Origin: Ostreococcus mediterraneus
Lineage: Eukaryota; Chlorophyta; Mamiellophyceae; Mamiellales; Bathycoccaceae
Direction: 5' to 3'
DNA length: 64,000 nucleotides
NCBI GenBank assembly: GCA_012295225.1
Contig: WMKK01000014.1
Span: 186,001 to 250,000 of the forward strand
Positions 1-64,000 of the stretch are shown here, in pieces. Made by a program: the position numbers and the translations under genes. The first letter of the stretch is position 1. Each line of letters starts with the position of its first letter. A model generated the notes under the pieces. It saw only the letters and a list, made by a program, of their open reading frames with translations, made no database searches and was not told the origin of the DNA.

Positions 1-283
1 TCTCCTATGGTCTCGCGCGTAACTCCGTTCGGAGCCAACTCGTCACTGAGCTCTCCATTCGCACTAACAGCAGCCTGGGCGTGGATGAAGGAAACGTTCG
101 AGCGTCAGGCGGCGCAAGTCAAAAGTAGCGAGCGAGGTTGCGAGGCAATTAACGCGCGCCGCGTACAACGTTTAACGCGCGACGTACCGGCAACGCATCG
201 CGCTGTAAAGTCCCCGCATAGTTGCATAACAATTGGCACAAGTTATTTATCTGGTCTTGCAATTGGGTGACGGTATCGGCCAT
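1..283 (-). CDS. MED21: Mediator subunit 21 (MED21/Srb7), partial, two exons
   Basis: Subunit of the Mediator middle module, which bridges transcription factors and RNA polymerase II in the nucleus. Exon 1 (283..188) starts MADTVTQLQDQINNLCQLL and continues to GTLQRDALP. This resembles the conserved MED21 N-terminus (human MADRLTQLQDAVN, plant FGTLQRDAPPV). A GTACGT donor follows directly, the intron is 187..75 (113 bp), and it ends CCCAG. Exon 2 (74 down to the window edge) continues in phase 0 with AAVSANGELSDEL and stays open to base 1, so the C-terminal coiled coil lies outside. An in-frame upstream ATG at 373 exists, but the match to the family begins at 283. The gene is tail-side neighbour of the glycosyltransferase on the same strand. 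Family call is from memory of the N-terminal motif; the splice model is inferred from sequence. Confidence 0.72.
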
Positions 284-397
284 AGTTGTGGTCGGACGGA
301 GGCGAGGCGCGCGAAGCGAGAGGCTCACAGTGAAGTCGGCGCTATCGTTTGCATTCATATTACAGCAGAGCAAAACGTCTAAATTTGTAGAGCACGT

Positions 398-1597
398 CTA
401 CGTGCGATGCGTCATACATCGCCAGATCGATGGTCCTTCTAAATCCGCATCGGCGGAAATGGGACCCATGGCCCTCATGTTCTCTCGCGCCTCTCTATAA
501 TAGCGTCGAAACCACATGCACTTTACGAATCCTTTCAAACCGGCCAAGTGCACGAGCAAGTCTCCCTTGACGAAGAACGAAGGCTGCGAGTTGAACACGC
601 AAGCATTCACGACTTTCGTTCTCGCTCGAACGGAATTTGCCTTCGGATATTGCTCCCCTTGCACCACTCGTCGCCAAATCGCAGATTGATACAAGTAATG
701 AAACGCGCGTTGTTCGTATTTGAACAACATGTTCCACGACTTGGGTGCGATGAATTGCTCTTGAGACCACATTTCATCGATAAACCACAGCGCCCATGGG
801 GTGTTTCTAATCATCCAAACTCCACAATTCACCCCGTTAGTATCCGCAGCGAGCATTTGATCGTATCCGTAATCCACAATATCTTCCAACTTTCGTTCCG
901 GACTCATGATGATAGTGTCGATGTCCACGTAGAGCAAAAAGTCATAGTCTGGTAGATACTTTCGCATCGCCAACAACTTACTCCAGCTCGTCGGTCGACT
1001 CTTATCGACAATGTCTTCATCTACTATCAAATCATATCCATGTATATCCGCATATGCTTGCTTGTTCGCCGTCGAAGCCGCGCAAATAGATTCCACGCCG
1101 TCGTCGCACAACGAAATCAACCCAACCTTGAACTTCTTTGGTCGCAACCCAGGTAGATTTGTCGTGTCCGCCGCTAACAACGACGGCAGTGGTCTGTTAT
1201 CTACCAACGTTTTCGGTGCTAAAGACGTCGGTTGGCACGGATACGGCCGCTCTACCGGGTTAAACCACGCCCGCATGTACACCTTGTTGAATCCCTGGAT
1301 GACTTTGTGCGCGAATGGCCCAAACGCCCAAAACAGCACCGCAAACGCGAGCAGCGACAGCCTCGACCGAGACCTCTTGTCCGACGTCGGGCGACGTCCT
1401 CGAGCATTGAACGGTGCGCCGTGATGACCACCACCGACACCGCCTCCGCCTCGCGGGGATGACCTCGGGGACGACCGTCGAGGCGGTGGATTGGTGCCCC
1501 AATGCGATATCGCCGCCGCCGCCGCACCGCCACCACTCGCGCCCGATGACGTATCACCCCTACCGTGATGGGCGTGTCTCGGCGTCAGTTGCGACAT
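398..1597 (-). CDS. GT34-like galactosyl/xylosyltransferase, type II membrane protein
   Basis: Probable Golgi glycosyltransferase of the GMA12/MNN10 (GT34) type. The 399-aa protein has a basic, Gly/Pro-rich cytosolic N-terminus, one membrane anchor at about residues 80-96 (LSLLAFAVLFWAFGPF), then a luminal GT-A domain. Support comes from VGLISLCDD near residue 160, HGYDLIVDE, the Mn-binding DxD in LLYVDIDTIIM (about residues 225-227), and NCGVWMIRN with a later EQRAFHYL. The first ATG in frame is at 1597 (MSQLTPRH); the frame extends five codons upstream to a GTG. The gene is head-to-head with the sorting nexin, 110 bp between start codons. Donor sugar and acceptor cannot be read from the sequence. 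Confidence 0.8.
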   Translation of the reverse strand: MSQLTPRHAHHGRGDTSSGASGGGAAAAAISHWGTNPPPRRSSPRSSPRGGGGVGGGHHGAPFNARGRRPTSDKRSRSRLSLLAFAVLFWAFGPFAHKVIQGFNKVYMRAWFNPVERPYPCQPTSLAPKTLVDNRPLPSLLAADTTNLPGLRPKKFKVGLISLCDDGVESICAASTANKQAYADIHGYDLIVDEDIVDKSRPTSWSKLLAMRKYLPDYDFLLYVDIDTIIMSPERKLEDIVDYGYDQMLAADTNGVNCGVWMIRNTPWALWFIDEMWSQEQFIAPKSWNMLFKYEQRAFHYLYQSAIWRRVVQGEQYPKANSVRARTKVVNACVFNSQPSFFVKGDLLVHLAGLKGFVKCMWFRRYYREARENMRAMGPISADADLEGPSIWRCMTHRT

Positions 1598-1707
1598 GAC
1601 GCGCGGCGTCACCGAATGACGACGAGACGTCGGTGCGCGTGCGTGAAAAACGCCTCACTCGTGGACGCGATTACTTCCATCTCTCTCTCAGTCGCGACAC
1701 GGACGAT

Positions 1708-3726
1708 ATGAGTTTCTACGCCAGTGATTCGGACGACGACGATAGCGGTGGCGTCGACCCATTCGCGTCGGCGTCAGCGTCGGTGACGGCGTCGGCGTCC
1801 TCGGCGCTGGGCGTGCTCGGCGGGGCACCGCTCGAGACGTCGATTGGGGGGCTGGGAGCGTCGATGACGACGATGATGCGCGCGCAGAGACGAGAGAAGA
1901 GCGATCATTCGACGCAGACGATGACGACGAATCCTTTCGAGCTCGGAGCGAAGGAGATACACGCCAGGGAGCAAGCGCTTGGTGTTGGTTTTGAAGAAGA
2001 AGATCGACGAGGAGATGAAGAGCTGACAACGTCGATGCGGGACGTGCCGCTCGATGCTAGTGAGAGCGAGGCGATGACGCCAGTGAAAATGATGACATCG
2101 ACACCGTCTTCACCGGCGGTGGCGGTCGCTCAAGAACCGCCGATGGCGAGTTCTCCGCCGACGCCGACAACGTGTCTGAGCTCGAGTCCGAGCGCGCTCG
2201 CGAATGGTAGTTATCACGCTGATGGTGCGATGAGTTATGGAGATTTACTCGCGCCACCACCGTCTTATGCAGATAGTGTGATGTACACACAGCCGGAAAT
2301 CCAACCAGTGAGGGAGGCGAATGTGCGACACGGTGAAGGCGTAAGCGTCTTTTTGGGCGGTCAAGGCGATGACGAGGATGAAAATGGAACAATTCAAATC
2401 TGGGTGAGCGACCCGAAGATTGAAGCCGAAGTCGGTGGATCACTGGTAGGTAAGCGCGTGACACATTATAAAATTACCACACGGACGACGATACCGTCTT
2501 ATATTCATAAAGATGTCGTCGTCTGGAGACGGTTTCGCGACTTTGTTGGACTCGCCGATAGACTCGCCGTGGTGCACCGAGGGTATTTTATCCCGCCTAG
2601 ACCGGAAAAAACTGTGGTGAATTCTACGGAGGACAACTTCATTCAGGAGCGTGCGTTACAATTACAGCAATACTTGAACAAAGTTGCGGCACATCCGACG
2701 TTACGTCAAGGTAATCCTCTGAGAATATTCCTCACGCATCAGGATTTAGGCGCGAGCGTGGAGTGGTTCAACATGACAACTCGTATCATCGCGCCCGTTC
2801 CAAGCTCTCCGGAAACTCCACAGCGCCCACCACTCGCAATTGCTTCTCCCGGGCAGTCCCGCGACATTGGTAGATTCTTCAAGGAGCTTCGACAAACCGT
2901 GGTTCAATCGACGGCGGTCACCGCCGTTGGTGGAGTACTCGGATTGGAAACACCAAAACCGAAAGTTATGGAGGAAGATGCGGCATTTCTCATAGAAAAG
3001 GACAAGGTTCTACGTTACGAACAAGAATTATCCGCAATGTCTCAAAAAGCGACAAAAATGTTGACCTTGCAACAAAAGTTTGGCGAAGCCGTCGGAGAGT
3101 TTGGCATGGAATGCTTGAAATTTGCACGACTTCAGGAAGAAGAAGGCATGCGTCTTGGAAAATACAGCGAAAATGGAATGTCCTGCATGACTGGCGCGAA
3201 CGAAATGCGCAAGGCTGGAAATACATCTGTCAAAGCGAGTCGATTGGCGCGAACCGCGACATCGCAAACCGCACAAGCACTGGAGCCTTTGCATGATTAT
3301 TTGAAGTTGTTGCCTGCCGTGCGTAAATCCGTGGCGGACAGGAACGAAGCGTTGTTGACGTTGCAAACCATGCTGGCCGAAGGCGACCGTCTTGATGCTC
3401 GTATAGCGAAATTGACGCCGGATTTGACAAAGATGCGAAAGGTTGAAGAACTCAAGTTTGAGCTTGAGCGCACTCGAGCGCTGGGTGACCAAGCGAGAAC
3501 TGATTACAACGAAATTCAAGAGCGCCATCGAGACGAGTTTTCGCGTTTAGAGAAGGAAAGAGTTGTTCAATTTCATGAAATGATGCTCAGCCACGCACGC
3601 GTGCAAGTGGCTAACGCCGAAAGATCCTTGTCCCTGTGGCGCGGACTCGCAGAGGAATTTGGAGCGAGCCCAGCGGAATGGATATCACCCAAGGCCGAGC
3701 CAGTGGATGACGGAGAGCTCTCGTAA
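1708..3726 (+). CDS. PX-BAR sorting nexin (SNX1/SNX2-like)
   Basis: A 672-aa retromer-type sorting nexin for endosomal membrane traffic. After a disordered acidic Ser/Pro-rich N-terminus comes a PX domain at about residues 228-345. It contains HYKITTRTTIPSY, the basic WRRFRDF (phosphoinositide site, near 273) and FIPPRPEK near 293. The C-terminal 270 residues are helical and charged (LRYEQELSAMSQKATKM to SRLEKERVVQFHEMM), as in a BAR domain that senses curvature. The ATG at 1708 (MSFYASDSDDDD) is used; the frame opens earlier only at a GTG. SNX1 and SNX2 subtypes are not separable here. Confidence 0.88.
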   Translation: MSFYASDSDDDDSGGVDPFASASASVTASASSALGVLGGAPLETSIGGLGASMTTMMRAQRREKSDHSTQTMTTNPFELGAKEIHAREQALGVGFEEEDRRGDEELTTSMRDVPLDASESEAMTPVKMMTSTPSSPAVAVAQEPPMASSPPTPTTCLSSSPSALANGSYHADGAMSYGDLLAPPPSYADSVMYTQPEIQPVREANVRHGEGVSVFLGGQGDDEDENGTIQIWVSDPKIEAEVGGSLVGKRVTHYKITTRTTIPSYIHKDVVVWRRFRDFVGLADRLAVVHRGYFIPPRPEKTVVNSTEDNFIQERALQLQQYLNKVAAHPTLRQGNPLRIFLTHQDLGASVEWFNMTTRIIAPVPSSPETPQRPPLAIASPGQSRDIGRFFKELRQTVVQSTAVTAVGGVLGLETPKPKVMEEDAAFLIEKDKVLRYEQELSAMSQKATKMLTLQQKFGEAVGEFGMECLKFARLQEEEGMRLGKYSENGMSCMTGANEMRKAGNTSVKASRLARTATSQTAQALEPLHDYLKLLPAVRKSVADRNEALLTLQTMLAEGDRLDARIAKLTPDLTKMRKVEELKFELERTRALGDQARTDYNEIQERHRDEFSRLEKERVVQFHEMMLSHARVQVANAERSLSLWRGLAEEFGASPAEWISPKAEPVDDGELS

Positions 3727-3779
3727 ATACTTCTTTGTAAAGCATGTGCTATTGTGTCATCTATTATTGCGCTAATTTA

Positions 3780-5287
3780 CTAATTGACTTTGATTCGTGG
3801 AGGACTTCTAGGCGTCGGTGGCACGTTGCCTGGCGCCGGCGTCTTCGCGCCCCATCGCTCAGCACTGGGGCTCACCTTAGGCGTTCTACCTAATGTTCGC
3901 GTACCCCAAGTGTGTATTGCGATCCCAAATGCTAGTTTGAAACATACCAACACAAACATGAAGCTTGTGAAGAAAAAGAAGGAGCTACAATACACAATGA
4001 TGCGATCAAAGATGCCTCGCGTGACCACATTTGACGACTCGGCGCTACGACGTAATGTTTGGTACAAGCCCGGTAAGAACCGAACGATGACCGCCGCAGG
4101 AGCGAGCGGAACGAAACCTACAACTTGATGAATTTTGTAAGACTGCGTCAAGTGCACGTGGTCTCGGCACATCTGACGGTAAAATCTTCGATACACACCA
4201 GGGCGCAAGCCGTTGAACTTTGCCATGAATGAATGCTTGACAATGTCCACAAAGATCTCAGACCCGATGACGAGCATGATATCCGTCACAAACTTCCGAC
4301 TCATCGCAGCTTGAATAGTTCCAGCCGCCATGATTCGCTGGGCAGTGACGAATAATAAGCACACGCTCAAATGAACGCGCTCAATGACGTCGAGTCGACT
4401 GACGCCGAACAACTTTTCTGGGTCTTGCTTTTTGAAGACGTGGCCTTTCATCTCAGAAAAGTTATTCGAGATCAACACGAGCAGCATGGCATTCGTGTGA
4501 CTGTTTATAGCCACCGATAGCGTCACTGCATGCGTGAGTAGAACAAACGTGTGCGCCACCGTCGCGCCCGTGGACAACCCAGTGTCGACCACGAGACGAA
4601 GGGCTGATTTGATTTGGTCAATTTTCGCTCCATTCGTCGCCGCATTCACGCAATTATGCACGCTATTTTGTAACGCATCCATGACATTGCTGTTGAACGA
4701 ACATAGCAGCTTGTCAAACGTCTCCAGCACGTGGCACATCATGTACAGCTTCATCACTTCTTGCCCGCGAATGTAGTGATAGATGACGCTCACGTCGAGC
4801 ATGTGCGTATATGTCACGGCGACTGTGAGCATGAACAGCCACAAAACATCATTGAGATGCTCACGTGCGTATGGATGAATTCCCCACGCGTGCCTTTTCG
4901 CCGTCTTCGAGTTTCTGCTCGCTGCACTCACCACGAGGCGAACCGTTTGCGACGCCACGCGCACCGGAAGCGACGTAAACAATCCCAAAATCGCATCCGC
5001 GCACAACAACCCACCATACAAGCAAAACTTCTCAAGCTCAACGGGAATGTACCACAACAAATCAAACACACGCTCACGTGCGTGTGACATATCTGGATCA
5101 TCCTCACGCTGCCCTACGCGAAATCCAAGCTCCAACGCGCAATAGTTCCACACCGAAGTCAGCCCATTGGGCGGCGCCTTTGGATTGGTCACCACCGTCG
5201 CATCCGCCACGTCCTCCACCGTCCATCGTCGCAAATTCTCCATAGCCTTACTATCATCATCGCTCACCGGCGGCATCTCATCGCTCA

Positions 5288-5326
<39 letters not shown>

Positions 5327-5513
5327 TCGGTGTCCGAACATCACCATCGCCATCACCACCGCCGTTTCGGTCCCAGTCGGTGAACATCACCCCTCCCACG
5401 CGTCGTCGCACGCCCTCCGTCGCGTACGACCCCTCGGGCGTGTGCGGGTCGCGCACACCACGCGCACCACCACCTCTCACGCCATCGCCATCGCCATCGT
5501 CGCACGCCTCCAT
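3780..5513 (-). CDS. TAPT1/POD1-family multipass membrane protein
   Basis: Member of the TAPT1 (DUF747) family. Plant POD1 and animal TAPT1 are ER or basal-body-associated membrane proteins. The conserved core starts with SVWNYCALELGF, ERVFDLLWYIPVELEKFCLYGG and continues through several hydrophobic segments (VLWLFMLTVAVTYTHML, MLLVLISNNFSEMKG, FFFFTSFMFVLVCFKLAFG). SNNFSEMKGHVFKK is typical of the family. The first ATG in frame is at 5513 (MEACDDGDG); upstream only a GTG is found. A run of 12 Thr near residue 64 is encoded by a GTC/GAC microsatellite. The gene faces the Pumilio gene head to head. Confident on family, not on cellular role in algae. Confidence 0.85.
5284..5326. repeat. Trinucleotide microsatellite (TCG/CGA)n inside the TAPT1 gene
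   Basis: About 14 near-perfect TCG units encode poly-Thr on the minus strand. The repeat lies in the disordered N-terminal region. Confidence 0.9.
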
Positions 5514-6048
5514 CGACCGATGACGAATGACGACCGACGACGACCTCGGCGACGCCCTCGGCGATCGGATCGGCGATCGGACTGGCGGCGACTGGGGACG
5601 ACTCGACGCCACGGACCTCGCGCAGACGCGGGCCCTCGGCCCATATTGAACGACGACCACGACCGTGATGGCGATCACATCGTGTGCGTGATACTAGTAC
5701 ATAAATATATATATATACATACATACATGGCTTTAAGACACACACATTACGACCCATATGTCCGACACACGCGATATACCCCCTAGACCCCATCGCGTCG
5801 GCCGCCGCGGCGGGGCACGCCGCCAGAGAGACGCGCGTCGTCGGACGCTGCGCGAGACGCGAGACGCGAGCGGCGAGAGCGACGACGGGTGCGACGGGCG
5901 AGGTCACGCCGCGGGTTTGTGTGCGTAACATCCACGTCGTCAGCGTTGGGTGGTGTTGGGTTCGTTCGACGCATACATACACGCGCGCGCATCGTCATCG
6001 TCGCGGCGGCCAGGCATCCGCGGGAGTGGTGCCGCCGCCGCGGGCGAT
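5514..6048. other. Divergent promoter region, TAPT1 / Pumilio
   Basis: No convincing gene. The stretch holds an AT-rich block at about 5700-5730 (alternating TA followed by CATACATA), which is the only AT-rich island between the two divergent start codons and the best place for core promoter elements. The rest is GC-rich with short open frames that look like chance. Confidence 0.5.
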
Positions 6049-8883
6049 ATGTTTAAGTCAGGCGCAGGCGATGCCGCAGGCGCCGGCCCGAGCGAGGTTG
6101 ATCTCGGGAGTTCGCCGAGTTGGAGGTACGCCACGGATAGTCGACGACGACGACGAAGAGACGCGACGCGGTGACTTGGATGACGATGATGATTGATGAC
6201 GACGGTCGACCGCGAGAGGAAACCCCGAGGCGAATCGATGGATGACGGCGGGCGACGCGCGTGCGTGCGCGATGACGCGTGCGCGAACGCGCGCGTGAGG
6301 ATGAAGGAAATTTCCTTGAAAATTCTTACGCGTCGGTCGCGCATCGTCGTCGCGTGAACGCCGCGTGACGGTCCATCAAAGACACCGCCGACAATCGCGC
6401 ATCCGTCGAAACAATCGCATCGTCGTCGAACCCGCGGGCGACGACGACGGTGGACGAGGACGACGACGACTGACGGTATGTATTCGCGACGTGCACGCAC
6501 AGGGAATATGAAACTACTTTTTCTCGTTTGTTACACGACGAGGTTGTCAACCGCGGTGGTCAAGGCTCGAGCGGTGGCGACGACCTCGTGCGCAGCGCAT
6601 CCGCCGTCGACTTGGTGCGTGCCGAGACCCTGATGTTGAGATGTGCACTCGAGATGCGCGCTCGGGTGATTCGCTCGAAATGGACTCGATATCGATTGCG
6701 TGCGATTGATGATGAGCATGTATACTCATCACGTGTATGATTAGTATGCGCGTGTGCGTGCGAGCGATGATGAATGCGTCGACTGACAATGTAAACCTTT
6801 TTCGTCTCAGTCGCAGTCGTACGGCAAGGCAAACGAAGACAGCGCGTACGATGAAAACGGACGCTTTGGCGCCCAAGGTGGGTTCAAGGGTGGGTTGTTT
6901 TCTCAGGATGATGCGTCCATACCGCAACATGGACGGTCGAATTCGGGCACGGCGGTGTCGAATGGTGCTTTTGCGCAGAGCAGTGCGTTTGGGTTACCGT
7001 CGGATTTGACTGGGGCGGGAACCGACATGAGCGGCGGGCTCGATTCTGCCGACGTCGTGAGCGCTTTTTCGTCTTTTGGGTTGGGTACCGACGTGCCGCT
7101 TCGACCGTCGACTGCACCTCTTCCACCACATAGTGGTAGTCGTGGGGGTGCAGGCTCGTACGTAGGGAATGGTTCGCGTTTTAGCAGCAGCACTAACGGT
7201 GTGAATGGTGCGCCTGGCATGTACGGGGGCGTCGGCGGCGTCGGTGTGGATAAGCAAAATCCACAAGCCGCCGCGTTGCTTCAACTTCAGCTGCAACAAT
7301 TACAACAACTGCAGCAGTTTCAAGGTGCTCCAACGGCTGGCATGCCGGGTATGGGTGCGTTTGATTCTAGTGGTGTGGGATTAGGTGGTATGGGGGTGCC
7401 AGCCCCGACGCCCGAGATGGCGCAGCTTCTCGCGGCGAACCTCAACGCCGGCGGCATGGGTGTCAACGGCGCTGGGTACGGGGCGAACGGTCAGCCGCAA
7501 TCTATGGCTGAAGTCTACCAGGCGGCGTACGCTGCTGCATTCTACGCTCAGCAACAACAGTTGCAGAGCTTGATGCGCATGCAACAAGTTCCTGGCTTGC
7601 TTCATCCGAATGCGTTGGCCCAGCAACAGCTTCAGCAGTTTACTGGCCTCGACGGGGGGATGAGTGGTATGGGTGGCGGTGACGGTGGCTATGGTTCTCG
7701 CATGAATAGTCGTGATGATCGTTCGCGCGTTGGTCGAACCATGGGCCGTAACCGCTCTGGCGATCGTGGCGATCGCGGTGGTGGCATTGGCGGGTCGCAG
7801 TCTCTTTCGGGTTCCGTCGCGCGTTCTGATTCTCCTCCTTCTGAGGCTGAAATCGCGGAGATGGATAGCCGATTTGGTTCCGTTGAAAATTGTGTTGGTC
7901 AAATATCAGTGCTCGCGCGCGATCAACATGGTTGCCGATTCTTGCAGCGCAAGTTTGACGAAGAAGGCGCGGCGGCGGTGGATTTGTGCTTCAATGAAAT
8001 CATCGCCGAAGCCGTCGAGTTGATGATGGATCCTTTCGGTAACTATCTTGTTCAGAAGTTGATTGAGTGTTGCAGTGATGAACAACGCTCCGGTGTTTTG
8101 CGTGCGGTTTCTGTTGTCAAGGATGATAACCCCGACGGATTGCCTGAGCTCGTGACCATCGCTTTGAACACACACGGCACGCGCGCCGTTCAAAAGCTGA
8201 TTGAAATGCTCAACTCTCCTGAGGAAATCTCTCTTGCGACGAACGCTTTGCGGCCAGGAGTTGTCACTCTCATCAAAGATTTGAATGGCAACCACGTCAT
8301 TCAGCGTTGTCTCCAGCGATTATCGTCTGAGGACAACCACTTTATCTACGATGCCGCAAAGGTGCACTGCGTTGAAATTGCGACACACCGTCACGGTTGT
8401 TGCGTTCTTCAGCGTTGCATCGACCACGCCGTCGACGAACAGCGTCGTCCGTTGGTGCATGAGATTGCTTCTCAAGCTCTTGTGCTCTCGCAGGATCCCT
8501 TCGGTAACTACGTCGTCCAGTACATCTTGGACCTCGGCTTATCGTGGGCGAACGCTGAAGTCATGACGCAACTCATCGGCAACTATGCGGAGCTCTCTAT
8601 GCAAAAGTTCAGTTCCAACGTCGTCGAGAAGTGCCTCAAGTTGGCCGACGCATCTCTTGAGAAGAACAGAAACATTGTGGTGAGAGAAATCATGCAATCA
8701 CCGCTTTTGGATCGTCTTCTCATGGATCCTTACGGCAACTATGTCGTGCAATCGACGCTTACGGTTACCAAGGGTGTCTTGCACACCGAATTGGTCGAGC
8801 GCATTCGACCGCATTTGCCATTGATAAAAAATAGTCCGTTTGGTAAACGGATTTTGCGATTGCTCTTGGAAAACAAGAAGTAG
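6049..8883 (+). CDS. Pumilio/PUF RNA-binding protein, three exons
   Basis: PUF translational regulator that binds 3'UTRs. Exon 3 (6811..8883) holds a Gly/Gln-rich low-complexity region and, in the last 340 residues, eight Pumilio repeats: DQHGCRFLQ, DPFGNYLVQ, NTHGTRAVQ, DLNGNHVIQ, HRHGCCVLQ, DPFGNYVVQ, KFSSNVVEK and DPYGNYVVQ. The open frame runs upstream of 6895 without an ATG to a TCTCAG acceptor at 6810. Exon 2 is placed at 6543..6614 (VVNRGGQGSSGGDDL to SAVDL; GTGCGT donor), in phase with exon 3. Exon 1 is probably 6049..6096 (MFKSGAGDAAGAG) with a GTTGAT donor. That first junction is the weakest part, because a better-looking GTACGC donor at 6126 is out of phase. Predicted product is about 730 aa. 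Confidence 0.85.
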
Positions 8884-8950
8884 ACACGGATTCTTTGATC
8901 CCTACTTTTCCAAGTGCAATCGCGTGTGGGTGAAGAGGGGTGATGGTTTT

Positions 8951-8968
8951 TTTGACAAGGCTGTCAAA
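8951..8968 (+). terminator. Perfect 7-bp stem-loop in the Pumilio 3' region
   Basis: TTTGACA and TGTCAAA flank a 4-nt loop, 67 bp after the stop codon. It may be a 3'UTR structure or transcript-end signal; function is a guess. Confidence 0.35.
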
Positions 8969-9401
8969 GAAAACGTGTAAATCAATGATATGAAAAATGT
9001 CGTCCGTACTCGCACTCTGGGTAGAGTTCGTGTACGTCTTTAAACGCAGACATCACAGAGTGACATACTCACTCTGCGATGGCTCGCTTATACCAGCAGT
9101 TGTGCATCAGAAATATATCAGAAAACAAATACAAATCCACTTCGCGCGCGAGCGCGACGTAGGGGCTTGCAACCGGGCAAGCGCCTCATATACGACTACG
9201 AAGTTTTGTAATAATATACCATTCATTGCTTCAACACTTCATGTTCACACGCACGCGGGATTCATGCACATCTATCTCGCTGTCGTCGCATTTGCCTTGT
9301 CGCGTTCGCCTCGGCCGGTCACGACCAGGGTTGTAGTCATCTGGGCACCAAAATCGCACGAGATTGGCCCTCACTTTGCGTCGCATCGCACGCACGTTCG
9401 C
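8969..9401. other. Intergenic stretch between Pumilio and the SVIP-like gene
   Basis: No gene recognised. It holds a second small hairpin (AGAGTGA, 5-nt loop, TCACTCT, at 9057-9075) and an AT-rich segment around 9100-9135. A frame open from about 8997 into the next gene has no family likeness before the MGCVCGKP start at 9402. Confidence 0.4.
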
Positions 9402-9728
9402 ATGGGTTGCGTGTGCGGCAAACCCGTGGCGTACGACGATCACGCTACGCCCGAAGAACGTCGCGCGCGCGCGCTCCAAGCCGCTGAGAATCGCAGTCAA
9501 GCGAGCGACAGGCGCGGCATAAAGGTGCGTCGTAACGGTGCGCCCTGGTGCACCACTGCTGCGTTGTGGTGGTGACGACTGACGACTGACGACCGGCGTC
9601 GACGCACGTATCAGAATGAATCCATGGTAAAGAAAGTGAGGGCGTCGCAGAGCGTCAAGGTGGCGTCAGGAACGACGACCTTTGAGGATCGTAAAAGCGC
9701 GCAAATGGCGCGGGACTGGGCGTCGTAA
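9402..9728 (+). CDS. SVIP-like p97/VCP-interacting small protein, two exons
   Basis: The spliced 78-aa protein resembles animal SVIP (human 77 aa), an ER-membrane inhibitor of p97/VCP in ER-associated degradation. Exon 1 (9402..9524) begins MGCVCGKP: Gly2 fits N-myristoylation, and Cys3/Cys5 fit palmitoylation. It then has a VCP-interacting motif R-x5-AA-x2-R, seen as RARALQAAENR at residues 21-31, and the following RRGIK. A GTGCGT donor leads to a 90-bp intron with repeated CTGAC (branch-site-like) and a TATCAG acceptor. Exon 2 (9615..9728) adds NESMVKKVRASQ and ends MARDWAS. Phase 0 on both sides. The unspliced frame reads on only 17 codons with no likeness. Family assignment rests on motif, lipidation signal and size. 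Confidence 0.68.
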
Positions 9729-9867
9729 TCGTAGAGCACGCGTTGTAAAACCACGTCGTAGTAGCTTGTAGAAAAATATTTATAGAACACACAAAGGACA
9801 AGACTATTGGGGCCAGAACTAGATATCTCGTTTTCTTTATTTTCGTCCTCGTCGCGTCGTCGTCACC

Positions 9868-10431
9868 TCACGGCGCGGACTTTGGTAAACCTTCAAACAT
9901 CGTCGCGAGTTCGCCGCTCTGGTGCATTTGCATTAAAATGTCGCTCCCGCCCAAAAACTCCCCTTTGACAAAAATTTGTGGAATTGTCGGCCAGCTCGAG
10001 AATGTCTTGATGCCATTTCTCAATTCTTCGCTCGCCAATACGTTACGACTCGCGTACGTCACCCCGTGATGATCTAAAATACGACACGCCATGTTGGAGA
10101 AGCCGCACTGCGGCGCCGCGGGCGAGCCCTTCATGTAAATGATGACCCCGTTACTTTCCACGTCTTGAGCGATGATGCGCGCGACATCGTCAGAGGATTC
10201 CACGTTTGATTTTGGTTTGAAATCATCGTGCGTGTCTGATGCGAACGAGCGGCGCGTGCGCTGAGCGAGCAAGGAGGAGGTTGCGCGCATCGATGACGTT
10301 GCCGCTGCGGCGGTGACGAGCGACGACGCGGGAAGACCGACGACGCGCGACGCAGGGTTCGTCGGGGCGGTGGCGATAGTGTTCATCACTATGCGGGATG
10401 CGCATCGACGCGTCATCGTCGAGCACGCCAT
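9868..10431 (-). CDS. Monothiol CGFS glutaredoxin, mitochondrial type (Grx5/GRXS15-like)
   Basis: Class II glutaredoxin that carries 2Fe-2S clusters and feeds Fe-S protein assembly. The mature domain has DVESNGVIIYMKGSP, the active site PQCGFSNMACRILD, the TVP-equivalent SSWPTIPQIFVKGEF and LGGSDILMQMHQSGEL, all in family order. The N-terminal 80 residues are rich in Arg, Ser, Thr and Ala with few acids, so an organelle presequence is likely; single-domain CGFS proteins with this tail are usually mitochondrial. Start chosen at ATG 10431 (MACSTMTRRCAS); product 187 aa. Confidence 0.9.
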   Translation of the reverse strand: MACSTMTRRCASRIVMNTIATAPTNPASRVVGLPASSLVTAAAATSSMRATSSLLAQRTRRSFASDTHDDFKPKSNVESSDDVARIIAQDVESNGVIIYMKGSPAAPQCGFSNMACRILDHHGVTYASRNVLASEELRNGIKTFSSWPTIPQIFVKGEFLGGSDILMQMHQSGELATMFEGLPKSAP

Positions 10432-10573
10432 GGTCGCTTGGCGTGGCTGGAAGTGAGGAGGCGCCGCGTGGGGCGCTCGAGGCGGGACGCGCGTCGTGAG
10501 CAAATGTTTCTATTCGTCAAGTATATACAAAGCCTACGTGCGTGTGCTACTGCGATAGGATGAGGAAACCAAA

Positions 10574-12109
10574 CTATTCGAATATTCTATAACCGATGTA
10601 TCGGAGCCACGATTGCTGAACTCTAGGGTCGAACTTGTCTTTTAAGGTCCAGCGTTCGCCGTCTTCCGTGGCAAACATCGTGGGCGACCACGGAGGAAGC
10701 TCGCCAGTTTTCATAGCCTTGTGTAAGCGACGCTGACCGCGTTCAGCCTTCTTCTTAGCCTTACTCGCGGTTTTCATGTCTCTGACGATTAAAGCCTGGA
10801 AGAATTCACCCCATAAACAATGGCTGTCGGTGAAACCGTTAAGCGGTTGCGTCACCGCCCTCGGCGGCATCGATGAATTTGGCTCCGCTGGTCGCCAAAA
10901 CGGTTGTGACACCTCACCCGCTTCCGATATTTCATCAACACCGTCAGAATATTTACCTCTAAAATGTATACAAGATCCCTTTTCGGACACAACTGAACCG
11001 TCGAAACGATGGGCTCGGCTGGGTAAACCCGCCGTGCCTCTCGGACGAAAATGTAATTCGGCGTGCAACGGAGGGCCCTCGCTGACTCTACGAAGCGTCA
11101 CAGTACCGACTGTTTCGGAGTACCGCCCCGCGAGTCCAAAGAATCGAATAAATAATGATGGAAAGTCCATAACATATTTTTCTTTCGTATGCAGATTCTC
11201 GAATCGCATCTCTCCGTCGATTAATACTTGCACCGCCGTGCCACGGAACACTGGTTTGGCTTTGACATCCGCGGACAGATGTAAACCAATCTCTTCGTTT
11301 CTCAGATCCCAAGTCGTGATGGGCGGGTGATGACATACTTGTTCGGCTAAGTATGCGGTCTTACCGCATTTAATACGGTGAGTTTCTCCTAAGATTGGAT
11401 TGAGTGGCTTCTTCATTGCTCCAAACGTGTACGGCGAGTGCACACCGGCACCCGACCCGTTTTCGGTGCGAATAGCGCTCATGTCCAGGTAAAGTTTGAT
11501 CAAACGAGCCATGCGGCGCGCGGGATCCGGGTGTTGCAAATCACTCCAGTCATTTTTCAATCCCTCGATTACGTATACGACATCTTCCGCAACTTGAATC
11601 GTGCTAAACGGTACAAAGAAAGTCGGTGGAAGTTCAATATCCGTCAAGTCCTGCCCAACCTTCAACCCCTTCGTCGCAGCTGCAAACTCATCTGGGTTGC
11701 TTCCCGCGCGCATGCGCTCATGCAACTCTCGTTTCTCCGGCGTCATCAACCCAAGTCGTTCTAATTCCGCCGCCTCTTCCTCTGCTTGCTTGACTGCAGC
11801 ATCGTGTTCTCGACGCAGCAAGTACCGAACCTTACTCTTCATCTCTTTTATCGCCCTTTGCACGTGTCCTTGGTGCTCTTCCTGCTCCCACACCTTACCC
11901 AACACGAACGGAAATTCTGTGCCTTGCTCAATCCCAATATTATCTGCCGTGATGTCGTAGCTACTGTCTGTTGGGTCTTCCACGGCTTCGTCGTCGCTAA
12001 AGTGGAGTTCCTCACGCGCGTCAAACCACAAGTCCTCCTCCTCATCAGGATGAAATTTAGACGCCACACAGATTTGTCGCGCCGGTTTAAAGCAGCACCA
12101 ACACGACAT
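10574..12109 (-). CDS. Oxysterol-binding protein-related protein (ORP)
   Basis: Lipid transfer protein of the OSBP family, acting at membrane contact sites. The 511-aa protein has only the lipid-binding ORD and no PH domain. The signature is AYLAEQVCHHPPITTWDLRN, a variant of EQVSHHPP with Cys for Ser. Other conserved points are PTFFVPFSTIQVAED, GAMKKPLNPILGETHRI and the C-terminal DLKDKFDP-type segment (WTLKDKFDPRVQQSWLRY). ATG at 12109 (MSCWCCFKPARQ) is the first in frame; the Cys cluster next to it could be lipidated. Which lipid is carried is not readable here. Confidence 0.88.
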   Translation of the reverse strand: MSCWCCFKPARQICVASKFHPDEEEDLWFDAREELHFSDDEAVEDPTDSSYDITADNIGIEQGTEFPFVLGKVWEQEEHQGHVQRAIKEMKSKVRYLLRREHDAAVKQAEEEAAELERLGLMTPEKRELHERMRAGSNPDEFAAATKGLKVGQDLTDIELPPTFFVPFSTIQVAEDVVYVIEGLKNDWSDLQHPDPARRMARLIKLYLDMSAIRTENGSGAGVHSPYTFGAMKKPLNPILGETHRIKCGKTAYLAEQVCHHPPITTWDLRNEEIGLHLSADVKAKPVFRGTAVQVLIDGEMRFENLHTKEKYVMDFPSLFIRFFGLAGRYSETVGTVTLRRVSEGPPLHAELHFRPRGTAGLPSRAHRFDGSVVSEKGSCIHFRGKYSDGVDEISEAGEVSQPFWRPAEPNSSMPPRAVTQPLNGFTDSHCLWGEFFQALIVRDMKTASKAKKKAERGQRRLHKAMKTGELPPWSPTMFATEDGERWTLKDKFDPRVQQSWLRYIGYRIFE

Positions 12110-12333
12110 GGTGTTCCGGATATTCGTCCAGGGCGTGCGTGACAACAAACCTCTCGCGTTCCGCGATCGATCACCTTACTAGCGAGCGCTTTTGAATAGG
12201 TTACGCCGCGGAAAGTGACGAAGATGTGTGTGACGTACAAACTTATGAATACTAGACGTATATGAGTCGTACTCCACGCGTAGAGGTAGCGTGCGATATC
12301 GGCGCCGAGGCGACGAATGACGTTTGAGTGCGT

Positions 12334-12840
12334 TTAAGACTGTTTATCCTCGCCCAGCATGGCTTTTCGAGCGGCGAGTTTTGCTTCCGCTTCAATCCGA
12401 GACTCATACGCGCGAAGTGACGCTTTGAAGGCTGTCGCACGTTGACGTTCGCGTTCAAAACCACGCTCTAACGCCTCTTGACGCTCACGAATGCGAGTCT
12501 CGCGCTCGAGTTGCGTTTCCTCCGTATCGGCTTTGTTCGATGTCATGGACGACGACAGCGAACTAAAGATGCCCATTGCATGTAATTCCTCTGCGCGTGT
12601 GGCCTCGCGTACGATAAGGGCATTCTTCGCTGTGGCAATGTCTACGTATGCCTCTGCCAATTCTTTCTGTAATTGACGTTGCAACTCTTCCTCTCTGTAG
12701 ACGTGCTCCTGCGCATCGTCGCGCAACTTAATCACTTGAGCCATTTCTTCGCGTACAGCCTCATGTTCGCGCTCAAGTTCATCAACCGTGTGAAGTAAGC
12801 GCGCGTATATATCTGTAGATTCTTCGATTTTATCCGTCAT
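12334..12840 (-). CDS. Coiled-coil protein of unknown function
   Basis: A 168-aa protein, MTDKIEESTDIYARLL at the N-terminus. Nearly the whole length is charged alpha helix with heptad-like hydrophobics (VDELEREHEAVREEMAQV, EELQRQLQKELAEAYVDI, RIRERQEALERGFERERQ). A short Ser-rich break (IFSSLSSSMTSN) divides two helical parts. No family recognised. ATG 12840 is preferred over an in-frame ATG at 12903, because the extra segment is hydrophobic and Cys-containing, unlike the rest. Confidence that it is a real gene is fairly good because of its length and composition on one strand only. Confidence 0.6.
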   Translation of the reverse strand: MTDKIEESTDIYARLLHTVDELEREHEAVREEMAQVIKLRDDAQEHVYREEELQRQLQKELAEAYVDIATAKNALIVREATRAEELHAMGIFSSLSSSMTSNKADTEETQLERETRIRERQEALERGFERERQRATAFKASLRAYESRIEAEAKLAARKAMLGEDKQS

Positions 12841-13094
12841 CTCTCTTTCGCGCGCACACGTGCACAAAAAAACAACGCAGGCGTCGCCAAATGACCATTC
12901 CAATGTGGGACAAACACTGCTTTAATTTCTTCAACGACTTCATGCGCCGGCGGGCGCGCGTCGGCGTTTTTGTCGTTAACCACGCGCACTGGAATATTAA
13001 ATGCAATCGTATTTCACGGATATTTCATCCTTCGCATCGTGCACGTCGCGTAATTAAATAAAGATTAATTTACATCTTGTTTTGTTTTGTGTTA

Positions 13095-14234
13095 ATGGCG
13101 TCTGTTGGTCATCGCATCGACGCCGCACTTCCTGACACCGTGACGCCCAGAGTCCGCGCGCGCATGACGGACGGCGAGAGAGGACGAGTCGTAGACGAAC
13201 CGACGCCCACGTCAACGTCGTTAACGCCGGCAGATTTGAAGAATATTGCGCAAGGTTTGGGACAAGAACGCGAACGGCGCGTGGCATATGCCGACCACGT
13301 CGATCAGCGTGTCATCATCACCGCCGCCGACGTGGACGCGAAGCGAGCTATACATATTAAGGCGAGCACGAGGAGCGCGTTCGTGATTGAAAGTGATGTG
13401 AAGTGTGCGAAAGTGTTCGTGGAAGGGTGCTCGGATTGCGCGGTGACAGTCAAAGGCGCGGTGTTGAGTGAACACGTAGAGGTTTGGGAATGTCAAGGCG
13501 TGCGCGTGCGATACGATGCACCCGTGGGTACGACGCAAGTTGATCAGAGCCGCGACGTAGTGCTGTCTTTCGCCGAGCGTGGCTTCTTAGGTGCAGTCGT
13601 GTTTGCCACGAGCGTCGACATTCGCGTCAGTTTCGGCGCCGAATCAAATGGCGCCGAATACGAGCGATTGGATCACGACAGTCTCGCACCTGGTGATCAT
13701 CGCGAAATTCCACAATTTATAACGCGCATTGTTGACGGTGCGCTGCTCACGGAGCGATTAATTCGAGGGAAGGATGAGTATCCGACGACTGAGCGAGAAC
13801 TGCGAGCCGCGCTCGGCGATGAGCTCACTGACGACCATTTAGATACCGCTCCAGCGCGTGCAGAATTGCGGAAAGACAAAGGGAACGCCGCATTCAAGGA
13901 CGGCATATTCGCGCAAGCCGTGGTGCATTACACCGAAGCTCTCGAGCTCGATCCCACGCATGTTGTTGCCTTGTGTAACCGCGCGCAGTGCTTTTTAAAG
14001 CTTGGCGAGCACGAAAAAGCATTAAGCGACGCCGACGCATGCATCGCCATCAAGCACGATTACGTCAAAGCACACTTCCGCAAAGGTCTAGCTCTTCACG
14101 CCATGCGACGCTTCCCGCATGCTATTCAAGCATTCGAGTGCGCGCTCGCGTTCGATCCAGCCAACATCCAAGCCAAAGACGCGTTGCGGCTCGCCGAAGT
14201 CCAAGCGCAGCGCGCCGCCGCTCGCGCACCCTAG
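13095..14234 (+). CDS. C-CAP/TBCC-like beta-helix domain fused to TPR repeats
   Basis: A 379-aa protein. The N-terminal half (about residues 60-190) reads like the C-CAP/cofactor C right-handed beta helix of adenylyl cyclase-associated protein: repeated short strands in SAFVIESDVKCAKVFVEG, CSDCAVTVKGAV, VEVWECQGVRVRY and DQSRDVVLSF. The C-terminal third has three TPRs (KDKGNAAFKDGIFAQAVVHY, ALCNRAQCFLKLGEHEKAL, AHFRKGLALHAMRRFPHAI), most like the Hsp70/Hsp90-binding CTPR type. In known families C-CAP handles actin or tubulin partners; the joint role is inference. ATG 13095 (MASVGHRI) is the first in frame. Confidence 0.7.
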   Translation: MASVGHRIDAALPDTVTPRVRARMTDGERGRVVDEPTPTSTSLTPADLKNIAQGLGQERERRVAYADHVDQRVIITAADVDAKRAIHIKASTRSAFVIESDVKCAKVFVEGCSDCAVTVKGAVLSEHVEVWECQGVRVRYDAPVGTTQVDQSRDVVLSFAERGFLGAVVFATSVDIRVSFGAESNGAEYERLDHDSLAPGDHREIPQFITRIVDGALLTERLIRGKDEYPTTERELRAALGDELTDDHLDTAPARAELRKDKGNAAFKDGIFAQAVVHYTEALELDPTHVVALCNRAQCFLKLGEHEKALSDADACIAIKHDYVKAHFRKGLALHAMRRFPHAIQAFECALAFDPANIQAKDALRLAEVQAQRAAARAP

Positions 14235-14379
14235 TCCCGTATCACGCCATAGCGATAATTTTAATTTTGATTCTTTTCATGATTCATGCACCATCGTGCT
14301 CGTCGTTCGCGCGCTTTCATGCGGCGTCCAAAGCGCTCGCGCTCGTGACGTCCCCGTCCAATAGCAGAGGTTTATCCAG

Positions 14380-14403
14380 GTGGATAACACGCCCGTTATC
14401 CAC
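14380..14403 (+). promoter_or_regulatory. GGATAA/TTATCC inverted repeat upstream of KAS III
   Basis: GTGGATAAC and GTTATCCAC form perfect 9-nt arms around a 6-nt spacer, and a third TTATCCA lies 2 bp before the left arm. All sit 70-100 bp before the KAS III start. GGATA is the core of some plant MYB-related sites; which factor binds is unknown. Confidence 0.4.
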
Positions 14404-14472
14404 ACTCCGTCGCGCGTGGATCACCGCCGCCGCCGCACGCAAAGCCGTACTCAAAGCACGAAGAGTTAAGAG

Positions 14473-15603
14473 ATGATGTTCGCCGGAGTCGCGTCTCGCA
14501 CGCCATCCTCTGTCGTCGTCGTCAACGCCGCCGTTCGCCAGCGTCGTGGCCCTGGGTCGCAAACCCCACGCGGGCGCTGCGCGATCGCGCACGCGTCTGC
14601 GGCGGCGTCGTACGCCACCTCTGGGGCGAAAATTGCCGGCGTGGGTAAGGCTTTACCGGTGAAGTTCCTGACGAACAATGACTTGAGTGAGCTCGTGGAG
14701 ACGAACGACGAGTGGATTGCGACGCGCACTGGGATCAAAAAGCGACACATCATCACCGGCGATGAGTCGTTGACGAGCTTGGGTGCGGAAGCGGCGAAAC
14801 AGGCGCTTGAGAGAGCGAATGTGAAAGCGGAAGACGTTGATTTAATTATCCTCGCGACGTCGAGCCCGGATGATATCTTTGGGAGCGCTTGTACGATTCA
14901 AGCGGCTATCGGGGCGAAGAACGCGTTAGCCTTCGACCTCACGGCGGCGTGTAGTGGATTTGTTATTGGGCTCGTGAATGGCGCGCAGTTCATTCGAGCG
15001 GGGGGATATAAGAATGTATTGGTGATTGGCGGTGATGTGTTGAGCCGATATGTGGATTGGAGAGATCGAGGAACGTGCATTTTGTTTGGCGACGGCGCGG
15101 GTGCGGCGTTGCTCACGGCGACAGACGCGGACAAGTGCTCGTTGAAGGGGTTTGACATGCACTCCGATGGTAGCCAGAACCATCACTTAGTAGCACAATT
15201 TATTAATGAGAATGGTAAGCCCATGGGCGATGGGGCTTCGGGAGTGGGATCGTTTTGCAACATTTCGATGAGTGGGCAAGATGTCTTCAAATTTGCCGTG
15301 CGCACGGTGCCGATGACGGTGAGCAAGTCTCTTGAACAGGCGGGTATGACGGCAGAAGATATCGACAAGTTAGTGCTCCACCAGGCGAATCAGCGTATCA
15401 TAGATAGCGCCGCGACTCGATTCGGCTTGACCGAAGACAAGGTTGTGAGTAACATCGCCGAGTACGGGAACACCTCCGCCGGGTCAGTACCGATTGTGCT
15501 TTGTGAAGCCGTGGAGTCTGGTGCGATTAAGGAGGGTGATATTTTAGCATTCGCTGGATTTGGTGCCGGTCTCACCTGGGCGTCTGCCATTTGGAAGTTT
15601 TAG
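14473..15603 (+). CDS. Plastid 3-oxoacyl-ACP synthase III (KAS III)
   Basis: Starts plastid fatty acid synthesis by condensing acetyl-CoA with malonyl-ACP. The 376-aa protein has a transit-peptide-like N-terminus (about 50 residues, Ser/Ala/Arg-rich) and a full FabH domain. The triad is visible: Cys160 in DLTAACSGF, His303 in LVLHQANQRI and Asn333 in AEYGNTSAG. Other family segments are VETNDEWIATRTGIKKRHI, ILFGDGAGAALL and the C-terminal AFAGFGAGLTWASAI. Two adjacent ATGs (14473, 14476) are possible starts. Only 28 bp separate its stop from the next gene's start on the same strand. Confidence 0.95.
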   Translation: MMFAGVASRTPSSVVVVNAAVRQRRGPGSQTPRGRCAIAHASAAASYATSGAKIAGVGKALPVKFLTNNDLSELVETNDEWIATRTGIKKRHIITGDESLTSLGAEAAKQALERANVKAEDVDLIILATSSPDDIFGSACTIQAAIGAKNALAFDLTAACSGFVIGLVNGAQFIRAGGYKNVLVIGGDVLSRYVDWRDRGTCILFGDGAGAALLTATDADKCSLKGFDMHSDGSQNHHLVAQFINENGKPMGDGASGVGSFCNISMSGQDVFKFAVRTVPMTVSKSLEQAGMTAEDIDKLVLHQANQRIIDSAATRFGLTEDKVVSNIAEYGNTSAGSVPIVLCEAVESGAIKEGDILAFAGFGAGLTWASAIWKF

Positions 15604-15631
15604 CCAGCTGTGTAATTTCGTGTTCCGTAAC

Positions 15632-16888
15632 ATGTCTACCGGTACGCCTCTAATAACAACGACGCACACGTTCGCGACACACCTCAGACTCTCACGTGCT
15701 CTAGACATGCCACCCGTCGCGTCTGTCTCAAAATCCGCCGCAGACGCGACTAGCGTACACGTATCACATCTCTTGAAACGTCCATTGACGTTTGCATCGC
15801 CTGTAAATGCGCGCAACGGGGACGTGAGCGGCGTCCATCCTTCACCCGGTGAACACTTCGCATCACGATGCATCGTCACGCCGCGAAATGACGTGGCGAA
15901 TGAGTACGTCATCTACGCCGCGAGTGGTAAAAATGTATTTTGCACCACCGCCGCGTTCGATGACGACAGCGAAAACGCAGACGTGAAGCGAGGGAAGGAG
16001 GGTGTGTTGCAGCCGTCGGCTTCGCCGGCGACCACGAGGTTTAAAGAAACCCACCTCGTCGCCGAGATGCGCACCGCGCGAGAGATTCAATCAATCTCAG
16101 TGTCTAATAATCCAGAATCACCACTGGTGTGCGTAGATAATTTCGGGTTCGTGCACACGTGGTCACGAAAGTTAGGGGACGAGGGCGAGTGGCGGGACGG
16201 CTCGCTTCAGTGCTTTGGCGGCGACAGTCGAGGCGTTCCAGGATGGTGTGGAGCGCTTATGAGCGAGCAAGGGGAGAGAATATTCGTCGCCAATCAAGGT
16301 AATCGAACAATTAACGTCTGGGACACCGAACTTGGGCAAGAAGTGCGTCAGATAAATACGTTATTGCCGGCGTATAGCGCGCGACTATTGCCGAGCGGGG
16401 ACGACCACGTCATCGCCGTTGCGGAAGGCCATCAACTCGCGCTGTACGACGACCGCGTCGCCGAAAAGGGTGGATGCGTGACCAGATTTTCTCTAGGGTA
16501 TAACAAGAACGTCTACGCGGTAGCGACTTCTCGTGCACCTGGTTTTGAATCCATCGTAGCTTGCGGGGGCGAAGAGCGCGTCGTGCAAATTATTGATATC
16601 CGCACATCAGGCGCCGCCCAGCGGTGGAGGAACGCGCTCAAGTTTGACATCACCATGCTCGAACTTAGCGAGACGAGTAAAGGGTTCGCGTACGTTGCTG
16701 GATTGGACTACGAATGCGTGTGTGGGAATTGGAGAGCGCAGAGCGTGGAGAATGGTTTCGCGTTTCGCGCCGACTCGCGATGGATGGGTCTCAGCGCGTG
16801 CACATCCACTGACGGCACGAGCGACGTTCTAGCTGGATGGAGCGAAAGTGGCCACGTCTACGCCGCTCACACGCATCCAAAAAAGTAA
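15632..16888 (+). CDS. WD40-like beta-propeller protein
   Basis: A 418-aa protein with degenerate WD40 repeats. Signs are SPLVCVDNFGFVHTWSRKL, ERIFVANQGNRTINVWDTE, HQLALYDDRV, and SIVACGGEERVVQIIDIRTS, spaced about 45 residues apart, then a last blade near AGWSESGHVYAAHTH. It likely serves as a protein-binding scaffold; no orthologue recognised. ATG 15632 is the first after the KAS III stop; the frame overlaps KAS III upstream only as a shadow. Weak repeat consensus limits the call. Confidence 0.7.
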   Translation: MSTGTPLITTTHTFATHLRLSRALDMPPVASVSKSAADATSVHVSHLLKRPLTFASPVNARNGDVSGVHPSPGEHFASRCIVTPRNDVANEYVIYAASGKNVFCTTAAFDDDSENADVKRGKEGVLQPSASPATTRFKETHLVAEMRTAREIQSISVSNNPESPLVCVDNFGFVHTWSRKLGDEGEWRDGSLQCFGGDSRGVPGWCGALMSEQGERIFVANQGNRTINVWDTELGQEVRQINTLLPAYSARLLPSGDDHVIAVAEGHQLALYDDRVAEKGGCVTRFSLGYNKNVYAVATSRAPGFESIVACGGEERVVQIIDIRTSGAAQRWRNALKFDITMLELSETSKGFAYVAGLDYECVCGNWRAQSVENGFAFRADSRWMGLSACTSTDGTSDVLAGWSESGHVYAAHTHPKK

Positions 16889-16990
16889 TCGCCATCGCAT
16901 AGATTGTGTGGAGAATCTGTAATGTCATAGAAAGTAGAAAGCGCAAACCGATGCCACCTCACACCTCGGCGGTGCGAGTGCACCGCCAAT

Positions 16991-18322
16991 ATGCCCGTCG
17001 AACTTCCGACACCAGACGTCTGTGCGGTATGTCTCACCGCACCATCCATGCTGGGCGTATTAGACTCGTGCGCACACGTGTTCTGCGTCCCGTGCGTCGC
17101 GCGCTGGGCGACTATTGAAACAAAGTGTCCTCTGTGTAAAGCGCGCTTTACGTGCGCGACACCGACAACCGTGGACGAACAAGGCGTGAGAAGTCAAACA
17201 GGAGACGTCATCAAATTTGAAGAGACGAATCAAGGAGAGCGCGCGCGAGGAGGTGACGATGACGATGACTTTGAGGATGAGTACGACGACATGGCCAACG
17301 TGATGTGCGAAGTGTGCCACCGCGGCGACGACGACGAGTTTTTAATGCTCTGCGACGGCTGCGATGCAGGGTGTCACTCGTTTTGCGTCGGACTGGCCAC
17401 GGTACCGCGAGGACAGTGGTATTGCGCGGTGTGTCGAGGGAGCGCCGTCGTGCGAGAACAGGCGGCGGCGCGGTCTCGAGCGCGGGATATTTTATTGCGC
17501 GTGGAAGGCGGTACTCGCGCCGTGCGACGACGCGAACGCGTAATGGACCGTGAACGACGTGCGGCACGAGCGCGCGAGCGCGGAGAGATATACGTTGCGG
17601 GTGGAGGCGGTGAACGCGTGGCTACCGGGAACGACGCGCGAGTGCGTCAAATTTCTCGAGTGCACGAGCTTCGCGAGGCGTGGAGTTTGCTACAGAGCGG
17701 GCAGATGGAGTTCCCAGGATGGAATCGTGCAAATACGCCAGCGGCGATGACGCCTGATCCACCACGGTTGACTGTGCCGTCAGCACCGCGGGCTCGCGGC
17801 GAGGAGGCCCCCGAGGGTGACGTTGTCGAAGAGGCGTGGGATGTGCTCGAAAAAGCCATGAAAGATCAATCGACAACCGCGTCGACGTCTAAACGTCGCA
17901 CTAGTGGCGGCAGTGGTAAAGATATAGTCCGCACACAAGATGCATCGCCACCACCGAAGGTGTTGAAACGTCCGGCGGTACGAGCGGCGCCGTCTGGATG
18001 GAGCCTGTCTGCCGTCGCGTGGGCGCCGTCAATGAAAGCGCCGCGAGTGACGAGTTCGCCGTCACCCGAAGCCTCACCCGCCGTCGTTTCAAACTCCCCG
18101 TCAAAACCAAAACGTGAGCTGAGCAATTTATCACCTAAAGAAATCGCCAAGATTGCGGTGGGCATTGTGAAGGACATTCTCAAACCAAGGTATGCGAATG
18201 GACAAATCACTCGCGACGAATTTAAAGCCACGGCCAAGCAAGCGACGCAGATGAGCGTCGATGCCTCCACCATAGACCCAGAAGAAATAGCACGCATAGT
18301 GAATCGGTTGTTGGATTATTAG
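16991..18322 (+). CDS. RING and PHD finger protein (PHRF1/SCAF11-like)
   Basis: Probable nuclear E3 ubiquitin ligase that reads chromatin. The 443-aa protein opens with a C3HC4 RING (Cys11, Cys14, Cys27, His29, Cys32, Cys35, Cys46, Cys49; CAHVFCVPCVARW). An acidic linker follows, then a PHD finger (CEVCHRGDDDEFLMLCDGCD, HSFC, WYCAVC) at about residues 103-147. The middle is Arg- then Pro/Ser-rich. The last 55 residues (ILKPRYANGQITRDEFKATA then IDPEEIARIVNRLLDY) resemble the C-terminal module I know from animal PHRF1 and SCAF11 (LKPFY..., ITKEEYKEI...). RING, PHD and this tail in the same order support orthology, although the protein is far shorter than PHRF1. Confidence 0.82.
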   Translation: MPVELPTPDVCAVCLTAPSMLGVLDSCAHVFCVPCVARWATIETKCPLCKARFTCATPTTVDEQGVRSQTGDVIKFEETNQGERARGGDDDDDFEDEYDDMANVMCEVCHRGDDDEFLMLCDGCDAGCHSFCVGLATVPRGQWYCAVCRGSAVVREQAAARSRARDILLRVEGGTRAVRRRERVMDRERRAARARERGEIYVAGGGGERVATGNDARVRQISRVHELREAWSLLQSGQMEFPGWNRANTPAAMTPDPPRLTVPSAPRARGEEAPEGDVVEEAWDVLEKAMKDQSTTASTSKRRTSGGSGKDIVRTQDASPPPKVLKRPAVRAAPSGWSLSAVAWAPSMKAPRVTSSPSPEASPAVVSNSPSKPKRELSNLSPKEIAKIAVGIVKDILKPRYANGQITRDEFKATAKQATQMSVDASTIDPEEIARIVNRLLDY

Positions 18323-18434
18323 CCCCGATGACCGCAGATTTAGAATTAGAAAGAGCAAAGAGCTCGAGCAAGTAACCGCCAGCCTCACAATCTTCCACAC
18401 TCAAGTCGTCGCGTCGAGCGCGCCCGCGACGATC

Positions 18435-19435
18435 ATGGATCCAGTACGTCGACACATTGCGCAACAAACACATCGCTCGTATGCTCGCGCACGCGATTGA
18501 CGTTCGCATTCGCTTAATAGAAAGGAAAATAAAGAGCTCGCGCTGACTTGTGAGTTTTCTCTCCAACGCAGGGACTGAAAGCCATCAACCCGTTCTTGCA
18601 GCGGGCGGCGGAGATGGAGAATGTGGATAAGAAAGTAGCGTACTATTGTAGACTCTATGCGGTGCAAGAAGGGTTAAAGCTAGACGCGCGTTCTGCGGCG
18701 GTAAACGCCGCGCTGGGCGACGCCATGGAGAAGCTTGAGTGCGCGAAACCGTCGTTGACTCTCGATGCTGAACAAGACGAGTTACATTGCGAGGCGTTCG
18801 CGATGAAGATTTTTAGCAAGGCTGATGAAGCCGATCGTGCGGGCGCGCGAGGGTTGAATACAGCAAAGTCGTTCTATGCGGCGAGCATCTTTTTTGAGAT
18901 GTTGCGACAGTTTGACGACTTGGAACGAGACATTGAAGAAAAGCAGCGATACGCGGCATGGCGCGCGGGCGTGCTCACAAAGGCGGCGCGTTCAGGGACC
19001 GCTCCACCTCCACCACCGGGCGAGGACGACGTGGATGTCGATAGGAGAGAGGATGAGGCGTCGACGACAACTTCGGTAGTCGACGAGCGCGCGAGCGCTC
19101 CGTCTGCGCCACCGTCTGCGCCTCCCGCGCATTTCCAGCCCTCACCCCCACCGCCCCCACCGCACACGAGCGCGCAATTTACTAGTGGTGCACCGCCGGG
19201 CGTGGCGCACGTGCACGCCAAGGTTACGAAATCACCAGTAACGCTTGCGCATCGCGAAAATGTTGTCGCCGGAAAAGCGCCACCTGGAATTTCGCCTCTT
19301 AAAGTAGATATTGGTAGCATCGCGGACGCACAACGTCACGCGAAGAACGCGGTGAGTGCTCTAGGATTTGACGACGTGAATACTGCGATCGATGCCTTGC
19401 GGCGCGCGCTGGATATCTTAGAAAAGCACAAGTAA
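18435..19435 (+). CDS. VTA1: VTA1/LIP5, ESCRT-III-associated activator of Vps4, two exons
   Basis: Stimulates the Vps4 ATPase that recycles ESCRT-III at multivesicular bodies. Exon 2 (18572..19435) reads GLKAINPFLQRAAEMENV then KKVAYYCRLYAVQEGLKLD, the hallmark of the VTA1 N-terminal MIT-like domain; KSFYAASIFFEMLRQF and an acidic Pro-rich linker follow. The last 45 residues (DAQRHAKNAVSALGFDDVNT then AIDALRRALDILEKHK) are the C-terminal dimerisation/Vps4-binding helices. No ATG precedes the conserved start in this frame. A 9-nt exon at 18435..18443 (ATGGATCCA, M-D-P) with a GTACGT donor, a 128-bp intron and an ACGCAG acceptor restores a start in phase 0. Product 290 aa. Confidence 0.88.
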
Positions 19436-19542
19436 ACAAAAGTTGTTAGACGACGAAACACGTACAAACACACGACGACGATGATGAAATAAAATATTAA
19501 AAGTGCTTGCTCGTTACATAAGATTAAGTCATATGAATCGCT

Positions 19543-20676
19543 TTACTTGAAGACCGCTTGGTCACCGAGCTCTTGGCCGGCGAGACCATCCTTGGCGACG
19601 CGGGCAAAGAACTCCTTCAACGTATCCGTACCGTAGCTCGGCGTGGATTTGGCGTCGTACTTTTCATCCTTCATGACCAACATGGATTCGGCGGCGTAGT
19701 AGCGGCCAATCTTACCAAACTCCGCGGCGTCCTTCATGTTCGCGAAGAATCCAGCGAACACGTCGAGCACCTTAATCACAACATCCATGATTTCGATGGG
19801 GACCTTCACAAATTTGGGCTCCATTTCGAGGAGCTCGAACAACATGGTGCCTTGTTGGAGCGCGGACATGGCCTCACCCGGACCACCGATCGGGAGCACC
19901 TTGTTCGTCATTTCCGGCTCACGAATAGAATCCGCCATGTACTTGGCCAAATCACTTTCAGAAATTGGCTTGCAAGAGGCCAATTGTCCGTCACCAAACA
20001 TGACATACGGACCGCCCTTTTGCACGACTTCCACTTGTCCGGCGAGCGACTTGAAAAACGCAGTCGGTCGGATAATCGAATACGAAATATCACCAGCGTT
20101 TTGCAACTCCTCCTCAAACTTCAACTTGGCCTTTTGGAACGTCAACAATGGCTTTTGAACGCAAATCGCGCTCAACAACACAAAGTGCTTGGTCCCGCGT
20201 TCGCGCGCCACGTCCAACACGTTCTTCGTTGCTTGGTAATCAATATCCCAAGAGTCCTTAATCCCCCCAGTGCGGCTCGCCAAACACGACACCACGACAT
20301 CAAACCCTTCACTCCCGAACGCCTCAGTCGCAATCGACGTCTTATCACTCACGCTGCCAAACTTCACCGTCGCATCCGGGAACATCGCGATCGCCCCATC
20401 CTTGGCTGTCTTGCCACCAATCCCCGACTGCTCACGCGTAAACGCCGTCACATTGTACCCTCTCGCGCACAACTCTCGCGTGACATACTTCCCAATGTAC
20501 CCAGTGGCGCCCACGACGAGGACGCGCACGTCCTTATTCTCCTTCCCTTGCAACTCGGACACCGACGCCATCGCGCGCGGCATCGTCATCGCCCGATGCG
20601 TCTTCAGCCCCCGCGCATGCGTCTTACTCGTCACCCGGCGCGGCGCCACCGACGCGCGCATCGATAAAGATGACAT
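19543..20676 (-). CDS. DVR: Plastid divinyl chlorophyllide a 8-vinyl reductase (N-DVR type)
   Basis: Reduces the 8-vinyl group of divinyl chlorophyllide using NADPH in chlorophyll synthesis. The 377-aa protein has a short plastid transit peptide (about 40 residues, Arg/Ser/Thr-rich) and an atypical short-chain dehydrogenase fold: VRVLVVGATGYIGKYVTREL binds the dinucleotide, then VVVSCLASRTGG, VLLSAICVQKPLL, YSIIRPTAFFKSL, FGDGQLASCKPISE and LPIGGPGEAMSA, all as in plant DVR. ATG 20676 is the first in frame. Confidence 0.93.
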   Translation of the reverse strand: MSSLSMRASVAPRRVTSKTHARGLKTHRAMTMPRAMASVSELQGKENKDVRVLVVGATGYIGKYVTRELCARGYNVTAFTREQSGIGGKTAKDGAIAMFPDATVKFGSVSDKTSIATEAFGSEGFDVVVSCLASRTGGIKDSWDIDYQATKNVLDVARERGTKHFVLLSAICVQKPLLTFQKAKLKFEEELQNAGDISYSIIRPTAFFKSLAGQVEVVQKGGPYVMFGDGQLASCKPISESDLAKYMADSIREPEMTNKVLPIGGPGEAMSALQQGTMLFELLEMEPKFVKVPIEIMDVVIKVLDVFAGFFANMKDAAEFGKIGRYYAAESMLVMKDEKYDAKSTPSYGTDTLKEFFARVAKDGLAGQELGDQAVFK

Positions 20677-21264
20677 CTATGCGTTGTTCTCGACACTCAA
20701 CCACGCGGGCCGTCGTCGCGTCGCGCTCTGCCGCGCGCCAGCGATGCGCGCGAGTGCCTGCGCATCCTTATCCACTCTTCACCATACATTCTAGCTCATA
20801 ACGCCATGAGCTGGTTTTTTATGTCTTGTCCTCCGAGCGCGCGGGGACAGCACCATTTCGGACGCGGCGTTCGCGCCGTCAGTACGCGACGCGATGAAGT
20901 TACGCAGCGGTGCGACGAGCGGTGAGACGGTACGTTTCGTTGCGCGTCGCGTCGCGTCGCGTCGTCGAATCGCGTCGTCGTCGTCGTCGTCGTCGAGTCG
21001 CGTGTGTTTGGATGCATTAAAGTGCACTCGAGGTGGCGGCTGGCGCGCGTGGTTTTGGTTGCGTCGCGGGTCGTTCGCGGCGCCCGTGCGCGCGCTCGCG
21101 CGCGCTCAAAGAGGAAGCGACTGACGGTGATGACGTGTGCGCGCGCGTAGGATGAGATACGGCTGCGGTCTGGACACGTCGTGGGCGTGAGTGGGCCGGC
21201 GGGTGGGGCGATTCGCAGCGCGGCGGAGGCGCGCGCGCGGTTGTTGACGCCGCAAACGCGAGCG
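20677..21264. other. Divergent promoter region DVR / TSR2, with a possible upstream TSR2 exon
   Basis: Shared 588-bp upstream region. It contains pentamer (TCGCG)n and trinucleotide (GTC)n tracts at about 20940-20996. An ATG at 20894 opens MKLRSGATSGET, ends exactly at a GTACGT donor (20930), and could join an acceptor GCGTAG at 21150 in phase with TSR2. This would add DEIRLRSGHVVG and more before the ATG at 21265. Confidence 0.45.
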
Positions 21265-21867
21265 ATGGATGAAGTGCACGTTTCTACCTTTGCGCGTGGT
21301 CTCAAAGCGGTGTTTTCGAGGTGGACAGCGTTGCAGTTGGCGATCGTGAACGCTTGGGGTGGGACGAATTCGGAGGAAAAGGCAAAGGAGGCGGAGGAGG
21401 AAGTGTTGGCGTGGTTTTTAAGTCGCAAAACCAAGGACGTGCTCGAGTTGGAGGATTTGTTGGTTGAGATATTGGGTGATGATTTCAACGTGTGCTGTGA
21501 GGATAATTCTCCAGCTGAAGTAGCAAAGGTTGCGTGGGCGATGTACGAGCAGTGCGCAGAGGGGAATTACGCGTCGGTGACGCAAATGGAGGCGACGCCG
21601 TTGCCGCGCGAAGCCATCGAGCGAAGCAAGCAAATCGAAGAGGATAGGCGATGGACGATGAATGGTGGCGGAGATATGGACATGGGTGATAGTTCGAGCG
21701 ACGATGGGAGCGACGAAGACGATGAAGGCATGGATGCTGATGATTTAGCCGATCAGCTCGGTGGCGCGTTTAACGTGCGCGCAAACGGAGATGACAGCCA
21801 GCAGCGCTCGTCTCGCGCACCTGTGGTTGATGACGACGGTTGGACAACCGTGCCGTCGCGACGTTAG
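21265..21867 (+). CDS. TSR2: Pre-rRNA-processing protein TSR2
   Basis: Chaperone for ribosomal protein eS26 and factor in 20S pre-rRNA processing. The 200-aa protein has the WGG motif in LQLAIVNAWGGTNSEEKA, then LVEILGDDFNVCCEDNSPAEVAK, matching the TSR2 core, and a very acidic C-terminus (SSSDDGSDEDDEGMDADD) as in the family, which binds eS26. It ends DDDGWTTVPSRR, also typical. ATG 21265 (MDEVHVSTFARG) suits the family length; the frame extends 28 codons upstream to a GTG and further to a possible splice acceptor at 21150. Confidence 0.9.
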   Translation: MDEVHVSTFARGLKAVFSRWTALQLAIVNAWGGTNSEEKAKEAEEEVLAWFLSRKTKDVLELEDLLVEILGDDFNVCCEDNSPAEVAKVAWAMYEQCAEGNYASVTQMEATPLPREAIERSKQIEEDRRWTMNGGGDMDMGDSSSDDGSDEDDEGMDADDLADQLGGAFNVRANGDDSQQRSSRAPVVDDDGWTTVPSRR

Positions 21868-21968
21868 CGTGATTGCGATTTTAGTTATAATATCGACACA
21901 AAGACATTTATAGCAAATATAATCAAACAAATGAAATTTTTGTGACGGTATTGACAAATCTATTCTTT

Positions 21969-24286
21969 TTAAAGCGGCTCTTCGTTGATGGAGATGATAT
22001 CCTCCACCTTGACCTTGGTCTCGACAACCTTGGATTCCGAGTTGGCTTGGTCGCCCAAAAGTTCGTTGAGTTTGTTCTTGTACGCTGGGGTCTCTCTGGC
22101 AGCCTTCTTCGCCGCCAACCAAACCTTCCACTTTTCGGCCACAGCCTTCTTCTCGGACGCCAAATTGCCCTCTTGTTGGCTTCTGATTTGCTCATCAATC
22201 TCTTCGAATCTCTTGCTGTACTTCTTGATGTTCTTCTCGATCTCAGCTTCTTGCTCTGCGCTGAGCAAGCCCTTGCCGCGCGGACGCCACAAGAATTGGA
22301 AGAAACGATCCTTGCCGTACTTGTACAACAATTTGCCGTTGAAGGTCCACATGTGGTAACCATTCTCCATTTGGTGCACGCTCGTCACGGCGGTGGTGAC
22401 GTAACGGCCAGTAGGATCCCATTCAACATCGGTCGCCATAAAGTGTTCAACGCTCGCCATAGTGTCCATGCTATCGACGTCGAAGAATTCAAACTGACCA
22501 TTCATTGTCTTCAAACCCGCCAAGATGATGACGCGACCATTCGGGCTCCAGAACAAGTGGTTCGCTGTCTTGTTCTTAATCGTACCGATGAGCGTACAGT
22601 TGTTGTTGCCTTGCTTGTCCTTCATACTGTAGAAAGACACATCCGGACGCGCGCCATCCCCGTGGATGATTGCGAATCGATGGCCCTTTGGCTCCCAAGC
22701 AAACGCTACAATCTTCTCCGACTTGTCCGCAAGTTCAAGCACTTCCATCGGGCAGTTCGGTTCACGAAGACGGAACAATTCAAAGCCGCTGTATGTACTT
22801 TTCTTGGACTTGGTTGTGCGTAAAATCTTAGCCGCAAAGTAGTCACCACTGGATTGCCAGAACATCTTGACGCCAACGACGTTGAACAAGTTCTTGGAAC
22901 GCACCTCAGTCTTACCTGGAAGCTTCATCAAAGAGATGCGCGCCGGTTGGTTACCACCGCCTTGTTCCGGTTGGTACGCAGCTAAGATCGGATCTGCAGG
23001 AGACCAGCAGAAATCAACCACACCGTCGAGCTTGATGGACTTTTTGTCAACCAACGTCATCTCTGGCGCTTGGTACACAGAAATAGCTCCCGTACCAATC
23101 TTCGCAAAGAAGCATCCACTGCTCTCATCGGTCTGGCCAGACCACTTAAAAACGGGCCACGTCAATCCTTGTTGACCATCGGCTATGAAATCACTAATAG
23201 GTCCAATGAACTGACGCAATTTTGCGCCTGAGCGCGTATCAAAAAAGTTGACGACAACCGTCGTGGTTTCGCCAGCCTTGCTAGGTTCGTGCGTTGACCC
23301 AGTGGCGAGGAATCGCTCGCACGGGGAAAACTCAATGAATTGCACACCGTTATGACCATACTTGGCGAGGCGACCGAAAGATTCGCCACCCCAAAGCGCC
23401 ACACCTTGTCTGTGCACCGTCGCTAACAAGCTCCCCTTGGGCGACCACTGAACGTAAGACTCGGTCCAGAACGAACGTCGGTACACTTCCTCACCCTTCT
23501 TCGTTTGCGCATCGTTCCAGAAAATTTCCGTCTCGTCACCAAATCTGCACACAAACTGGTCGCGACCACGCTGATCCATCATCCATGCTTGTGTATTTTC
23601 TCGTTGCGCAAACGGCTTGGGCGCGGGCGCCGTGTACTCATCCGGTACTTTGGAAAACTTTTCAAAGTCATCGAATTTACACACCTTGAAGATGTGCGAC
23701 TTATCCAATTTGTACCCATCCGTTTGCTCCACGGCAGATTGCGCTTGCTGCTCCGTGGCAAATTCAACAAATGCAAAACCAAGCGTCGTCTTGGACTCAT
23801 CTTGCGGCAACAACATCCCGCCCTCGCGAATCTCCCCAATCTGACTAAAAATCTTCGTCAACACCGTTTGCAACTTGGACACCTTCGCATCGGGAATTTG
23901 TGGTAAATTATCCACCACAATTACCGATGCAAATCCACTATCGCGCGCGGCTTCTTCCAATTGCACCTCCACCGGCGCGTTCAACCCGGCGCGTTCGACC
24001 TCCTCCGCCGGCAACTGCACGTCCTCGGCGTTCACCTTGGACCAATCCACGAAACCATCCTACGCACGAAGAAACGCAAAGAGTCAGTGCCTGCACGTCG
24101 CGCCACGCGCGACTTGCGCCTTTTCCTCGCACACCACGCGCGCGCACGAGTGTTTCAAACAAAGCCGCCGATCGAGCGCGCGCAGCGATCGTCGTCAGCG
24201 CACACATCTTTGCCGCGCACGCCGCGCACGCATCGCCACACATCACGCACCTGGTCGCGAGGGAAACTACTCGGAATGCTCTCCAT
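21969..24286 (-). CDS. EIF3B: Eukaryotic translation initiation factor 3 subunit B, two exons
   Basis: Scaffold subunit of eIF3 on the 40S ribosome. Exon 2 (24059..21969) encodes DGFVDWSKVNAEDVQLP, an RRM (ASVIVVDNLPQIPDAKV to LGFAFVEFATEQQAQSA), then a nine-bladed WD40 propeller (YVQWSPKGSLLATVHRQGVA, GHNGVQFIEFSPCERFLAT, FWSPNGRVIILAGL, EWDPTGRYVTTAV). It ends with the eIF3i/g-binding helix KYGKDRFFQFLWRPR. The frame has no ATG upstream of a GTG at 24050. A TAG acceptor at 24060, a 191-bp intron and a GTGCGT donor give exon 1 (24286..24251, MESIPSSFPRDQ), phase 0. Product 708 aa. Confidence 0.93.
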
Positions 24287-24337
24287 CGTCGCGCGCGTCG
24301 CCTCGTCGCTACGTCGTCGTCGCACACTGACGACGAC

Positions 24338-24378
24338 GACCTCGAGGGCTCGAGGGTTTTCCCCGAGCCCTCGAGGTC
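24338..24378. promoter_or_regulatory. 15-bp perfect inverted repeat between eIF3b and aminopeptidase
   Basis: Arms GACCTCGAGGGCTCG and CGAGCCCTCGAGGTC are exactly complementary around an 11-nt spacer. It lies 52 bp before the eIF3b start on the minus side and about 155 bp before the aminopeptidase start. Confidence 0.5.
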
Positions 24379-24395
24379 GAGCATGGGATGTGGTC

Positions 24396-24454
24396 ATCGA
24401 TCGACTTTTAACATCGATTACATTTTATCTCAATCGACTCTGAATATCGATCGA
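24396..24454. promoter_or_regulatory. Cluster of ATCGAT motifs
   Basis: ATCGATCGA occurs at 24396 and 24446, ATCGAT at 24413, and a related AATCGAC near 24432, in the only AT-rich part of the divergent eIF3b/aminopeptidase promoter. Likely factor sites; the factor is unknown. Confidence 0.35.
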
Positions 24455-24533
24455 GGGGTTTGGATTTTTACTTTGAACCGTTGTCACACGGCACGGCGAA
24501 GAATCGTCGCCACACGTCGTCGCACGCGACGCC

Positions 24534-26099
24534 ATGGAGGCCCCGGGGTTGATTGACTTTCTCAACGCGTCGTGGACGCCCTATCACGCCACCTATCGCG
24601 CGTGCGAGACGCTCAAGGCGCACGGGTACGTGGAGCTCAACGAGGCGCGCGATGATTGGCGCGCGTTGGTGGTTCCAGGTGGAAAGTATTTTTACACGCG
24701 GAACGCATCGGCGGTGGTGGCGTTCGCGGTGGGCGGGAAATATCGCGCCGGGGATGGATTCGTGATCGTCGGTGCGCACACTGATTCGCCGTGTCCAAAG
24801 TTGAAGCCGAATACGCGGTGCGAAGATGGGGGCGCGGTGCGGTTGCGCGTGCAACCGTACGGCGGCGGATTGTGGCACACGTGGTTTGATCGGGATTTAG
24901 GTTTGGCAGGGCGAGTGGTGTTGAAAAGAAAGAGTACGGGGGAGATTTTACATCGATTGGTCAAGGTTGACCGAGCGGTGTGTCGGATTCCTACGCTCGC
25001 GATTCACTTGGACCGAGGCGTGAATGACGGTTTCAAGGTGAACTTTCAGCAGCACATGGCGCCAATTTTAGCGAGTAGCGTCAAGGCGGCGTTGGAAAAG
25101 CCCGTGGCGGCGGCGGCGGCGACGACGTCGACCGCGAAGGACGAGGGTGAAGGCGATAAGCCATCGTCAATGGCGAATGAGCGTCACCATCCATTATTCT
25201 TGAAGCTCATCGCCGACGAGCTCGGGTGCGAGCCGGATGAAATCGTTGACTTTGATTTACAGCTCTGCGATACGCAACCGAGCGCGATTGGCGGTGCACA
25301 GAACGAATTCATCTTCAGCGGTCGTTTGGATAACCTGGTGAGTTGCTACACGTCGCTTCGCGCGTTAATTGAGACGACCACGGATGAGGCGTTGAAGGAC
25401 GCGTCTGGTATTCGCATGATTATGCACTTTGACCACGAAGAAGTCGGCAGCGAGTCTTCAAGCGGAGCCGCAGGTGCGATGACCACAGATTCAGTTCGAC
25501 GAATCACCGCAGCACTGAATCCTCAAAACACGATTGAGGGCTTGGACGAGCGCACGCGTCGTGCGTCGTTTTGTGTATCTTCAGACATGGCGCACGCGTT
25601 GCATCCAAACTACGCCGACCGTCACGAACCCGGACACGCGCCCAAGATGCACGGCGGTTTAGTCATCAAGCATAACGCCAATCAGCGCTACGCCACGGAT
25701 GCCATCACAGCATTCATGTTCCGCGAACTCGGCGAACGCGCAGGCGTGCCCGTGCAAGAATTCGTCGTTCGCAGCGACACTGGCTGCGGCTCCACGATTG
25801 GTCCAATCTTCTCCACGCGCACCGGCATTCGCACCGTCGACGTCGGCGCTGCCCAGCTCTCCATGCACTCCATTCGCGAAATGTGCGGCGTAGACGATAT
25901 CGATCACGCCGTCAAGCATCTCGCCGCCACTTTCACCCATTTCGCCAGCCTTGACGCGCAATTAATCGTTGACGGCGCCATAGGCGATTTGTGTCGTCCG
26001 TGCGACATGTTTGAAACCACAGAGCTGAAAATGTCCCTCGATGCCGACGCTCGGCGAGACGATTTACGCACCTATGCCGACACGCCGACGAAATCATAA
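24534..26099 (+). CDS. Aspartyl aminopeptidase (M18 family)
   Basis: Zinc aminopeptidase releasing N-terminal Asp/Glu, cytosolic or vacuolar in plants. The 521-aa protein covers the entire family length. Metal and active-site segments are visible: IVGAHTDSPCPKLKPNT (His ligand), FIFSGRLDNLVSCYTSL (bridging Asp), MIMHFDHEEVGSESSSGA (Glu-Glu pair), FCVSSDMAHALHPNYADRHE (Asp) and the C-terminal MHSIREMCGVDDI (His). Other expected features are RSDTGCGSTIGPI and RTVDVGAAQLSMHS. ATG 24534 fits the usual N-terminus (LIDFLNASWTPYHA). No targeting sequence seen. Confidence 0.95.
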   Translation: MEAPGLIDFLNASWTPYHATYRACETLKAHGYVELNEARDDWRALVVPGGKYFYTRNASAVVAFAVGGKYRAGDGFVIVGAHTDSPCPKLKPNTRCEDGGAVRLRVQPYGGGLWHTWFDRDLGLAGRVVLKRKSTGEILHRLVKVDRAVCRIPTLAIHLDRGVNDGFKVNFQQHMAPILASSVKAALEKPVAAAAATTSTAKDEGEGDKPSSMANERHHPLFLKLIADELGCEPDEIVDFDLQLCDTQPSAIGGAQNEFIFSGRLDNLVSCYTSLRALIETTTDEALKDASGIRMIMHFDHEEVGSESSSGAAGAMTTDSVRRITAALNPQNTIEGLDERTRRASFCVSSDMAHALHPNYADRHEPGHAPKMHGGLVIKHNANQRYATDAITAFMFRELGERAGVPVQEFVVRSDTGCGSTIGPIFSTRTGIRTVDVGAAQLSMHSIREMCGVDDIDHAVKHLAATFTHFASLDAQLIVDGAIGDLCRPCDMFETTELKMSLDADARRDDLRTYADTPTKS

Positions 26100-26172
26100 T
26101 CATTCATCACGCATCATCGCCCTCATCGTCGTGTAAGACAAAACAAAATCATAATCATCATCCATCCATCAG

Positions 26173-26215
26173 TCGCGTTCGCGTTTGCGTTCGCGTTCGC
26201 GTTCGCATTCGCATC
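26173..26215. repeat. Hexanucleotide repeat (GTTCGC)n upstream of the fidgetin-like gene
   Basis: Six to seven copies of GCGTTC with two single-base variants, about 75-115 bp before the start codon. Confidence 0.7.
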
Positions 26216-26288
26216 CTCCGAGACCGTCACACCCCCGCGCGCGAACGTCCGCAAACGTCCGAGCCGCCGCCCGAGGCGCATCGGAGCC

Positions 26289-28223
26289 ATGGACGCGAAC
26301 GCCGCCGCGCTCTACGCGCGCATTGCGTCGCTCAAGGCGGATATTAAGCGCGCACGGGCGGCGAATAATCATCAACGCGCGCTCGAGCTGTTGTTTGAAC
26401 AGCGCGAGATTCTCTCCAAGGAAAGCGCGCGATCGGCCGAGGATGCGGCGGTGATGGCGGTACCGATCGGTGCGATTGATAAGCAATTGAATGACGTACG
26501 GGCGGCGATGCGTGCGAGTGATTCGATGAAGGTTGAGACGAGTGTCGGGGTGAAAGATGTCGATGGGGGAACGCGCGCGGCGTCGACAGCTGTCGGGACG
26601 ACGACGACGACGGCAAAGGTTGATACAGTACGACCGAGGGATTTTCAAGCCGTAGATGACACATTAAAGAAGAGATCGAAACACGATTGGGGGCAAGCAC
26701 CGGCGCCGCTGGAAGATGACGCGGAGGATGATTTGGAAATTTTAGACGAGCTCAACGTGGATTTAAACGCGTACATGCCGCAGCCGGCGAAACAAGCGGG
26801 GGTGATGAAGCCGTTTCACGCCCCTGGTGTTGTGCGTGATGTGAAAGGAAAGCGAGACGAAGCGAAGAAGGCGCAGAGTGGGCGATCACCCAAAGGTAAG
26901 AGGGGACCTGCGTCGAGATGGTCGGCGGATGCGGAGGGAGACGTACCAAAGCAGGCACCCGCGCGTTTCATGAGCGCAGGCGAACGGTTAGATTTAGAGC
27001 AAGCTGCGAAAGGGTTGCCACCGACGCATGCGCAATACCGCGCCGCAAAGGAGTCGAATCCTACGCGCACGTACGGGCGCGGCGGGCGTGGTGGGGGCAC
27101 GGGGTTCGTTCCTCCGTACGGCGGCGGCGGCGGGGCTAACGGCGGCGGTGGAAACGGGCAGCGCGTCAAGCCCGGACAGAATGGAGGAGAATCTGATGAT
27201 CAACCTTTTAGCGAACAAGTGATGCAAAAGTTATCTCCGAACGGTGAGCCGATTGCGGAGGACATTTTAAAGCTTGACAGGGACATCGTTGAGCGCGTGG
27301 TGAGTGAAATTCTGGACAAGCACGAGAGCGTGGAGTGGGATAGCATTGCAGGTTTGGAGCACGCCAAAGGTGCGGTGCAAGAGCTCGCAGTATGGCCTAT
27401 GATGAATCCGGAATTATTCGTCGGCGCTCGCGCCGTACCCAAGGGCTTGCTTTTATTTGGACCGCCCGGTACGGGGAAGACGTTGATTGGTCGAGCGGTG
27501 GCGAGTCAGTGTGGCGCGACGTTTTTCTCAATCTCTGCGTCGAGCTTGACGAGTAAATGGATTGGCGAGGGTGAAAAAATGGTTCGAGCGTTGTTTGCTG
27601 TTGCGCGTCACTTGGCGCCTGCTGTCATTTTCGTCGACGAAATTGACTCGCTCTTGTCGGCGCGTAAATCAGACGGCGAGCACGAAAGCTCTCGTCGTAT
27701 GAAGACTGAGTTTCTTGTCCAAATGGATGGCTTGGGAGGCGGCGAAAACGATAGATTATTACTGATTGGTGCCACGAATCGACCGCAAGAATTGGACGAT
27801 GGTGCGCGTCGGCGCATGCCCAAGCAATTGTACATTCCACTTCCTTGCGCCGCCGCTCGACGCGATATGATTCTTCGAACGCTGAGCGCTGGCAAGGGTG
27901 TGGCACACAATCTCTCCGATAGTGACTTGGATATGATTTGCGAGAAAACGGACGGCTACTCGGGTTCGGACATGAAGCACCTTATTCAAGAAGCTGCTCG
28001 CGCACCGGTGCGTGAGACGTTTCAGAAAACCAAGGACATTCCAGGGCCAGTTTCACCAAGCACGCTGCGACCGATTGTTTTGGCGGACATTCGACGCGCA
28101 GCCAAGCAAGTTCGACCATCCGTCACGCGCGCGGATGTAGAATTCCACGAAGAGTGGAACAAGAATCACGGCGCGCTGACGGCTACATCTATCGACGACG
28201 ACGACGACGAGTCTTGGGACTGA
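26289..28223 (+). CDS. FIGL1: Fidgetin-like AAA ATPase (FIGL1)
   Basis: Hexameric AAA ATPase of the meiotic-clade/katanin group; FIGL1 in plants and animals dismantles RAD51/DMC1 filaments and limits crossovers. The 644-aa protein has a low-complexity N-terminus. From about residue 345 it has the FIGL1-type AAA module: WDSIAGLEHAKGAVQELAVW, Walker A GPPGTGKT (about 392-399), ATFFSISASSLTSKWIGEGE, Walker B VIFVDEIDSLL, SRRMKTEFLVQMDGLG, and arginine-finger region DDGARRRMPKQLYIPLP. The C-terminal helix (VTRADVEFHEEWNKNHG) is present. SSLTSKW and MPKRLYIPLP-like text separate FIGL1 from katanin or spastin. Confidence 0.9.
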   Translation: MDANAAALYARIASLKADIKRARAANNHQRALELLFEQREILSKESARSAEDAAVMAVPIGAIDKQLNDVRAAMRASDSMKVETSVGVKDVDGGTRAASTAVGTTTTTAKVDTVRPRDFQAVDDTLKKRSKHDWGQAPAPLEDDAEDDLEILDELNVDLNAYMPQPAKQAGVMKPFHAPGVVRDVKGKRDEAKKAQSGRSPKGKRGPASRWSADAEGDVPKQAPARFMSAGERLDLEQAAKGLPPTHAQYRAAKESNPTRTYGRGGRGGGTGFVPPYGGGGGANGGGGNGQRVKPGQNGGESDDQPFSEQVMQKLSPNGEPIAEDILKLDRDIVERVVSEILDKHESVEWDSIAGLEHAKGAVQELAVWPMMNPELFVGARAVPKGLLLFGPPGTGKTLIGRAVASQCGATFFSISASSLTSKWIGEGEKMVRALFAVARHLAPAVIFVDEIDSLLSARKSDGEHESSRRMKTEFLVQMDGLGGGENDRLLLIGATNRPQELDDGARRRMPKQLYIPLPCAAARRDMILRTLSAGKGVAHNLSDSDLDMICEKTDGYSGSDMKHLIQEAARAPVRETFQKTKDIPGPVSPSTLRPIVLADIRRAAKQVRPSVTRADVEFHEEWNKNHGALTATSIDDDDDESWD

Positions 28224-28318
28224 AGGCTCTGCGATTCTTAACCAAGTATTAATTGATTATTACTGTTGCTATTGCTATCTAGAGGCGATGCGCGATCTTT
28301 GTAACTACCGGTATGCTA

Positions 28319-29475
28319 CTATATTTGTTTTTCCTGCTTTGGCACGGCGTTTATGGCGCCTAAAATCCTCACCACCAAGTTTAACGACGCCAAGTCGTTC
28401 TTGGCGTCGACGTATTCAGCGGGAACGCCGTCGGGAGTGTCCGCCCACTTGAACGCGGCTAAGAAATCCTTCCCAGACGCAGACTCTGGAACTGGGAAGT
28501 GTGACGCAATCACGCGTTCTGCGTCCCATTCACTCACCTTGCGCGCCCACGCGGCGACCTCTGCGCGATAAAATTGAAACACCACTAAAAACACGATGGG
28601 TGAAACGATGAATTTATTCGCCAAGCCTTGAAACGACGTCCCGGGATTTAAAATATTCTTCGCATCGGGAGCGATAAACAGACTAAATAATGCCATGCGC
28701 TGCCAACCGTTTGCTATGCGCGCCTGGCGTTCAGACGCCGGGATTTGAGGCGACGCGATGTTTCGCCCGCCGCGATAGTTGCCAAACTTTAACAATCTTA
28801 TCGTCAAGCACTCATCGCTGCCGAGCGACTCCAAGTTGTGTTCTTCGATTATCTCAGGCGCGGTGTCTCCGACGTACACCGCGGCGTCGGTGATGAGCAC
28901 AGACTTGGACGCTTTGTGAAAAAACGCGCACTCGTTGTAGCGATAAAATCCGTACCCGAGCGCGGGCAACGACAAAAGCTCGGATTCAATCTCGTGTTCC
29001 CACGGCGGAGGATTACGCGCGTCACCGAGCGTACCACTCGGAAAGATGCCGAAAAATTGATTGGGCAAATCGAGGGGAAACGAAAACTGTCCCGGGGCGA
29101 CCCAAAGCGCGCACGACTTGAACGCGCGCTGAAACGGCCCCGCAAAAATCTTGTGCTCGTACATCGTCGTCGATAGCACCGCGTACTTCACCTCACCCCC
29201 GAGCTCGCGCAACAACTCCACGCACTCTTCCGTCGGCGCAATCGGGTCATGCACCCACAACGACCCATCGTTCAGGCGAATCACCGTCATCCGAACATTC
29301 GTCGTCACGCCCAACCCGAACCCGATGCCTTGCTCTTGCTCAAACGACCACGCAACGTGCTCAATCAACGTCTTTCGCGTCGTGCGTCGCGACAGTAACG
29401 GCGTGAGTGGGAACGGAAACCCAGTAAAATTCACATACTTTCTCCGCGACGACGACGACGACGGTGGTGGTGGTG

Positions 29476-29508
<33 letters not shown>

Positions 29509-29631
29509 TCTCCGTCCTCGTCCTCGTCCCGGTCGCTCGCATGCTCGCGCCGTCCAGCGCCACCGCCACTTCGCGACGACGACGACGACGACTTCGCCAC
29601 CCGCCACCCACCGCCGCGCCACGCACCGCGC

Positions 29632-29666
<35 letters not shown>

Positions 29667-29674
29667 CACGCCAT
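28319..29674 (-). CDS. DUF4336 family protein, probably plastid
   Basis: Member of the DUF4336 family, conserved in plants, algae and cyanobacteria and structurally like metallo-beta-lactamases without a proven reaction. Conserved text: TTNVRMTVIRLNDGSLWVHD, PIAPTEECVELLRELG, YAVLSTTMYEHKIFAGPF, LWVAPGQFSFPLDLP, NECAFFHKASKSVLITDAAV. A hydrophobic stretch (FIVSPIVFLVVFQFYRAEVA) may anchor it. The start at ATG 29674 (MAWSSSSSSSPSPSR) gives a Ser/Arg-rich transit-peptide-like N-terminus and 451 aa. The frame stays open for 65 more codons upstream, but that part is a poly-Val readout of a microsatellite and is not trusted. Confidence 0.82.
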
Positions 29675-30111
29675 ATCCTCACACCCACCGCCGACGCCAC
29701 CGACCACGACGACCAAGACGACGACGACCACCACGACGACCACCACGACGCGGTCTGCCGACGTCGCGCGCTGTCGACGGTGCGCGTGGCCGAGGTCTCT
29801 ACCATGACGCCGAATGTCCGAGAAAAAATACACCAGGAGCGCACTCGCGTTTCCCCCCTCACCAATCACTCGGGGCTCTCACGCCCTCTGAGACGACGAC
29901 GACGACGACCAATCACGACCAGGGCGAAGCACCCCCCTCCGAGACGACCACGACGACGATTTTACCGTTGTCCAGTCAGCGAAGGGGCGACGGCGACGAC
30001 GATGGCGACGACGACGGGGGGTTCGTCGCGCGCGCGCGCGGCACTCCACGACGCGGCGTGCGACGCGCGCGCACACACATACACGTTTTTGCGTGACTTC
30101 TTCGTCGATCG
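29675..30111. other. Microsatellite-rich divergent promoter, DUF4336 / translocator
   Basis: Mostly CGA/GAC/CAC trinucleotide tracts (about 29700-29760, 29890-29960, 29990-30020). Long open frames on both strands here are artefacts of the repeats. No gene seen. Confidence 0.5.
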
Positions 30112-31608
30112 ATGGCGATGATGACGACGACGATGGCGACGACGATGACGACGACGACGATGCGCGCGTCGTCGGTCTCGCGGTCTCGCGCGCGCGCGCG
30201 CGCGACGACGACGACGACGCGCGCGCGGGCGATGCCGGTGGTGGCGTTCGCGACGACGACGACGTCGTCGAGCGCGATGATGATGAAAAATACGACGGCG
30301 TCGTCGGGGGTGATGCGCGCGGCGGTGGCGAAGGCGGGGCGCGTCGCCGTCGTCGCCAAGGCGTCGAGGTGCGTGTCGCGACGACGACGACGATGATGAT
30401 GATGATGATGATGACGCGCGTGGATTCGTGACGCGTCTCGTGTGCGTGCGAGCGCGCGTGGCGCGCGGCGTGCGGTGTGTGTGCGATGCGCGATCGCGCG
30501 CGCGACGCGGTGGTGCGTCGCGTCGCGCGCGAGAGAGGGCGCGCGGGCGCGGGCGAGGGGGCGTGCGTGGCGATCGATGGGATGATGCGATCGGGTGTTT
30601 TCTAGGTTTTCCGCTTTGGTCGCGTCGCGTGACTGACGGTGTGTGTGTGTGTGTGCGTGCGTGCGTAGTAATCCCATTGAGACGATCAAGGAAAAGTTCC
30701 CCGCCGCCGAGACGGTGTTTTATTTCGCGGCGTGGTACTTTTTGAATGTGCAGTTTAACATTTTGAACAAGCAAATTTACAACTACTTTCCGTACCCGTG
30801 GTTCGTGTCGTGCGTGCACTTGATTGTTGGTTTGTTTGTCATGGCGTTCTTCTGGGGTTCCAAGCTCGTTGAATATGAACAACCTGATAAGGATTTCCTC
30901 AAGGCGTTGTCTTTGCCGGCGTTCTTGCACGCGTTTGGTCACTGCTTGACGAATGTGTCCTTTGCCGCCGTGGCGGTGTCGTTTACGCACACCGTCAAGA
31001 CTTTGGAACCGGTGTTCACATCTATTGGGTCTTACATGGTGACTGGTACCGTGTACCCGCTCCCGGTGTACCTTTCCCTTCTCCCCATCATGGCTGGTGT
31101 CGCCATCGCGTCCGCCACTGAGCTTTCCTTCACGTGGTTGGGTTTCTTAACCGCGATGAGCTCCAACGTCGCGTTTTCGGCGCGGGCAATTTTTAGCAAA
31201 AAGTTGATGGCCAAGATGAGTCCGCTCAACCTTTACAACTGGGTCACCATCGTGGCGTTGTTGTTCTGTTTACCGTTCGCCTTTTACTTTGAAGGCGCCA
31301 CATTGTCTGCGGGTATCTCCAAGGCTATCGCGCTCAAGGGCAAAACCGAGTTCCTCTCCGCTCTCGCTCTCGTCGGTTTCTATTACCACATGTACAACCA
31401 AGTCGCGTATCAAGCGCTCGGCAAGGTCGCTCCGGTGACGCACGCCGTCGGTAACGTCGGGAAGCGAGTTTTCGTGATTGGTTTCTCCATCTTGGCGCTC
31501 GGTAACCAAATCTCGATGCAAACCGCCGTCGGTTCCGCCATCGCCGTGCTCGGCGCTGGCCTTTACGGCGTCGTGAAGAGCAAAACCGGCAAGGAAGGCG
31601 GTCATTAA
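30112..31608 (+). CDS. Plastid triose-phosphate/phosphate translocator family protein, two exons
   Basis: Inner-envelope antiporter exchanging phosphate for triose phosphate or a related sugar phosphate. Exon 2 (30669..31608) carries the family: FYFAAWYFLNVQFNILNKQI, YNYFPYPWFVSCVHL, FTHTVKTLEPVFTSIGSYM, LPIMAGVAIASATELSF, SNVAFSARAIFSKKLM, YHMYNQVAYQALGKVAPVTH and AVGNVGKRVFVIGFS, with 8-10 membrane segments. The conserved Lys/Arg pair near the end (GNVGKRV) is kept. Exon 1 (30112..30368) is a Thr/Ala/Arg/Met-rich transit peptide ending KAS(S); the GTGCGT donor and CGTAG acceptor split a Ser codon in matching phase. The intron is 300 bp. Product 398 aa. TPT versus PPT/GPT/XPT subtype is not decided here. 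Confidence 0.93.
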
Positions 31609-31801
31609 TCCACTCCTTTCCAAGAGAGGTTCAAGAGCTGGAAAACTACGAATGATGTGCCGTTCACGACGTGCGCGCGTTTTTATTTTTAGAGCAAAAA
31701 AGCATGTGAAATAAATAAACAAGAAATTTTTTCAAATAACACGACGACGCAAGAAGACGGCGTTTCACAGTCTTCTTCTTTCTCCCTCTCTAGCGATCGA
31801 T

Positions 31802-32812
31802 CTAATCGAGCGTTCCGTTGAACGTGTAAGACTCGCTCGGGTACTCTCGGTTACCTTCTTGAATCAAGTCGTACAGCACCTTCAAGCACCACTGTCGGTT
31901 GTGTTCGCGATTGTTATTTCTGCGACACACGATGCGAAGCGTATCTTGCTTGCCGTCGTATCGTTTATTCACCAATAACTTGATGTATTCGATCGCATCA
32001 TCACTCAATCCCGTGACACGCTGTAAATCTGTCATCTTCACCGTCACCGACACCTTCCAATTCAACGGATGCTCCTGCTTCTCCCCGGGTTCGAGCACAA
32101 ACTCGCTCGTCCACGTCAACACGGCGTCGGGGTCGCCCTCCTCCGCGCGGTCACTCGGCATCAAATCCCCATACTTCTCCATCAAGTGATTACCACTTTT
32201 TAAACCGTCTAACATTTGATCAATTAACTCTTCCGTCTCCTTCATACTCTCTTCTATGCTCGTTTCCACCCATTCGCGGGCGTTGTACACGTCCCGTATC
32301 TCGTCGTCTTGGTTGGGATAGGAATCAATCTCCGTTAGAAATCCCTCATACGACCCCTTATCGCGTCTAGTCGGACGTCTTTGATTTTTAATCCCAAACG
32401 TCCATCCTTGTGCGTCTTCTCCACTCGACGTCGTCGTCGTCTCGCCGTCGCTATTTTCTGACAAAGTCTCCGCCATCGTCGCCGCTGCGCTCGCGCCCTC
32501 CTCCCCAGTCGTTGCCGACGCAAACCCACGCGCGGAGACGCCACGTCCGCGAGTGCGTGCGAATGCATCACCACTGCACAACGCATCGCGCGCGTGTGCG
32601 CGCGTCGACGCGCTACGCGTCGTCGGTAAACCTCTCGCCTGTGCGCCGCCGACGCCGATCGCGCCACCGAGGCACTCCTCACGTCTCGTTCGCTCGCTCG
32701 ACGCGTCGCATATCGCGTGCGACGACGATGCGCGCGCGAGTGCGCGCGTGAGTTGTTTCCCCGCGCACGTCCGGGCGTGCGTGAGCATCGTGCGCGACGC
32801 GGAATGACGCAT
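31802..32812 (-). CDS. Mitochondrial small ribosomal subunit protein mS35
   Basis: Component of the mitoribosomal small subunit. The last 90 residues match the mS35/MRP-S28 domain: WKVSVTVKMTDLQRVTGLS, AIEYIKLLVNKRYDGKQDTL, RIVCRRNNNREHNRQWCLKV, LYDLIQEGN. The N-terminal 110 residues are Arg/Ser/Ala-rich without early acids, fitting a mitochondrial presequence. ATG 32812 is the first in frame (a second is at 32788), and it lies inside a 24-bp palindrome. Family call rests on the C-terminal domain. Confidence 0.8.
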   Translation of the reverse strand: MRHSASRTMLTHARTCAGKQLTRALARASSSHAICDASSERTRREECLGGAIGVGGAQARGLPTTRSASTRAHARDALCSGDAFARTRGRGVSARGFASATTGEEGASAAATMAETLSENSDGETTTTSSGEDAQGWTFGIKNQRRPTRRDKGSYEGFLTEIDSYPNQDDEIRDVYNAREWVETSIEESMKETEELIDQMLDGLKSGNHLMEKYGDLMPSDRAEEGDPDAVLTWTSEFVLEPGEKQEHPLNWKVSVTVKMTDLQRVTGLSDDAIEYIKLLVNKRYDGKQDTLRIVCRRNNNREHNRQWCLKVLYDLIQEGNREYPSESYTFNGTLD

Positions 32813-32831
32813 ACACTTCGAAGTGTATGCG
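32808..32831. promoter_or_regulatory. 24-bp perfect palindrome over the mS35 start codon
   Basis: Twelve-base arm CGCATACACTTC is followed at once by its exact reverse complement. The start ATG of mS35 (32812..32810) is inside one arm, so the mRNA 5' end could fold over its own start codon. Confidence 0.5.
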
Positions 32832-32993
32832 AAGGGTTTATGTCGTCGACGCGAGCACTCGAGCGTTGCGCGCGTTTAATTTTCGCATTCGTGTCAATTT
32901 CATGCGACCAAATGGCGCACACTTCGTGTCAGTCGTGCGTTGAATTGTATGACTGATGCTAAGAGCTAATGTGTGGCTATGTGGATATTGGTT

Positions 32994-35438
32994 TCATGCA
33001 CCGCCGGCGAGGAGGAAGTCTCTAGCCGCCGCCGCGCGGGAGACGAGCCGCTTGATGGACGCCTTGTCGGATGACGCCCCAGCCGCGGCGAGCGATTGCG
33101 GATTCTTTAGAAAACGCAAGAAGCCGGCTTTGGCACCGGCGAGTTCGCCGCTGGTGGCGATTTTCTGGAACAGTGCGTCGGCGGTGGATGTTCGCGAGCG
33201 GTCGTCCAAGATGGCTTGGAGGAGAAGCTTGTGATGGAGCGCGACGCGCGCTGGGACGTCCATGCCAAACTCCAGCGCCTTGAGCGCCGTCGGGGGGAGT
33301 GCGCCACCGAGAAGTAACCCAGCCAAGAAGCGAGCCATGTTGGAAATCCGCCGCACCGAGGTTGATGGATCATCAATCTCTTTGAGCTGGTCCCAAATGC
33401 ATAGTTGAAACGTCAAGCGATGCGAGCGTTGACGTTCGGCGAGCTTGGTGGCGAGGACTTCGTAGTACGGATTGTACGCTTTTTCTTGAAGACAACACTC
33501 GAGTAGTACTCGGGGTATCTCGCGATCTTGTTTGTCCGCCAACGGTAGGCGAAGTAGACGTTCAAGGGCGTCGGCGTAATCGTCCGCGCCCATAACGACG
33601 CAGAAAATGGCGCGGCGTGTCTCGGTATTCATCCGCATGCTCTTTGCGAGCTGAAGTAATTCACCACCTTCACGAGTCTTTCCCGCTTGTTCTGCAATTG
33701 CGCCTTGTGCGGCGCGCGCGGCAAACCACTCTGCGGTGCCCGCGGCGTCAGGCAGCCACCATTGGCCCTTTTGCTTATCTGTGGCGATGAGCTTTTCATA
33801 CGTCAGCGCTCGAAGCGCGACTGTGGCCTCACCAACACTCGTGCCTTTCAACCACTTATTGAGAGGCATAGGAAAACCCCACTGGTCCTTACCGATATCC
33901 GCTGAGCTGTCGGTGCGCTTTCTGTTGTTCTTCAAGTCAATAACCATTTCTAACATCAAGCGAGCGCGCTTGGATAATTGTCCACCATCCTCGCCTTCAC
34001 CGGCAACTTTCTGCAACTCCGCCACACGTGCTTGAAGAGCGATGATGAACTCTTTCATGCCAACTGGATCTTCAGATCGCAAGCGAGTTCCAGCAACGCG
34101 CAAGAGTGTTAACATGAGCGTCGAGTCAAGCTCGGTAAGGCTTTTTGAGAGCGTCACTAAGAACCCATAGCAGCACGCCGACGGCATCAAACCGCACGTG
34201 TACAATCGAGCGAGAACGTTGACGATATTACTCGCTGAGCGTGCTCTAGAGTTAACCTGCTCTTCTTCTAATTTCACGCAAAGTTTTGAACCAAATCGTG
34301 CGCCAGCTTCCGGACCTATGGAAGCCGAGATGCCTGCGATAAACGCCGCAATCGCAGAGGTGTACTGGTCGCTCGCGCGCGGTCCCTCTGTGAGCGCCGT
34401 CATTATTTCTTTCGTCGCTGCGTCACACACTTCGAGTCTCGGAAACTTTTGCGCTAAATCCGCTACGTCATTTACGATCCCTGGGACGTTAGATTCACCC
34501 ATTCTATTCATCAAACCTCTGATTTGTCGCACACACTGCTCAAATCCAGGCGTCTTGCCCGCCGCCGCCGCCATCGCCGCCCGTTGTGCGGGAGGAATAT
34601 ACTTCCCAGTACTCACTATGGGCTCGGGCTCTGCACTAGTTGGCTCACGGTTTTCAACATCTTTTCCTTCTTCGTCTTCCTCGTCGTCATCCTCGTCGTC
34701 ATCGTCTTCCTCGTCATCTTCCTCGTCTTCTGATTCAGACTGGCTCTCTCCTTCTTCATCACTCTCTTCTTCTTCATCGCTCTCGTCCTCTTCGCTTTCA
34801 TCACCATACTCCTTATCTAAGAAATCCATGTCCGGTAAACCTTCAAATAATGAATCCAAACCATCATCTGGACCCTTACGTCCCTTCAGTTTCTTCTCCA
34901 ACCTCTTTGCCGCGAGTTCGTCGCGTTTATACTCTTCCAACATTGACGCTCGCATCGTCGGCTTCTTGCTCTCCTTAGTCTCATCTTTCACCGCCTTGGG
35001 TGCGCTTGCTGGTGAAACCTTGGATTTTTTGCGAACATCCGTGTCTTTTGCCGGCACCGTTGCCGCGCGCTTGTTTCTCGCACTCACATCGTCACGAGCG
35101 CCACCTTTGTCGGCGTCTCGACCTTCACAGCCGCCACGCATTCCCGCGCCATCACCCGCCCCAGTGTCGTCGTCTGCGCTGTCACGCCCCCGCATTCGGC
35201 GCCGAGACGCAGCATCAGCCTTCCACTGCGCACTGGCTTGTCGCTTGCTCGCTTTGGCGGCTTTTTCCGCGGCGCGCCGTTGCTTTCTGTCCATCACGCT
35301 CGAGCCTTTGTTGCGCTTTTTCACGTCATCGCGCGTTCGACCGGTTCCACCGTCGTCGAATCCGTCGAGCTCATCGCGGAGCACGCGCGGGAGCACCGGA
35401 CCATCGTACTTAGGTTTACCCTTACCTCGACGGGGCAT
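32994..35438 (-). CDS. NOM1: NOM1/Sgd1 nucleolar MIF4G-domain protein
   Basis: Nucleolar factor of 18S rRNA/40S biogenesis that recruits an eIF4A-like helicase (Fal1/eIF4A3 in known systems). The 814-aa protein starts MPRRGKGKPKYDGPVLPRVL, with a basic then strongly acidic (DEEDDDEEDD type) N-terminal third, then GKYIPPAQRAAMAAAAG. The MIF4G domain follows (FEQCVRQIRGLMNRMGESNV, IVNDVADLAQKFPRLEV, ACCYGFLVTLSKSLTELDST). The MA3 domain is in the C-terminal third (TRRAIFCVVMGADDYADALE, VLLECCLQEKAYNPYYEVLA). ATG 35438 is preferred; the frame extends 31 codons upstream without family likeness. It follows the HECT gene on the same strand, 92 bp away. Confidence 0.93.
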   Translation of the reverse strand: MPRRGKGKPKYDGPVLPRVLRDELDGFDDGGTGRTRDDVKKRNKGSSVMDRKQRRAAEKAAKASKRQASAQWKADAASRRRMRGRDSADDDTGAGDGAGMRGGCEGRDADKGGARDDVSARNKRAATVPAKDTDVRKKSKVSPASAPKAVKDETKESKKPTMRASMLEEYKRDELAAKRLEKKLKGRKGPDDGLDSLFEGLPDMDFLDKEYGDESEEDESDEEEESDEEGESQSESEDEEDDEEDDDDEDDDEEDEEGKDVENREPTSAEPEPIVSTGKYIPPAQRAAMAAAAGKTPGFEQCVRQIRGLMNRMGESNVPGIVNDVADLAQKFPRLEVCDAATKEIMTALTEGPRASDQYTSAIAAFIAGISASIGPEAGARFGSKLCVKLEEEQVNSRARSASNIVNVLARLYTCGLMPSACCYGFLVTLSKSLTELDSTLMLTLLRVAGTRLRSEDPVGMKEFIIALQARVAELQKVAGEGEDGGQLSKRARLMLEMVIDLKNNRKRTDSSADIGKDQWGFPMPLNKWLKGTSVGEATVALRALTYEKLIATDKQKGQWWLPDAAGTAEWFAARAAQGAIAEQAGKTREGGELLQLAKSMRMNTETRRAIFCVVMGADDYADALERLLRLPLADKQDREIPRVLLECCLQEKAYNPYYEVLATKLAERQRSHRLTFQLCIWDQLKEIDDPSTSVRRISNMARFLAGLLLGGALPPTALKALEFGMDVPARVALHHKLLLQAILDDRSRTSTADALFQKIATSGELAGAKAGFLRFLKNPQSLAAAGASSDKASIKRLVSRAAAARDFLLAGGA

Positions 35439-35530
35439 GGTGTGTGTCCGACGTCGTGGTTGTGCGCGTGAAACTGTGGTGAGCCTATGCGTTTGGCTTT
35501 TGGTGATGTTACAAGCGGTGGTACAAAGCA

Positions 35531-38512
35531 TTAACTGAGTTCAAAACCCGCACGAGATTCAACGGCGTATTTGACAGACTTTTCCAACGTCGCTAGTCGA
35601 CGATAGTTTGGAAGCTTGAGCATGTTGAAGCACGTGGATGCGGATGGTAATCGCGAGACGTCGGCGGCACCAAAGTACGCGAATGGCGACGCTGCACAGT
35701 TGACTTTATGAATCACGAATGGTGGATTCAAGTGCTTGAAGCCTTGAAGTGGTGGTCGGGGACTAGATGTGACAAACTTTAGCACGTCTCGTCGCTGTGA
35801 TGGAGAGAACTTGCGCATGGTACGCCAGAAATTACGTACGACGGTGCTTCGAGCGGTGTATCCACCAGAGTACAACGTGTGCTTTTCCCAGTCATCGACG
35901 TCCATGGGCGCCTCGCCGCCGTTGAGCAACAGTTGAAGCTCTTTAACGGTGAACAGACTCAGCCAACGTTTGTTAATAATTTTGGTCAACCCCGTCATAA
36001 ACGCTCGCATAGGCACAGCGAGTCGTCGATTCAAATAATAATCCGCAAGTGCGTGGACGTATACGCGCCTGTTTTCGTTGTTCACCTCAATGTTTTCGCC
36101 ATCACGAATGAGCTCTTTGGTGACAATCTGGCCATAAACTTCTTCACTGACAGTAAAATCAAGACAAAGGTCAGCGACGTTACCGTCGTATTCGAGAATT
36201 TGCACGCATCCTCGATGTAGCTCTTCATCAAGGCTTGAAATGTCATCAATCGTTCGAGGAACGCCCAATATTTTAGCCGCAAAGAATGGCGCGAGATTGA
36301 TATCTTGCAAAATACCTTCATACAGCGCCTTACCGACCATCATGCCCATCAGTTCCAACAGAAGTAGTGACTCTTGCGTGTCGCTCGCTCGAGGGCTTGG
36401 AAAAATACCACTCGTCCCATTCGTCTCAAAAAGCCCACGATTTGGATCGAGGCCTAGCTCCATGACTTCGCTGAGCAATTCCTTGAACAACCCTCCAGCA
36501 TCAATGCCTGCTTCTTCTTCACCCGCTATATTGACGTATTTGACTAGCATTCGCCCTCGCGCTTTGGAACCCAGGGGTAGAATCGTCGCCAAAGCATCTT
36601 CGAGGACGCTTTCGCGGCGAATCAGGATTTCAGCCACTGCTCTAGCATAAATGTCGTTGTGACCGGCGTCAATACCTCCCGCTTGTGGACGAAATTTAGC
36701 CCTGACGCGATCCTGGACAATGAGTTCTCGAAAAATTTTCACTCGCGTGGCAAACTTCAGACTGCTCGGCGCATCTTGCAGTAAGCCGGCGTCGCCGGCG
36801 TCGCTTTGCTGAAAACGCGTTGCAACAATTTCAGGAATCAGTGCATTTTGTTCGGAATTCGGTGCCGTCCACACGATTGATGAGCAGAATGCCCGTCTCG
36901 AGTCTCTCGTTGCGAGCGAGCGCAACAAAATACTCGCAGACTTTACGAGACTCTTTGTCCAATCATCTGCAAAGCCTGATTTGTGAGTCGTATGCGAGCG
37001 CACGACTAAAGTGTTCACGGCAACAACAATCGCACGTTGTTCATCCAAAGAGAACAGCGTTTGCTCATCAAAGAATTGAGCGTCACGAAGTACTACTAAC
37101 GCATGCGCATAAGTTGCGCAGAAGAATCTAAAGCAGCTGAGCACGTCGGCTTGAGCTTGCTCTGCACCGTGCAGAAATGCCTTGGCTATGCACATGTCAG
37201 GCTGTTCAACATCAGACAACGTCAATGCCGTCGCGATGGACAACTGCTCGCCCAAATACTTCCATAGTGCGTTTAAAAACCCAGGTGTGAATGCGCACAC
37301 AGAGTATATGGACATGCTGGAATCTGTTGAGAAAACACGCGAAAGAAACGATGGCTCTTGCGCACTTTCAAGAATCGCGTCGTACGCCTTTGCCAAAATC
37401 CCAGCATTCGTTGGTGAGCACACGCACCACTTGCTCGAATCAGTTTGACGTTCTCCAATCAACCCAAGCACGAACGATGGTTCGTTTAAGACTCCAGTCC
37501 ACGTGCGTGCTTTATCGCGAACCCCTGCCGATACGTCTCTTTGCGTCTCACGCTTACGCGAGGCGGCGGCGCATAAATCGGCAATCAGTAGCACCGTGTG
37601 CGCGTTGTCACTCGACTCACGACCTTTGATACATTTCTGACAGTGACCATATAGCAAAGTCACAGCATTCTCAATTGTGTTCAACGCGTGTGCGATGACA
37701 TTTTCTTTTGAGTCGAATGCTTCCAAAGAGGCGCGCAGCACGCGTCTCAACGCCTTTGGTTGTTCCAGAACTTGGAGCGCTTTCGCCGGGAGCGTGCGGC
37801 TAATGTCCGGCACGCGCATTAGTCTAACGGCAAACATATCAAATGCCGCGTCGTCATCTCCAATTTCATCCTCGAATCGCCGAGACACGACGAGCGGCGC
37901 GAGCGCTTGCGTCACCGCCGCTCGATGCGCAAATTTGACATCCGACACAATTTCCGTCAGCGCCTCACACGCCGCACGATGCACGCGCGCATCGAGCGAA
38001 AGCCAATCAACACGTTCGCATAATGCGCACGCAAGTTTTACCCCGCACATTGCCAGCGACGGTAAATCCTTCCGAACGCGCGCGTCGCCACACGTTTTCA
38101 CCGCCAACGTCGCCGCGAGCGCGACAACTCCCGGCGCACATCGCTCCACGACCGCATCCACGCGCGTCAAAACAATCGCCAGAGCTCTAAACAGTCTCTC
38201 TGTACCAATATCATCGCCATGTGCGAGTAGAATAGGGATCATGACGTCGCACACGTCGTCGTCGCTCGGCAACGCCTCGACCGACACCGCCCCAAATTTC
38301 CCATCAAATTCCTCCACCGCGCGCCGCCCGGCGTCTCGTTTCGCCACTCCACGTCGACGCAGACGCTGGCACGCACACACTGCCGCCGTGAGCGCTCTCA
38401 CGCGCGCGCGTTCGAGCCGTGCATCGCGTGCGTCGTGGATGATTCGCGCTCGAGCATCGCCGAGCGCCGTCTTTGACTTGAACTTCCCCTCCGTCGTCTC
38501 CGTGCGCGGCAT
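35531..38512 (-). CDS. HECT-domain E3 ubiquitin ligase (UBE3B/UPL7-like)
   Basis: The 993-aa ligase accepts ubiquitin on Cys961, in LPSASTCFNMLKLPNY near the C-terminus. The HECT domain occupies about residues 620-993: NIAGEEEAGIDAGGLFKELL, LLELMGMMVGKALYEGIL, DLCLDFTVSEE, LQLLLNGGEAPMDVDDWEKH. A basic, helical N-terminus (ARLERARVRALTAAVCACQR) lies where UBE3B/UBE3C and plant UPL6/UPL7 have an IQ motif. The middle is all-helical and poorly conserved. The size and layout favour UPL7/UBE3B over giant HECTs. ATG 38512 is the first in frame. Confidence 0.9.
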   Translation of the reverse strand: MPRTETTEGKFKSKTALGDARARIIHDARDARLERARVRALTAAVCACQRLRRRGVAKRDAGRRAVEEFDGKFGAVSVEALPSDDDVCDVMIPILLAHGDDIGTERLFRALAIVLTRVDAVVERCAPGVVALAATLAVKTCGDARVRKDLPSLAMCGVKLACALCERVDWLSLDARVHRAACEALTEIVSDVKFAHRAAVTQALAPLVVSRRFEDEIGDDDAAFDMFAVRLMRVPDISRTLPAKALQVLEQPKALRRVLRASLEAFDSKENVIAHALNTIENAVTLLYGHCQKCIKGRESSDNAHTVLLIADLCAAASRKRETQRDVSAGVRDKARTWTGVLNEPSFVLGLIGERQTDSSKWCVCSPTNAGILAKAYDAILESAQEPSFLSRVFSTDSSMSIYSVCAFTPGFLNALWKYLGEQLSIATALTLSDVEQPDMCIAKAFLHGAEQAQADVLSCFRFFCATYAHALVVLRDAQFFDEQTLFSLDEQRAIVVAVNTLVVRSHTTHKSGFADDWTKSLVKSASILLRSLATRDSRRAFCSSIVWTAPNSEQNALIPEIVATRFQQSDAGDAGLLQDAPSSLKFATRVKIFRELIVQDRVRAKFRPQAGGIDAGHNDIYARAVAEILIRRESVLEDALATILPLGSKARGRMLVKYVNIAGEEEAGIDAGGLFKELLSEVMELGLDPNRGLFETNGTSGIFPSPRASDTQESLLLLELMGMMVGKALYEGILQDINLAPFFAAKILGVPRTIDDISSLDEELHRGCVQILEYDGNVADLCLDFTVSEEVYGQIVTKELIRDGENIEVNNENRRVYVHALADYYLNRRLAVPMRAFMTGLTKIINKRWLSLFTVKELQLLLNGGEAPMDVDDWEKHTLYSGGYTARSTVVRNFWRTMRKFSPSQRRDVLKFVTSSPRPPLQGFKHLNPPFVIHKVNCAASPFAYFGAADVSRLPSASTCFNMLKLPNYRRLATLEKSVKYAVESRAGFELS

Positions 38513-38661
38513 GCCGCCCGTCGTCGCGTCGCGCGAGGCTAGGCGTCACGCATCGAATGCACGTTCGCGCGCGCCACCCGTCGTCGACGACGCGTCGCGG
38601 TGTGAGGGTTGCTTTCGGTGAAGGTGAATCAACGCGCGTCTACATACAGTTACAACTTCTT

Positions 38662-39153
38662 CTACATGGACGCCAAGATCGCCGCGCGCTCGACGTCGAC
38701 ATCACACGCCAATAACGCGCCGATGACGAGTGCGTCATCGCTAAATCCCATCACTCGCAGCGTCATGGCGCCGCGCGCGAGGGCGTTTCGACGCTCTGGT
38801 TCCGCGTCGGCGTCGAGCGCGCTCACCGCCAACGCCGCGAGCGCGCGGTCAGCGCCCGTCGCCGCGCGCACGGACGCGATGGCGCCTTCGCGCGCGTCTT
38901 CGAATGATGCATGCTGCGCGCTGTGCGCGGCGTCGGTGGCGTCGGGCGCCGCGCGCGCGACGCTCGCGCGAATGTCCCGCTCGCGGTCGCCACTCATCAT
39001 CATCTTCATCTTCATCATCGTCGCGTCGTCGTCGATCGCCATCGCTGCGCGCGCGGCGCGCGCAATCACACCATCGCGCGCATTCGCGTCGACGTCAGCG
39101 TCGATGAATGCGCGCGTCGGCGCGAGCACGACGCCTCGCACGCCGCGCGGCAT
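38662..39153 (-). CDS. Small protein with a C-terminal UBA-like segment
   Basis: A 163-aa Ala-rich protein, MPRGVRGVVLAPTRAF at the N-terminus. The last 35 residues (LRVMGFSDDALVIGALLACD then VDVERAAILASM) look like a UBA ubiquitin-binding three-helix bundle (M-G-F ... V-E-A pattern). The rest is low complexity and not recognised. It sits head to head with the ABC-F gene, 141 bp between starts, and 149 bp upstream of the HECT gene. Could be a chance open frame in GC-rich DNA, but the UBA-like end argues against it. Confidence 0.5.
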   Translation of the reverse strand: MPRGVRGVVLAPTRAFIDADVDANARDGVIARAARAAMAIDDDATMMKMKMMMSGDRERDIRASVARAAPDATDAAHSAQHASFEDAREGAIASVRAATGADRALAALAVSALDADAEPERRNALARGAMTLRVMGFSDDALVIGALLACDVDVERAAILASM

Positions 39154-39294
39154 GGTGTGATGTGTTGTCGATTTCGAACGCCGCGTCGTCAGCATTCGTC
39201 AGTGCGCGACGCGCGACGACGACGACGCGAGACGCGCGGTCGCGCCCTCGAGCGACCCATCGACGACGATCGATCGCGCCGTCGCTCTCGCGCC

Positions 39295-41835
39295 ATGTCC
39301 ACGCGAAAGGAGCGAGAAAAGGCGGAGCAGGCGGAGGCGAAGCGGCTGGAAAAGGAGCAAAAGAAGGCTGCGCTCGCGGCGAAACGCGCGGCGCGCGACG
39401 CCGCCAAGGGCGAAAGCAAGGCGGATGACGATGCGGCAACGTCGGTGCGTTCGGATGATACCGCGGCTGAGGTGCGGGTGACGACGGCGGTGACGCATGA
39501 TGGGTGGAGCGAGGAGGAGGATTTACAGCTCATCGAGGGGTTGCGGGCGCGAGGCGTGAACCGGGAAGAAGGGACGAGTGATGCGGATCGATGGGAAGCG
39601 ATCGCGGCGTACGTTGATGGACGAACGGCGATGGAGTGCGTGAAACAGTATAGGGTGATGTTGGCGCGCGTGAAGCGTGCGAGGGAGAATGGAGTACGCG
39701 TGGCGAACGGGGAGACGCTTCCGGATGACGTGGTGAAGCGCGGGAAATCGAAACAACGTAAGATGTTGAGCGTGAAGCAAGAGCAAGAAGAAGCGGCGAG
39801 GAAGAAGAAAGAGGCGAGAGAGGAAGCGATGCGTGAAGCTCGAATTGCGGCGAATGGTGGACGTTTGAATGGGGAGGATTTGGGTTTTCATATTCGAAGC
39901 GGTCCAGATGCGAACCGGCGCGCCAACTGCAACATGGATATTCACATCGCTGGCATTCAGCTTTATGGTGGACGCGATGAGTTGATTCAAGATGGCATGC
40001 TCAAGCTCGTTTTTGGAACAAAGTATGGTTTAGTTGGACGCAATGGATGCGGGAAATCGACGTTGTTGCGCGCAATTTCCGAGCGCACCATTAAAATGCC
40101 CGAGTTTCTGCACATCATTCACGTCGAGCAAGAAGCGCAACCTGACGAACGATCTGCGATTCAAACCGTGGTCGAGACAGATCAAGAGCGGTTGTATCTA
40201 CTCGAAATGGAACAGCGCATGTTGGATGAAGAGCTTGACGTCATCGATGGGGTTGATTTGAATGAAGTGTATGAGCGCCTGGATGAAATCGACGCCGACT
40301 CGGCGTACGCGCGCGCTGGTCAAATTTTAGGCGGTCTCGGTTTCGACCCAGAAGAGCAACTCAAACCAACCAAAGATTTCTCTGGTGGTTGGCGCATGCG
40401 TATCGCTCTCGCATCGGCGTTATTCATGACACCTGATTTGTTGCTTCTTGATGAGCCGACAAACCACCTTGACGTCCACGCTTTGACGTGGCTTGAAGAG
40501 TTTTTGCGCAAATGGGAGAAGACTGTTCTCATCGTCTCTCACGATCGTGGTTTCTTGAACGATTGCACCACTGCAACTATTTTCTTACATCACAAGAAAT
40601 TACGCTACTACGGTGGTTCATACGATACTTTCCTCAAGGTGCGCGCGGAGCATCGCGCAAACGAAGAGGCGGTGCAACGCAACCAAGGTATGCGAGAAGC
40701 TTCGCTCAAGCAGTTTATTCAAAGATTTGGACAAGGACACAAAAAGATGGTGCGTCAGGCACAATGTCGCATGAAAATGCTCGAGAAACTCCAAACTGAG
40801 CGCGTTGATGTGGATTATGACGATCCATACTTGCGCATCAACTTTCCTTCGGCGCCGCCTCTACCGCCGCCGTGCATCTCCGTCATGAACGTGTCCTTTG
40901 GCTACGAAGGATACCAGACGTTGTACGAGGGCTTAGATTTTGGCTTGGATATGGATAGTAGAGTTGCCATCGTAGGGCCCAATGGGGCTGGTAAGTCGAC
41001 GTTTTTGAAGTTGTTGGAAGGTGATATCCTGCCCACCGAGGGATGGATTAACCGCCACACCAAGCTTCGCCTCGCTCGTTTCTCCCAGCATCACTTAGAA
41101 ACCATGGATTTGGAGCAAGATTGCGTGACTCACATGAAAAAGCTTGATGCTGAAATGCCACTTGAAACCGCTCGAGCATACTTGGGACGTTTTGGTTTAT
41201 CTGGAGAGCTTGCCACAAAGCCGATTCGCGTCTTGTCGGGTGGTCAAAAGTCTCGTCTCGCGTTTGCTGAATTAGCTTGGAAGCAACCGCACATTTTACT
41301 TTTGGATGAGCCGACGAACCACTTGGACTTGGAAACCATCGAGTCTCTCGCAATGGCGCTGAATAACTTTGAAGGCGGTGTTGTTTTGGTCTCTCACGAT
41401 GAGCGTTTAATCTCCCTCGTGGTTGATGAAATTTGGATTGTCACCAAGGGTGACATGAAGAGTAACCCACCAAAACCTGGTACGGTGTCCGTGTTTAATG
41501 GATCATTCGACGATTACAAGGCAAAATTACGCGACGAGTTCAGCGGCGGTAACTTGCTCACCGAAAAGCGCAAGGCGGCGCGAAAGAATAGCAAAAACGC
41601 CGAGCCAGAACCTGAACCCGAGGCTGCGCCGGTGAGCCCGCCGAAACCGCCGGGGAAAATTATGATGGACAACGCGTTCATGAAAGAAGTCAGTGCGGTA
41701 TCGAATCCGCAAGCGGCCGCCGATAGACCACCGCCAAGCAAATCAAAGTTTGTGCCCCCGCATTTGCGCGCACTTCAAGCCGCCTCGGAAGCCGATAGAG
41801 ACGACGAGAACGCCGACGACGCGTGGAATGAATGA
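39295..41835 (+). CDS. ABC-F ATPase with an N-terminal SANT/Myb domain
   Basis: Soluble twin-cassette ABC-F protein (GCN20/ABCF type), probably acting on ribosomes. From residue 247 it has Walker A GRNGCGKST, signature SGGWRMRIALASALF and Walker B LLLLDEPTNHLDVHAL. The linker is (HKKMVRQAQCRMKMLEKLQ), and cassette 2 has GPNGAGKST, LSGGQKSRLAFAELAW and LLLDEPTNHLDLETIES. Before this, residues 66-130 form a SANT domain: HDGWSEEEDLQLIEGLRARG and RWEAIAAYVDGRTAMECVKQ, close to the second SANT of zuotin/DNAJC2. A charged helix follows, and the C-terminus has SKFVPPHLRALQA. Product 846 aa; ATG 39295 (MSTRKEREKAEQAEAKR). The frame is continuous with no intron needed, so SANT and ABC parts are one gene. 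Confidence 0.93.
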   Translation: MSTRKEREKAEQAEAKRLEKEQKKAALAAKRAARDAAKGESKADDDAATSVRSDDTAAEVRVTTAVTHDGWSEEEDLQLIEGLRARGVNREEGTSDADRWEAIAAYVDGRTAMECVKQYRVMLARVKRARENGVRVANGETLPDDVVKRGKSKQRKMLSVKQEQEEAARKKKEAREEAMREARIAANGGRLNGEDLGFHIRSGPDANRRANCNMDIHIAGIQLYGGRDELIQDGMLKLVFGTKYGLVGRNGCGKSTLLRAISERTIKMPEFLHIIHVEQEAQPDERSAIQTVVETDQERLYLLEMEQRMLDEELDVIDGVDLNEVYERLDEIDADSAYARAGQILGGLGFDPEEQLKPTKDFSGGWRMRIALASALFMTPDLLLLDEPTNHLDVHALTWLEEFLRKWEKTVLIVSHDRGFLNDCTTATIFLHHKKLRYYGGSYDTFLKVRAEHRANEEAVQRNQGMREASLKQFIQRFGQGHKKMVRQAQCRMKMLEKLQTERVDVDYDDPYLRINFPSAPPLPPPCISVMNVSFGYEGYQTLYEGLDFGLDMDSRVAIVGPNGAGKSTFLKLLEGDILPTEGWINRHTKLRLARFSQHHLETMDLEQDCVTHMKKLDAEMPLETARAYLGRFGLSGELATKPIRVLSGGQKSRLAFAELAWKQPHILLLDEPTNHLDLETIESLAMALNNFEGGVVLVSHDERLISLVVDEIWIVTKGDMKSNPPKPGTVSVFNGSFDDYKAKLRDEFSGGNLLTEKRKAARKNSKNAEPEPEPEAAPVSPPKPPGKIMMDNAFMKEVSAVSNPQAAADRPPPSKSKFVPPHLRALQAASEADRDDENADDAWNE

Positions 41836-41950
41836 GTAGAGCTCTCACGAAAACAGAAATAATAATACAACACGAATTGAAATAATAAGAAATAACCTTC
41901 GAAAAGTGGCAGCAGCAGCGCGCTAAAACAATAATTTATCGATCGCCAAA

Positions 41951-42727
41951 CTATTTGTTTAGCGAATCTAAATCTGTTGGACTCGTGTTCCAACGTATGA
42001 TGCGCCAAGACATCAACGCCACCGCCTCTGAGACGCAGTCGACGAGCAACTCTGACACCGCGCCGTTTAATATCAGGTCTCCTTGCGGCGATGATCCGAG
42101 CACTGGGTCCCCTAAATCTAACTCTGCGAATTTACCCGCCACTTCTACTTGAGTTATTATAATTAACAACCCAATCGCGAAGCACCCCGACACCGCGGTG
42201 CGCTTGACTGCTTCGCGCAGCGTTCCGTCAAACGCCGCGCGTTCGTACGCTTTCCCAGCCAACGCGCCAACGACCCATACCGAGGCCATCTTTGATCCAT
42301 GCGCGACAGCAGGGATTAAATACGGTAAATTTCTCCACCGCGGCACCCAGGGCGCGGCGATGAGCCAACTCGGTCGGCTATGAGCGGCCAAGGCGATGAG
42401 CGCGACGAGCACTTGCGCAGATGTCGCCACCAAGGCGTCTGCAATCGGTAGTCCACGGTCGTGCTCGACCGCGCGACGGGTGAAGCGAGGTTTAATCTCA
42501 TCATTGCCAAACTCCACGCCTCGCTTGAACTCGGCGGCGACGTCGACGGAGAAATCTATCGGTTTTTCATCATCTAATCTGCGCTCAGAGGTTGACGTGT
42601 CCCGGGACGGGTCTTTATCCGCCACCTTTGCGCGAACGGTGGCGCGCGCGACGCGACGCGCGGTGCGCGCGCGTCGAACATGCACATTCGGAGCGCACGA
42701 TGCGGCGGATGGTGCGCAAGTTCGCAT
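41951..42727 (-). CDS. Plastid-targeted membrane protein of unknown function
   Basis: A 258-aa protein. The first 45 residues are Arg/Ala/Ser/Thr-rich with few acids (CAPNVHVRRARTARRVARAT), fitting a plastid transit peptide. Three or four hydrophobic segments follow: ALVATSAQVLVALIALAA, LPYLIPAVAHGSKMASVWVV, TAVSGCFAIGLLIIITQVEV, and a weaker one in LLVDCVSEAVALMSW. The segment between is acidic (PIDFSVDVAAEFKRGVEF). I do not recognise the family. Confidence 0.6.
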   Translation of the reverse strand: MRTCAPSAASCAPNVHVRRARTARRVARATVRAKVADKDPSRDTSTSERRLDDEKPIDFSVDVAAEFKRGVEFGNDEIKPRFTRRAVEHDRGLPIADALVATSAQVLVALIALAAHSRPSWLIAAPWVPRWRNLPYLIPAVAHGSKMASVWVVGALAGKAYERAAFDGTLREAVKRTAVSGCFAIGLLIIITQVEVAGKFAELDLGDPVLGSSPQGDLILNGAVSELLVDCVSEAVALMSWRIIRWNTSPTDLDSLNK

Positions 42728-42921
42728 GAAGCGCGACGGTTTGAGGGATTTGGATTATTTTTTGTCTTCGCGTGGCGGCGACGGAACTTTGCGCGATGAC
42801 TGTGTCTTTAAGGCGCTACTACTACGTTTGTGGTATTAAAAACCTGCATGATGTATATGACTACGGCTATCACGAGCATGCATGTGCCACGCCCCTGGCT
42901 GGCGCATCGCTCATGCGATGA

Positions 42922-43845
42922 CTAGAAATATTCCAATCCAAAGACGTGGCGGCGCAACGCTTCGACGAGCGGCATTTGAATCACCATCACCGGGCCTTGC
43001 CGCGCCGTGGCGGCCCAGTATCCGCGATATAAACCTTGCACACCACGCTTTTTGATGATTTCAATCGCTATTGCGATCGCCCCACGATCGTCACCGCTTG
43101 GTTTAGACATGACGAGCGTCTTGAGCGTGTCCACCGGCTGCGTCACCGTCTGCGCCACGCAGCCGCTTAAAAATGACGAGGTAAAGTGCAACGGCGGCGC
43201 GTCTTCACTGAACACCCCGCGCTGGAGCAACCAACGCTTGCTAAAATCATACGTCGCGAGTTGGGAGCCACTGAGCGTCATCGCTCGCGCCACGCACGCC
43301 CCAGTGCCGCGCCACAAGCCTCTTCGCACGCCCTCCTCTCGTGCCACTTCCTTAAAAGCCCCCAATGTCGATCGATACACGCACTCGTGCGATTGCATGC
43401 GGACGCGTATGACGTCAATTGGATTAAATACCAACGCCCCGACGCCTCCCGTAAACGCTCCAGCGCACAGTCGCGTGACGAACCCATCGCCGCCGACGAC
43501 CCGAAGCGTCTCGTCCCGAACGCTCGGGTACAACCCAATACGGAACCCCGTGTACGACAACCCGCGCATCCACGTCGCGGCCAATCCGGGAACGAACAAT
43601 CCTCGCACGAAACCGCGTTCGGCGTACGACTCCGCCGCGAGCGCGCTCGGTGCGCGCGATGTTTGCTGCGCGCGCACTTTTAGAATCTCCAGTGGGTTGA
43701 ACAACGTATCCGCGAGCGCGCATCCGACGCCCGCGGCGAGCCATTCGCGCGCGATGCGCGACGTGTGCGACAGCGGCGCGTCATCTGCGCGCGCCGCGTC
43801 CGGTGTCGACGCGCTGGCGGCGGCGTGCGCAGCGCTGCGCGTCAT
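42922..43845 (-). CDS. Mitochondrial carrier family protein
   Basis: Inner-membrane solute carrier of the SLC25 fold. The 307-aa protein has three repeats with the PX(D/E)XX(K/R) signature: FNPLEILKVRAQ, FNPIDVIRVRMQ and TQPVDTLKTLVM, each followed by the (G)-L-(Y/W)-R-G element (VRGLFVPGL, RRGLWRGTG, VQGLYRGYW). It resembles the dicarboxylate/uncoupling branch in general pattern; the substrate cannot be called. ATG 43845 (MTRSAAHAAAS) is the first in frame. It faces RbfA, 81 bp between starts. Confidence 0.88.
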   Translation of the reverse strand: MTRSAAHAAASASTPDAARADDAPLSHTSRIAREWLAAGVGCALADTLFNPLEILKVRAQQTSRAPSALAAESYAERGFVRGLFVPGLAATWMRGLSYTGFRIGLYPSVRDETLRVVGGDGFVTRLCAGAFTGGVGALVFNPIDVIRVRMQSHECVYRSTLGAFKEVAREEGVRRGLWRGTGACVARAMTLSGSQLATYDFSKRWLLQRGVFSEDAPPLHFTSSFLSGCVAQTVTQPVDTLKTLVMSKPSGDDRGAIAIAIEIIKKRGVQGLYRGYWAATARQGPVMVIQMPLVEALRRHVFGLEYF

Positions 43846-43926
43846 CTTCTGACGACTGGTTGTTTCTGGCCTCACTCATCGACTCGCGAGTGGGACCTCT
43901 GTGCGCGTCGCGCGTCGACGCACGCC

Positions 43927-44664
43927 ATGCGGGCGAACGCGCGCCGTCTAGCGAGCGCGTCGCACGCGTTCTCGCCCGCGTCGGTGCGCGCGGCGCTCGA
44001 GACCACGACGGTGGCGACGGCGGCGGCGCATTCGACGTCAGTGGTACCGAGCCCACGCATGACTGTCGCGACATTCGCGCCGCAAAGTCGCGCGTACGCC
44101 ATCGCGCGGCGACCGATCGAGGTCGAACGAGCGACGATTGATCAGGACAAGGCGCAGATTCGCGCCAGCGCGCAGATTCGTCGAGCGCTCATGCAGGTGG
44201 TGCACGTCGAGCTCGCGCACAAGTTTGACCGCACGGGTGTCAACGTCATGGATGCGCGCGTGTCGAGAGATTTTAAAGTCGTACACGTGTTGTATGGGAG
44301 TTCTCGAATGGGTGAAGAACACATCGCTGGGAATGCGCTCGAGCGGAATGCGCAGAGAATTCGAGTGATGGTGTCGAAGATGTTGAAAATGAAACATACG
44401 CCGCGGTTGGTGTTTCGATTTGAAGGCGCGCGGAGCGCGGCGCAGTTGGAGTTTGAGGATGCTTTAGCGCGCGCTGGACGCGAGAGAGAGCTCGAAGGTG
44501 CGTGGTTGCGTGATGCAGATGATGTAAATAATGATGACGACGACGACGACGACGACGATGACGATGATGAAGTAGAGGATGACGACGAGGACTCGTCTTC
44601 GTCTTCGTCCTCTTCGTCTTCATCGAGTAGCAGTTCGTCTTCGTCTTCGCGCAGGAAAGAGTAG
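43927..44664 (+). CDS. Organellar ribosome-binding factor A (RbfA)
   Basis: Helps 30S maturation in plastid or mitochondrion. The 245-aa protein has an Ala/Ser/Arg-rich targeting sequence (MRANARRLASASHAFSPAS, about 55 residues). The KH-like RbfA domain follows: AQIRRALMQVVHVELAHKFD, VNVMDARVSRDFKVVHVLYG, AQRIRVMVSKMLKMKHTPRL, VFRFEGARSAAQLEFEDAL. The last 45 residues are a run of Asp then Ser (encoded by GAC and TCG/TCT microsatellites), absent from the bacterial protein. Plastid versus mitochondrion is not decided. Confidence 0.85.
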   Translation: MRANARRLASASHAFSPASVRAALETTTVATAAAHSTSVVPSPRMTVATFAPQSRAYAIARRPIEVERATIDQDKAQIRASAQIRRALMQVVHVELAHKFDRTGVNVMDARVSRDFKVVHVLYGSSRMGEEHIAGNALERNAQRIRVMVSKMLKMKHTPRLVFRFEGARSAAQLEFEDALARAGRERELEGAWLRDADDVNNDDDDDDDDDDDDEVEDDDEDSSSSSSSSSSSSSSSSSSSRRKE

Positions 44665-44727
44665 GGGTTTTGGACAGTATTATTACAGCGTGTATGTATT
44701 AATAAAACATTAGTGTACATGATAGCG

Positions 44728-45639
44728 TTACCACTTCGCGCGAGGACTTAATGTACCCGCACTCGGCGTCACTCCCGGCGGTAAGACGACGCCCGAAGAC
44801 CAATGCACCGCCGGCGGCATACCTTCGTGCCGTCGCGCGTACGTCACGCCTTGGTCATTCGTAAACCCCTCCGCGTCGTTCGACCCGCGCTGATTGACTT
44901 CCACCGCTTCCGGTACTTCGCTAAATTTCAACCAACAGTCACCTGGAAAGTGCTCGTGCGCGTCGGGCTCAAAGCATCGAAACGTCTCCTTCTCGCGCTC
45001 TGGCGGCATCGGGCACCACACAAACACGTTACACGGCAACGCCTCCGCCGTCGTCGCCGTCCTATTTCGCACCACGTGATCCTTACATCTTTGTGCACAC
45101 TCTTCTACGGTTCGCGATGTGTGATGAATCCCCCAACGCACGGCGATACCGTCGTACGACGCGTGATGTTCAATCCAAGCGACGCTCGCCTCGCGCGCCG
45201 CCGCCGAAACATCGAATTCCACATTCGTCGCGCTCTCAATCAAGCACGTCATGTTCACGTGCGCGTAGCCATCTACCGCGGGAGACCCACATTCGCGAAC
45301 GCGCGTCGTCGACGACGTTGCGACCGCATCTGGAGAGAATATCCTAAAACGCTGCGTCGCTTTGGCGGCGTCATCCTCGACGACCAACCTCGGCGCGTCA
45401 ACTTTTTGCATCGCCTGCCGCGCGCTCGCGTCCACGAATGCCGACGCCGATGTATCGTCTAAATTAACCCCATCCATGCCCGCATCGATGGCGTCGACGA
45501 CGGCGGTTGCGCGGCGATTCACCCCAAGACTAAATTTGACGCTCTCATTCAACACATTCAACGCCAAGACGACGACGAGACCGATGCGAACGAGCTTGGA
45601 TGTCAACGAAGTCGACGATAGCGGTGCGATGGGCGACAT
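44728..45639 (-). CDS. Membrane-anchored secretory-pathway protein with a Cys-rich (PAN/apple-like) domain
   Basis: A 303-aa protein, MSPIAPLSSTSLTSKLVRIG at the N-terminus, with a signal anchor at about residues 16-30 (VRIGLVVVLALNVL). The rest should be luminal. Cys residues cluster in VECAQRCKDHVV, ALPCNVFVWCPM, FRCFEPD and GDCWLKFSEV, in the pattern of PAN/apple modules (xxxCAxxCxx...CxxFxWC...CxLK). No enzyme motif seen. ATG 45639 is the first in frame (upstream only TTG). It faces the poly(A) polymerase gene, 106 bp between starts. The domain call is tentative. Confidence 0.65.
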   Translation of the reverse strand: MSPIAPLSSTSLTSKLVRIGLVVVLALNVLNESVKFSLGVNRRATAVVDAIDAGMDGVNLDDTSASAFVDASARQAMQKVDAPRLVVEDDAAKATQRFRIFSPDAVATSSTTRVRECGSPAVDGYAHVNMTCLIESATNVEFDVSAAAREASVAWIEHHASYDGIAVRWGIHHTSRTVEECAQRCKDHVVRNRTATTAEALPCNVFVWCPMPPEREKETFRCFEPDAHEHFPGDCWLKFSEVPEAVEVNQRGSNDAEGFTNDQGVTYARRHEGMPPAVHWSSGVVLPPGVTPSAGTLSPRAKW

Positions 45640-45745
45640 GCGTGCGTAGCCGCGCGCGACCGCGGCAGCGGCGTCGATGTGTGCGGAAAGAGTTGACTGC
45701 AATAATCAAAAAAGATCCTCAGAACGCGGCGCCGATTTCTTCGTC

Positions 45746-47581
45746 ATGTCGACGACGACGACGGATGCGTTCTCGAGGGTGATCTCGAACGCGCCACCGA
45801 CGGAGATGGACGTGAAGCAGTCGGCCGAGCTCGACGCCAAGTTGCACGAGCTCGACGTGTACGAATCGCCGGATGAGTGCTCGAGACGGGAGGAAGTGTT
45901 GGGGGAGCTCAACGCGCTCTTACAAGAGTGGGTGCGCGAGTCGAGCGCGAGGAAAGGGATCACGGAGGACATGAGACCGAGGTGTAACTTGTACACGTTC
46001 GGATCGTATCGATTGGGCGTGCACGGGCCGGCGGCGGATATCGATACGTTGTGTTTGGGACCGAGGCACTTGACGCGAGAGGATGACTTTTTTGGCGTGG
46101 AGTGGAACGACTACGAAGGGTCGTTTTATGACGTCATGCGCAAACATCCCGGGACAGATTCGATCGTGCCCGTGAGAGATGCGATTGTTCCGGAAATTAA
46201 GACTGTGTTTCGGGGCTTTGAGATTGATATGGCGTACACGTCGTTGCCGTCGTATACGAGCGTGCCCGAGGATTTAGACGTGTGTCAAACGTCTGTGTTG
46301 TTGAATTTAGACGATCCCGGGGTGAAGTCTTTGAACGGTTGCCGGGTAGCGGATCAGTTGTTGCGCGTCGTGCCCAATCATGACTCGTTTCGCGTGGCGT
46401 TGCGCACGTTGAGATTGTGGGCGGCGAGACGCGGGGTGTATTCAAACGTCGTCGGTTTCTTCGGTGGGGTCAACTTGGCAATTTTAGTCGCACGCGTGTG
46501 CCAGCTCTACCCAAACGCCGCACCATCGATGATTGTGTACTCATTCTTTCAATTATGGAGCACGTGGCAATGGACAACGCCGGTGATGCTGGTGCCGATT
46601 GAAGACGAAGGTTTGCCCGGGATGCGCGTGTGGGACGAGCGCGTGAACAAGGCGGAGAGATACCAATTGATGAAGATTTTAACCCCGGCTTATCCGGCGC
46701 AAAACTCCACTTTTAACGTCAGTGTCAGCACGCTCGAGGTTTTGAAGAAGGAATTCAAACGCGGCAAGGAGGTGTCTAAACTCATACTCTTGAACAAGTC
46801 GAAATGGGACGATTTGTGGATCAAGCTTCCATTCTTTTCCCTGTACAAAAATTACTTGCAAGTCACCGTGAGCGCGAAAACGCCCGAGGAATTCAAGACA
46901 TGGGAAGGTTGGGTCGGTTCCCGTACGAAAATCTTGATTCAATCGATTGAAAATTGCACGGGCGGCATGATGTTGGCTCACCCAGGAACGGCGCGTTACA
47001 AGGATCCGGAGTGGAAGGGCGGCGAAGATTGCCACGTGATTTACTTTTTAGGACTGTTCCCATCTGCGTTGAAGAAGGAAAAGAAGGAAAAGATGTCAAT
47101 GAATCTGAATCCTGCGGTGGAAAACTTTCAGATGACGGTGACGTCGTGGATGGATCGAGCCACGGGGGAGTCAAATTGGGTCCCCGGTATGTCGGCGCAA
47201 GTCAAACACGTAAAGAGAAAAGAATTACCAACCTTTGTCGCGGACGAAATTAAAGGGTACGAGAAGGACGTGTGGGTACCACCGAAAGTTGTCGCCGAAA
47301 AAGTCGAAGACGAAAGTTCAAACGGCAAAAAGCGTCGCAGCAATGGTGAAGACGGCGAGGATGGCGACGGCGGCGTCGAAGACTCGGCGGCGGCGTCTTC
47401 AAAGAAGGCGAAGAACAACTTGAGTGCGAGTGACATTAGTAAAATCGGCGACGAAAATACTGAACATGACGACTCACTCGTCCCCGAGCACGATTCAATA
47501 GAAACAGCAGCGACGGAAGACATCGCAAAGCGCGGCGGCGGCTTAAAGGTCTCCTTCGCCGCCGCGTTGTCCAAAAAGTAA
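45746..47581 (+). CDS. Canonical nuclear poly(A) polymerase
   Basis: Adds poly(A) tails to cleaved pre-mRNA. The 611-aa protein has the nucleotidyltransferase site NLYTFGSYRLGVHGPAADID with Asp98 and Asp100, and the third catalytic Asp161 in FRGFEIDMAYTSL. The central domain (VPNHDSFRVALRTLRLWAAR, GFFGGVNLAILVARVCQLYP, WTTPVMLVP, MKILTPAYPAQNSTFNVS) is the PAP signature. An RNA-binding C-domain follows (FFSLYKNYLQVTVSAK, WVGSRTKILIQSIE, CHVIYFLGLFPSALKK), then a basic nuclear tail (NGKKRRSNGEDGE). ATG 45746 is the first in frame. Confidence 0.96.
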   Translation: MSTTTTDAFSRVISNAPPTEMDVKQSAELDAKLHELDVYESPDECSRREEVLGELNALLQEWVRESSARKGITEDMRPRCNLYTFGSYRLGVHGPAADIDTLCLGPRHLTREDDFFGVEWNDYEGSFYDVMRKHPGTDSIVPVRDAIVPEIKTVFRGFEIDMAYTSLPSYTSVPEDLDVCQTSVLLNLDDPGVKSLNGCRVADQLLRVVPNHDSFRVALRTLRLWAARRGVYSNVVGFFGGVNLAILVARVCQLYPNAAPSMIVYSFFQLWSTWQWTTPVMLVPIEDEGLPGMRVWDERVNKAERYQLMKILTPAYPAQNSTFNVSVSTLEVLKKEFKRGKEVSKLILLNKSKWDDLWIKLPFFSLYKNYLQVTVSAKTPEEFKTWEGWVGSRTKILIQSIENCTGGMMLAHPGTARYKDPEWKGGEDCHVIYFLGLFPSALKKEKKEKMSMNLNPAVENFQMTVTSWMDRATGESNWVPGMSAQVKHVKRKELPTFVADEIKGYEKDVWVPPKVVAEKVEDESSNGKKRRSNGEDGEDGDGGVEDSAAASSKKAKNNLSASDISKIGDENTEHDDSLVPEHDSIETAATEDIAKRGGGLKVSFAAALSKK

Positions 47582-47863
47582 CACGACGTCGACTCCGCGG
47601 TCGTTAGATGATGAATATATTTTAATAGCCACGTACTACATTATGTTGAATATTCTTCTTTTTTCTTTCATTCGTTCATTATATCACGAACGTCGTCGTC
47701 ATCACGCGTCAACGTGCGTGCGTGCGTTCGAGGACAATAAATTCTACCCATAACTTTTCCCACCATACCCCTTTCGGACGGCCCGGACAATTTTCCGTGT
47801 TTATACCCCTCGTTCGAAACCCGCGTCGCGTATTTAGCGACGTTCCGCCGGAAAAACGGAGAC
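47582..47863. other. Poly(A) polymerase 3' region and tRNA upstream region
   Basis: Contains an AT-rich 3' stretch (47605-47690, probable transcript end) and a TATTTA element at 47831, about 33 bp before the tRNA 3' half, which could serve as a TATA-like Pol III element. No gene. Confidence 0.4.
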
Positions 47864-47977
47864 ATCAACAGGTCCCGAGTTCAATTCTCGGAGGGCCCTG
47901 CGTCGTGCGGTCGCAGCGCACGCGTGTGCCTGCGCCCTCTTGGGTTCTTAGCTCAGTGGTAGAGCGGTTGACTGCAG
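47864..47977 (+). tRNA. Circularly permuted tRNA-Cys(GCA)
   Basis: The 3' half precedes the 5' half. 3' half, 47864..47899: A38, anticodon-stem TCAAC, variable AGGTC, T-stem CCGAG, T-loop TTCAATT, CTCGG, acceptor AGGGCCC, and discriminator T73. A 42-nt spacer (47900..47941) follows. 5' half, 47942..47977: acceptor GGGTTCT, TA, D-arm GCTC AGTGGTA GAGC, G26, GTTGA, then CTGCAG with anticodon GCA. Joined at position 37/38 the halves give exactly 72 nt. All four stems pair, with two G-U pairs in the acceptor, and U73 is the tRNA-Cys determinant. Flanks AAAAAC (47852-47857) and GTTTTT (47983-47988) also pair, as expected for a circularised precursor. CCA is not encoded. The B box thus lies before the A box; T5 at 47984 may terminate Pol III. 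Confidence 0.92.
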
Positions 47978-48147
47978 GATATGTTTTTGCCAACCGTCGC
48001 GATTCCGCGAAACGCTGCGTTGAAGGGATGTGAGATGCAAGGTGTTCAAGCACGTGACGCGATTTAAGCGTCGAGGATGACCAACGTACGTTTCGCGCGC
48101 GTGGCGATGCGCGCGCGCGCGCGATGACTAAAGAATTGACTGTAGTA

Positions 48148-49179
48148 TTACTTTTTCGCGCGTTTGCCGCCCGCTTTCCCACCCTTACCCGGAGTTTTAC
48201 CCGACGCATCACCACCATCACTCTTGGTGCTCGATGATTTACGCTTGCGGTTAGCCTTTTCTTTCTCTTGCTGAATATGACGCGCTGCGGCGTTGACGTC
48301 GAACCCGGCGCCGCGCTCTTTTTCTTTGCGCAAGAGTTTTTGCACCACGTCGGCGCTCTTTTTGCGCTCAGTGTCAACTTCGGTGACGCTTGAGAACTGG
48401 CGACGTTTGCCACGCATTTTGATCTTATCATCACCCGCAACAGGGGCGTTGAATTTACCCACGGACGCCGTGGAGTACGCGACTTGCGCGGCGACATCCT
48501 TCATTTCGCGCTTGCCCAACTTGCCGGCGCCGACGGCGCCCTTTTTACCCGTCACGGATAATCGCAAAGTCGGCGGCAATGCCTTAACACCATGCGTAGC
48601 CACTGCATTCAACAAGTTTTTATTCTGTTTCTCTTGATTCTTACCCACACGCTCGCGCTTCTCTCTCTCCTCGCGCGTGAACGGATCCTCCGTCTTGCCC
48701 GCGACTTCGCTCCACTTCCCAGGCATGATAATCACCTCGTTCGCATCCTTGGCGCGTTGATATCCATGTCGTCGCTTCCACTCATCACTCTGCTCATCAA
48801 ACACGTGTTTCGTTCGCTTACGCTTCTTTATACCCTTATCCTTTGCAAACTGCTCCCACTTTGTCAACGGCTTCTCGCTCGGCGGCAACGCGCGAAGCCG
48901 CGGAAACGTCGTCTCCCCTTCCGGCAACTGCGCAAACCTCCCCGACACGTCCGTCTCGCTCGGCAGCGCAAACAACTCCGCAATCAAACGCTGTAACACA
49001 CCTCTCGCGCGCATCGACGCCAACTCCTCGCGATCGGGCGCGGTATACGTAAAATCCAACGGCGCCGCATCGCTCACGAGCAAGTGTCCCGCGTCAATGT
49101 CCAGCGGCCCTTCGTGCGCATCCACGGCATCGAGCGCGGCGGTGATCTTGATCCGCCCCGTGCTCGCATCGACATCCAT
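48148..49179 (-). CDS. RRS1: Ribosome biogenesis regulatory protein RRS1
   Basis: Large-subunit assembly factor that brings 5S RNP (with Rpf2, uL5, uL18) into pre-60S. The 343-aa protein has the RRS1 core: LLVSDAAPLDFTYT, LIAELFALPSETDVSGRFAQ, LPEGETTFPRLRALPPSEKP, LTKWEQFAKDKGIKKRKRTK, FDEQSDEWKRRHGYQRAKD. Its tail is Lys-rich (RKRKSSSTKSD, GGKRAKK), a nucleolar signal. The first ATG in frame is 49179 (MDVDASTGRIKI). The open frame continues upstream 43 codons over an Asp microsatellite to a GTG, which I do not take as the start. Confidence 0.93.
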   Translation of the reverse strand: MDVDASTGRIKITAALDAVDAHEGPLDIDAGHLLVSDAAPLDFTYTAPDREELASMRARGVLQRLIAELFALPSETDVSGRFAQLPEGETTFPRLRALPPSEKPLTKWEQFAKDKGIKKRKRTKHVFDEQSDEWKRRHGYQRAKDANEVIIMPGKWSEVAGKTEDPFTREEREKRERVGKNQEKQNKNLLNAVATHGVKALPPTLRLSVTGKKGAVGAGKLGKREMKDVAAQVAYSTASVGKFNAPVAGDDKIKMRGKRRQFSSVTEVDTERKKSADVVQKLLRKEKERGAGFDVNAAARHIQQEKEKANRKRKSSSTKSDGGDASGKTPGKGGKAGGKRAKK

Positions 49180-49201
49180 GTCTATCTTTGTCTTACCGCC
49201 T

Positions 49202-49205
<4 letters not shown>

Positions 49206-49242
<37 letters not shown>

Positions 49243-49243
49243 C
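49206..49243. repeat. Trinucleotide microsatellite (GTC)n upstream of RRS1
   Basis: About 13 perfect GTC units, 27 bp before the RRS1 start codon; in frame it would encode poly-Asp. Confidence 0.9.
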
Positions 49244-49308
49244 GCGTCGCGCTGTGCGCTCGGGACCACCAAAGTGGCGGCGGCGCACTTTTTTGTCGCC
49301 CAAACCAC

Positions 49309-50501
49309 GGGACAGCGACGCGGCGGCGCCGCAGTCGAGCGCGCGCGGTGGAGGCTGATTGAGGTGCGAGTGCGATGCGCGCGCGATGTGTTGACGCGAT
49401 TCGCGATGGGCGTCGCTGGAGTCGTCGACGTCGGGCGTCGACGGCGAGGCGCTTGGTTTTGGCAGACTATTGTACTAGAGTCACTGTCGCGCCTATTTCA
49501 ATGACGCGTCTAGCGCTCAGTCTTGCCTATATTGAACACGCACGCGACGGTGTATGCCGTTGACGTGCTCGAGGTGAACCGTCTGCAGTGTGCGCGGGCT
49601 TTGTTCCGTGTCTCCGGAGCGCAAACCGAACAGTTTCGTTGGTTTTTCTTTGCTCGCGTGTTTTCAGTCTCGGTTGATCGATCGTTCAGCTCTTTATTCA
49701 TCTGTATGTATACGTCGATGACGACACACACTTGTCCGTACCATCTGACTGTTTGTGACGATTAAACTTGTGAATCTCGTTAACCCGAGACGTTGATGAT
49801 GAAGATGAAGTTGACGAAGACGTCGACCGCGCGTTTGCCGCCGCCGCCGTACCGACGAAACGTCCGAGTCGCAAGTGATGCTCAAATCAAGGCATAGTTC
49901 AATTGAGACGCTACTACGTCATTGAAACGAATCCACTTTTTGATTTCCTGATGCGATGACGACGATGGGACGTTTTGGTACGGTTTCGAAACCGCCGCTG
50001 TACGTGATGATTTCGCAAATATATCTTAGGACACCTTTAGAGCGTTTCGGCGCGGTGAAAAAGACTATCGAAATACTGAAACAGCACGTGGTGGAGAGCG
50101 CGAATGATGGGACTCTTTTGTTTTTTCTTGTTTGACAATTTTTTATGCGATGCGATTATGTCTTGGGTGAAAATTTACTCGGCGCGGTCTTTGGTACGCG
50201 TATTCGAGTCAGAAGACGCCCATAGATTAACGCTTGGGTAAAGCGGGCTTCATGACTGTCAATGTCCAACGGCCTCTAGAACCCCTGCTACATCTTTACT
50301 TTTTGTTTGCTCTTTGCTTTGGTCAGCGACGTGTTCGACCGTGATGTCGTCTATGAAGATGAAAACCTTAACCCAAAAACTTTACCGAATACCCAATGTG
50401 GAAATCATGTGACCATACTCTCTGAGACGCTCGTAACGTGGCTTGTACCGACACTGACCATGCGATTGCTTTTTTGCTTACCTTTCACGACGCAGGAAAT
50501 C
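49309..50501. other. 1.2-kb gene-poor stretch between RRS1 and the PDZ-like gene
   Basis: No protein gene seen; open frames are under 85 codons and lack family likeness. It is richer in A/T than its surroundings (T-runs near 50130 and 50290). It holds a C/D-box snoRNA candidate (49997..50085) and a 14-bp palindrome CGGTTTCGAAACCG at 49981. A frame at about 49785-49878 encodes an acidic then Arg/Lys end but has no start, so it may be chance. Confidence 0.5.
49997..50085 (+). ncRNA. C/D-box snoRNA candidate with a 25S rRNA guide
   Basis: An 89-nt unit. It has a terminal stem GCTGT/ACAGC (49997-50001 with 50081-50085), C box GTGATGA at 50004-50010 and D box CTGA at 50076-50079, with 2 and 1 nt between stem and boxes. 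After the C box comes ATCTTAGGACACC (50022-50034), complementary over 13 nt to a conserved segment of the large-subunit rRNA that I recall from plants as GGTGTCCTAAGAT (domain V, just before GAGCTC). A degenerate D' would be the following TTTAG. In yeast this rRNA region carries Gm2619, guided by snR67, so it may be the counterpart. The rRNA text is from memory. Confidence 0.5.
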
Positions 50502-50990
50502 ATGTCATGCACGGCGTTTAACGCACTGGTGCGCACGACAGTGCCTTCAGGTCGCGCGCGTCGTAACCGCCGCGCGCTGCGAGCGTCGTCCGCGAATGAA
50601 GGTGGCGACGCCTCTGCCGCGGCAGATGAAGAGCCAGTCCCGCCTGGGTGCTCACGCTATGCCGTGATTATTAAAAAACCACTCGGGATGTATCTCGAAA
50701 CGGATAAGCAAGGGAATATCTTTGTTGCCGAGTTGATTCCAGGCGGCGCCGCGGAGGCTTCGGGTTTGATCAACGTCGGCGACAGATTGTTGGCCACGTC
50801 AGCGATTGTCTTTAACTCGTCGATGGATTATGGTGGAGTGAGCGTGAAGAAAGGAGAAGAACAAATTCGTTTCTCTACGCGCGGTGAAAGCTTTGACACG
50901 GTCATGGCGGCTATCTCTACGTGGCCGGCGCCGCGAAAAATGAAGCTCGAGTTTCAGCGTTGCGACGTCGTCGATGAAACAAACGCATAG
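50502..50990 (+). CDS. PDZ-like domain protein, plastid-targeted
   Basis: A 162-aa protein. The first 40 residues (MSCTAFNALVRTTVPSGRAR then RRALRASSANEG) look like a plastid transit peptide. A single PDZ-like domain follows: YAVIIKKPLGMYLETDKQGN (a GLGF-type carboxylate loop with PLGM), IFVAELIPGGAAEASGLINV, GDRLLATSAIVFNSS. It ends with a strand segment MKLEFQRCDVV. Such small PDZ proteins are common in algal plastids; partner unknown. ATG 50502 is used; the frame is open upstream to 50307, and an upstream exon cannot be excluded (CGCAG acceptor just before). Confidence 0.75.
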   Translation: MSCTAFNALVRTTVPSGRARRNRRALRASSANEGGDASAAADEEPVPPGCSRYAVIIKKPLGMYLETDKQGNIFVAELIPGGAAEASGLINVGDRLLATSAIVFNSSMDYGGVSVKKGEEQIRFSTRGESFDTVMAAISTWPAPRKMKLEFQRCDVVDETNA

Positions 50991-51130
50991 TCATTTTGCG
51001 CTACCGCGCTCAATACCGCCGCCGCCGCTCGTATCGCACGCTCGCTGTAGTATTTATTTAGTGTTAGAAACCGTAGGATGATGATTATAAGAATCGAGAG
51101 CTATAATGGATCGACGCCGCCTCGCGCCGT

Positions 51131-52267
51131 TTACGCCGCTCGCCGCCGCGCCGGTGGCACGTATTTACCATCCGATGGCGCCGTCTGGCCAAACCCGGGT
51201 GGCGGCGCGCGCGGCGCCGATACCGTCGTTTGCGCCGCGAGCTGCGCATGAAGCGCCGCAATCTGTGCTTCTAACGCACGTTGCTTGGCTTCGGCGTGCG
51301 GGTCGACGACTGGCACGTGCACGATGCGAACCGGCGCGTGCACTGGGGCGCCAAATCCAGGCGGCGGCGTCGACGTGCGACGGGCCAATGGAGCCGCGAC
51401 GTGCTCTTGCACAGGAACGTCAAAAGACGTTCCTGTCCTGTCAAAAGACGATGATGGCGCCACGCTTGCCTGCGCCACGTCGTTCGTTGCGCGCACTGGC
51501 GCGGCGTCGATGACAGTCTCGCCGGCTTCAGCCGCCGCCTTGGCCGCCGCCTTGGCCGCTTTGGCTTTCGCCTTGGCGCGACGCGCCCGGTCAATCCTCG
51601 TCTGCTCGTTCCACTCCCTCTTGATCATCAACACCTCTGCATCAATTAATATCGGCTTCTCTCCGGCATCCTTGCTAATTTTACGCACTCGCGGGACTAT
51701 TTTTGTGATTGACAGGCACAGAACGTTTCCGCCGTCTTCGCCGAGCTCCTCGCAGTTCACACTCCACGCGCCTTTGCCACCCTCAAACGTGTGCCAAAAC
51801 ACCTTGGACACCTTGACGACGTCATCGAGCTCGTTGCTATTGTCGCTCGAACGCTCATCGTCTCGTCCTCGCCGTCTCTCGTCGTCGTCGTCCTTGCCCT
51901 CCGCCGCCGTCCCGTCGTCCTCGCTCGGCGCAATCGTCTTTGCAATCTTCTTCGCCACAGATTTCGCAATACCGCTCCCTTTCGCTACTTTTTCAAATCC
52001 AACGCGTTGCGCCTCGCGCGCTTTCGCCTCCTGCGCCTCAATGAGCGCGTGCGCGCGCGCTCGTGCGGCTTCAACCTCCTGCGCTGCGGCTAAGGCTGCG
52101 CGCTTTTCGGCAGCGCTCTTCTTCTTCTTCTTCGTCGCCGTCGTCATCGCCGACGCCGACATCGACACTCGCGCAGGGGTATTCACCTTTCTAAATCCAC
52201 CACCACCACCACCGCCGCCGTCGTCGTCATCTTTCGCCGAAAGCGCCGCGAATGGATTCATCATCAT
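51131..52267 (-). CDS. Lys/Ala-rich protein of unknown function with KYVPPARRR end
   Basis: A 378-aa protein, MMMNPFAALSAKDDDDGG at the N-terminus. It has a Gly run, a Lys-rich helix (TKKKKKSAAEKRAALAAAQE), an Arg/Asp segment, a more ordered middle (VFWHTFEGGKGAWSVNCEEL, NVLCLSITKIVPRVRKIS, ILIDAEVLMIKREWNEQTR), a Lys/Ala helix, two PPPGFG motifs and the end DGKYVPPARRRAA. No family recognised; the low-complexity ends suggest RNA or ribosome binding, which is a guess. The ATG cluster at 52267/52264/52261 is the start. The frame upstream is antisense to the COMM-domain gene and is not used. Confidence 0.65.
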   Translation of the reverse strand: MMMNPFAALSAKDDDDGGGGGGGGFRKVNTPARVSMSASAMTTATKKKKKSAAEKRAALAAAQEVEAARARAHALIEAQEAKAREAQRVGFEKVAKGSGIAKSVAKKIAKTIAPSEDDGTAAEGKDDDDERRRGRDDERSSDNSNELDDVVKVSKVFWHTFEGGKGAWSVNCEELGEDGGNVLCLSITKIVPRVRKISKDAGEKPILIDAEVLMIKREWNEQTRIDRARRAKAKAKAAKAAAKAAAEAGETVIDAAPVRATNDVAQASVAPSSSFDRTGTSFDVPVQEHVAAPLARRTSTPPPGFGAPVHAPVRIVHVPVVDPHAEAKQRALEAQIAALHAQLAAQTTVSAPRAPPPGFGQTAPSDGKYVPPARRRAA

Positions 52268-52304
52268 CGTCACACGCGCGCCGCACAATGTGGCGCACCA
52301 TCGC

Positions 52305-52544
52305 ATGAGCGCGCCGAAACTCATCGACGCCACCTGGCGCCTCGGCGTCACCGCTTCGACGTCAGAAACGAACGCGAGCGGTGCGACGCGCGTCACGGTG
52401 CGATTCACCCTCGAAGACGCCGCGCCATCGCGTCGTCGGTGGTTTGAAACGATGGAGATGAGCGTGACGGAATTCTACGAGCTCGCGCGCGAGTTTGAAC
52501 GCGCGCGCGACGCCGTGCGCGCCACTGAACACACCGCGGGGTAG
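52305..52544 (+). CDS. COMM-domain-only protein (COMMD6-like)
   Basis: A 79-aa protein made of just a COMM domain: APKLIDATWRLGVTASTSE (the L-x-D-x-x-W-R-L/V-D/G-V start), RVTVRFTLEDAAPSRRRW, MEMSVTEFYELAREFERARD. COMMD proteins form a hetero-oligomeric ring within the Commander complex for endosomal recycling. Human COMMD6 is likewise about 85 aa with almost no N-terminal domain. ATG 52305 is 37 bp from the start of the opposite gene. A six-codon upstream frame (ATG at 52288) ends overlapping the start (ATGA). Confidence 0.72.
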   Translation: MSAPKLIDATWRLGVTASTSETNASGATRVTVRFTLEDAAPSRRRWFETMEMSVTEFYELAREFERARDAVRATEHTAG

Positions 52545-52952
52545 ACCATCGCGTGAGCACGCACGCACTCGCGCGCATCAGGTCGCGCCCTAGACGAACG
52601 AGCGAACGAAACGAGCGAGGACGAGTCATGGATGGGTGCGCCAACAATCCATGCGCGCGTGCTCGCGCGCGTCAACGATCCATAGCACATAACACAACTA
52701 GCGCTAGCGCGGCGACGACGACCACCGAAATCCATCGTCATTGCGTAATACACGTAGACATCACATCGCGCGCGCGTCCTCGCCCTCGTCGTCGTCGTCC
52801 TCGACGCGCGCGCGACGCGCGTGTGTGTTTTCTCGAGACACGTGAAACGGGTGTCTTGGGAAAAGTTATGGGTATATAGTCACGGAGACGGCCCACCGCC
52901 GCCGCCGCCGCCGGCGCGCGCGGTCGCGAATCGCCGCCAGACGCCGCCGCCG
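52545..52952. other. Spacer between COMM-domain gene and RRP12
   Basis: GC-rich, with short palindromes such as GCGCTAGCGC-type text near 52705 and a GCC/GCCGCC run just before the RRP12 start. No gene seen. Confidence 0.4.
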
Positions 52953-55900
52953 ATGTCGCCCACGTCCAGCGACGGCGACGACGACGCGCGCGCAGGGGCG
53001 TACGACGCCTCTGGCGCGGACGCGGACGCGGGCGCGGGCGAGGATGCGCTGGCGCGCGCGCGCGCGATGCACGCGCGGTCGAGCGCGCCGAGTTCAGCGC
53101 GCGTCGTGCGCGCGTGCGATGCGATTCGGGACGTGCTCGTGGCGAGCGACGTGGACGTGAACGCGACGAGTATATTTGCGGCGACGTTTAGCGCGCTGGA
53201 GAGCGCGCTTGGGGGGTTTGAGGGTGGTGGCGGCGGCGGCGCGGGCGGGGGCCAAGGCGAGGCGTTGGACGCGGCGTTGGCGTGCGCGGCGGAGGCGATG
53301 AGCGATGTGGAGGATCGGATCATTCGCGCCAAGGCGGAACAGATATGCGAAGTGTTGATGCGGTGTGGGAAGGTGGTGAGCGAGCACGTGCCGAAATCGA
53401 TGCGGTATGTTGGAAAATGTTTGGCGAGGTGCGCGAGCGGCGCGAGCGCCGAGGCGGGCGAAAAGCATGGGAAACGGGCGTTTCAAGCGACGTTAAATTT
53501 GACGATTGATGGGCGACCGAAAGTGAGAAAAACGGCAGTGTTTGCGGTATCGGATGTGTTGCGTCGTACGCGCGGAAGTGCGATTGGGGCGACGTATTGT
53601 GGGATGGTTGCCGCGTACGCGGAGAAGATTGGCGGCGCTCCGGAACGCGAAGCGGCAGAGTTGCAAAAGGCGCGAGGCGCGGCTGGGGCGAAGGATGCGC
53701 GCGCGCGCGCCACGGCTGCGGCGACAGAGGCGCTGTATATGCTGGGCGCGATGAAGACGGTGCTGCCCGAGCTGGTAGAGCCGGCGGCTGGTATGTGCGT
53801 CGACGCGTGCGCCGGATTGTTGGATTTGGACGAACCTTTATTGACGCAGCACGCCACTGAGGCATTGCTCGCGCTCGCAAACTCTCCGGAATCCTGTGCG
53901 AGTGCGGATACAGTGAGTGGGATGATGCGACCTATCGTTACCGTGGCGAATGCGAACTTGAAGACGGCGCCGGTGATGGTTATTTCCTTGGCGCGTCTCC
54001 TCGCTCGAGCGCAGTGCAAGTTGCACGCCATCGATGTCGCAGAGTCTACGAAAGCCCTGCCGTCGACGTTTCACGCGCTCGTGAAGCTGTTTGCTTCGCC
54101 TCACGAAGGCGTTGCCACAGAGGTTGCAGAAGACTTGGTGTTGCTCGTGCGCTCGTGCGTGGACACGAATATGGTGCAAGAGGGCATCAAAGCCATCGCC
54201 ACGGCTCGCGCCAAGGGCAAGGACAAGCCATCGAAGCCTCCGGCGATTTTGTCAATCGCCTCGAGCATAGAAGAATCTATCGGATTCCGCTATCGCGGCG
54301 CGTGGGCCATGTCTATTCCCGTTGCAACTGTCGCGTTCGTTCGCCTCGGTCCGGCATCTGGTCCGATTCTCGCCGGCACCTTGAACGCGCTCGGAGAAAT
54401 GGGCGAACATGCCAGTGAATTGATGTGCAAACAACAGTTGCAAGACTGCATTACCGCCGCGATTCAAGCCATCGGACCCGAACAAGTGTTGCAATCTCTT
54501 CCGCTCAAGCTTGAGGAGGCAATCAATGCCGAAATTTCCAGCCGCGAAGCTGAGGATGGCATGGATGTCGACGAGCAAGAAGTCATGGCCGCGGCGAGTC
54601 AAGAGACTGGTCGACTGTGGCTCGTTCCGTTGTTACGCTCAGGATTGGTTGGTGCGAATATGGGTTTCTTTGCCGATGTTATTCTCCCACAAGCACGATC
54701 TTTGGGTGCTCGTGCCGAGAAAGCGCGCGCGGGGAATCGATCGTACGAGGCGCAACGATGCGGCGCCGCCGAGCACGCGTTGTGGAGTTTATTCCCAGCG
54801 TTTGCAAACTGGCCCACCGATGCCGCTGAGTCGTTCCCTCAAATCGCCAAAGATTTAGGTAACGCGCTGAGTTCGCGCATCGATTTGCAAGGACCGATTT
54901 GCGAGGGATTGAAACGATTGATCCGCCAAGGTCGAATTGGCGCGGGCGTGTACGAACACGATGACGAGGACGAAGCTGGCGATGGCGCGTCCACGATCGC
55001 CGCTGGCGAAGCTAATGACGACGAAATGCCCGCATCATTTACCGTCGATGTCGGCGAAGCGCAACTTGCGGCAGTGAGTAAGTATGCGAGAAACTTTTTG
55101 CCTATTCTGTTCAATCTCTTTGTGGTGTCGCCGACGTCGCGGAGAGGCGAATTGTCGCACACCATCGGCGCCTTCGCCAAGGTGACCGACCAGGCGCAAC
55201 TCGGAGGATTCTTCCGAACCGTCTTGCGTAAACTCGTCAAGGTCACCGCCGATGATCCAGGTGATCCCGAAGCGTTAGTAGAGGGTGGCGAAGACAAGAC
55301 GGCGCGACGGTGCACGTTTATGGATCTCGTCTACGCTCTCGTTTCTGGTCTCGACGATCAAGGCTTGGAGATGGTGTATAAGATTGCCAAGCCCGCGTGT
55401 CTGGAGAAAGAAAGCGTCATTCAAAAACGTGCGTACAAGTTGCTGAATGAGTTGTGTGAGGCGAGTGAAGGTAAATGGCTCGATGCGCACGCAGAGGAGA
55501 TTGAAGAGTTGCTCGTTTCTGGCGTTGACTCGTGCCTACCATCGGCGAGAAGATACCGCTTAAAGGTGATTGGGAAGATTTTACCCGCCCTTCAAGAACG
55601 TGATGCGGCAGCGGACACCGAGGATGGTGGCGATGGCAATGGTAGCATTGCCGGCACTGGTTCTTTGACAGTGTTATTGTCTGAACTCATTTTGGCCACA
55701 AAGGAGGCCAACGCGCGCACGCGTACGATGGCGTACCAGCTTCTCATCAGTATTCCTCGTTCTATCGAGCGTAAAAATGCCGAAAGCGCGCGAGGCGGTG
55801 TTGCCGGCGTGGCGTCTTGGCTCAATGGTGGTGCCGCTGATGATGACGATATGGAGACGCAAACTGAACAAATGGGCGCCGGCGTTCGTCGATTCTTTCT

Positions 55901-57149
55901 CACCGTGCTCGCGGGCATCGTCGGCTCATCGCCCACGATGCAGTCAGCCACCATCATGGCTCTCGCTCGATTACTCTACGAATTTTCATCCGCCCTCGTG
56001 TCAACAGTGCCTGAACTTCTTCCAGCGGTGTGTGCGTTGCTCGAAGGCAAGTCTCGTGAGGTTGTCAAATCGTGCCTCGGTTTTGTGAAGGTGGTCGCCG
56101 TGCGTCTGCCGCAACAGGACCTCGCGGATCAGCTTCCACAATTAGTGCCGGCTATTCTCAACTGGTCGGATGACTCGAAAAATCGTTTCAAGCTCAAGGT
56201 TCGAGTCGTTTTAGAGCGCATGTGCAAGAGATGCGGATACGACATTGTAGAGGCGAGCATGCCGCGCGAACACATGGCGCTCATTGCGCACATCAAGCGT
56301 GAAGAGACGCGATTGGAAAAGAAGAAGAAATCTTCTGTGGCGGGTAGCGAACATGGAGCAAAATCGACGCGAACTGCACGACGTTCTGAATGGCGTGATG
56401 GTGATATTTTCAGCGACGACGAGATGGATGATAGCGACGGTGGGCGTTCAAAGCGCAGCGGACGCGGCCGGGACGCCGGTACATTTGGACCAGCGTCCCG
56501 TCGCGGCGGTGGCGAAGGTCCGCGCTCGGCGGCAGCTGCCGCCGCAAAGCGCGCAGCTGGAGGCGCTCGACTGCCTGCTTCTGGCGACACGCCGCTTGAT
56601 TTGCTGGATGATAGCGCGATGCGCCGTTCAATGTTGCCACAGGGTGAACGTCGTCGCGTGAGCTTCCAAGACGATGATGACGGCGACTATAGAATGGGTA
56701 AGGATGGAAAACTTATGATCGTCGAAGAACGCGAAGGCTCAAAACGCGCGCGCGATGACGATGACGAGGATGGCGAGCGAACCGAGGGTGGAAGATCGAG
56801 ATTCACCTCAAAGACTGGCAAGTCTCGCGGTGGCGCGAGCTCCATGGGTGGCCGTACGAACGCTACCGGCCGTACGAGCGGAACTCATAACTCGCAAGGT
56901 GTTAAGCGTCAACGCACAACGCACGAGCGTCATAGCGCTGACCTGTACAAAGCCAAGGGTAAGACGAAGGGTGACGTGTACTCCAAGGAAACCAAGGTGG
57001 AGCCGTACGCGTATTGGCCGCTCGATCCGAAATTGCTCAACCGACGCAACAGCAAGAAAGTCGCGGCGCGCGAGCAGCTCGGAGGCGTTGTGCGTTCAGC
57101 GAAAGCGGCGGGTATCTTACACGGGAAAAAGTCCAAGCGAGCGAGGTGA
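52953..57149 (+). CDS. RRP12: RRP12-like ribosome export/assembly factor
   Basis: HEAT-repeat protein for nuclear export and maturation of pre-40S and pre-60S particles. The 1398-aa protein has an Ala/Asp-rich N-terminus, then HEAT helices throughout. The NUC173 domain is recognised by ETGRLWLVPLLRSGLVGANM, GFFADVILPQARSL, AAEHALWSLFPAFANWP and LSHTIGAFAKVTD. Later parts are VKSCLGFVKVVAVRLPQQDL and LIAHIKREETRLEKKKK. The C-terminal 250 residues are charged and Gly/Arg-rich (DGGRSKRSGRGRD), ending in KKSKRAR. The ATG at 52953 (MSPTSSDGDDD) is preferred; the frame is open 44 codons earlier without likeness. Confidence 0.92.
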   Translation: MSPTSSDGDDDARAGAYDASGADADAGAGEDALARARAMHARSSAPSSARVVRACDAIRDVLVASDVDVNATSIFAATFSALESALGGFEGGGGGGAGGGQGEALDAALACAAEAMSDVEDRIIRAKAEQICEVLMRCGKVVSEHVPKSMRYVGKCLARCASGASAEAGEKHGKRAFQATLNLTIDGRPKVRKTAVFAVSDVLRRTRGSAIGATYCGMVAAYAEKIGGAPEREAAELQKARGAAGAKDARARATAAATEALYMLGAMKTVLPELVEPAAGMCVDACAGLLDLDEPLLTQHATEALLALANSPESCASADTVSGMMRPIVTVANANLKTAPVMVISLARLLARAQCKLHAIDVAESTKALPSTFHALVKLFASPHEGVATEVAEDLVLLVRSCVDTNMVQEGIKAIATARAKGKDKPSKPPAILSIASSIEESIGFRYRGAWAMSIPVATVAFVRLGPASGPILAGTLNALGEMGEHASELMCKQQLQDCITAAIQAIGPEQVLQSLPLKLEEAINAEISSREAEDGMDVDEQEVMAAASQETGRLWLVPLLRSGLVGANMGFFADVILPQARSLGARAEKARAGNRSYEAQRCGAAEHALWSLFPAFANWPTDAAESFPQIAKDLGNALSSRIDLQGPICEGLKRLIRQGRIGAGVYEHDDEDEAGDGASTIAAGEANDDEMPASFTVDVGEAQLAAVSKYARNFLPILFNLFVVSPTSRRGELSHTIGAFAKVTDQAQLGGFFRTVLRKLVKVTADDPGDPEALVEGGEDKTARRCTFMDLVYALVSGLDDQGLEMVYKIAKPACLEKESVIQKRAYKLLNELCEASEGKWLDAHAEEIEELLVSGVDSCLPSARRYRLKVIGKILPALQERDAAADTEDGGDGNGSIAGTGSLTVLLSELILATKEANARTRTMAYQLLISIPRSIERKNAESARGGVAGVASWLNGGAADDDDMETQTEQMGAGVRRFFLTVLAGIVGSSPTMQSATIMALARLLYEFSSALVSTVPELLPAVCALLEGKSREVVKSCLGFVKVVAVRLPQQDLADQLPQLVPAILNWSDDSKNRFKLKVRVVLERMCKRCGYDIVEASMPREHMALIAHIKREETRLEKKKKSSVAGSEHGAKSTRTARRSEWRDGDIFSDDEMDDSDGGRSKRSGRGRDAGTFGPASRRGGGEGPRSAAAAAAKRAAGGARLPASGDTPLDLLDDSAMRRSMLPQGERRRVSFQDDDDGDYRMGKDGKLMIVEEREGSKRARDDDDEDGERTEGGRSRFTSKTGKSRGGASSMGGRTNATGRTSGTHNSQGVKRQRTTHERHSADLYKAKGKTKGDVYSKETKVEPYAYWPLDPKLLNRRNSKKVAAREQLGGVVRSAKAAGILHGKKSKRAR

Positions 57150-57200
57150 TCGCGCAATCTCATTTCTTTTTAGATTTTGTTACAAAGCACAACATTTGGT

Positions 57201-58445
57201 CTACAATTCACATAACAGCCAATTCCATGGCTGTCGTCTGCTTCGAATGGACTCTAAAGCTTCACCGAGAGGCGGGACTTTATCTTTCTCACTCGAACCA
57301 TTTTCTTCGTTCGTTGTTTCAACAACGATTTCATCCGCAAACTCGCGTTTCATCGCTTCGGAATCTTCTTCGACGGCGACCATGTAAGACTCGAGGCTGT
57401 ATAAATCGCTCGCGTTGTCGTTCGCTTCCCCATCAAGTAGCGTCGTATTCTTCACGCGTTCAATCAAATCGCTAAGGTTCAATTCGTCACGCGTCGCCGC
57501 AAACTGGCTCAGATTGACACTCCCCACGATTCGCCTCATGGATTCTTCTTCAGCGTTGAGCTTGCCGCGGCGCAACGCATTCACATCCTCACCAGAGTAG
57601 TGTATAAAGATCAATTTGCATCGTCGAAACACACCCTTGCCGAAGCCCATGCGCACCAATCCGAAATACACCTGGTCCGATTCTAGCGAATTGCACATTT
57701 CCTCCACTCCGCCGCCACCCGCGTTGGCAATTTCAGTGCCGTGCACGGAGGCGTTCAAGAGCAACCAATTGAACGCGCCCGTATCCGAACGAACCAACTG
57801 CAAAACCTCTCTAAATTGCATCTCCCGAGTCATCTCTCGAAGTGTCAGCATTCGTAAGCGCTTACCCGTTGATCCTAAACCTTCTTCATATATCTTTTTC
57901 GCTTCTACGAGTTGATTTGCAATGTCGCTCTTCATCGTCGCCACCGCCGCCTCGTAACTCGGAGGCGTCGTTCCGTTCTCCCCTAACGCGCCATCCGAAA
58001 CCACTACGCGATATAGTTCCTCCACCACACGATCCACCGTGCATTCGCTTTGTTCAATAAAACTCATGCTCACGTGCCACGGCGAAAGCGCCTCCTACGA
58101 TAGGAATACGCGCGCGTCAGCGTCGACGGTTACGCGCCTCGAACAAATCAACTCCACCTCCCACGCCTCGCGCAACGCCACGCGCGCCGCACTCGCGCGA
58201 CGCATCACACACAACGCCAACGCATCACGCACCTCCACCGCTTGCTTTTGCGCGTTCGCGCGGCCGCGTTTCACGACCGAACACGCGTCGCCGTTCCAGT
58301 GGACAAACACATACTTGTCGCGCGCGAACGTGCCTTTGCCGAACGTGAACCGCAAGACGCCAAAGAACACGCGCGACGGGTCGAGATGCGCGCGCAGGTC
58401 ATCGACTCCACCGATGCCGCGCGCCACGCACGTCAGCGCAACCAT
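57201..58445 (-). CDS. Double ADF-H (cofilin/coactosin-like) domain protein, two exons
   Basis: Probable actin-binding protein of 401 aa. Two homologous segments are seen: VFFGVLRFTFGKGTFARDKY with VFVHWNGDACSVVKRGRANA in exon 1, and VYFGLVRMGFGKGVFRRCKL with IFIHYSGEDVNALRRGKLNA in exon 2. Both are the core of an ADF-H fold (strand F-G-x-x-R-x-x-F-G-K-G, then K-F-x-F-I-x-W). Exon 1 is 58445..58134 (MVALTCVARGIGGV to WEVELICSRR). Exon 2 is 58094..57201 (EALSPWHVSMSFIEQ to WNWLLCEL). The 39-nt intron (58133..58095) has GTAACC, a CTGAC branch site and CGTAG, phase 0 on both sides; without it a TAG stops the frame. It is convergent with RRP12, 51 bp apart. Confidence 0.78.
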
Positions 58446-58510
58446 GGTTGCGGTTGATGGATGGATTGAATGCGCGCAGTTGTGACGCCAGTGGTCGTCG
58501 CGCCGTTCGT

Positions 58511-59251
58511 ATGCGCGAGCGCACACGCATGGCGCCGCCGACGCACGCGCACGCGTCGACCGCGGCGCACAACCCGAGATTCGTGACGCCGCAGTACGCA
58601 CGAGCGCGTCACGATCGCGGGACGCGTCGCGCGCGGGCGTGCATCGCGTGGCTGCTCATCGGTTTATGCATCGTCAGCGTGACGCCGCGCGCGTGGTACG
58701 CGTCGTACATTGACGTCTTTGGCGAAAAGGGCGATCGGACGATTGGTGAGCGAATAGAAGAGCGCATTCGCATGCGCGAAGCGACGCGAGAGGCGGCGAG
58801 GGCGGCGAGGGCGAAGGAAAGAGGTGGAGCTGGTTTTGGTTTCGGGTGGCTCGGGACGAGGCGGGCGTCGAAAGCGCGCGCGTTTAACGCCGACGGCGAC
58901 GCGAATGCGAATGCACACGGTGTAGCGAATGCTGGCACACACCAGGGTGGCGTTGATGAGCAGCGTGCATCGACGTCGACGCGGGTAGAGAAGGTGTTGA
59001 GTGAAAATGAAAAGGCGTTGGTTGAAGGTTTGAAAGCTCGGCTCGGCAAGGTGAACGCCGAGCGAGACTCAATCATTTACTTGATGCGCAAAATCAAGGG
59101 CGAGGAGATGAATAATCATCACGAATTGAGCAGCATGGATGATAATGGCGAGATTAATGAGCTCACGGATGATGAAATTGCGTCAGCCATGGCAAAGCTC
59201 GAGGAAATTGACGAGCATCACCAACCGTTGTTGAAGCGGCTGTTTGGTTGA
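58511..59251 (+). CDS. Single-pass membrane protein of unknown function
   Basis: A 246-aa protein with a basic N-terminus, one membrane helix (ARACIAWLLIGLCIVSVTP, about residues 49-66) and an Arg/Glu-rich helix (GERIEERIRMREATREAARA). A disordered Asn/Ala linker (DGDANANAHGVANAG) and a C-terminal coiled region (LSENEKALVEGLKARLGKVN, LTDDEIASAMAKLEEIDEHH) follow. A type II topology is likely. ATG 58511 or 58529 (MAPPTHAHAST) may be used; the frame upstream has an ATG at 58457, only 11 bp from the opposite gene's start. Family not recognised. Confidence 0.65.
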   Translation: MRERTRMAPPTHAHASTAAHNPRFVTPQYARARHDRGTRRARACIAWLLIGLCIVSVTPRAWYASYIDVFGEKGDRTIGERIEERIRMREATREAARAARAKERGGAGFGFGWLGTRRASKARAFNADGDANANAHGVANAGTHQGGVDEQRASTSTRVEKVLSENEKALVEGLKARLGKVNAERDSIIYLMRKIKGEEMNNHHELSSMDDNGEINELTDDEIASAMAKLEEIDEHHQPLLKRLFG

Positions 59252-59319
59252 CGGCGATGTGTAGTAGCACCTAGCGCGCGTTGAATAACTATGACTAACT
59301 ACGTGTAAATTATTACAAG

Positions 59320-62300
59320 CTAACGCGCATCGATGTATTCGTACCACACGCGGCGTAGATTAGCACTCAGCGCTTGAGCGTCGGATTCGCTCCCAACGTG
59401 GATGCGCAACCGCGACGACAAATTTTCAGAATTCTTTGTCACGCCTGAGCTTTCAGTCGCAAACGTGATATTTGTTTGCAAATAGATGAAGACGGCGTTT
59501 TCAATCCAAACAGACGTGATGTCTGACCAACGAACTTGCCATAAGTACTCAACTTTGTCAGAGACGTCGACGTACATGACCCGTTCGGCGGAGATGATAA
59601 TTTTTCGATCGCCCAAAACTGGATGCATACCGATGAAATGGTCCTTTGCGCCAGGAGCGTGTATGGTGAATGTCTTACCCATTCTCACCGCTGTGCGCAA
59701 ATAGTAGACGCCTAGTGCGTTCGTCTCATCCCACGCGCGAACGATGCCGTCCGCACGAATGGCAATCGGCAACCTGCGCACGACGACAGAAGCGACCTTG
59801 TTTGACATGACGATGTCGCGCGTGCCAGATTTCACATCCTTGGCGGTACTCGCTACGCCTTCAACAGTCTTCGCGACGAGACCAATCGCACCAGCCACGG
59901 GTTGAGTCACTAAACCAGTGACCCCGTGTGCGAACCCCACCGCGGCGCCACTCATACCCCTCTTTCTGAAGCCCTGTACGGGTTTGAAAACTAAACCAGA
60001 AATGCCTGCTGTGATGCCGCGACCGAGCTTTTCGCTTCCATAGAAAATACCAGCGGCGACATTATCAGCTTTTGAATCCCGATACGCAATGTCTGATTGA
60101 ACAATTGCTTTACCTTCGGATCCGGACACAGAATTGAGAGTGCCAAAACCCGTCTCTACGGCTTTACCCAAAGCGTTGAGCCCAGAGGAGACGTTCGCGA
60201 GCGTGTCAAACGAGGACAGCACGTGAAACGTCTGCGTGAAGATGTGTGCCAATAAGTGCGTGCGGAATTCCCGTTTCAAATCAGACAGTGGAATTTGCTG
60301 CGCACGTCTGGTGAACCGCTGAATATTGATGGATAGTCTATCGACAGACGCAAAAGATAGTACGCCGATGAGTTTTGCATCCGCATCCGCCGGACGAGAC
60401 TCTGGCCGCGGCTCAAACGTCAGCGTGATGTACACGGGCTCGATTTCAAGAGAAAGAATTTGTAGCTTCACGTCTCGACTCTTGTTGAGATGCTTGACTG
60501 CTTCATTCTCCTTCTTGCGATTTTTCTTCGCCTGGAGTGATGTAAAGTTTGTCGACGGTTTCAGGCGATGCAAATCTAAAGATTTGTTGAAGCTATACAA
60601 TTGCCACAACAAATATTCCGTTGCGCGGACGTATAATCCTCCCTCGGGTGTTTTTTGATGGTAGCAGTTGATGAGTACTTCTCCCGCATCTTTCCAACTG
60701 AGGGTAAAATAACATTCGAAAAAGTTACCACGTGAAGCATCGTGCCAAATAAAAACTGGGTATCGAGCGTTGAGCATGCTGTAGTCCACCTGCACCGCAC
60801 CGACGGTGAGATGCGTGTAAATGGACTTTCCCAAGCATAAATTACTTCCTCGTCTCATCATGATGTTATCGATAGATATGTGAAATAGTTCTGCAAAGAG
60901 CGGTTGTGAGCGATCAATTATTGTCGCAGACACTCCAACGAAATCGAGTGCTAAATGCAACTCTTTTGCGATTGACGTATTCATGAGCGGTTTATCGCCA
61001 CTGTGGAAATTCAATCGCGCCGCGTCAGAATACTCGATGATGTGAATGTGTAAGATTTCACCACGCCAAAAGCCAAATATCTCACCAGATGCATGGCGTG
61101 TTTTCATAGATCCAAGATGAATGATCTCAGAGCCATGTTTATCTGAAGCGCTCACACGAATGCACGTCATTTCACCATCACTGGTTGAAAATTCGAGCCA
61201 CTTTTCGTTTTGAAATGCAGATCCGTCAAATGAGTCGTTTGTGTTGTTCGATTCGGCCGTACTGCCTGCACTAGGAGAACTCCACGCCCACGCCATTGAT
61301 GAATATTCTTGAAGTGCGTAAGATCGCCCGACGCCAACATATGGATTTCGTGTGGACTTCTTGAATCCCCGTAGTTTGGACGGTGTACGCAACGCGTCCA
61401 CGGCGCGTTTCATTTGTCGCACGAGAACACATTCCCGCATGTGATTCATGATACGCACTGGAGTCGTGTTCGCGCTAGGCTCTCCGGAGAGCACAATCAT
61501 GAAGCAACCATTGATTAAGCGTTCAACGCGAAATTGTACCAACAAAGGTTTCACTAGACTCACAAAATCTCCATCATTATTGACGCTCGGCAATCTGCGG
61601 AACGCGCTGATTTCTGCGATAGATGGATTGACATCTTGCGGAATGCTCCACAAGGACCCAGAGTACTGAAGAATGTTTTGTATCGGCGAGCTCCAATGAA
61701 TACCGGATAAAGATGGGTTTGGCACTGATTTGGGCGCAACGGCCAGCTGAATGATTGCCTTGTTTAAAGCTTCTTCGACGTCAACGTTGCCAGCTGATGT
61801 ACTATAGTCGACAGGAAATGCAACAGCTTTCGCACCAGGTGTGAGTAGTTGTCCGGACGGATAGTTGTTCGAACGAATGTAAAGTGGATAGCTCGTCAAA
61901 TTCACCGCGGCGATAGCCGGCTGAATAGTAATCTTGTATGTAGGTAACCTTGAAGTGGCTATGCCATCCGCAGACCAGACGTTGCAAGAGCAACGAAGCG
62001 CAATTTTGTCACCAGACATATTCGGAACGAAGATTGTTCTCGGTTCAGCAGATGCAGCGATTTCAAACGTTATTTGAGTGGAATCTAATAACACCCCAAG
62101 CATGTATGATGTATTTTCATTCGCAGCCTTTGCTTTCTTTATGTAGTATGTCCCGGGCTGAGTTTGCCCTGGTGAAATTGTAACGTAGTCGTCAAGGCTA
62201 CTCAATCTCGGCGTGCCTTCGTTACTGGGCCATGCGATAGTTCTGATTGATAATGGCGTGGCATTTGTAACGAGCAGCGCTGCTCGATACTCAATACTCA

Positions 62301-64000
62301 GAGCATGTTGAGACGGATCGTCAGAAACAGCATCCACGTCATCGATCGCACGGCTTCTCGAAGCAGAGATATAATACAAAGATTTCAGATCTGAGTAACC
62401 TTTCAAGTTCAGCCAAGTGCGCTGTGTGGCGTCGGGCTGTCCAGCCTCAGTGATGTTGAGTAATGATGCCTTGCTTTGGCTCAATGTCACATGAGCACTA
62501 AACACTGTCACGTGCATCGAAATACTTTTACTTGTATCCACAGACGTTACGTGCTTGACATCGCCGGGTTGCATGGTCTCACAAAGTTTTTCTTCCCCAT
62601 CGGCGATAAGAATGACTCGGGAGGTAGAATGCGTGGATGCCTGAATTTGCAAAGGGGCGAGTATGCGTAGATTCATCCCCAATGGCTCATTAGAGCCAAT
62701 CTCTTGAGTCTCGTTATGCCTCGATTGTTTAACCAGAATAAAATTGTCTTGTCCAGATGAATACGACCACGCTCTATCCCGTTTGTCCAGCAACCAGTTC
62801 AAATGAAATGATGCAGAGCTCTCGAACGCCGAAAACTCCCGACTTGATTTAACCAAGTCAGTTGTGAGCGTCAGTGTGTAAGCATCAGCGCCACAGAATG
62901 CTGGTAAATCGAGTTCGCCGTCAGCCGCTAACGCATTGTGCCAGTTATCAAGAGTATCCCTTCTCATGTTTCGAAGCTGGATGCGCTCCACACGTTCAAC
63001 TTTCACTAGCTCAATTTTGCGAAACCATCGACGCCGACGCGTTGCTCTGCCTTTCCTGGAGCTAGACCCGCGCGGGGGCGGCCATTTCGTAACGAACATT
63101 GCACCATACGCCCAGCCGTGCTCGTTGACGCGCTCATTTGAGGGTAAGTCTAATATCCACGGTCCAACAAAAGCATATCCCTTTGGTGCTTTAACGTCTG
63201 GAAAGTACTTAGTACAAGACGAACCGTCCAAACGAAGACTGAAACGTCCATTAAAGGTGTTGAGATCTTTTGGAGATCTCCAACCTCTGAAAGGATAGTA
63301 TCGCTCAGACTCAAACACCGTGACCTCGTCGATGTCACCGCCATCTTCATCGAATGGATCTGTAAGTGTACCCGTCATCGACATCATCGTGCTACCTCGA
63401 TTGGCCGTATTAACTGAGACTTCAATATGAGTAGATGCTTCGTTAATGCAGGTGATAAGCCCTTTCAATTTACCCTCACGATTATTATAAATCATCCCGT
63501 GAGTCTTGTGCTGAACCACGTGCGTCGCCTTGCGATGAAGGCTGACTTCCTCGAAAGGACCAGCTGAGGAGAAAGAAATTGCCAGGGTTTCATCGCCATC
63601 ATCGATAATTTTCTTTGATTCCGCGGTATGTGACGCTGCACCGATGGTCATTTCCCGAACGCTCTCATCATCAAGCGACTGATGGCATCGTTTTTGAGAA
63701 AGTTGTCGGGCACTCGGTATTTCATTCAAAGGTATACCACTCTGATCGCGACGAGCCTTTTGATGAATAAAAGTCCAACCACCTGTACTTTGCATACCGG
63801 TTCGATAAACTGCGACTTTCGTTCTACTCTGTGACTTAAAATTACGACGCGATTTCCAAATCGGTGCTGGAGAAATTACCGCGTTGTCCGTCAAGTCTTC
63901 ACGGATGCAAACAAACGAGTCCAAAGGTGGCTTCTTCACGCCATCAATCGCAGCGTTGCCGACAGCAACATATCCCTCCGGAGCTATGGGCGTCCAAAAC
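59320..64000 (-). CDS. VPS13: VPS13-family lipid transfer protein, C-terminal part (5' end outside window)
   Basis: Bridge-like lipid transfer protein at membrane contact sites. The frame is open to the window edge and reads FWTPIAPEGYVAVGNAAIDG, a repeat typical of VPS13, so the gene continues upstream; 1559 residues are visible. In order: two such PxAPxGYxxxG repeats (YFPDVKAPKGYAFVGPWIL is the second), then the VAB/SHR-BD region (NLTSYPLYIRSNNYPSGQLL), the APT1 part, and the ATG2-C/amphipathic region (AGISGLVFKPVQGFRKRGMS, GFAHGVTGLVTQPVAGAIGL). A C-terminal PH-like domain (KIIISAERVMYVDVSDKVEY, WSDITSVWIENAVFIYLQ) ends the protein. The N-terminal chorein domain is not in the window. Confidence 0.92.
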   Translation of the reverse strand, partial: FWTPIAPEGYVAVGNAAIDGVKKPPLDSFVCIREDLTDNAVISPAPIWKSRRNFKSQSRTKVAVYRTGMQSTGGWTFIHQKARRDQSGIPLNEIPSARQLSQKRCHQSLDDESVREMTIGAASHTAESKKIIDDGDETLAISFSSAGPFEEVSLHRKATHVVQHKTHGMIYNNREGKLKGLITCINEASTHIEVSVNTANRGSTMMSMTGTLTDPFDEDGGDIDEVTVFESERYYPFRGWRSPKDLNTFNGRFSLRLDGSSCTKYFPDVKAPKGYAFVGPWILDLPSNERVNEHGWAYGAMFVTKWPPPRGSSSRKGRATRRRRWFRKIELVKVERVERIQLRNMRRDTLDNWHNALAADGELDLPAFCGADAYTLTLTTDLVKSSREFSAFESSASFHLNWLLDKRDRAWSYSSGQDNFILVKQSRHNETQEIGSNEPLGMNLRILAPLQIQASTHSTSRVILIADGEEKLCETMQPGDVKHVTSVDTSKSISMHVTVFSAHVTLSQSKASLLNITEAGQPDATQRTWLNLKGYSDLKSLYYISASRSRAIDDVDAVSDDPSQHALSIEYRAALLVTNATPLSIRTIAWPSNEGTPRLSSLDDYVTISPGQTQPGTYYIKKAKAANENTSYMLGVLLDSTQITFEIAASAEPRTIFVPNMSGDKIALRCSCNVWSADGIATSRLPTYKITIQPAIAAVNLTSYPLYIRSNNYPSGQLLTPGAKAVAFPVDYSTSAGNVDVEEALNKAIIQLAVAPKSVPNPSLSGIHWSSPIQNILQYSGSLWSIPQDVNPSIAEISAFRRLPSVNNDGDFVSLVKPLLVQFRVERLINGCFMIVLSGEPSANTTPVRIMNHMRECVLVRQMKRAVDALRTPSKLRGFKKSTRNPYVGVGRSYALQEYSSMAWAWSSPSAGSTAESNNTNDSFDGSAFQNEKWLEFSTSDGEMTCIRVSASDKHGSEIIHLGSMKTRHASGEIFGFWRGEILHIHIIEYSDAARLNFHSGDKPLMNTSIAKELHLALDFVGVSATIIDRSQPLFAELFHISIDNIMMRRGSNLCLGKSIYTHLTVGAVQVDYSMLNARYPVFIWHDASRGNFFECYFTLSWKDAGEVLINCYHQKTPEGGLYVRATEYLLWQLYSFNKSLDLHRLKPSTNFTSLQAKKNRKKENEAVKHLNKSRDVKLQILSLEIEPVYITLTFEPRPESRPADADAKLIGVLSFASVDRLSINIQRFTRRAQQIPLSDLKREFRTHLLAHIFTQTFHVLSSFDTLANVSSGLNALGKAVETGFGTLNSVSGSEGKAIVQSDIAYRDSKADNVAAGIFYGSEKLGRGITAGISGLVFKPVQGFRKRGMSGAAVGFAHGVTGLVTQPVAGAIGLVAKTVEGVASTAKDVKSGTRDIVMSNKVASVVVRRLPIAIRADGIVRAWDETNALGVYYLRTAVRMGKTFTIHAPGAKDHFIGMHPVLGDRKIIISAERVMYVDVSDKVEYLWQVRWSDITSVWIENAVFIYLQTNITFATESSGVTKNSENLSSRLRIHVGSESDAQALSANLRRVWYEYIDAR

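Follow-up and report, generated by a model that had tools for sequence, protein, structure and literature searches.

A probable circularly permuted tRNA-Cys(GCA) gene in the nuclear genome of Ostreococcus mediterraneus

An interval of 114 nt (positions 47864-47977) within the 64-kb stretch of DNA analysed here (the window) is best read as a type II circularly permuted nuclear gene for tRNA-Cys(GCA) from a prasinophyte green alga (Mamiellales), the product of which would be matured via a circular RNA. We place the probability of this reading, which an earlier note had proposed and which the analysis supports, at roughly 0.93. The two halves of the tRNA are encoded in inverted order, with the 3' half followed by a 42-nt spacer and then the 5' half, and a complete tRNA is obtained only when they are swapped. 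The halves join at 37/38; although the 5' half is 36 nt long, it reaches nucleotide 37 in standard numbering since position 17 is absent. With a 3' half upstream and a short spacer (36 + 42 + 36 nt), the arrangement is that of a type II permuted gene, and the spacer falls within the range of 1-74 bp seen in known permuted tRNA genes (PMC3978253). The locus and its surroundings comprise the following features.

45677-47581, + strand: poly(A) polymerase (PAP) gene
47800-47805, + strand: TTTATA, second TATA-like element, ~64 nt before the 3' half (read directly; matches the consensus only)
47831-47836, + strand: TATTTA, nearer TATA-like element, 33 nt before the 3' half (read directly; matches the consensus only)
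47852-47863, + strand: leader AAAAACGGAGAC, weak candidate partner in a relaxed bulge-helix-bulge (direct reading)
47864-47899, + strand: 3' half of tRNA-Cys(GCA), nt 38-73, 36 nt, ATCAACAGGTCCCGAGTTCAATTCTCGGAGGGCCCT, containing the B box and U73
47879-47887, + strand: B box GTTCAATTC, within the 3' half, matching the consensus
47900-47941, + strand: intervening sequence, 42 nt, GC-rich, without a T4 run
47942-47977, + strand: 5' half of tRNA-Cys(GCA), nt 1-37, 36 nt, GGGTTCTTAGCTCAGTGGTAGAGCGGTTGACTGCAG, containing the A box and anticodon
47949-47959, + strand: A box TAGCTCAGTGG, within the 5' half, matching the consensus
47974-47976, + strand: anticodon GCA, at the end of the 5' half
47978-47988, + strand: trailer GATATGTTTTT, containing T5 at 47984-47988
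48148-49179, - strand: RRS1 gene

When the 5' half is placed before the 3' half, the resulting 72-nt sequence adopts a cloverleaf as its minimum-energy fold (-24.1 kcal/mol, RNAfold) and is identified by ARAGORN as tRNA-Cys(gca) with all four stems intact. The 21 stem pairs are distributed over the acceptor (7), D (4), anticodon (5) and T (5) stems; only two are G-U pairs, both in the acceptor stem (4-69 and 5-68). Direct reading of the joined sequence revealed the invariant positions T8, A14, G15-C48, G18G19, A21, T33 and G37, together with a T-arm stretch of G53-TTCAATT-C61 that includes A57A58. Both elements that identify tRNA-Cys(GCA), the GCA anticodon and the discriminator U73, are present, while CCA is not encoded. 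The earlier note had described such a cloverleaf from halves reversed at 37/38, with U73, GCA, intact A and B boxes and no CCA. Its coordinates proved exact, and each of these elements was confirmed, both boxes matching their consensus.

An ordinary linear ARAGORN scan found no whole tRNA in the 64-kb window, bearing out the expectation that a standard tRNA scan would miss the locus; an Rfam scan at gathering thresholds likewise reported no tRNA in the window. The window was then cut into 260-nt slices, each of which was treated as a circle for ARAGORN. Under these conditions the tRNA-Cys was recovered with a score of 110.4 as a match spanning the origin of its slice, which is the signature of permutation. 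Circular slices also yield matches by chance, as illustrated by slice 51101-51360, in which a permuted tRNA-Tyr(ata) was reported for the minus strand. We rejected this candidate since its score of 100.3 lies below many shuffle matches, its sequence is GC-rich and it overlaps a long ORF. Low-threshold ARAGORN intron matches in the window (n = 43) were similarly discarded as noise.

The tRNA-Cys locus itself might be supposed to have come about by chance, tRNA-like sequences happening to lie side by side where the DNA is GC-rich. When wrapped and unwrapped ARAGORN matches were both counted, 1 of 1414 dinucleotide-shuffled 64-kb windows did exceed its score (113.6, the next best being 106.6). 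However, a strict permuted pattern built on the A box, B box and U73 matched once in the window and in none of 100 shuffles. Furthermore, the locus combines, independently of the stems, a T5 terminator, consensus A and B boxes and a Cys-type anticodon with U73, and permuted Cys(GCA) genes are known from comparable algae. A chance origin is therefore exceedingly improbable.

Beyond the window, the permuted pattern gave no match in the viral contigs scanned but identified 48 stretches in bacterial and archaeal genomes, nearly all in Corynebacterium. In all eight of the bacterial loci examined among these, the pattern had bridged two neighbouring ordinary tRNA genes, taking in the 3' half of the first and the 5' half of the second, and no permuted homologue was gained from bacteria or archaea. 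Tightly packed ordinary tRNA genes were also caught by the pattern in Hakubella and Bacterium HR35. Such genes are thus an obvious source of false positives, and a warning for searches for permuted tRNAs that rely on the pattern alone.

The same behaviour of the pattern lends some weight to a second explanation for the algal locus, namely that it is what remains of a tandem pair of ordinary tRNA-Cys genes after decay of their outer halves, a pseudogene that makes no tRNA. Additionally, permuted tRNA genes are proposed to have arisen when a tRNA gene was duplicated in tandem and the outer halves were subsequently lost. Yet no relic of an outer half was found within 500 nt on either side. Upstream, there was no similarity to a 5' half (300 of 300 shuffles scored as well), and downstream there was none worth noting to a 3' half (45 of 300 shuffles were as good). 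Since the scans of the window showed no complete tRNA either, the locus does not belong to a pair of adjacent, intact tRNA genes. Moreover, the retained halves match in 21/21 pairs and at the invariant positions, including the anticodon and acceptor stems that form between the halves; drift would be expected to erase these features from a pseudogene. We accordingly consider a decayed tandem pair unlikely.

A third explanation arises from the only suggestive Rfam match, to the Y-RNA-like family YrlA (RF02553; 47871-47965, 22 bits, E 0.037). On this account the locus would encode a tRNA mimic that binds a Ro protein and in which the T arm precedes the D arm, an order of the tRNA-like module that the locus does share. 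The match nevertheless falls well short of the gathering score of 69 bits, covers only the tRNA-like module (model positions 27-81 of 114) and does not take in the anticodon arm. A YrlA assignment would also leave the GCA anticodon stem-loop, U73 and the T5 terminator unexplained. Finally, the locus is carried by a eukaryotic nuclear contig, whereas YrlA is bacterial. A YrlA-like RNA is thus very improbable, and we treat the resemblance as convergent geometry. Conversely, permuted tRNA genes could give rise to false YrlA calls in searches at loose thresholds.

The surroundings of the permuted tRNA-Cys gene fit an algal nuclear genome. The gene occupies a 566-nt intergenic interval between the converging PAP and RRS1 genes. 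Neighbouring genes are eukaryotic and plastid-type; others in the window include RRP12, the VPS13 C-terminus, a HECT ligase, PUF, Vta1, a mitochondrial carrier, ACP synthase III and a triose-phosphate transporter. The window is gene-dense and intron-poor, with long uninterrupted eukaryotic ORFs and a GC content mostly of 50-60%. Its gene density and composition fit a Mamiellales nuclear genome and, together with the known distribution of permuted Cys(GCA) genes, point most likely to an Ostreococcus-like alga. A search of viral contigs for a relative of the neighbouring poly(A) polymerase gave no confirmed match.

Potential transcription signals flank the gene. The T5 run at 47984-47988, six bases downstream of the 5' half, is the first run of four or more T residues once the 3' half has begun. 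By chance, a T5 would be expected inside a 15-nt stretch at ~1.2% of positions. From its sequence and placement, it is a likely RNA polymerase III terminator. Upstream lie the TATA-like elements TATTTA (47831) and TTTATA (47800), identified by consensus alone. A second perfect B-box-like sequence, GTTCGAAAC (47812-47820), was observed beside TTTATA (47800-47805), ~44 nt ahead of the 3' half. It lies outside any T arm, and there are ~25 such matches on the + strand of the window; it may be a chance occurrence or an upstream pol III element.

Transcription of algal permuted tRNAs requires an upstream TATA-like element, the inverted A and B boxes being ill-suited to TFIIIC (PMC3978253). In the published algal pathway, the splicing endonuclease cuts at a junction motif, the ends are ligated to a circle, RNase P and tRNase Z remove the spacer and CCA is added; experiments on red and green algae have demonstrated both the circle and the mature products (PMC3978253). 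The two TATA-like elements, the T5 terminator and the lack of an internal T4 run all fit this pathway. By analogy with these published cases, RNA polymerase III would probably depend for its recruitment on an upstream TATA-like element and not on the A and B boxes, and its transcript would run from the leader through the 3' half, the 42-nt spacer and the 5' half into the trailer, stopping at T5. The tRNA-splicing endonuclease would cleave after nucleotide 37 and before nucleotide 38, and a ligase would join the cut ends to produce a 114-nt circle in which the spacer forms a loop closing the acceptor stem. RNase P and tRNase Z would then excise the spacer, and CCA addition would complete a normal tRNA-Cys that could be charged.

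We also assessed the putative cleavage motif at the junction. In the eukaryotic register, C32-G(-3), U33-A(-4) and C35-G(-6) pair while G34 and G(-5) are mismatched, giving three of four central pairs; C32-G(-3) presumably takes the place of the anticodon-intron pair known from introns of eukaryotic tRNAs. The remainder of this bulge-helix-bulge (hBH) is poorer, with an oversized 7-nt bulge and an outer helix at chance level. This helix corresponds to the flank pairing claimed in the earlier note. AAAAAC (47852-47857) can indeed pair with GTTTTT (47983-47988) provided that the 7-nt bulge is accommodated, but the claim carries little evidential weight. Watson-Crick helices of 6 bp with this geometry turn up at 3.7% of random positions, and adding the helix shifts the computed energy by ~+0.6 kcal/mol, so that no net stability is predicted. 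Furthermore, some of the trailer U residues may be missing from the RNA because the T-run is also the likely terminator. The nearer TATA-like element, for its part, might set the start site so close that AAAAAC stays untranscribed. For reasons of chance frequency, energy and the double role of the T-run, the flank pairing is counted as weak support.

Predicted folds of the precursors introduce a caveat to the permuted-gene reading. The minimum-energy fold of the linear precursor was computed at -54.7 kcal/mol, against -43.8 kcal/mol when constrained to the cloverleaf; for the 114-nt circle the corresponding values were -42.2 and -35.5 kcal/mol. The preferred computed folds of both molecules lack the cloverleaf; in them the 5' half is engaged in pairing with the GC-rich spacer. 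These energies ignore tertiary contacts and modification.

Whether the locus had already been catalogued was a question raised by the earlier note, and its kind certainly has been. A table in Soma 2014 (PMC3978253), drawn from Maruyama et al. 2010, includes permuted Cys(GCA) genes of type II, joined at 37/38 and without an intron, in three prasinophytes: O. lucimarinus (spacer 26 bp), O. tauri (38 bp) and Micromonas pusilla (12 bp). The tabulated O. tauri gene has the same tRNA, junction type and absence of an intron and a similar spacer (38 versus 42 bp). The tabulated O. lucimarinus gene agrees in tRNA, junction and lack of an intron but differs in its spacer (26 versus 42 bp); its locus carries an extra 5' half downstream, whereas that of O. 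mediterraneus does not. The entry for M. pusilla shares the tRNA and junction, with a spacer of 12 rather than 42 bp. The 11 permuted genes of Cyanidioschyzon merolae also show the type II arrangement, with CCA not encoded, a TATA-like element upstream and a T-run downstream. Unlike the present locus, however, that set contains no Cys gene, and other junction types and introns also occur in it. Permuted tRNA genes numbered 34 as of 2014, and permuted tRNAs have since been reported from Auxenochlorella (PMC12636532) and from a second chlorarachniophyte nucleomorph (PMC4494063).

Since no tabulated spacer is 42 bp long, the locus probably belongs to another species or strain and is probably an orthologue of the listed permuted Cys(GCA) genes. 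It could, however, be the O. tauri gene already listed, if Maruyama et al. set the half boundaries differently. In either case, the existing entries for three prasinophytes much reduce the novelty of the locus, which is a further example and not a new phenomenon.

Thus, the O. mediterraneus locus probably extends the short list of permuted tRNA genes by one species or strain. Considered alongside its orthologues, it could reveal whether a permuted gene is passed on stably or originates again and again. The locus further illustrates how standard tRNA annotation leaves such genomes seemingly without a tRNA at permuted loci. An ordinary tRNA-Cys(GCA) gene elsewhere in the genome would not by itself refute the permuted gene. 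We tentatively raise the possibility, to which we give somewhat less than even odds, that the permuted gene is the only source of tRNA-Cys(GCA) in this alga and that it has been permuted across the Mamiellales since before the split of Ostreococcus and Micromonas. If so, all nucleocytoplasmic cysteine decoding would depend on a circular RNA intermediate.
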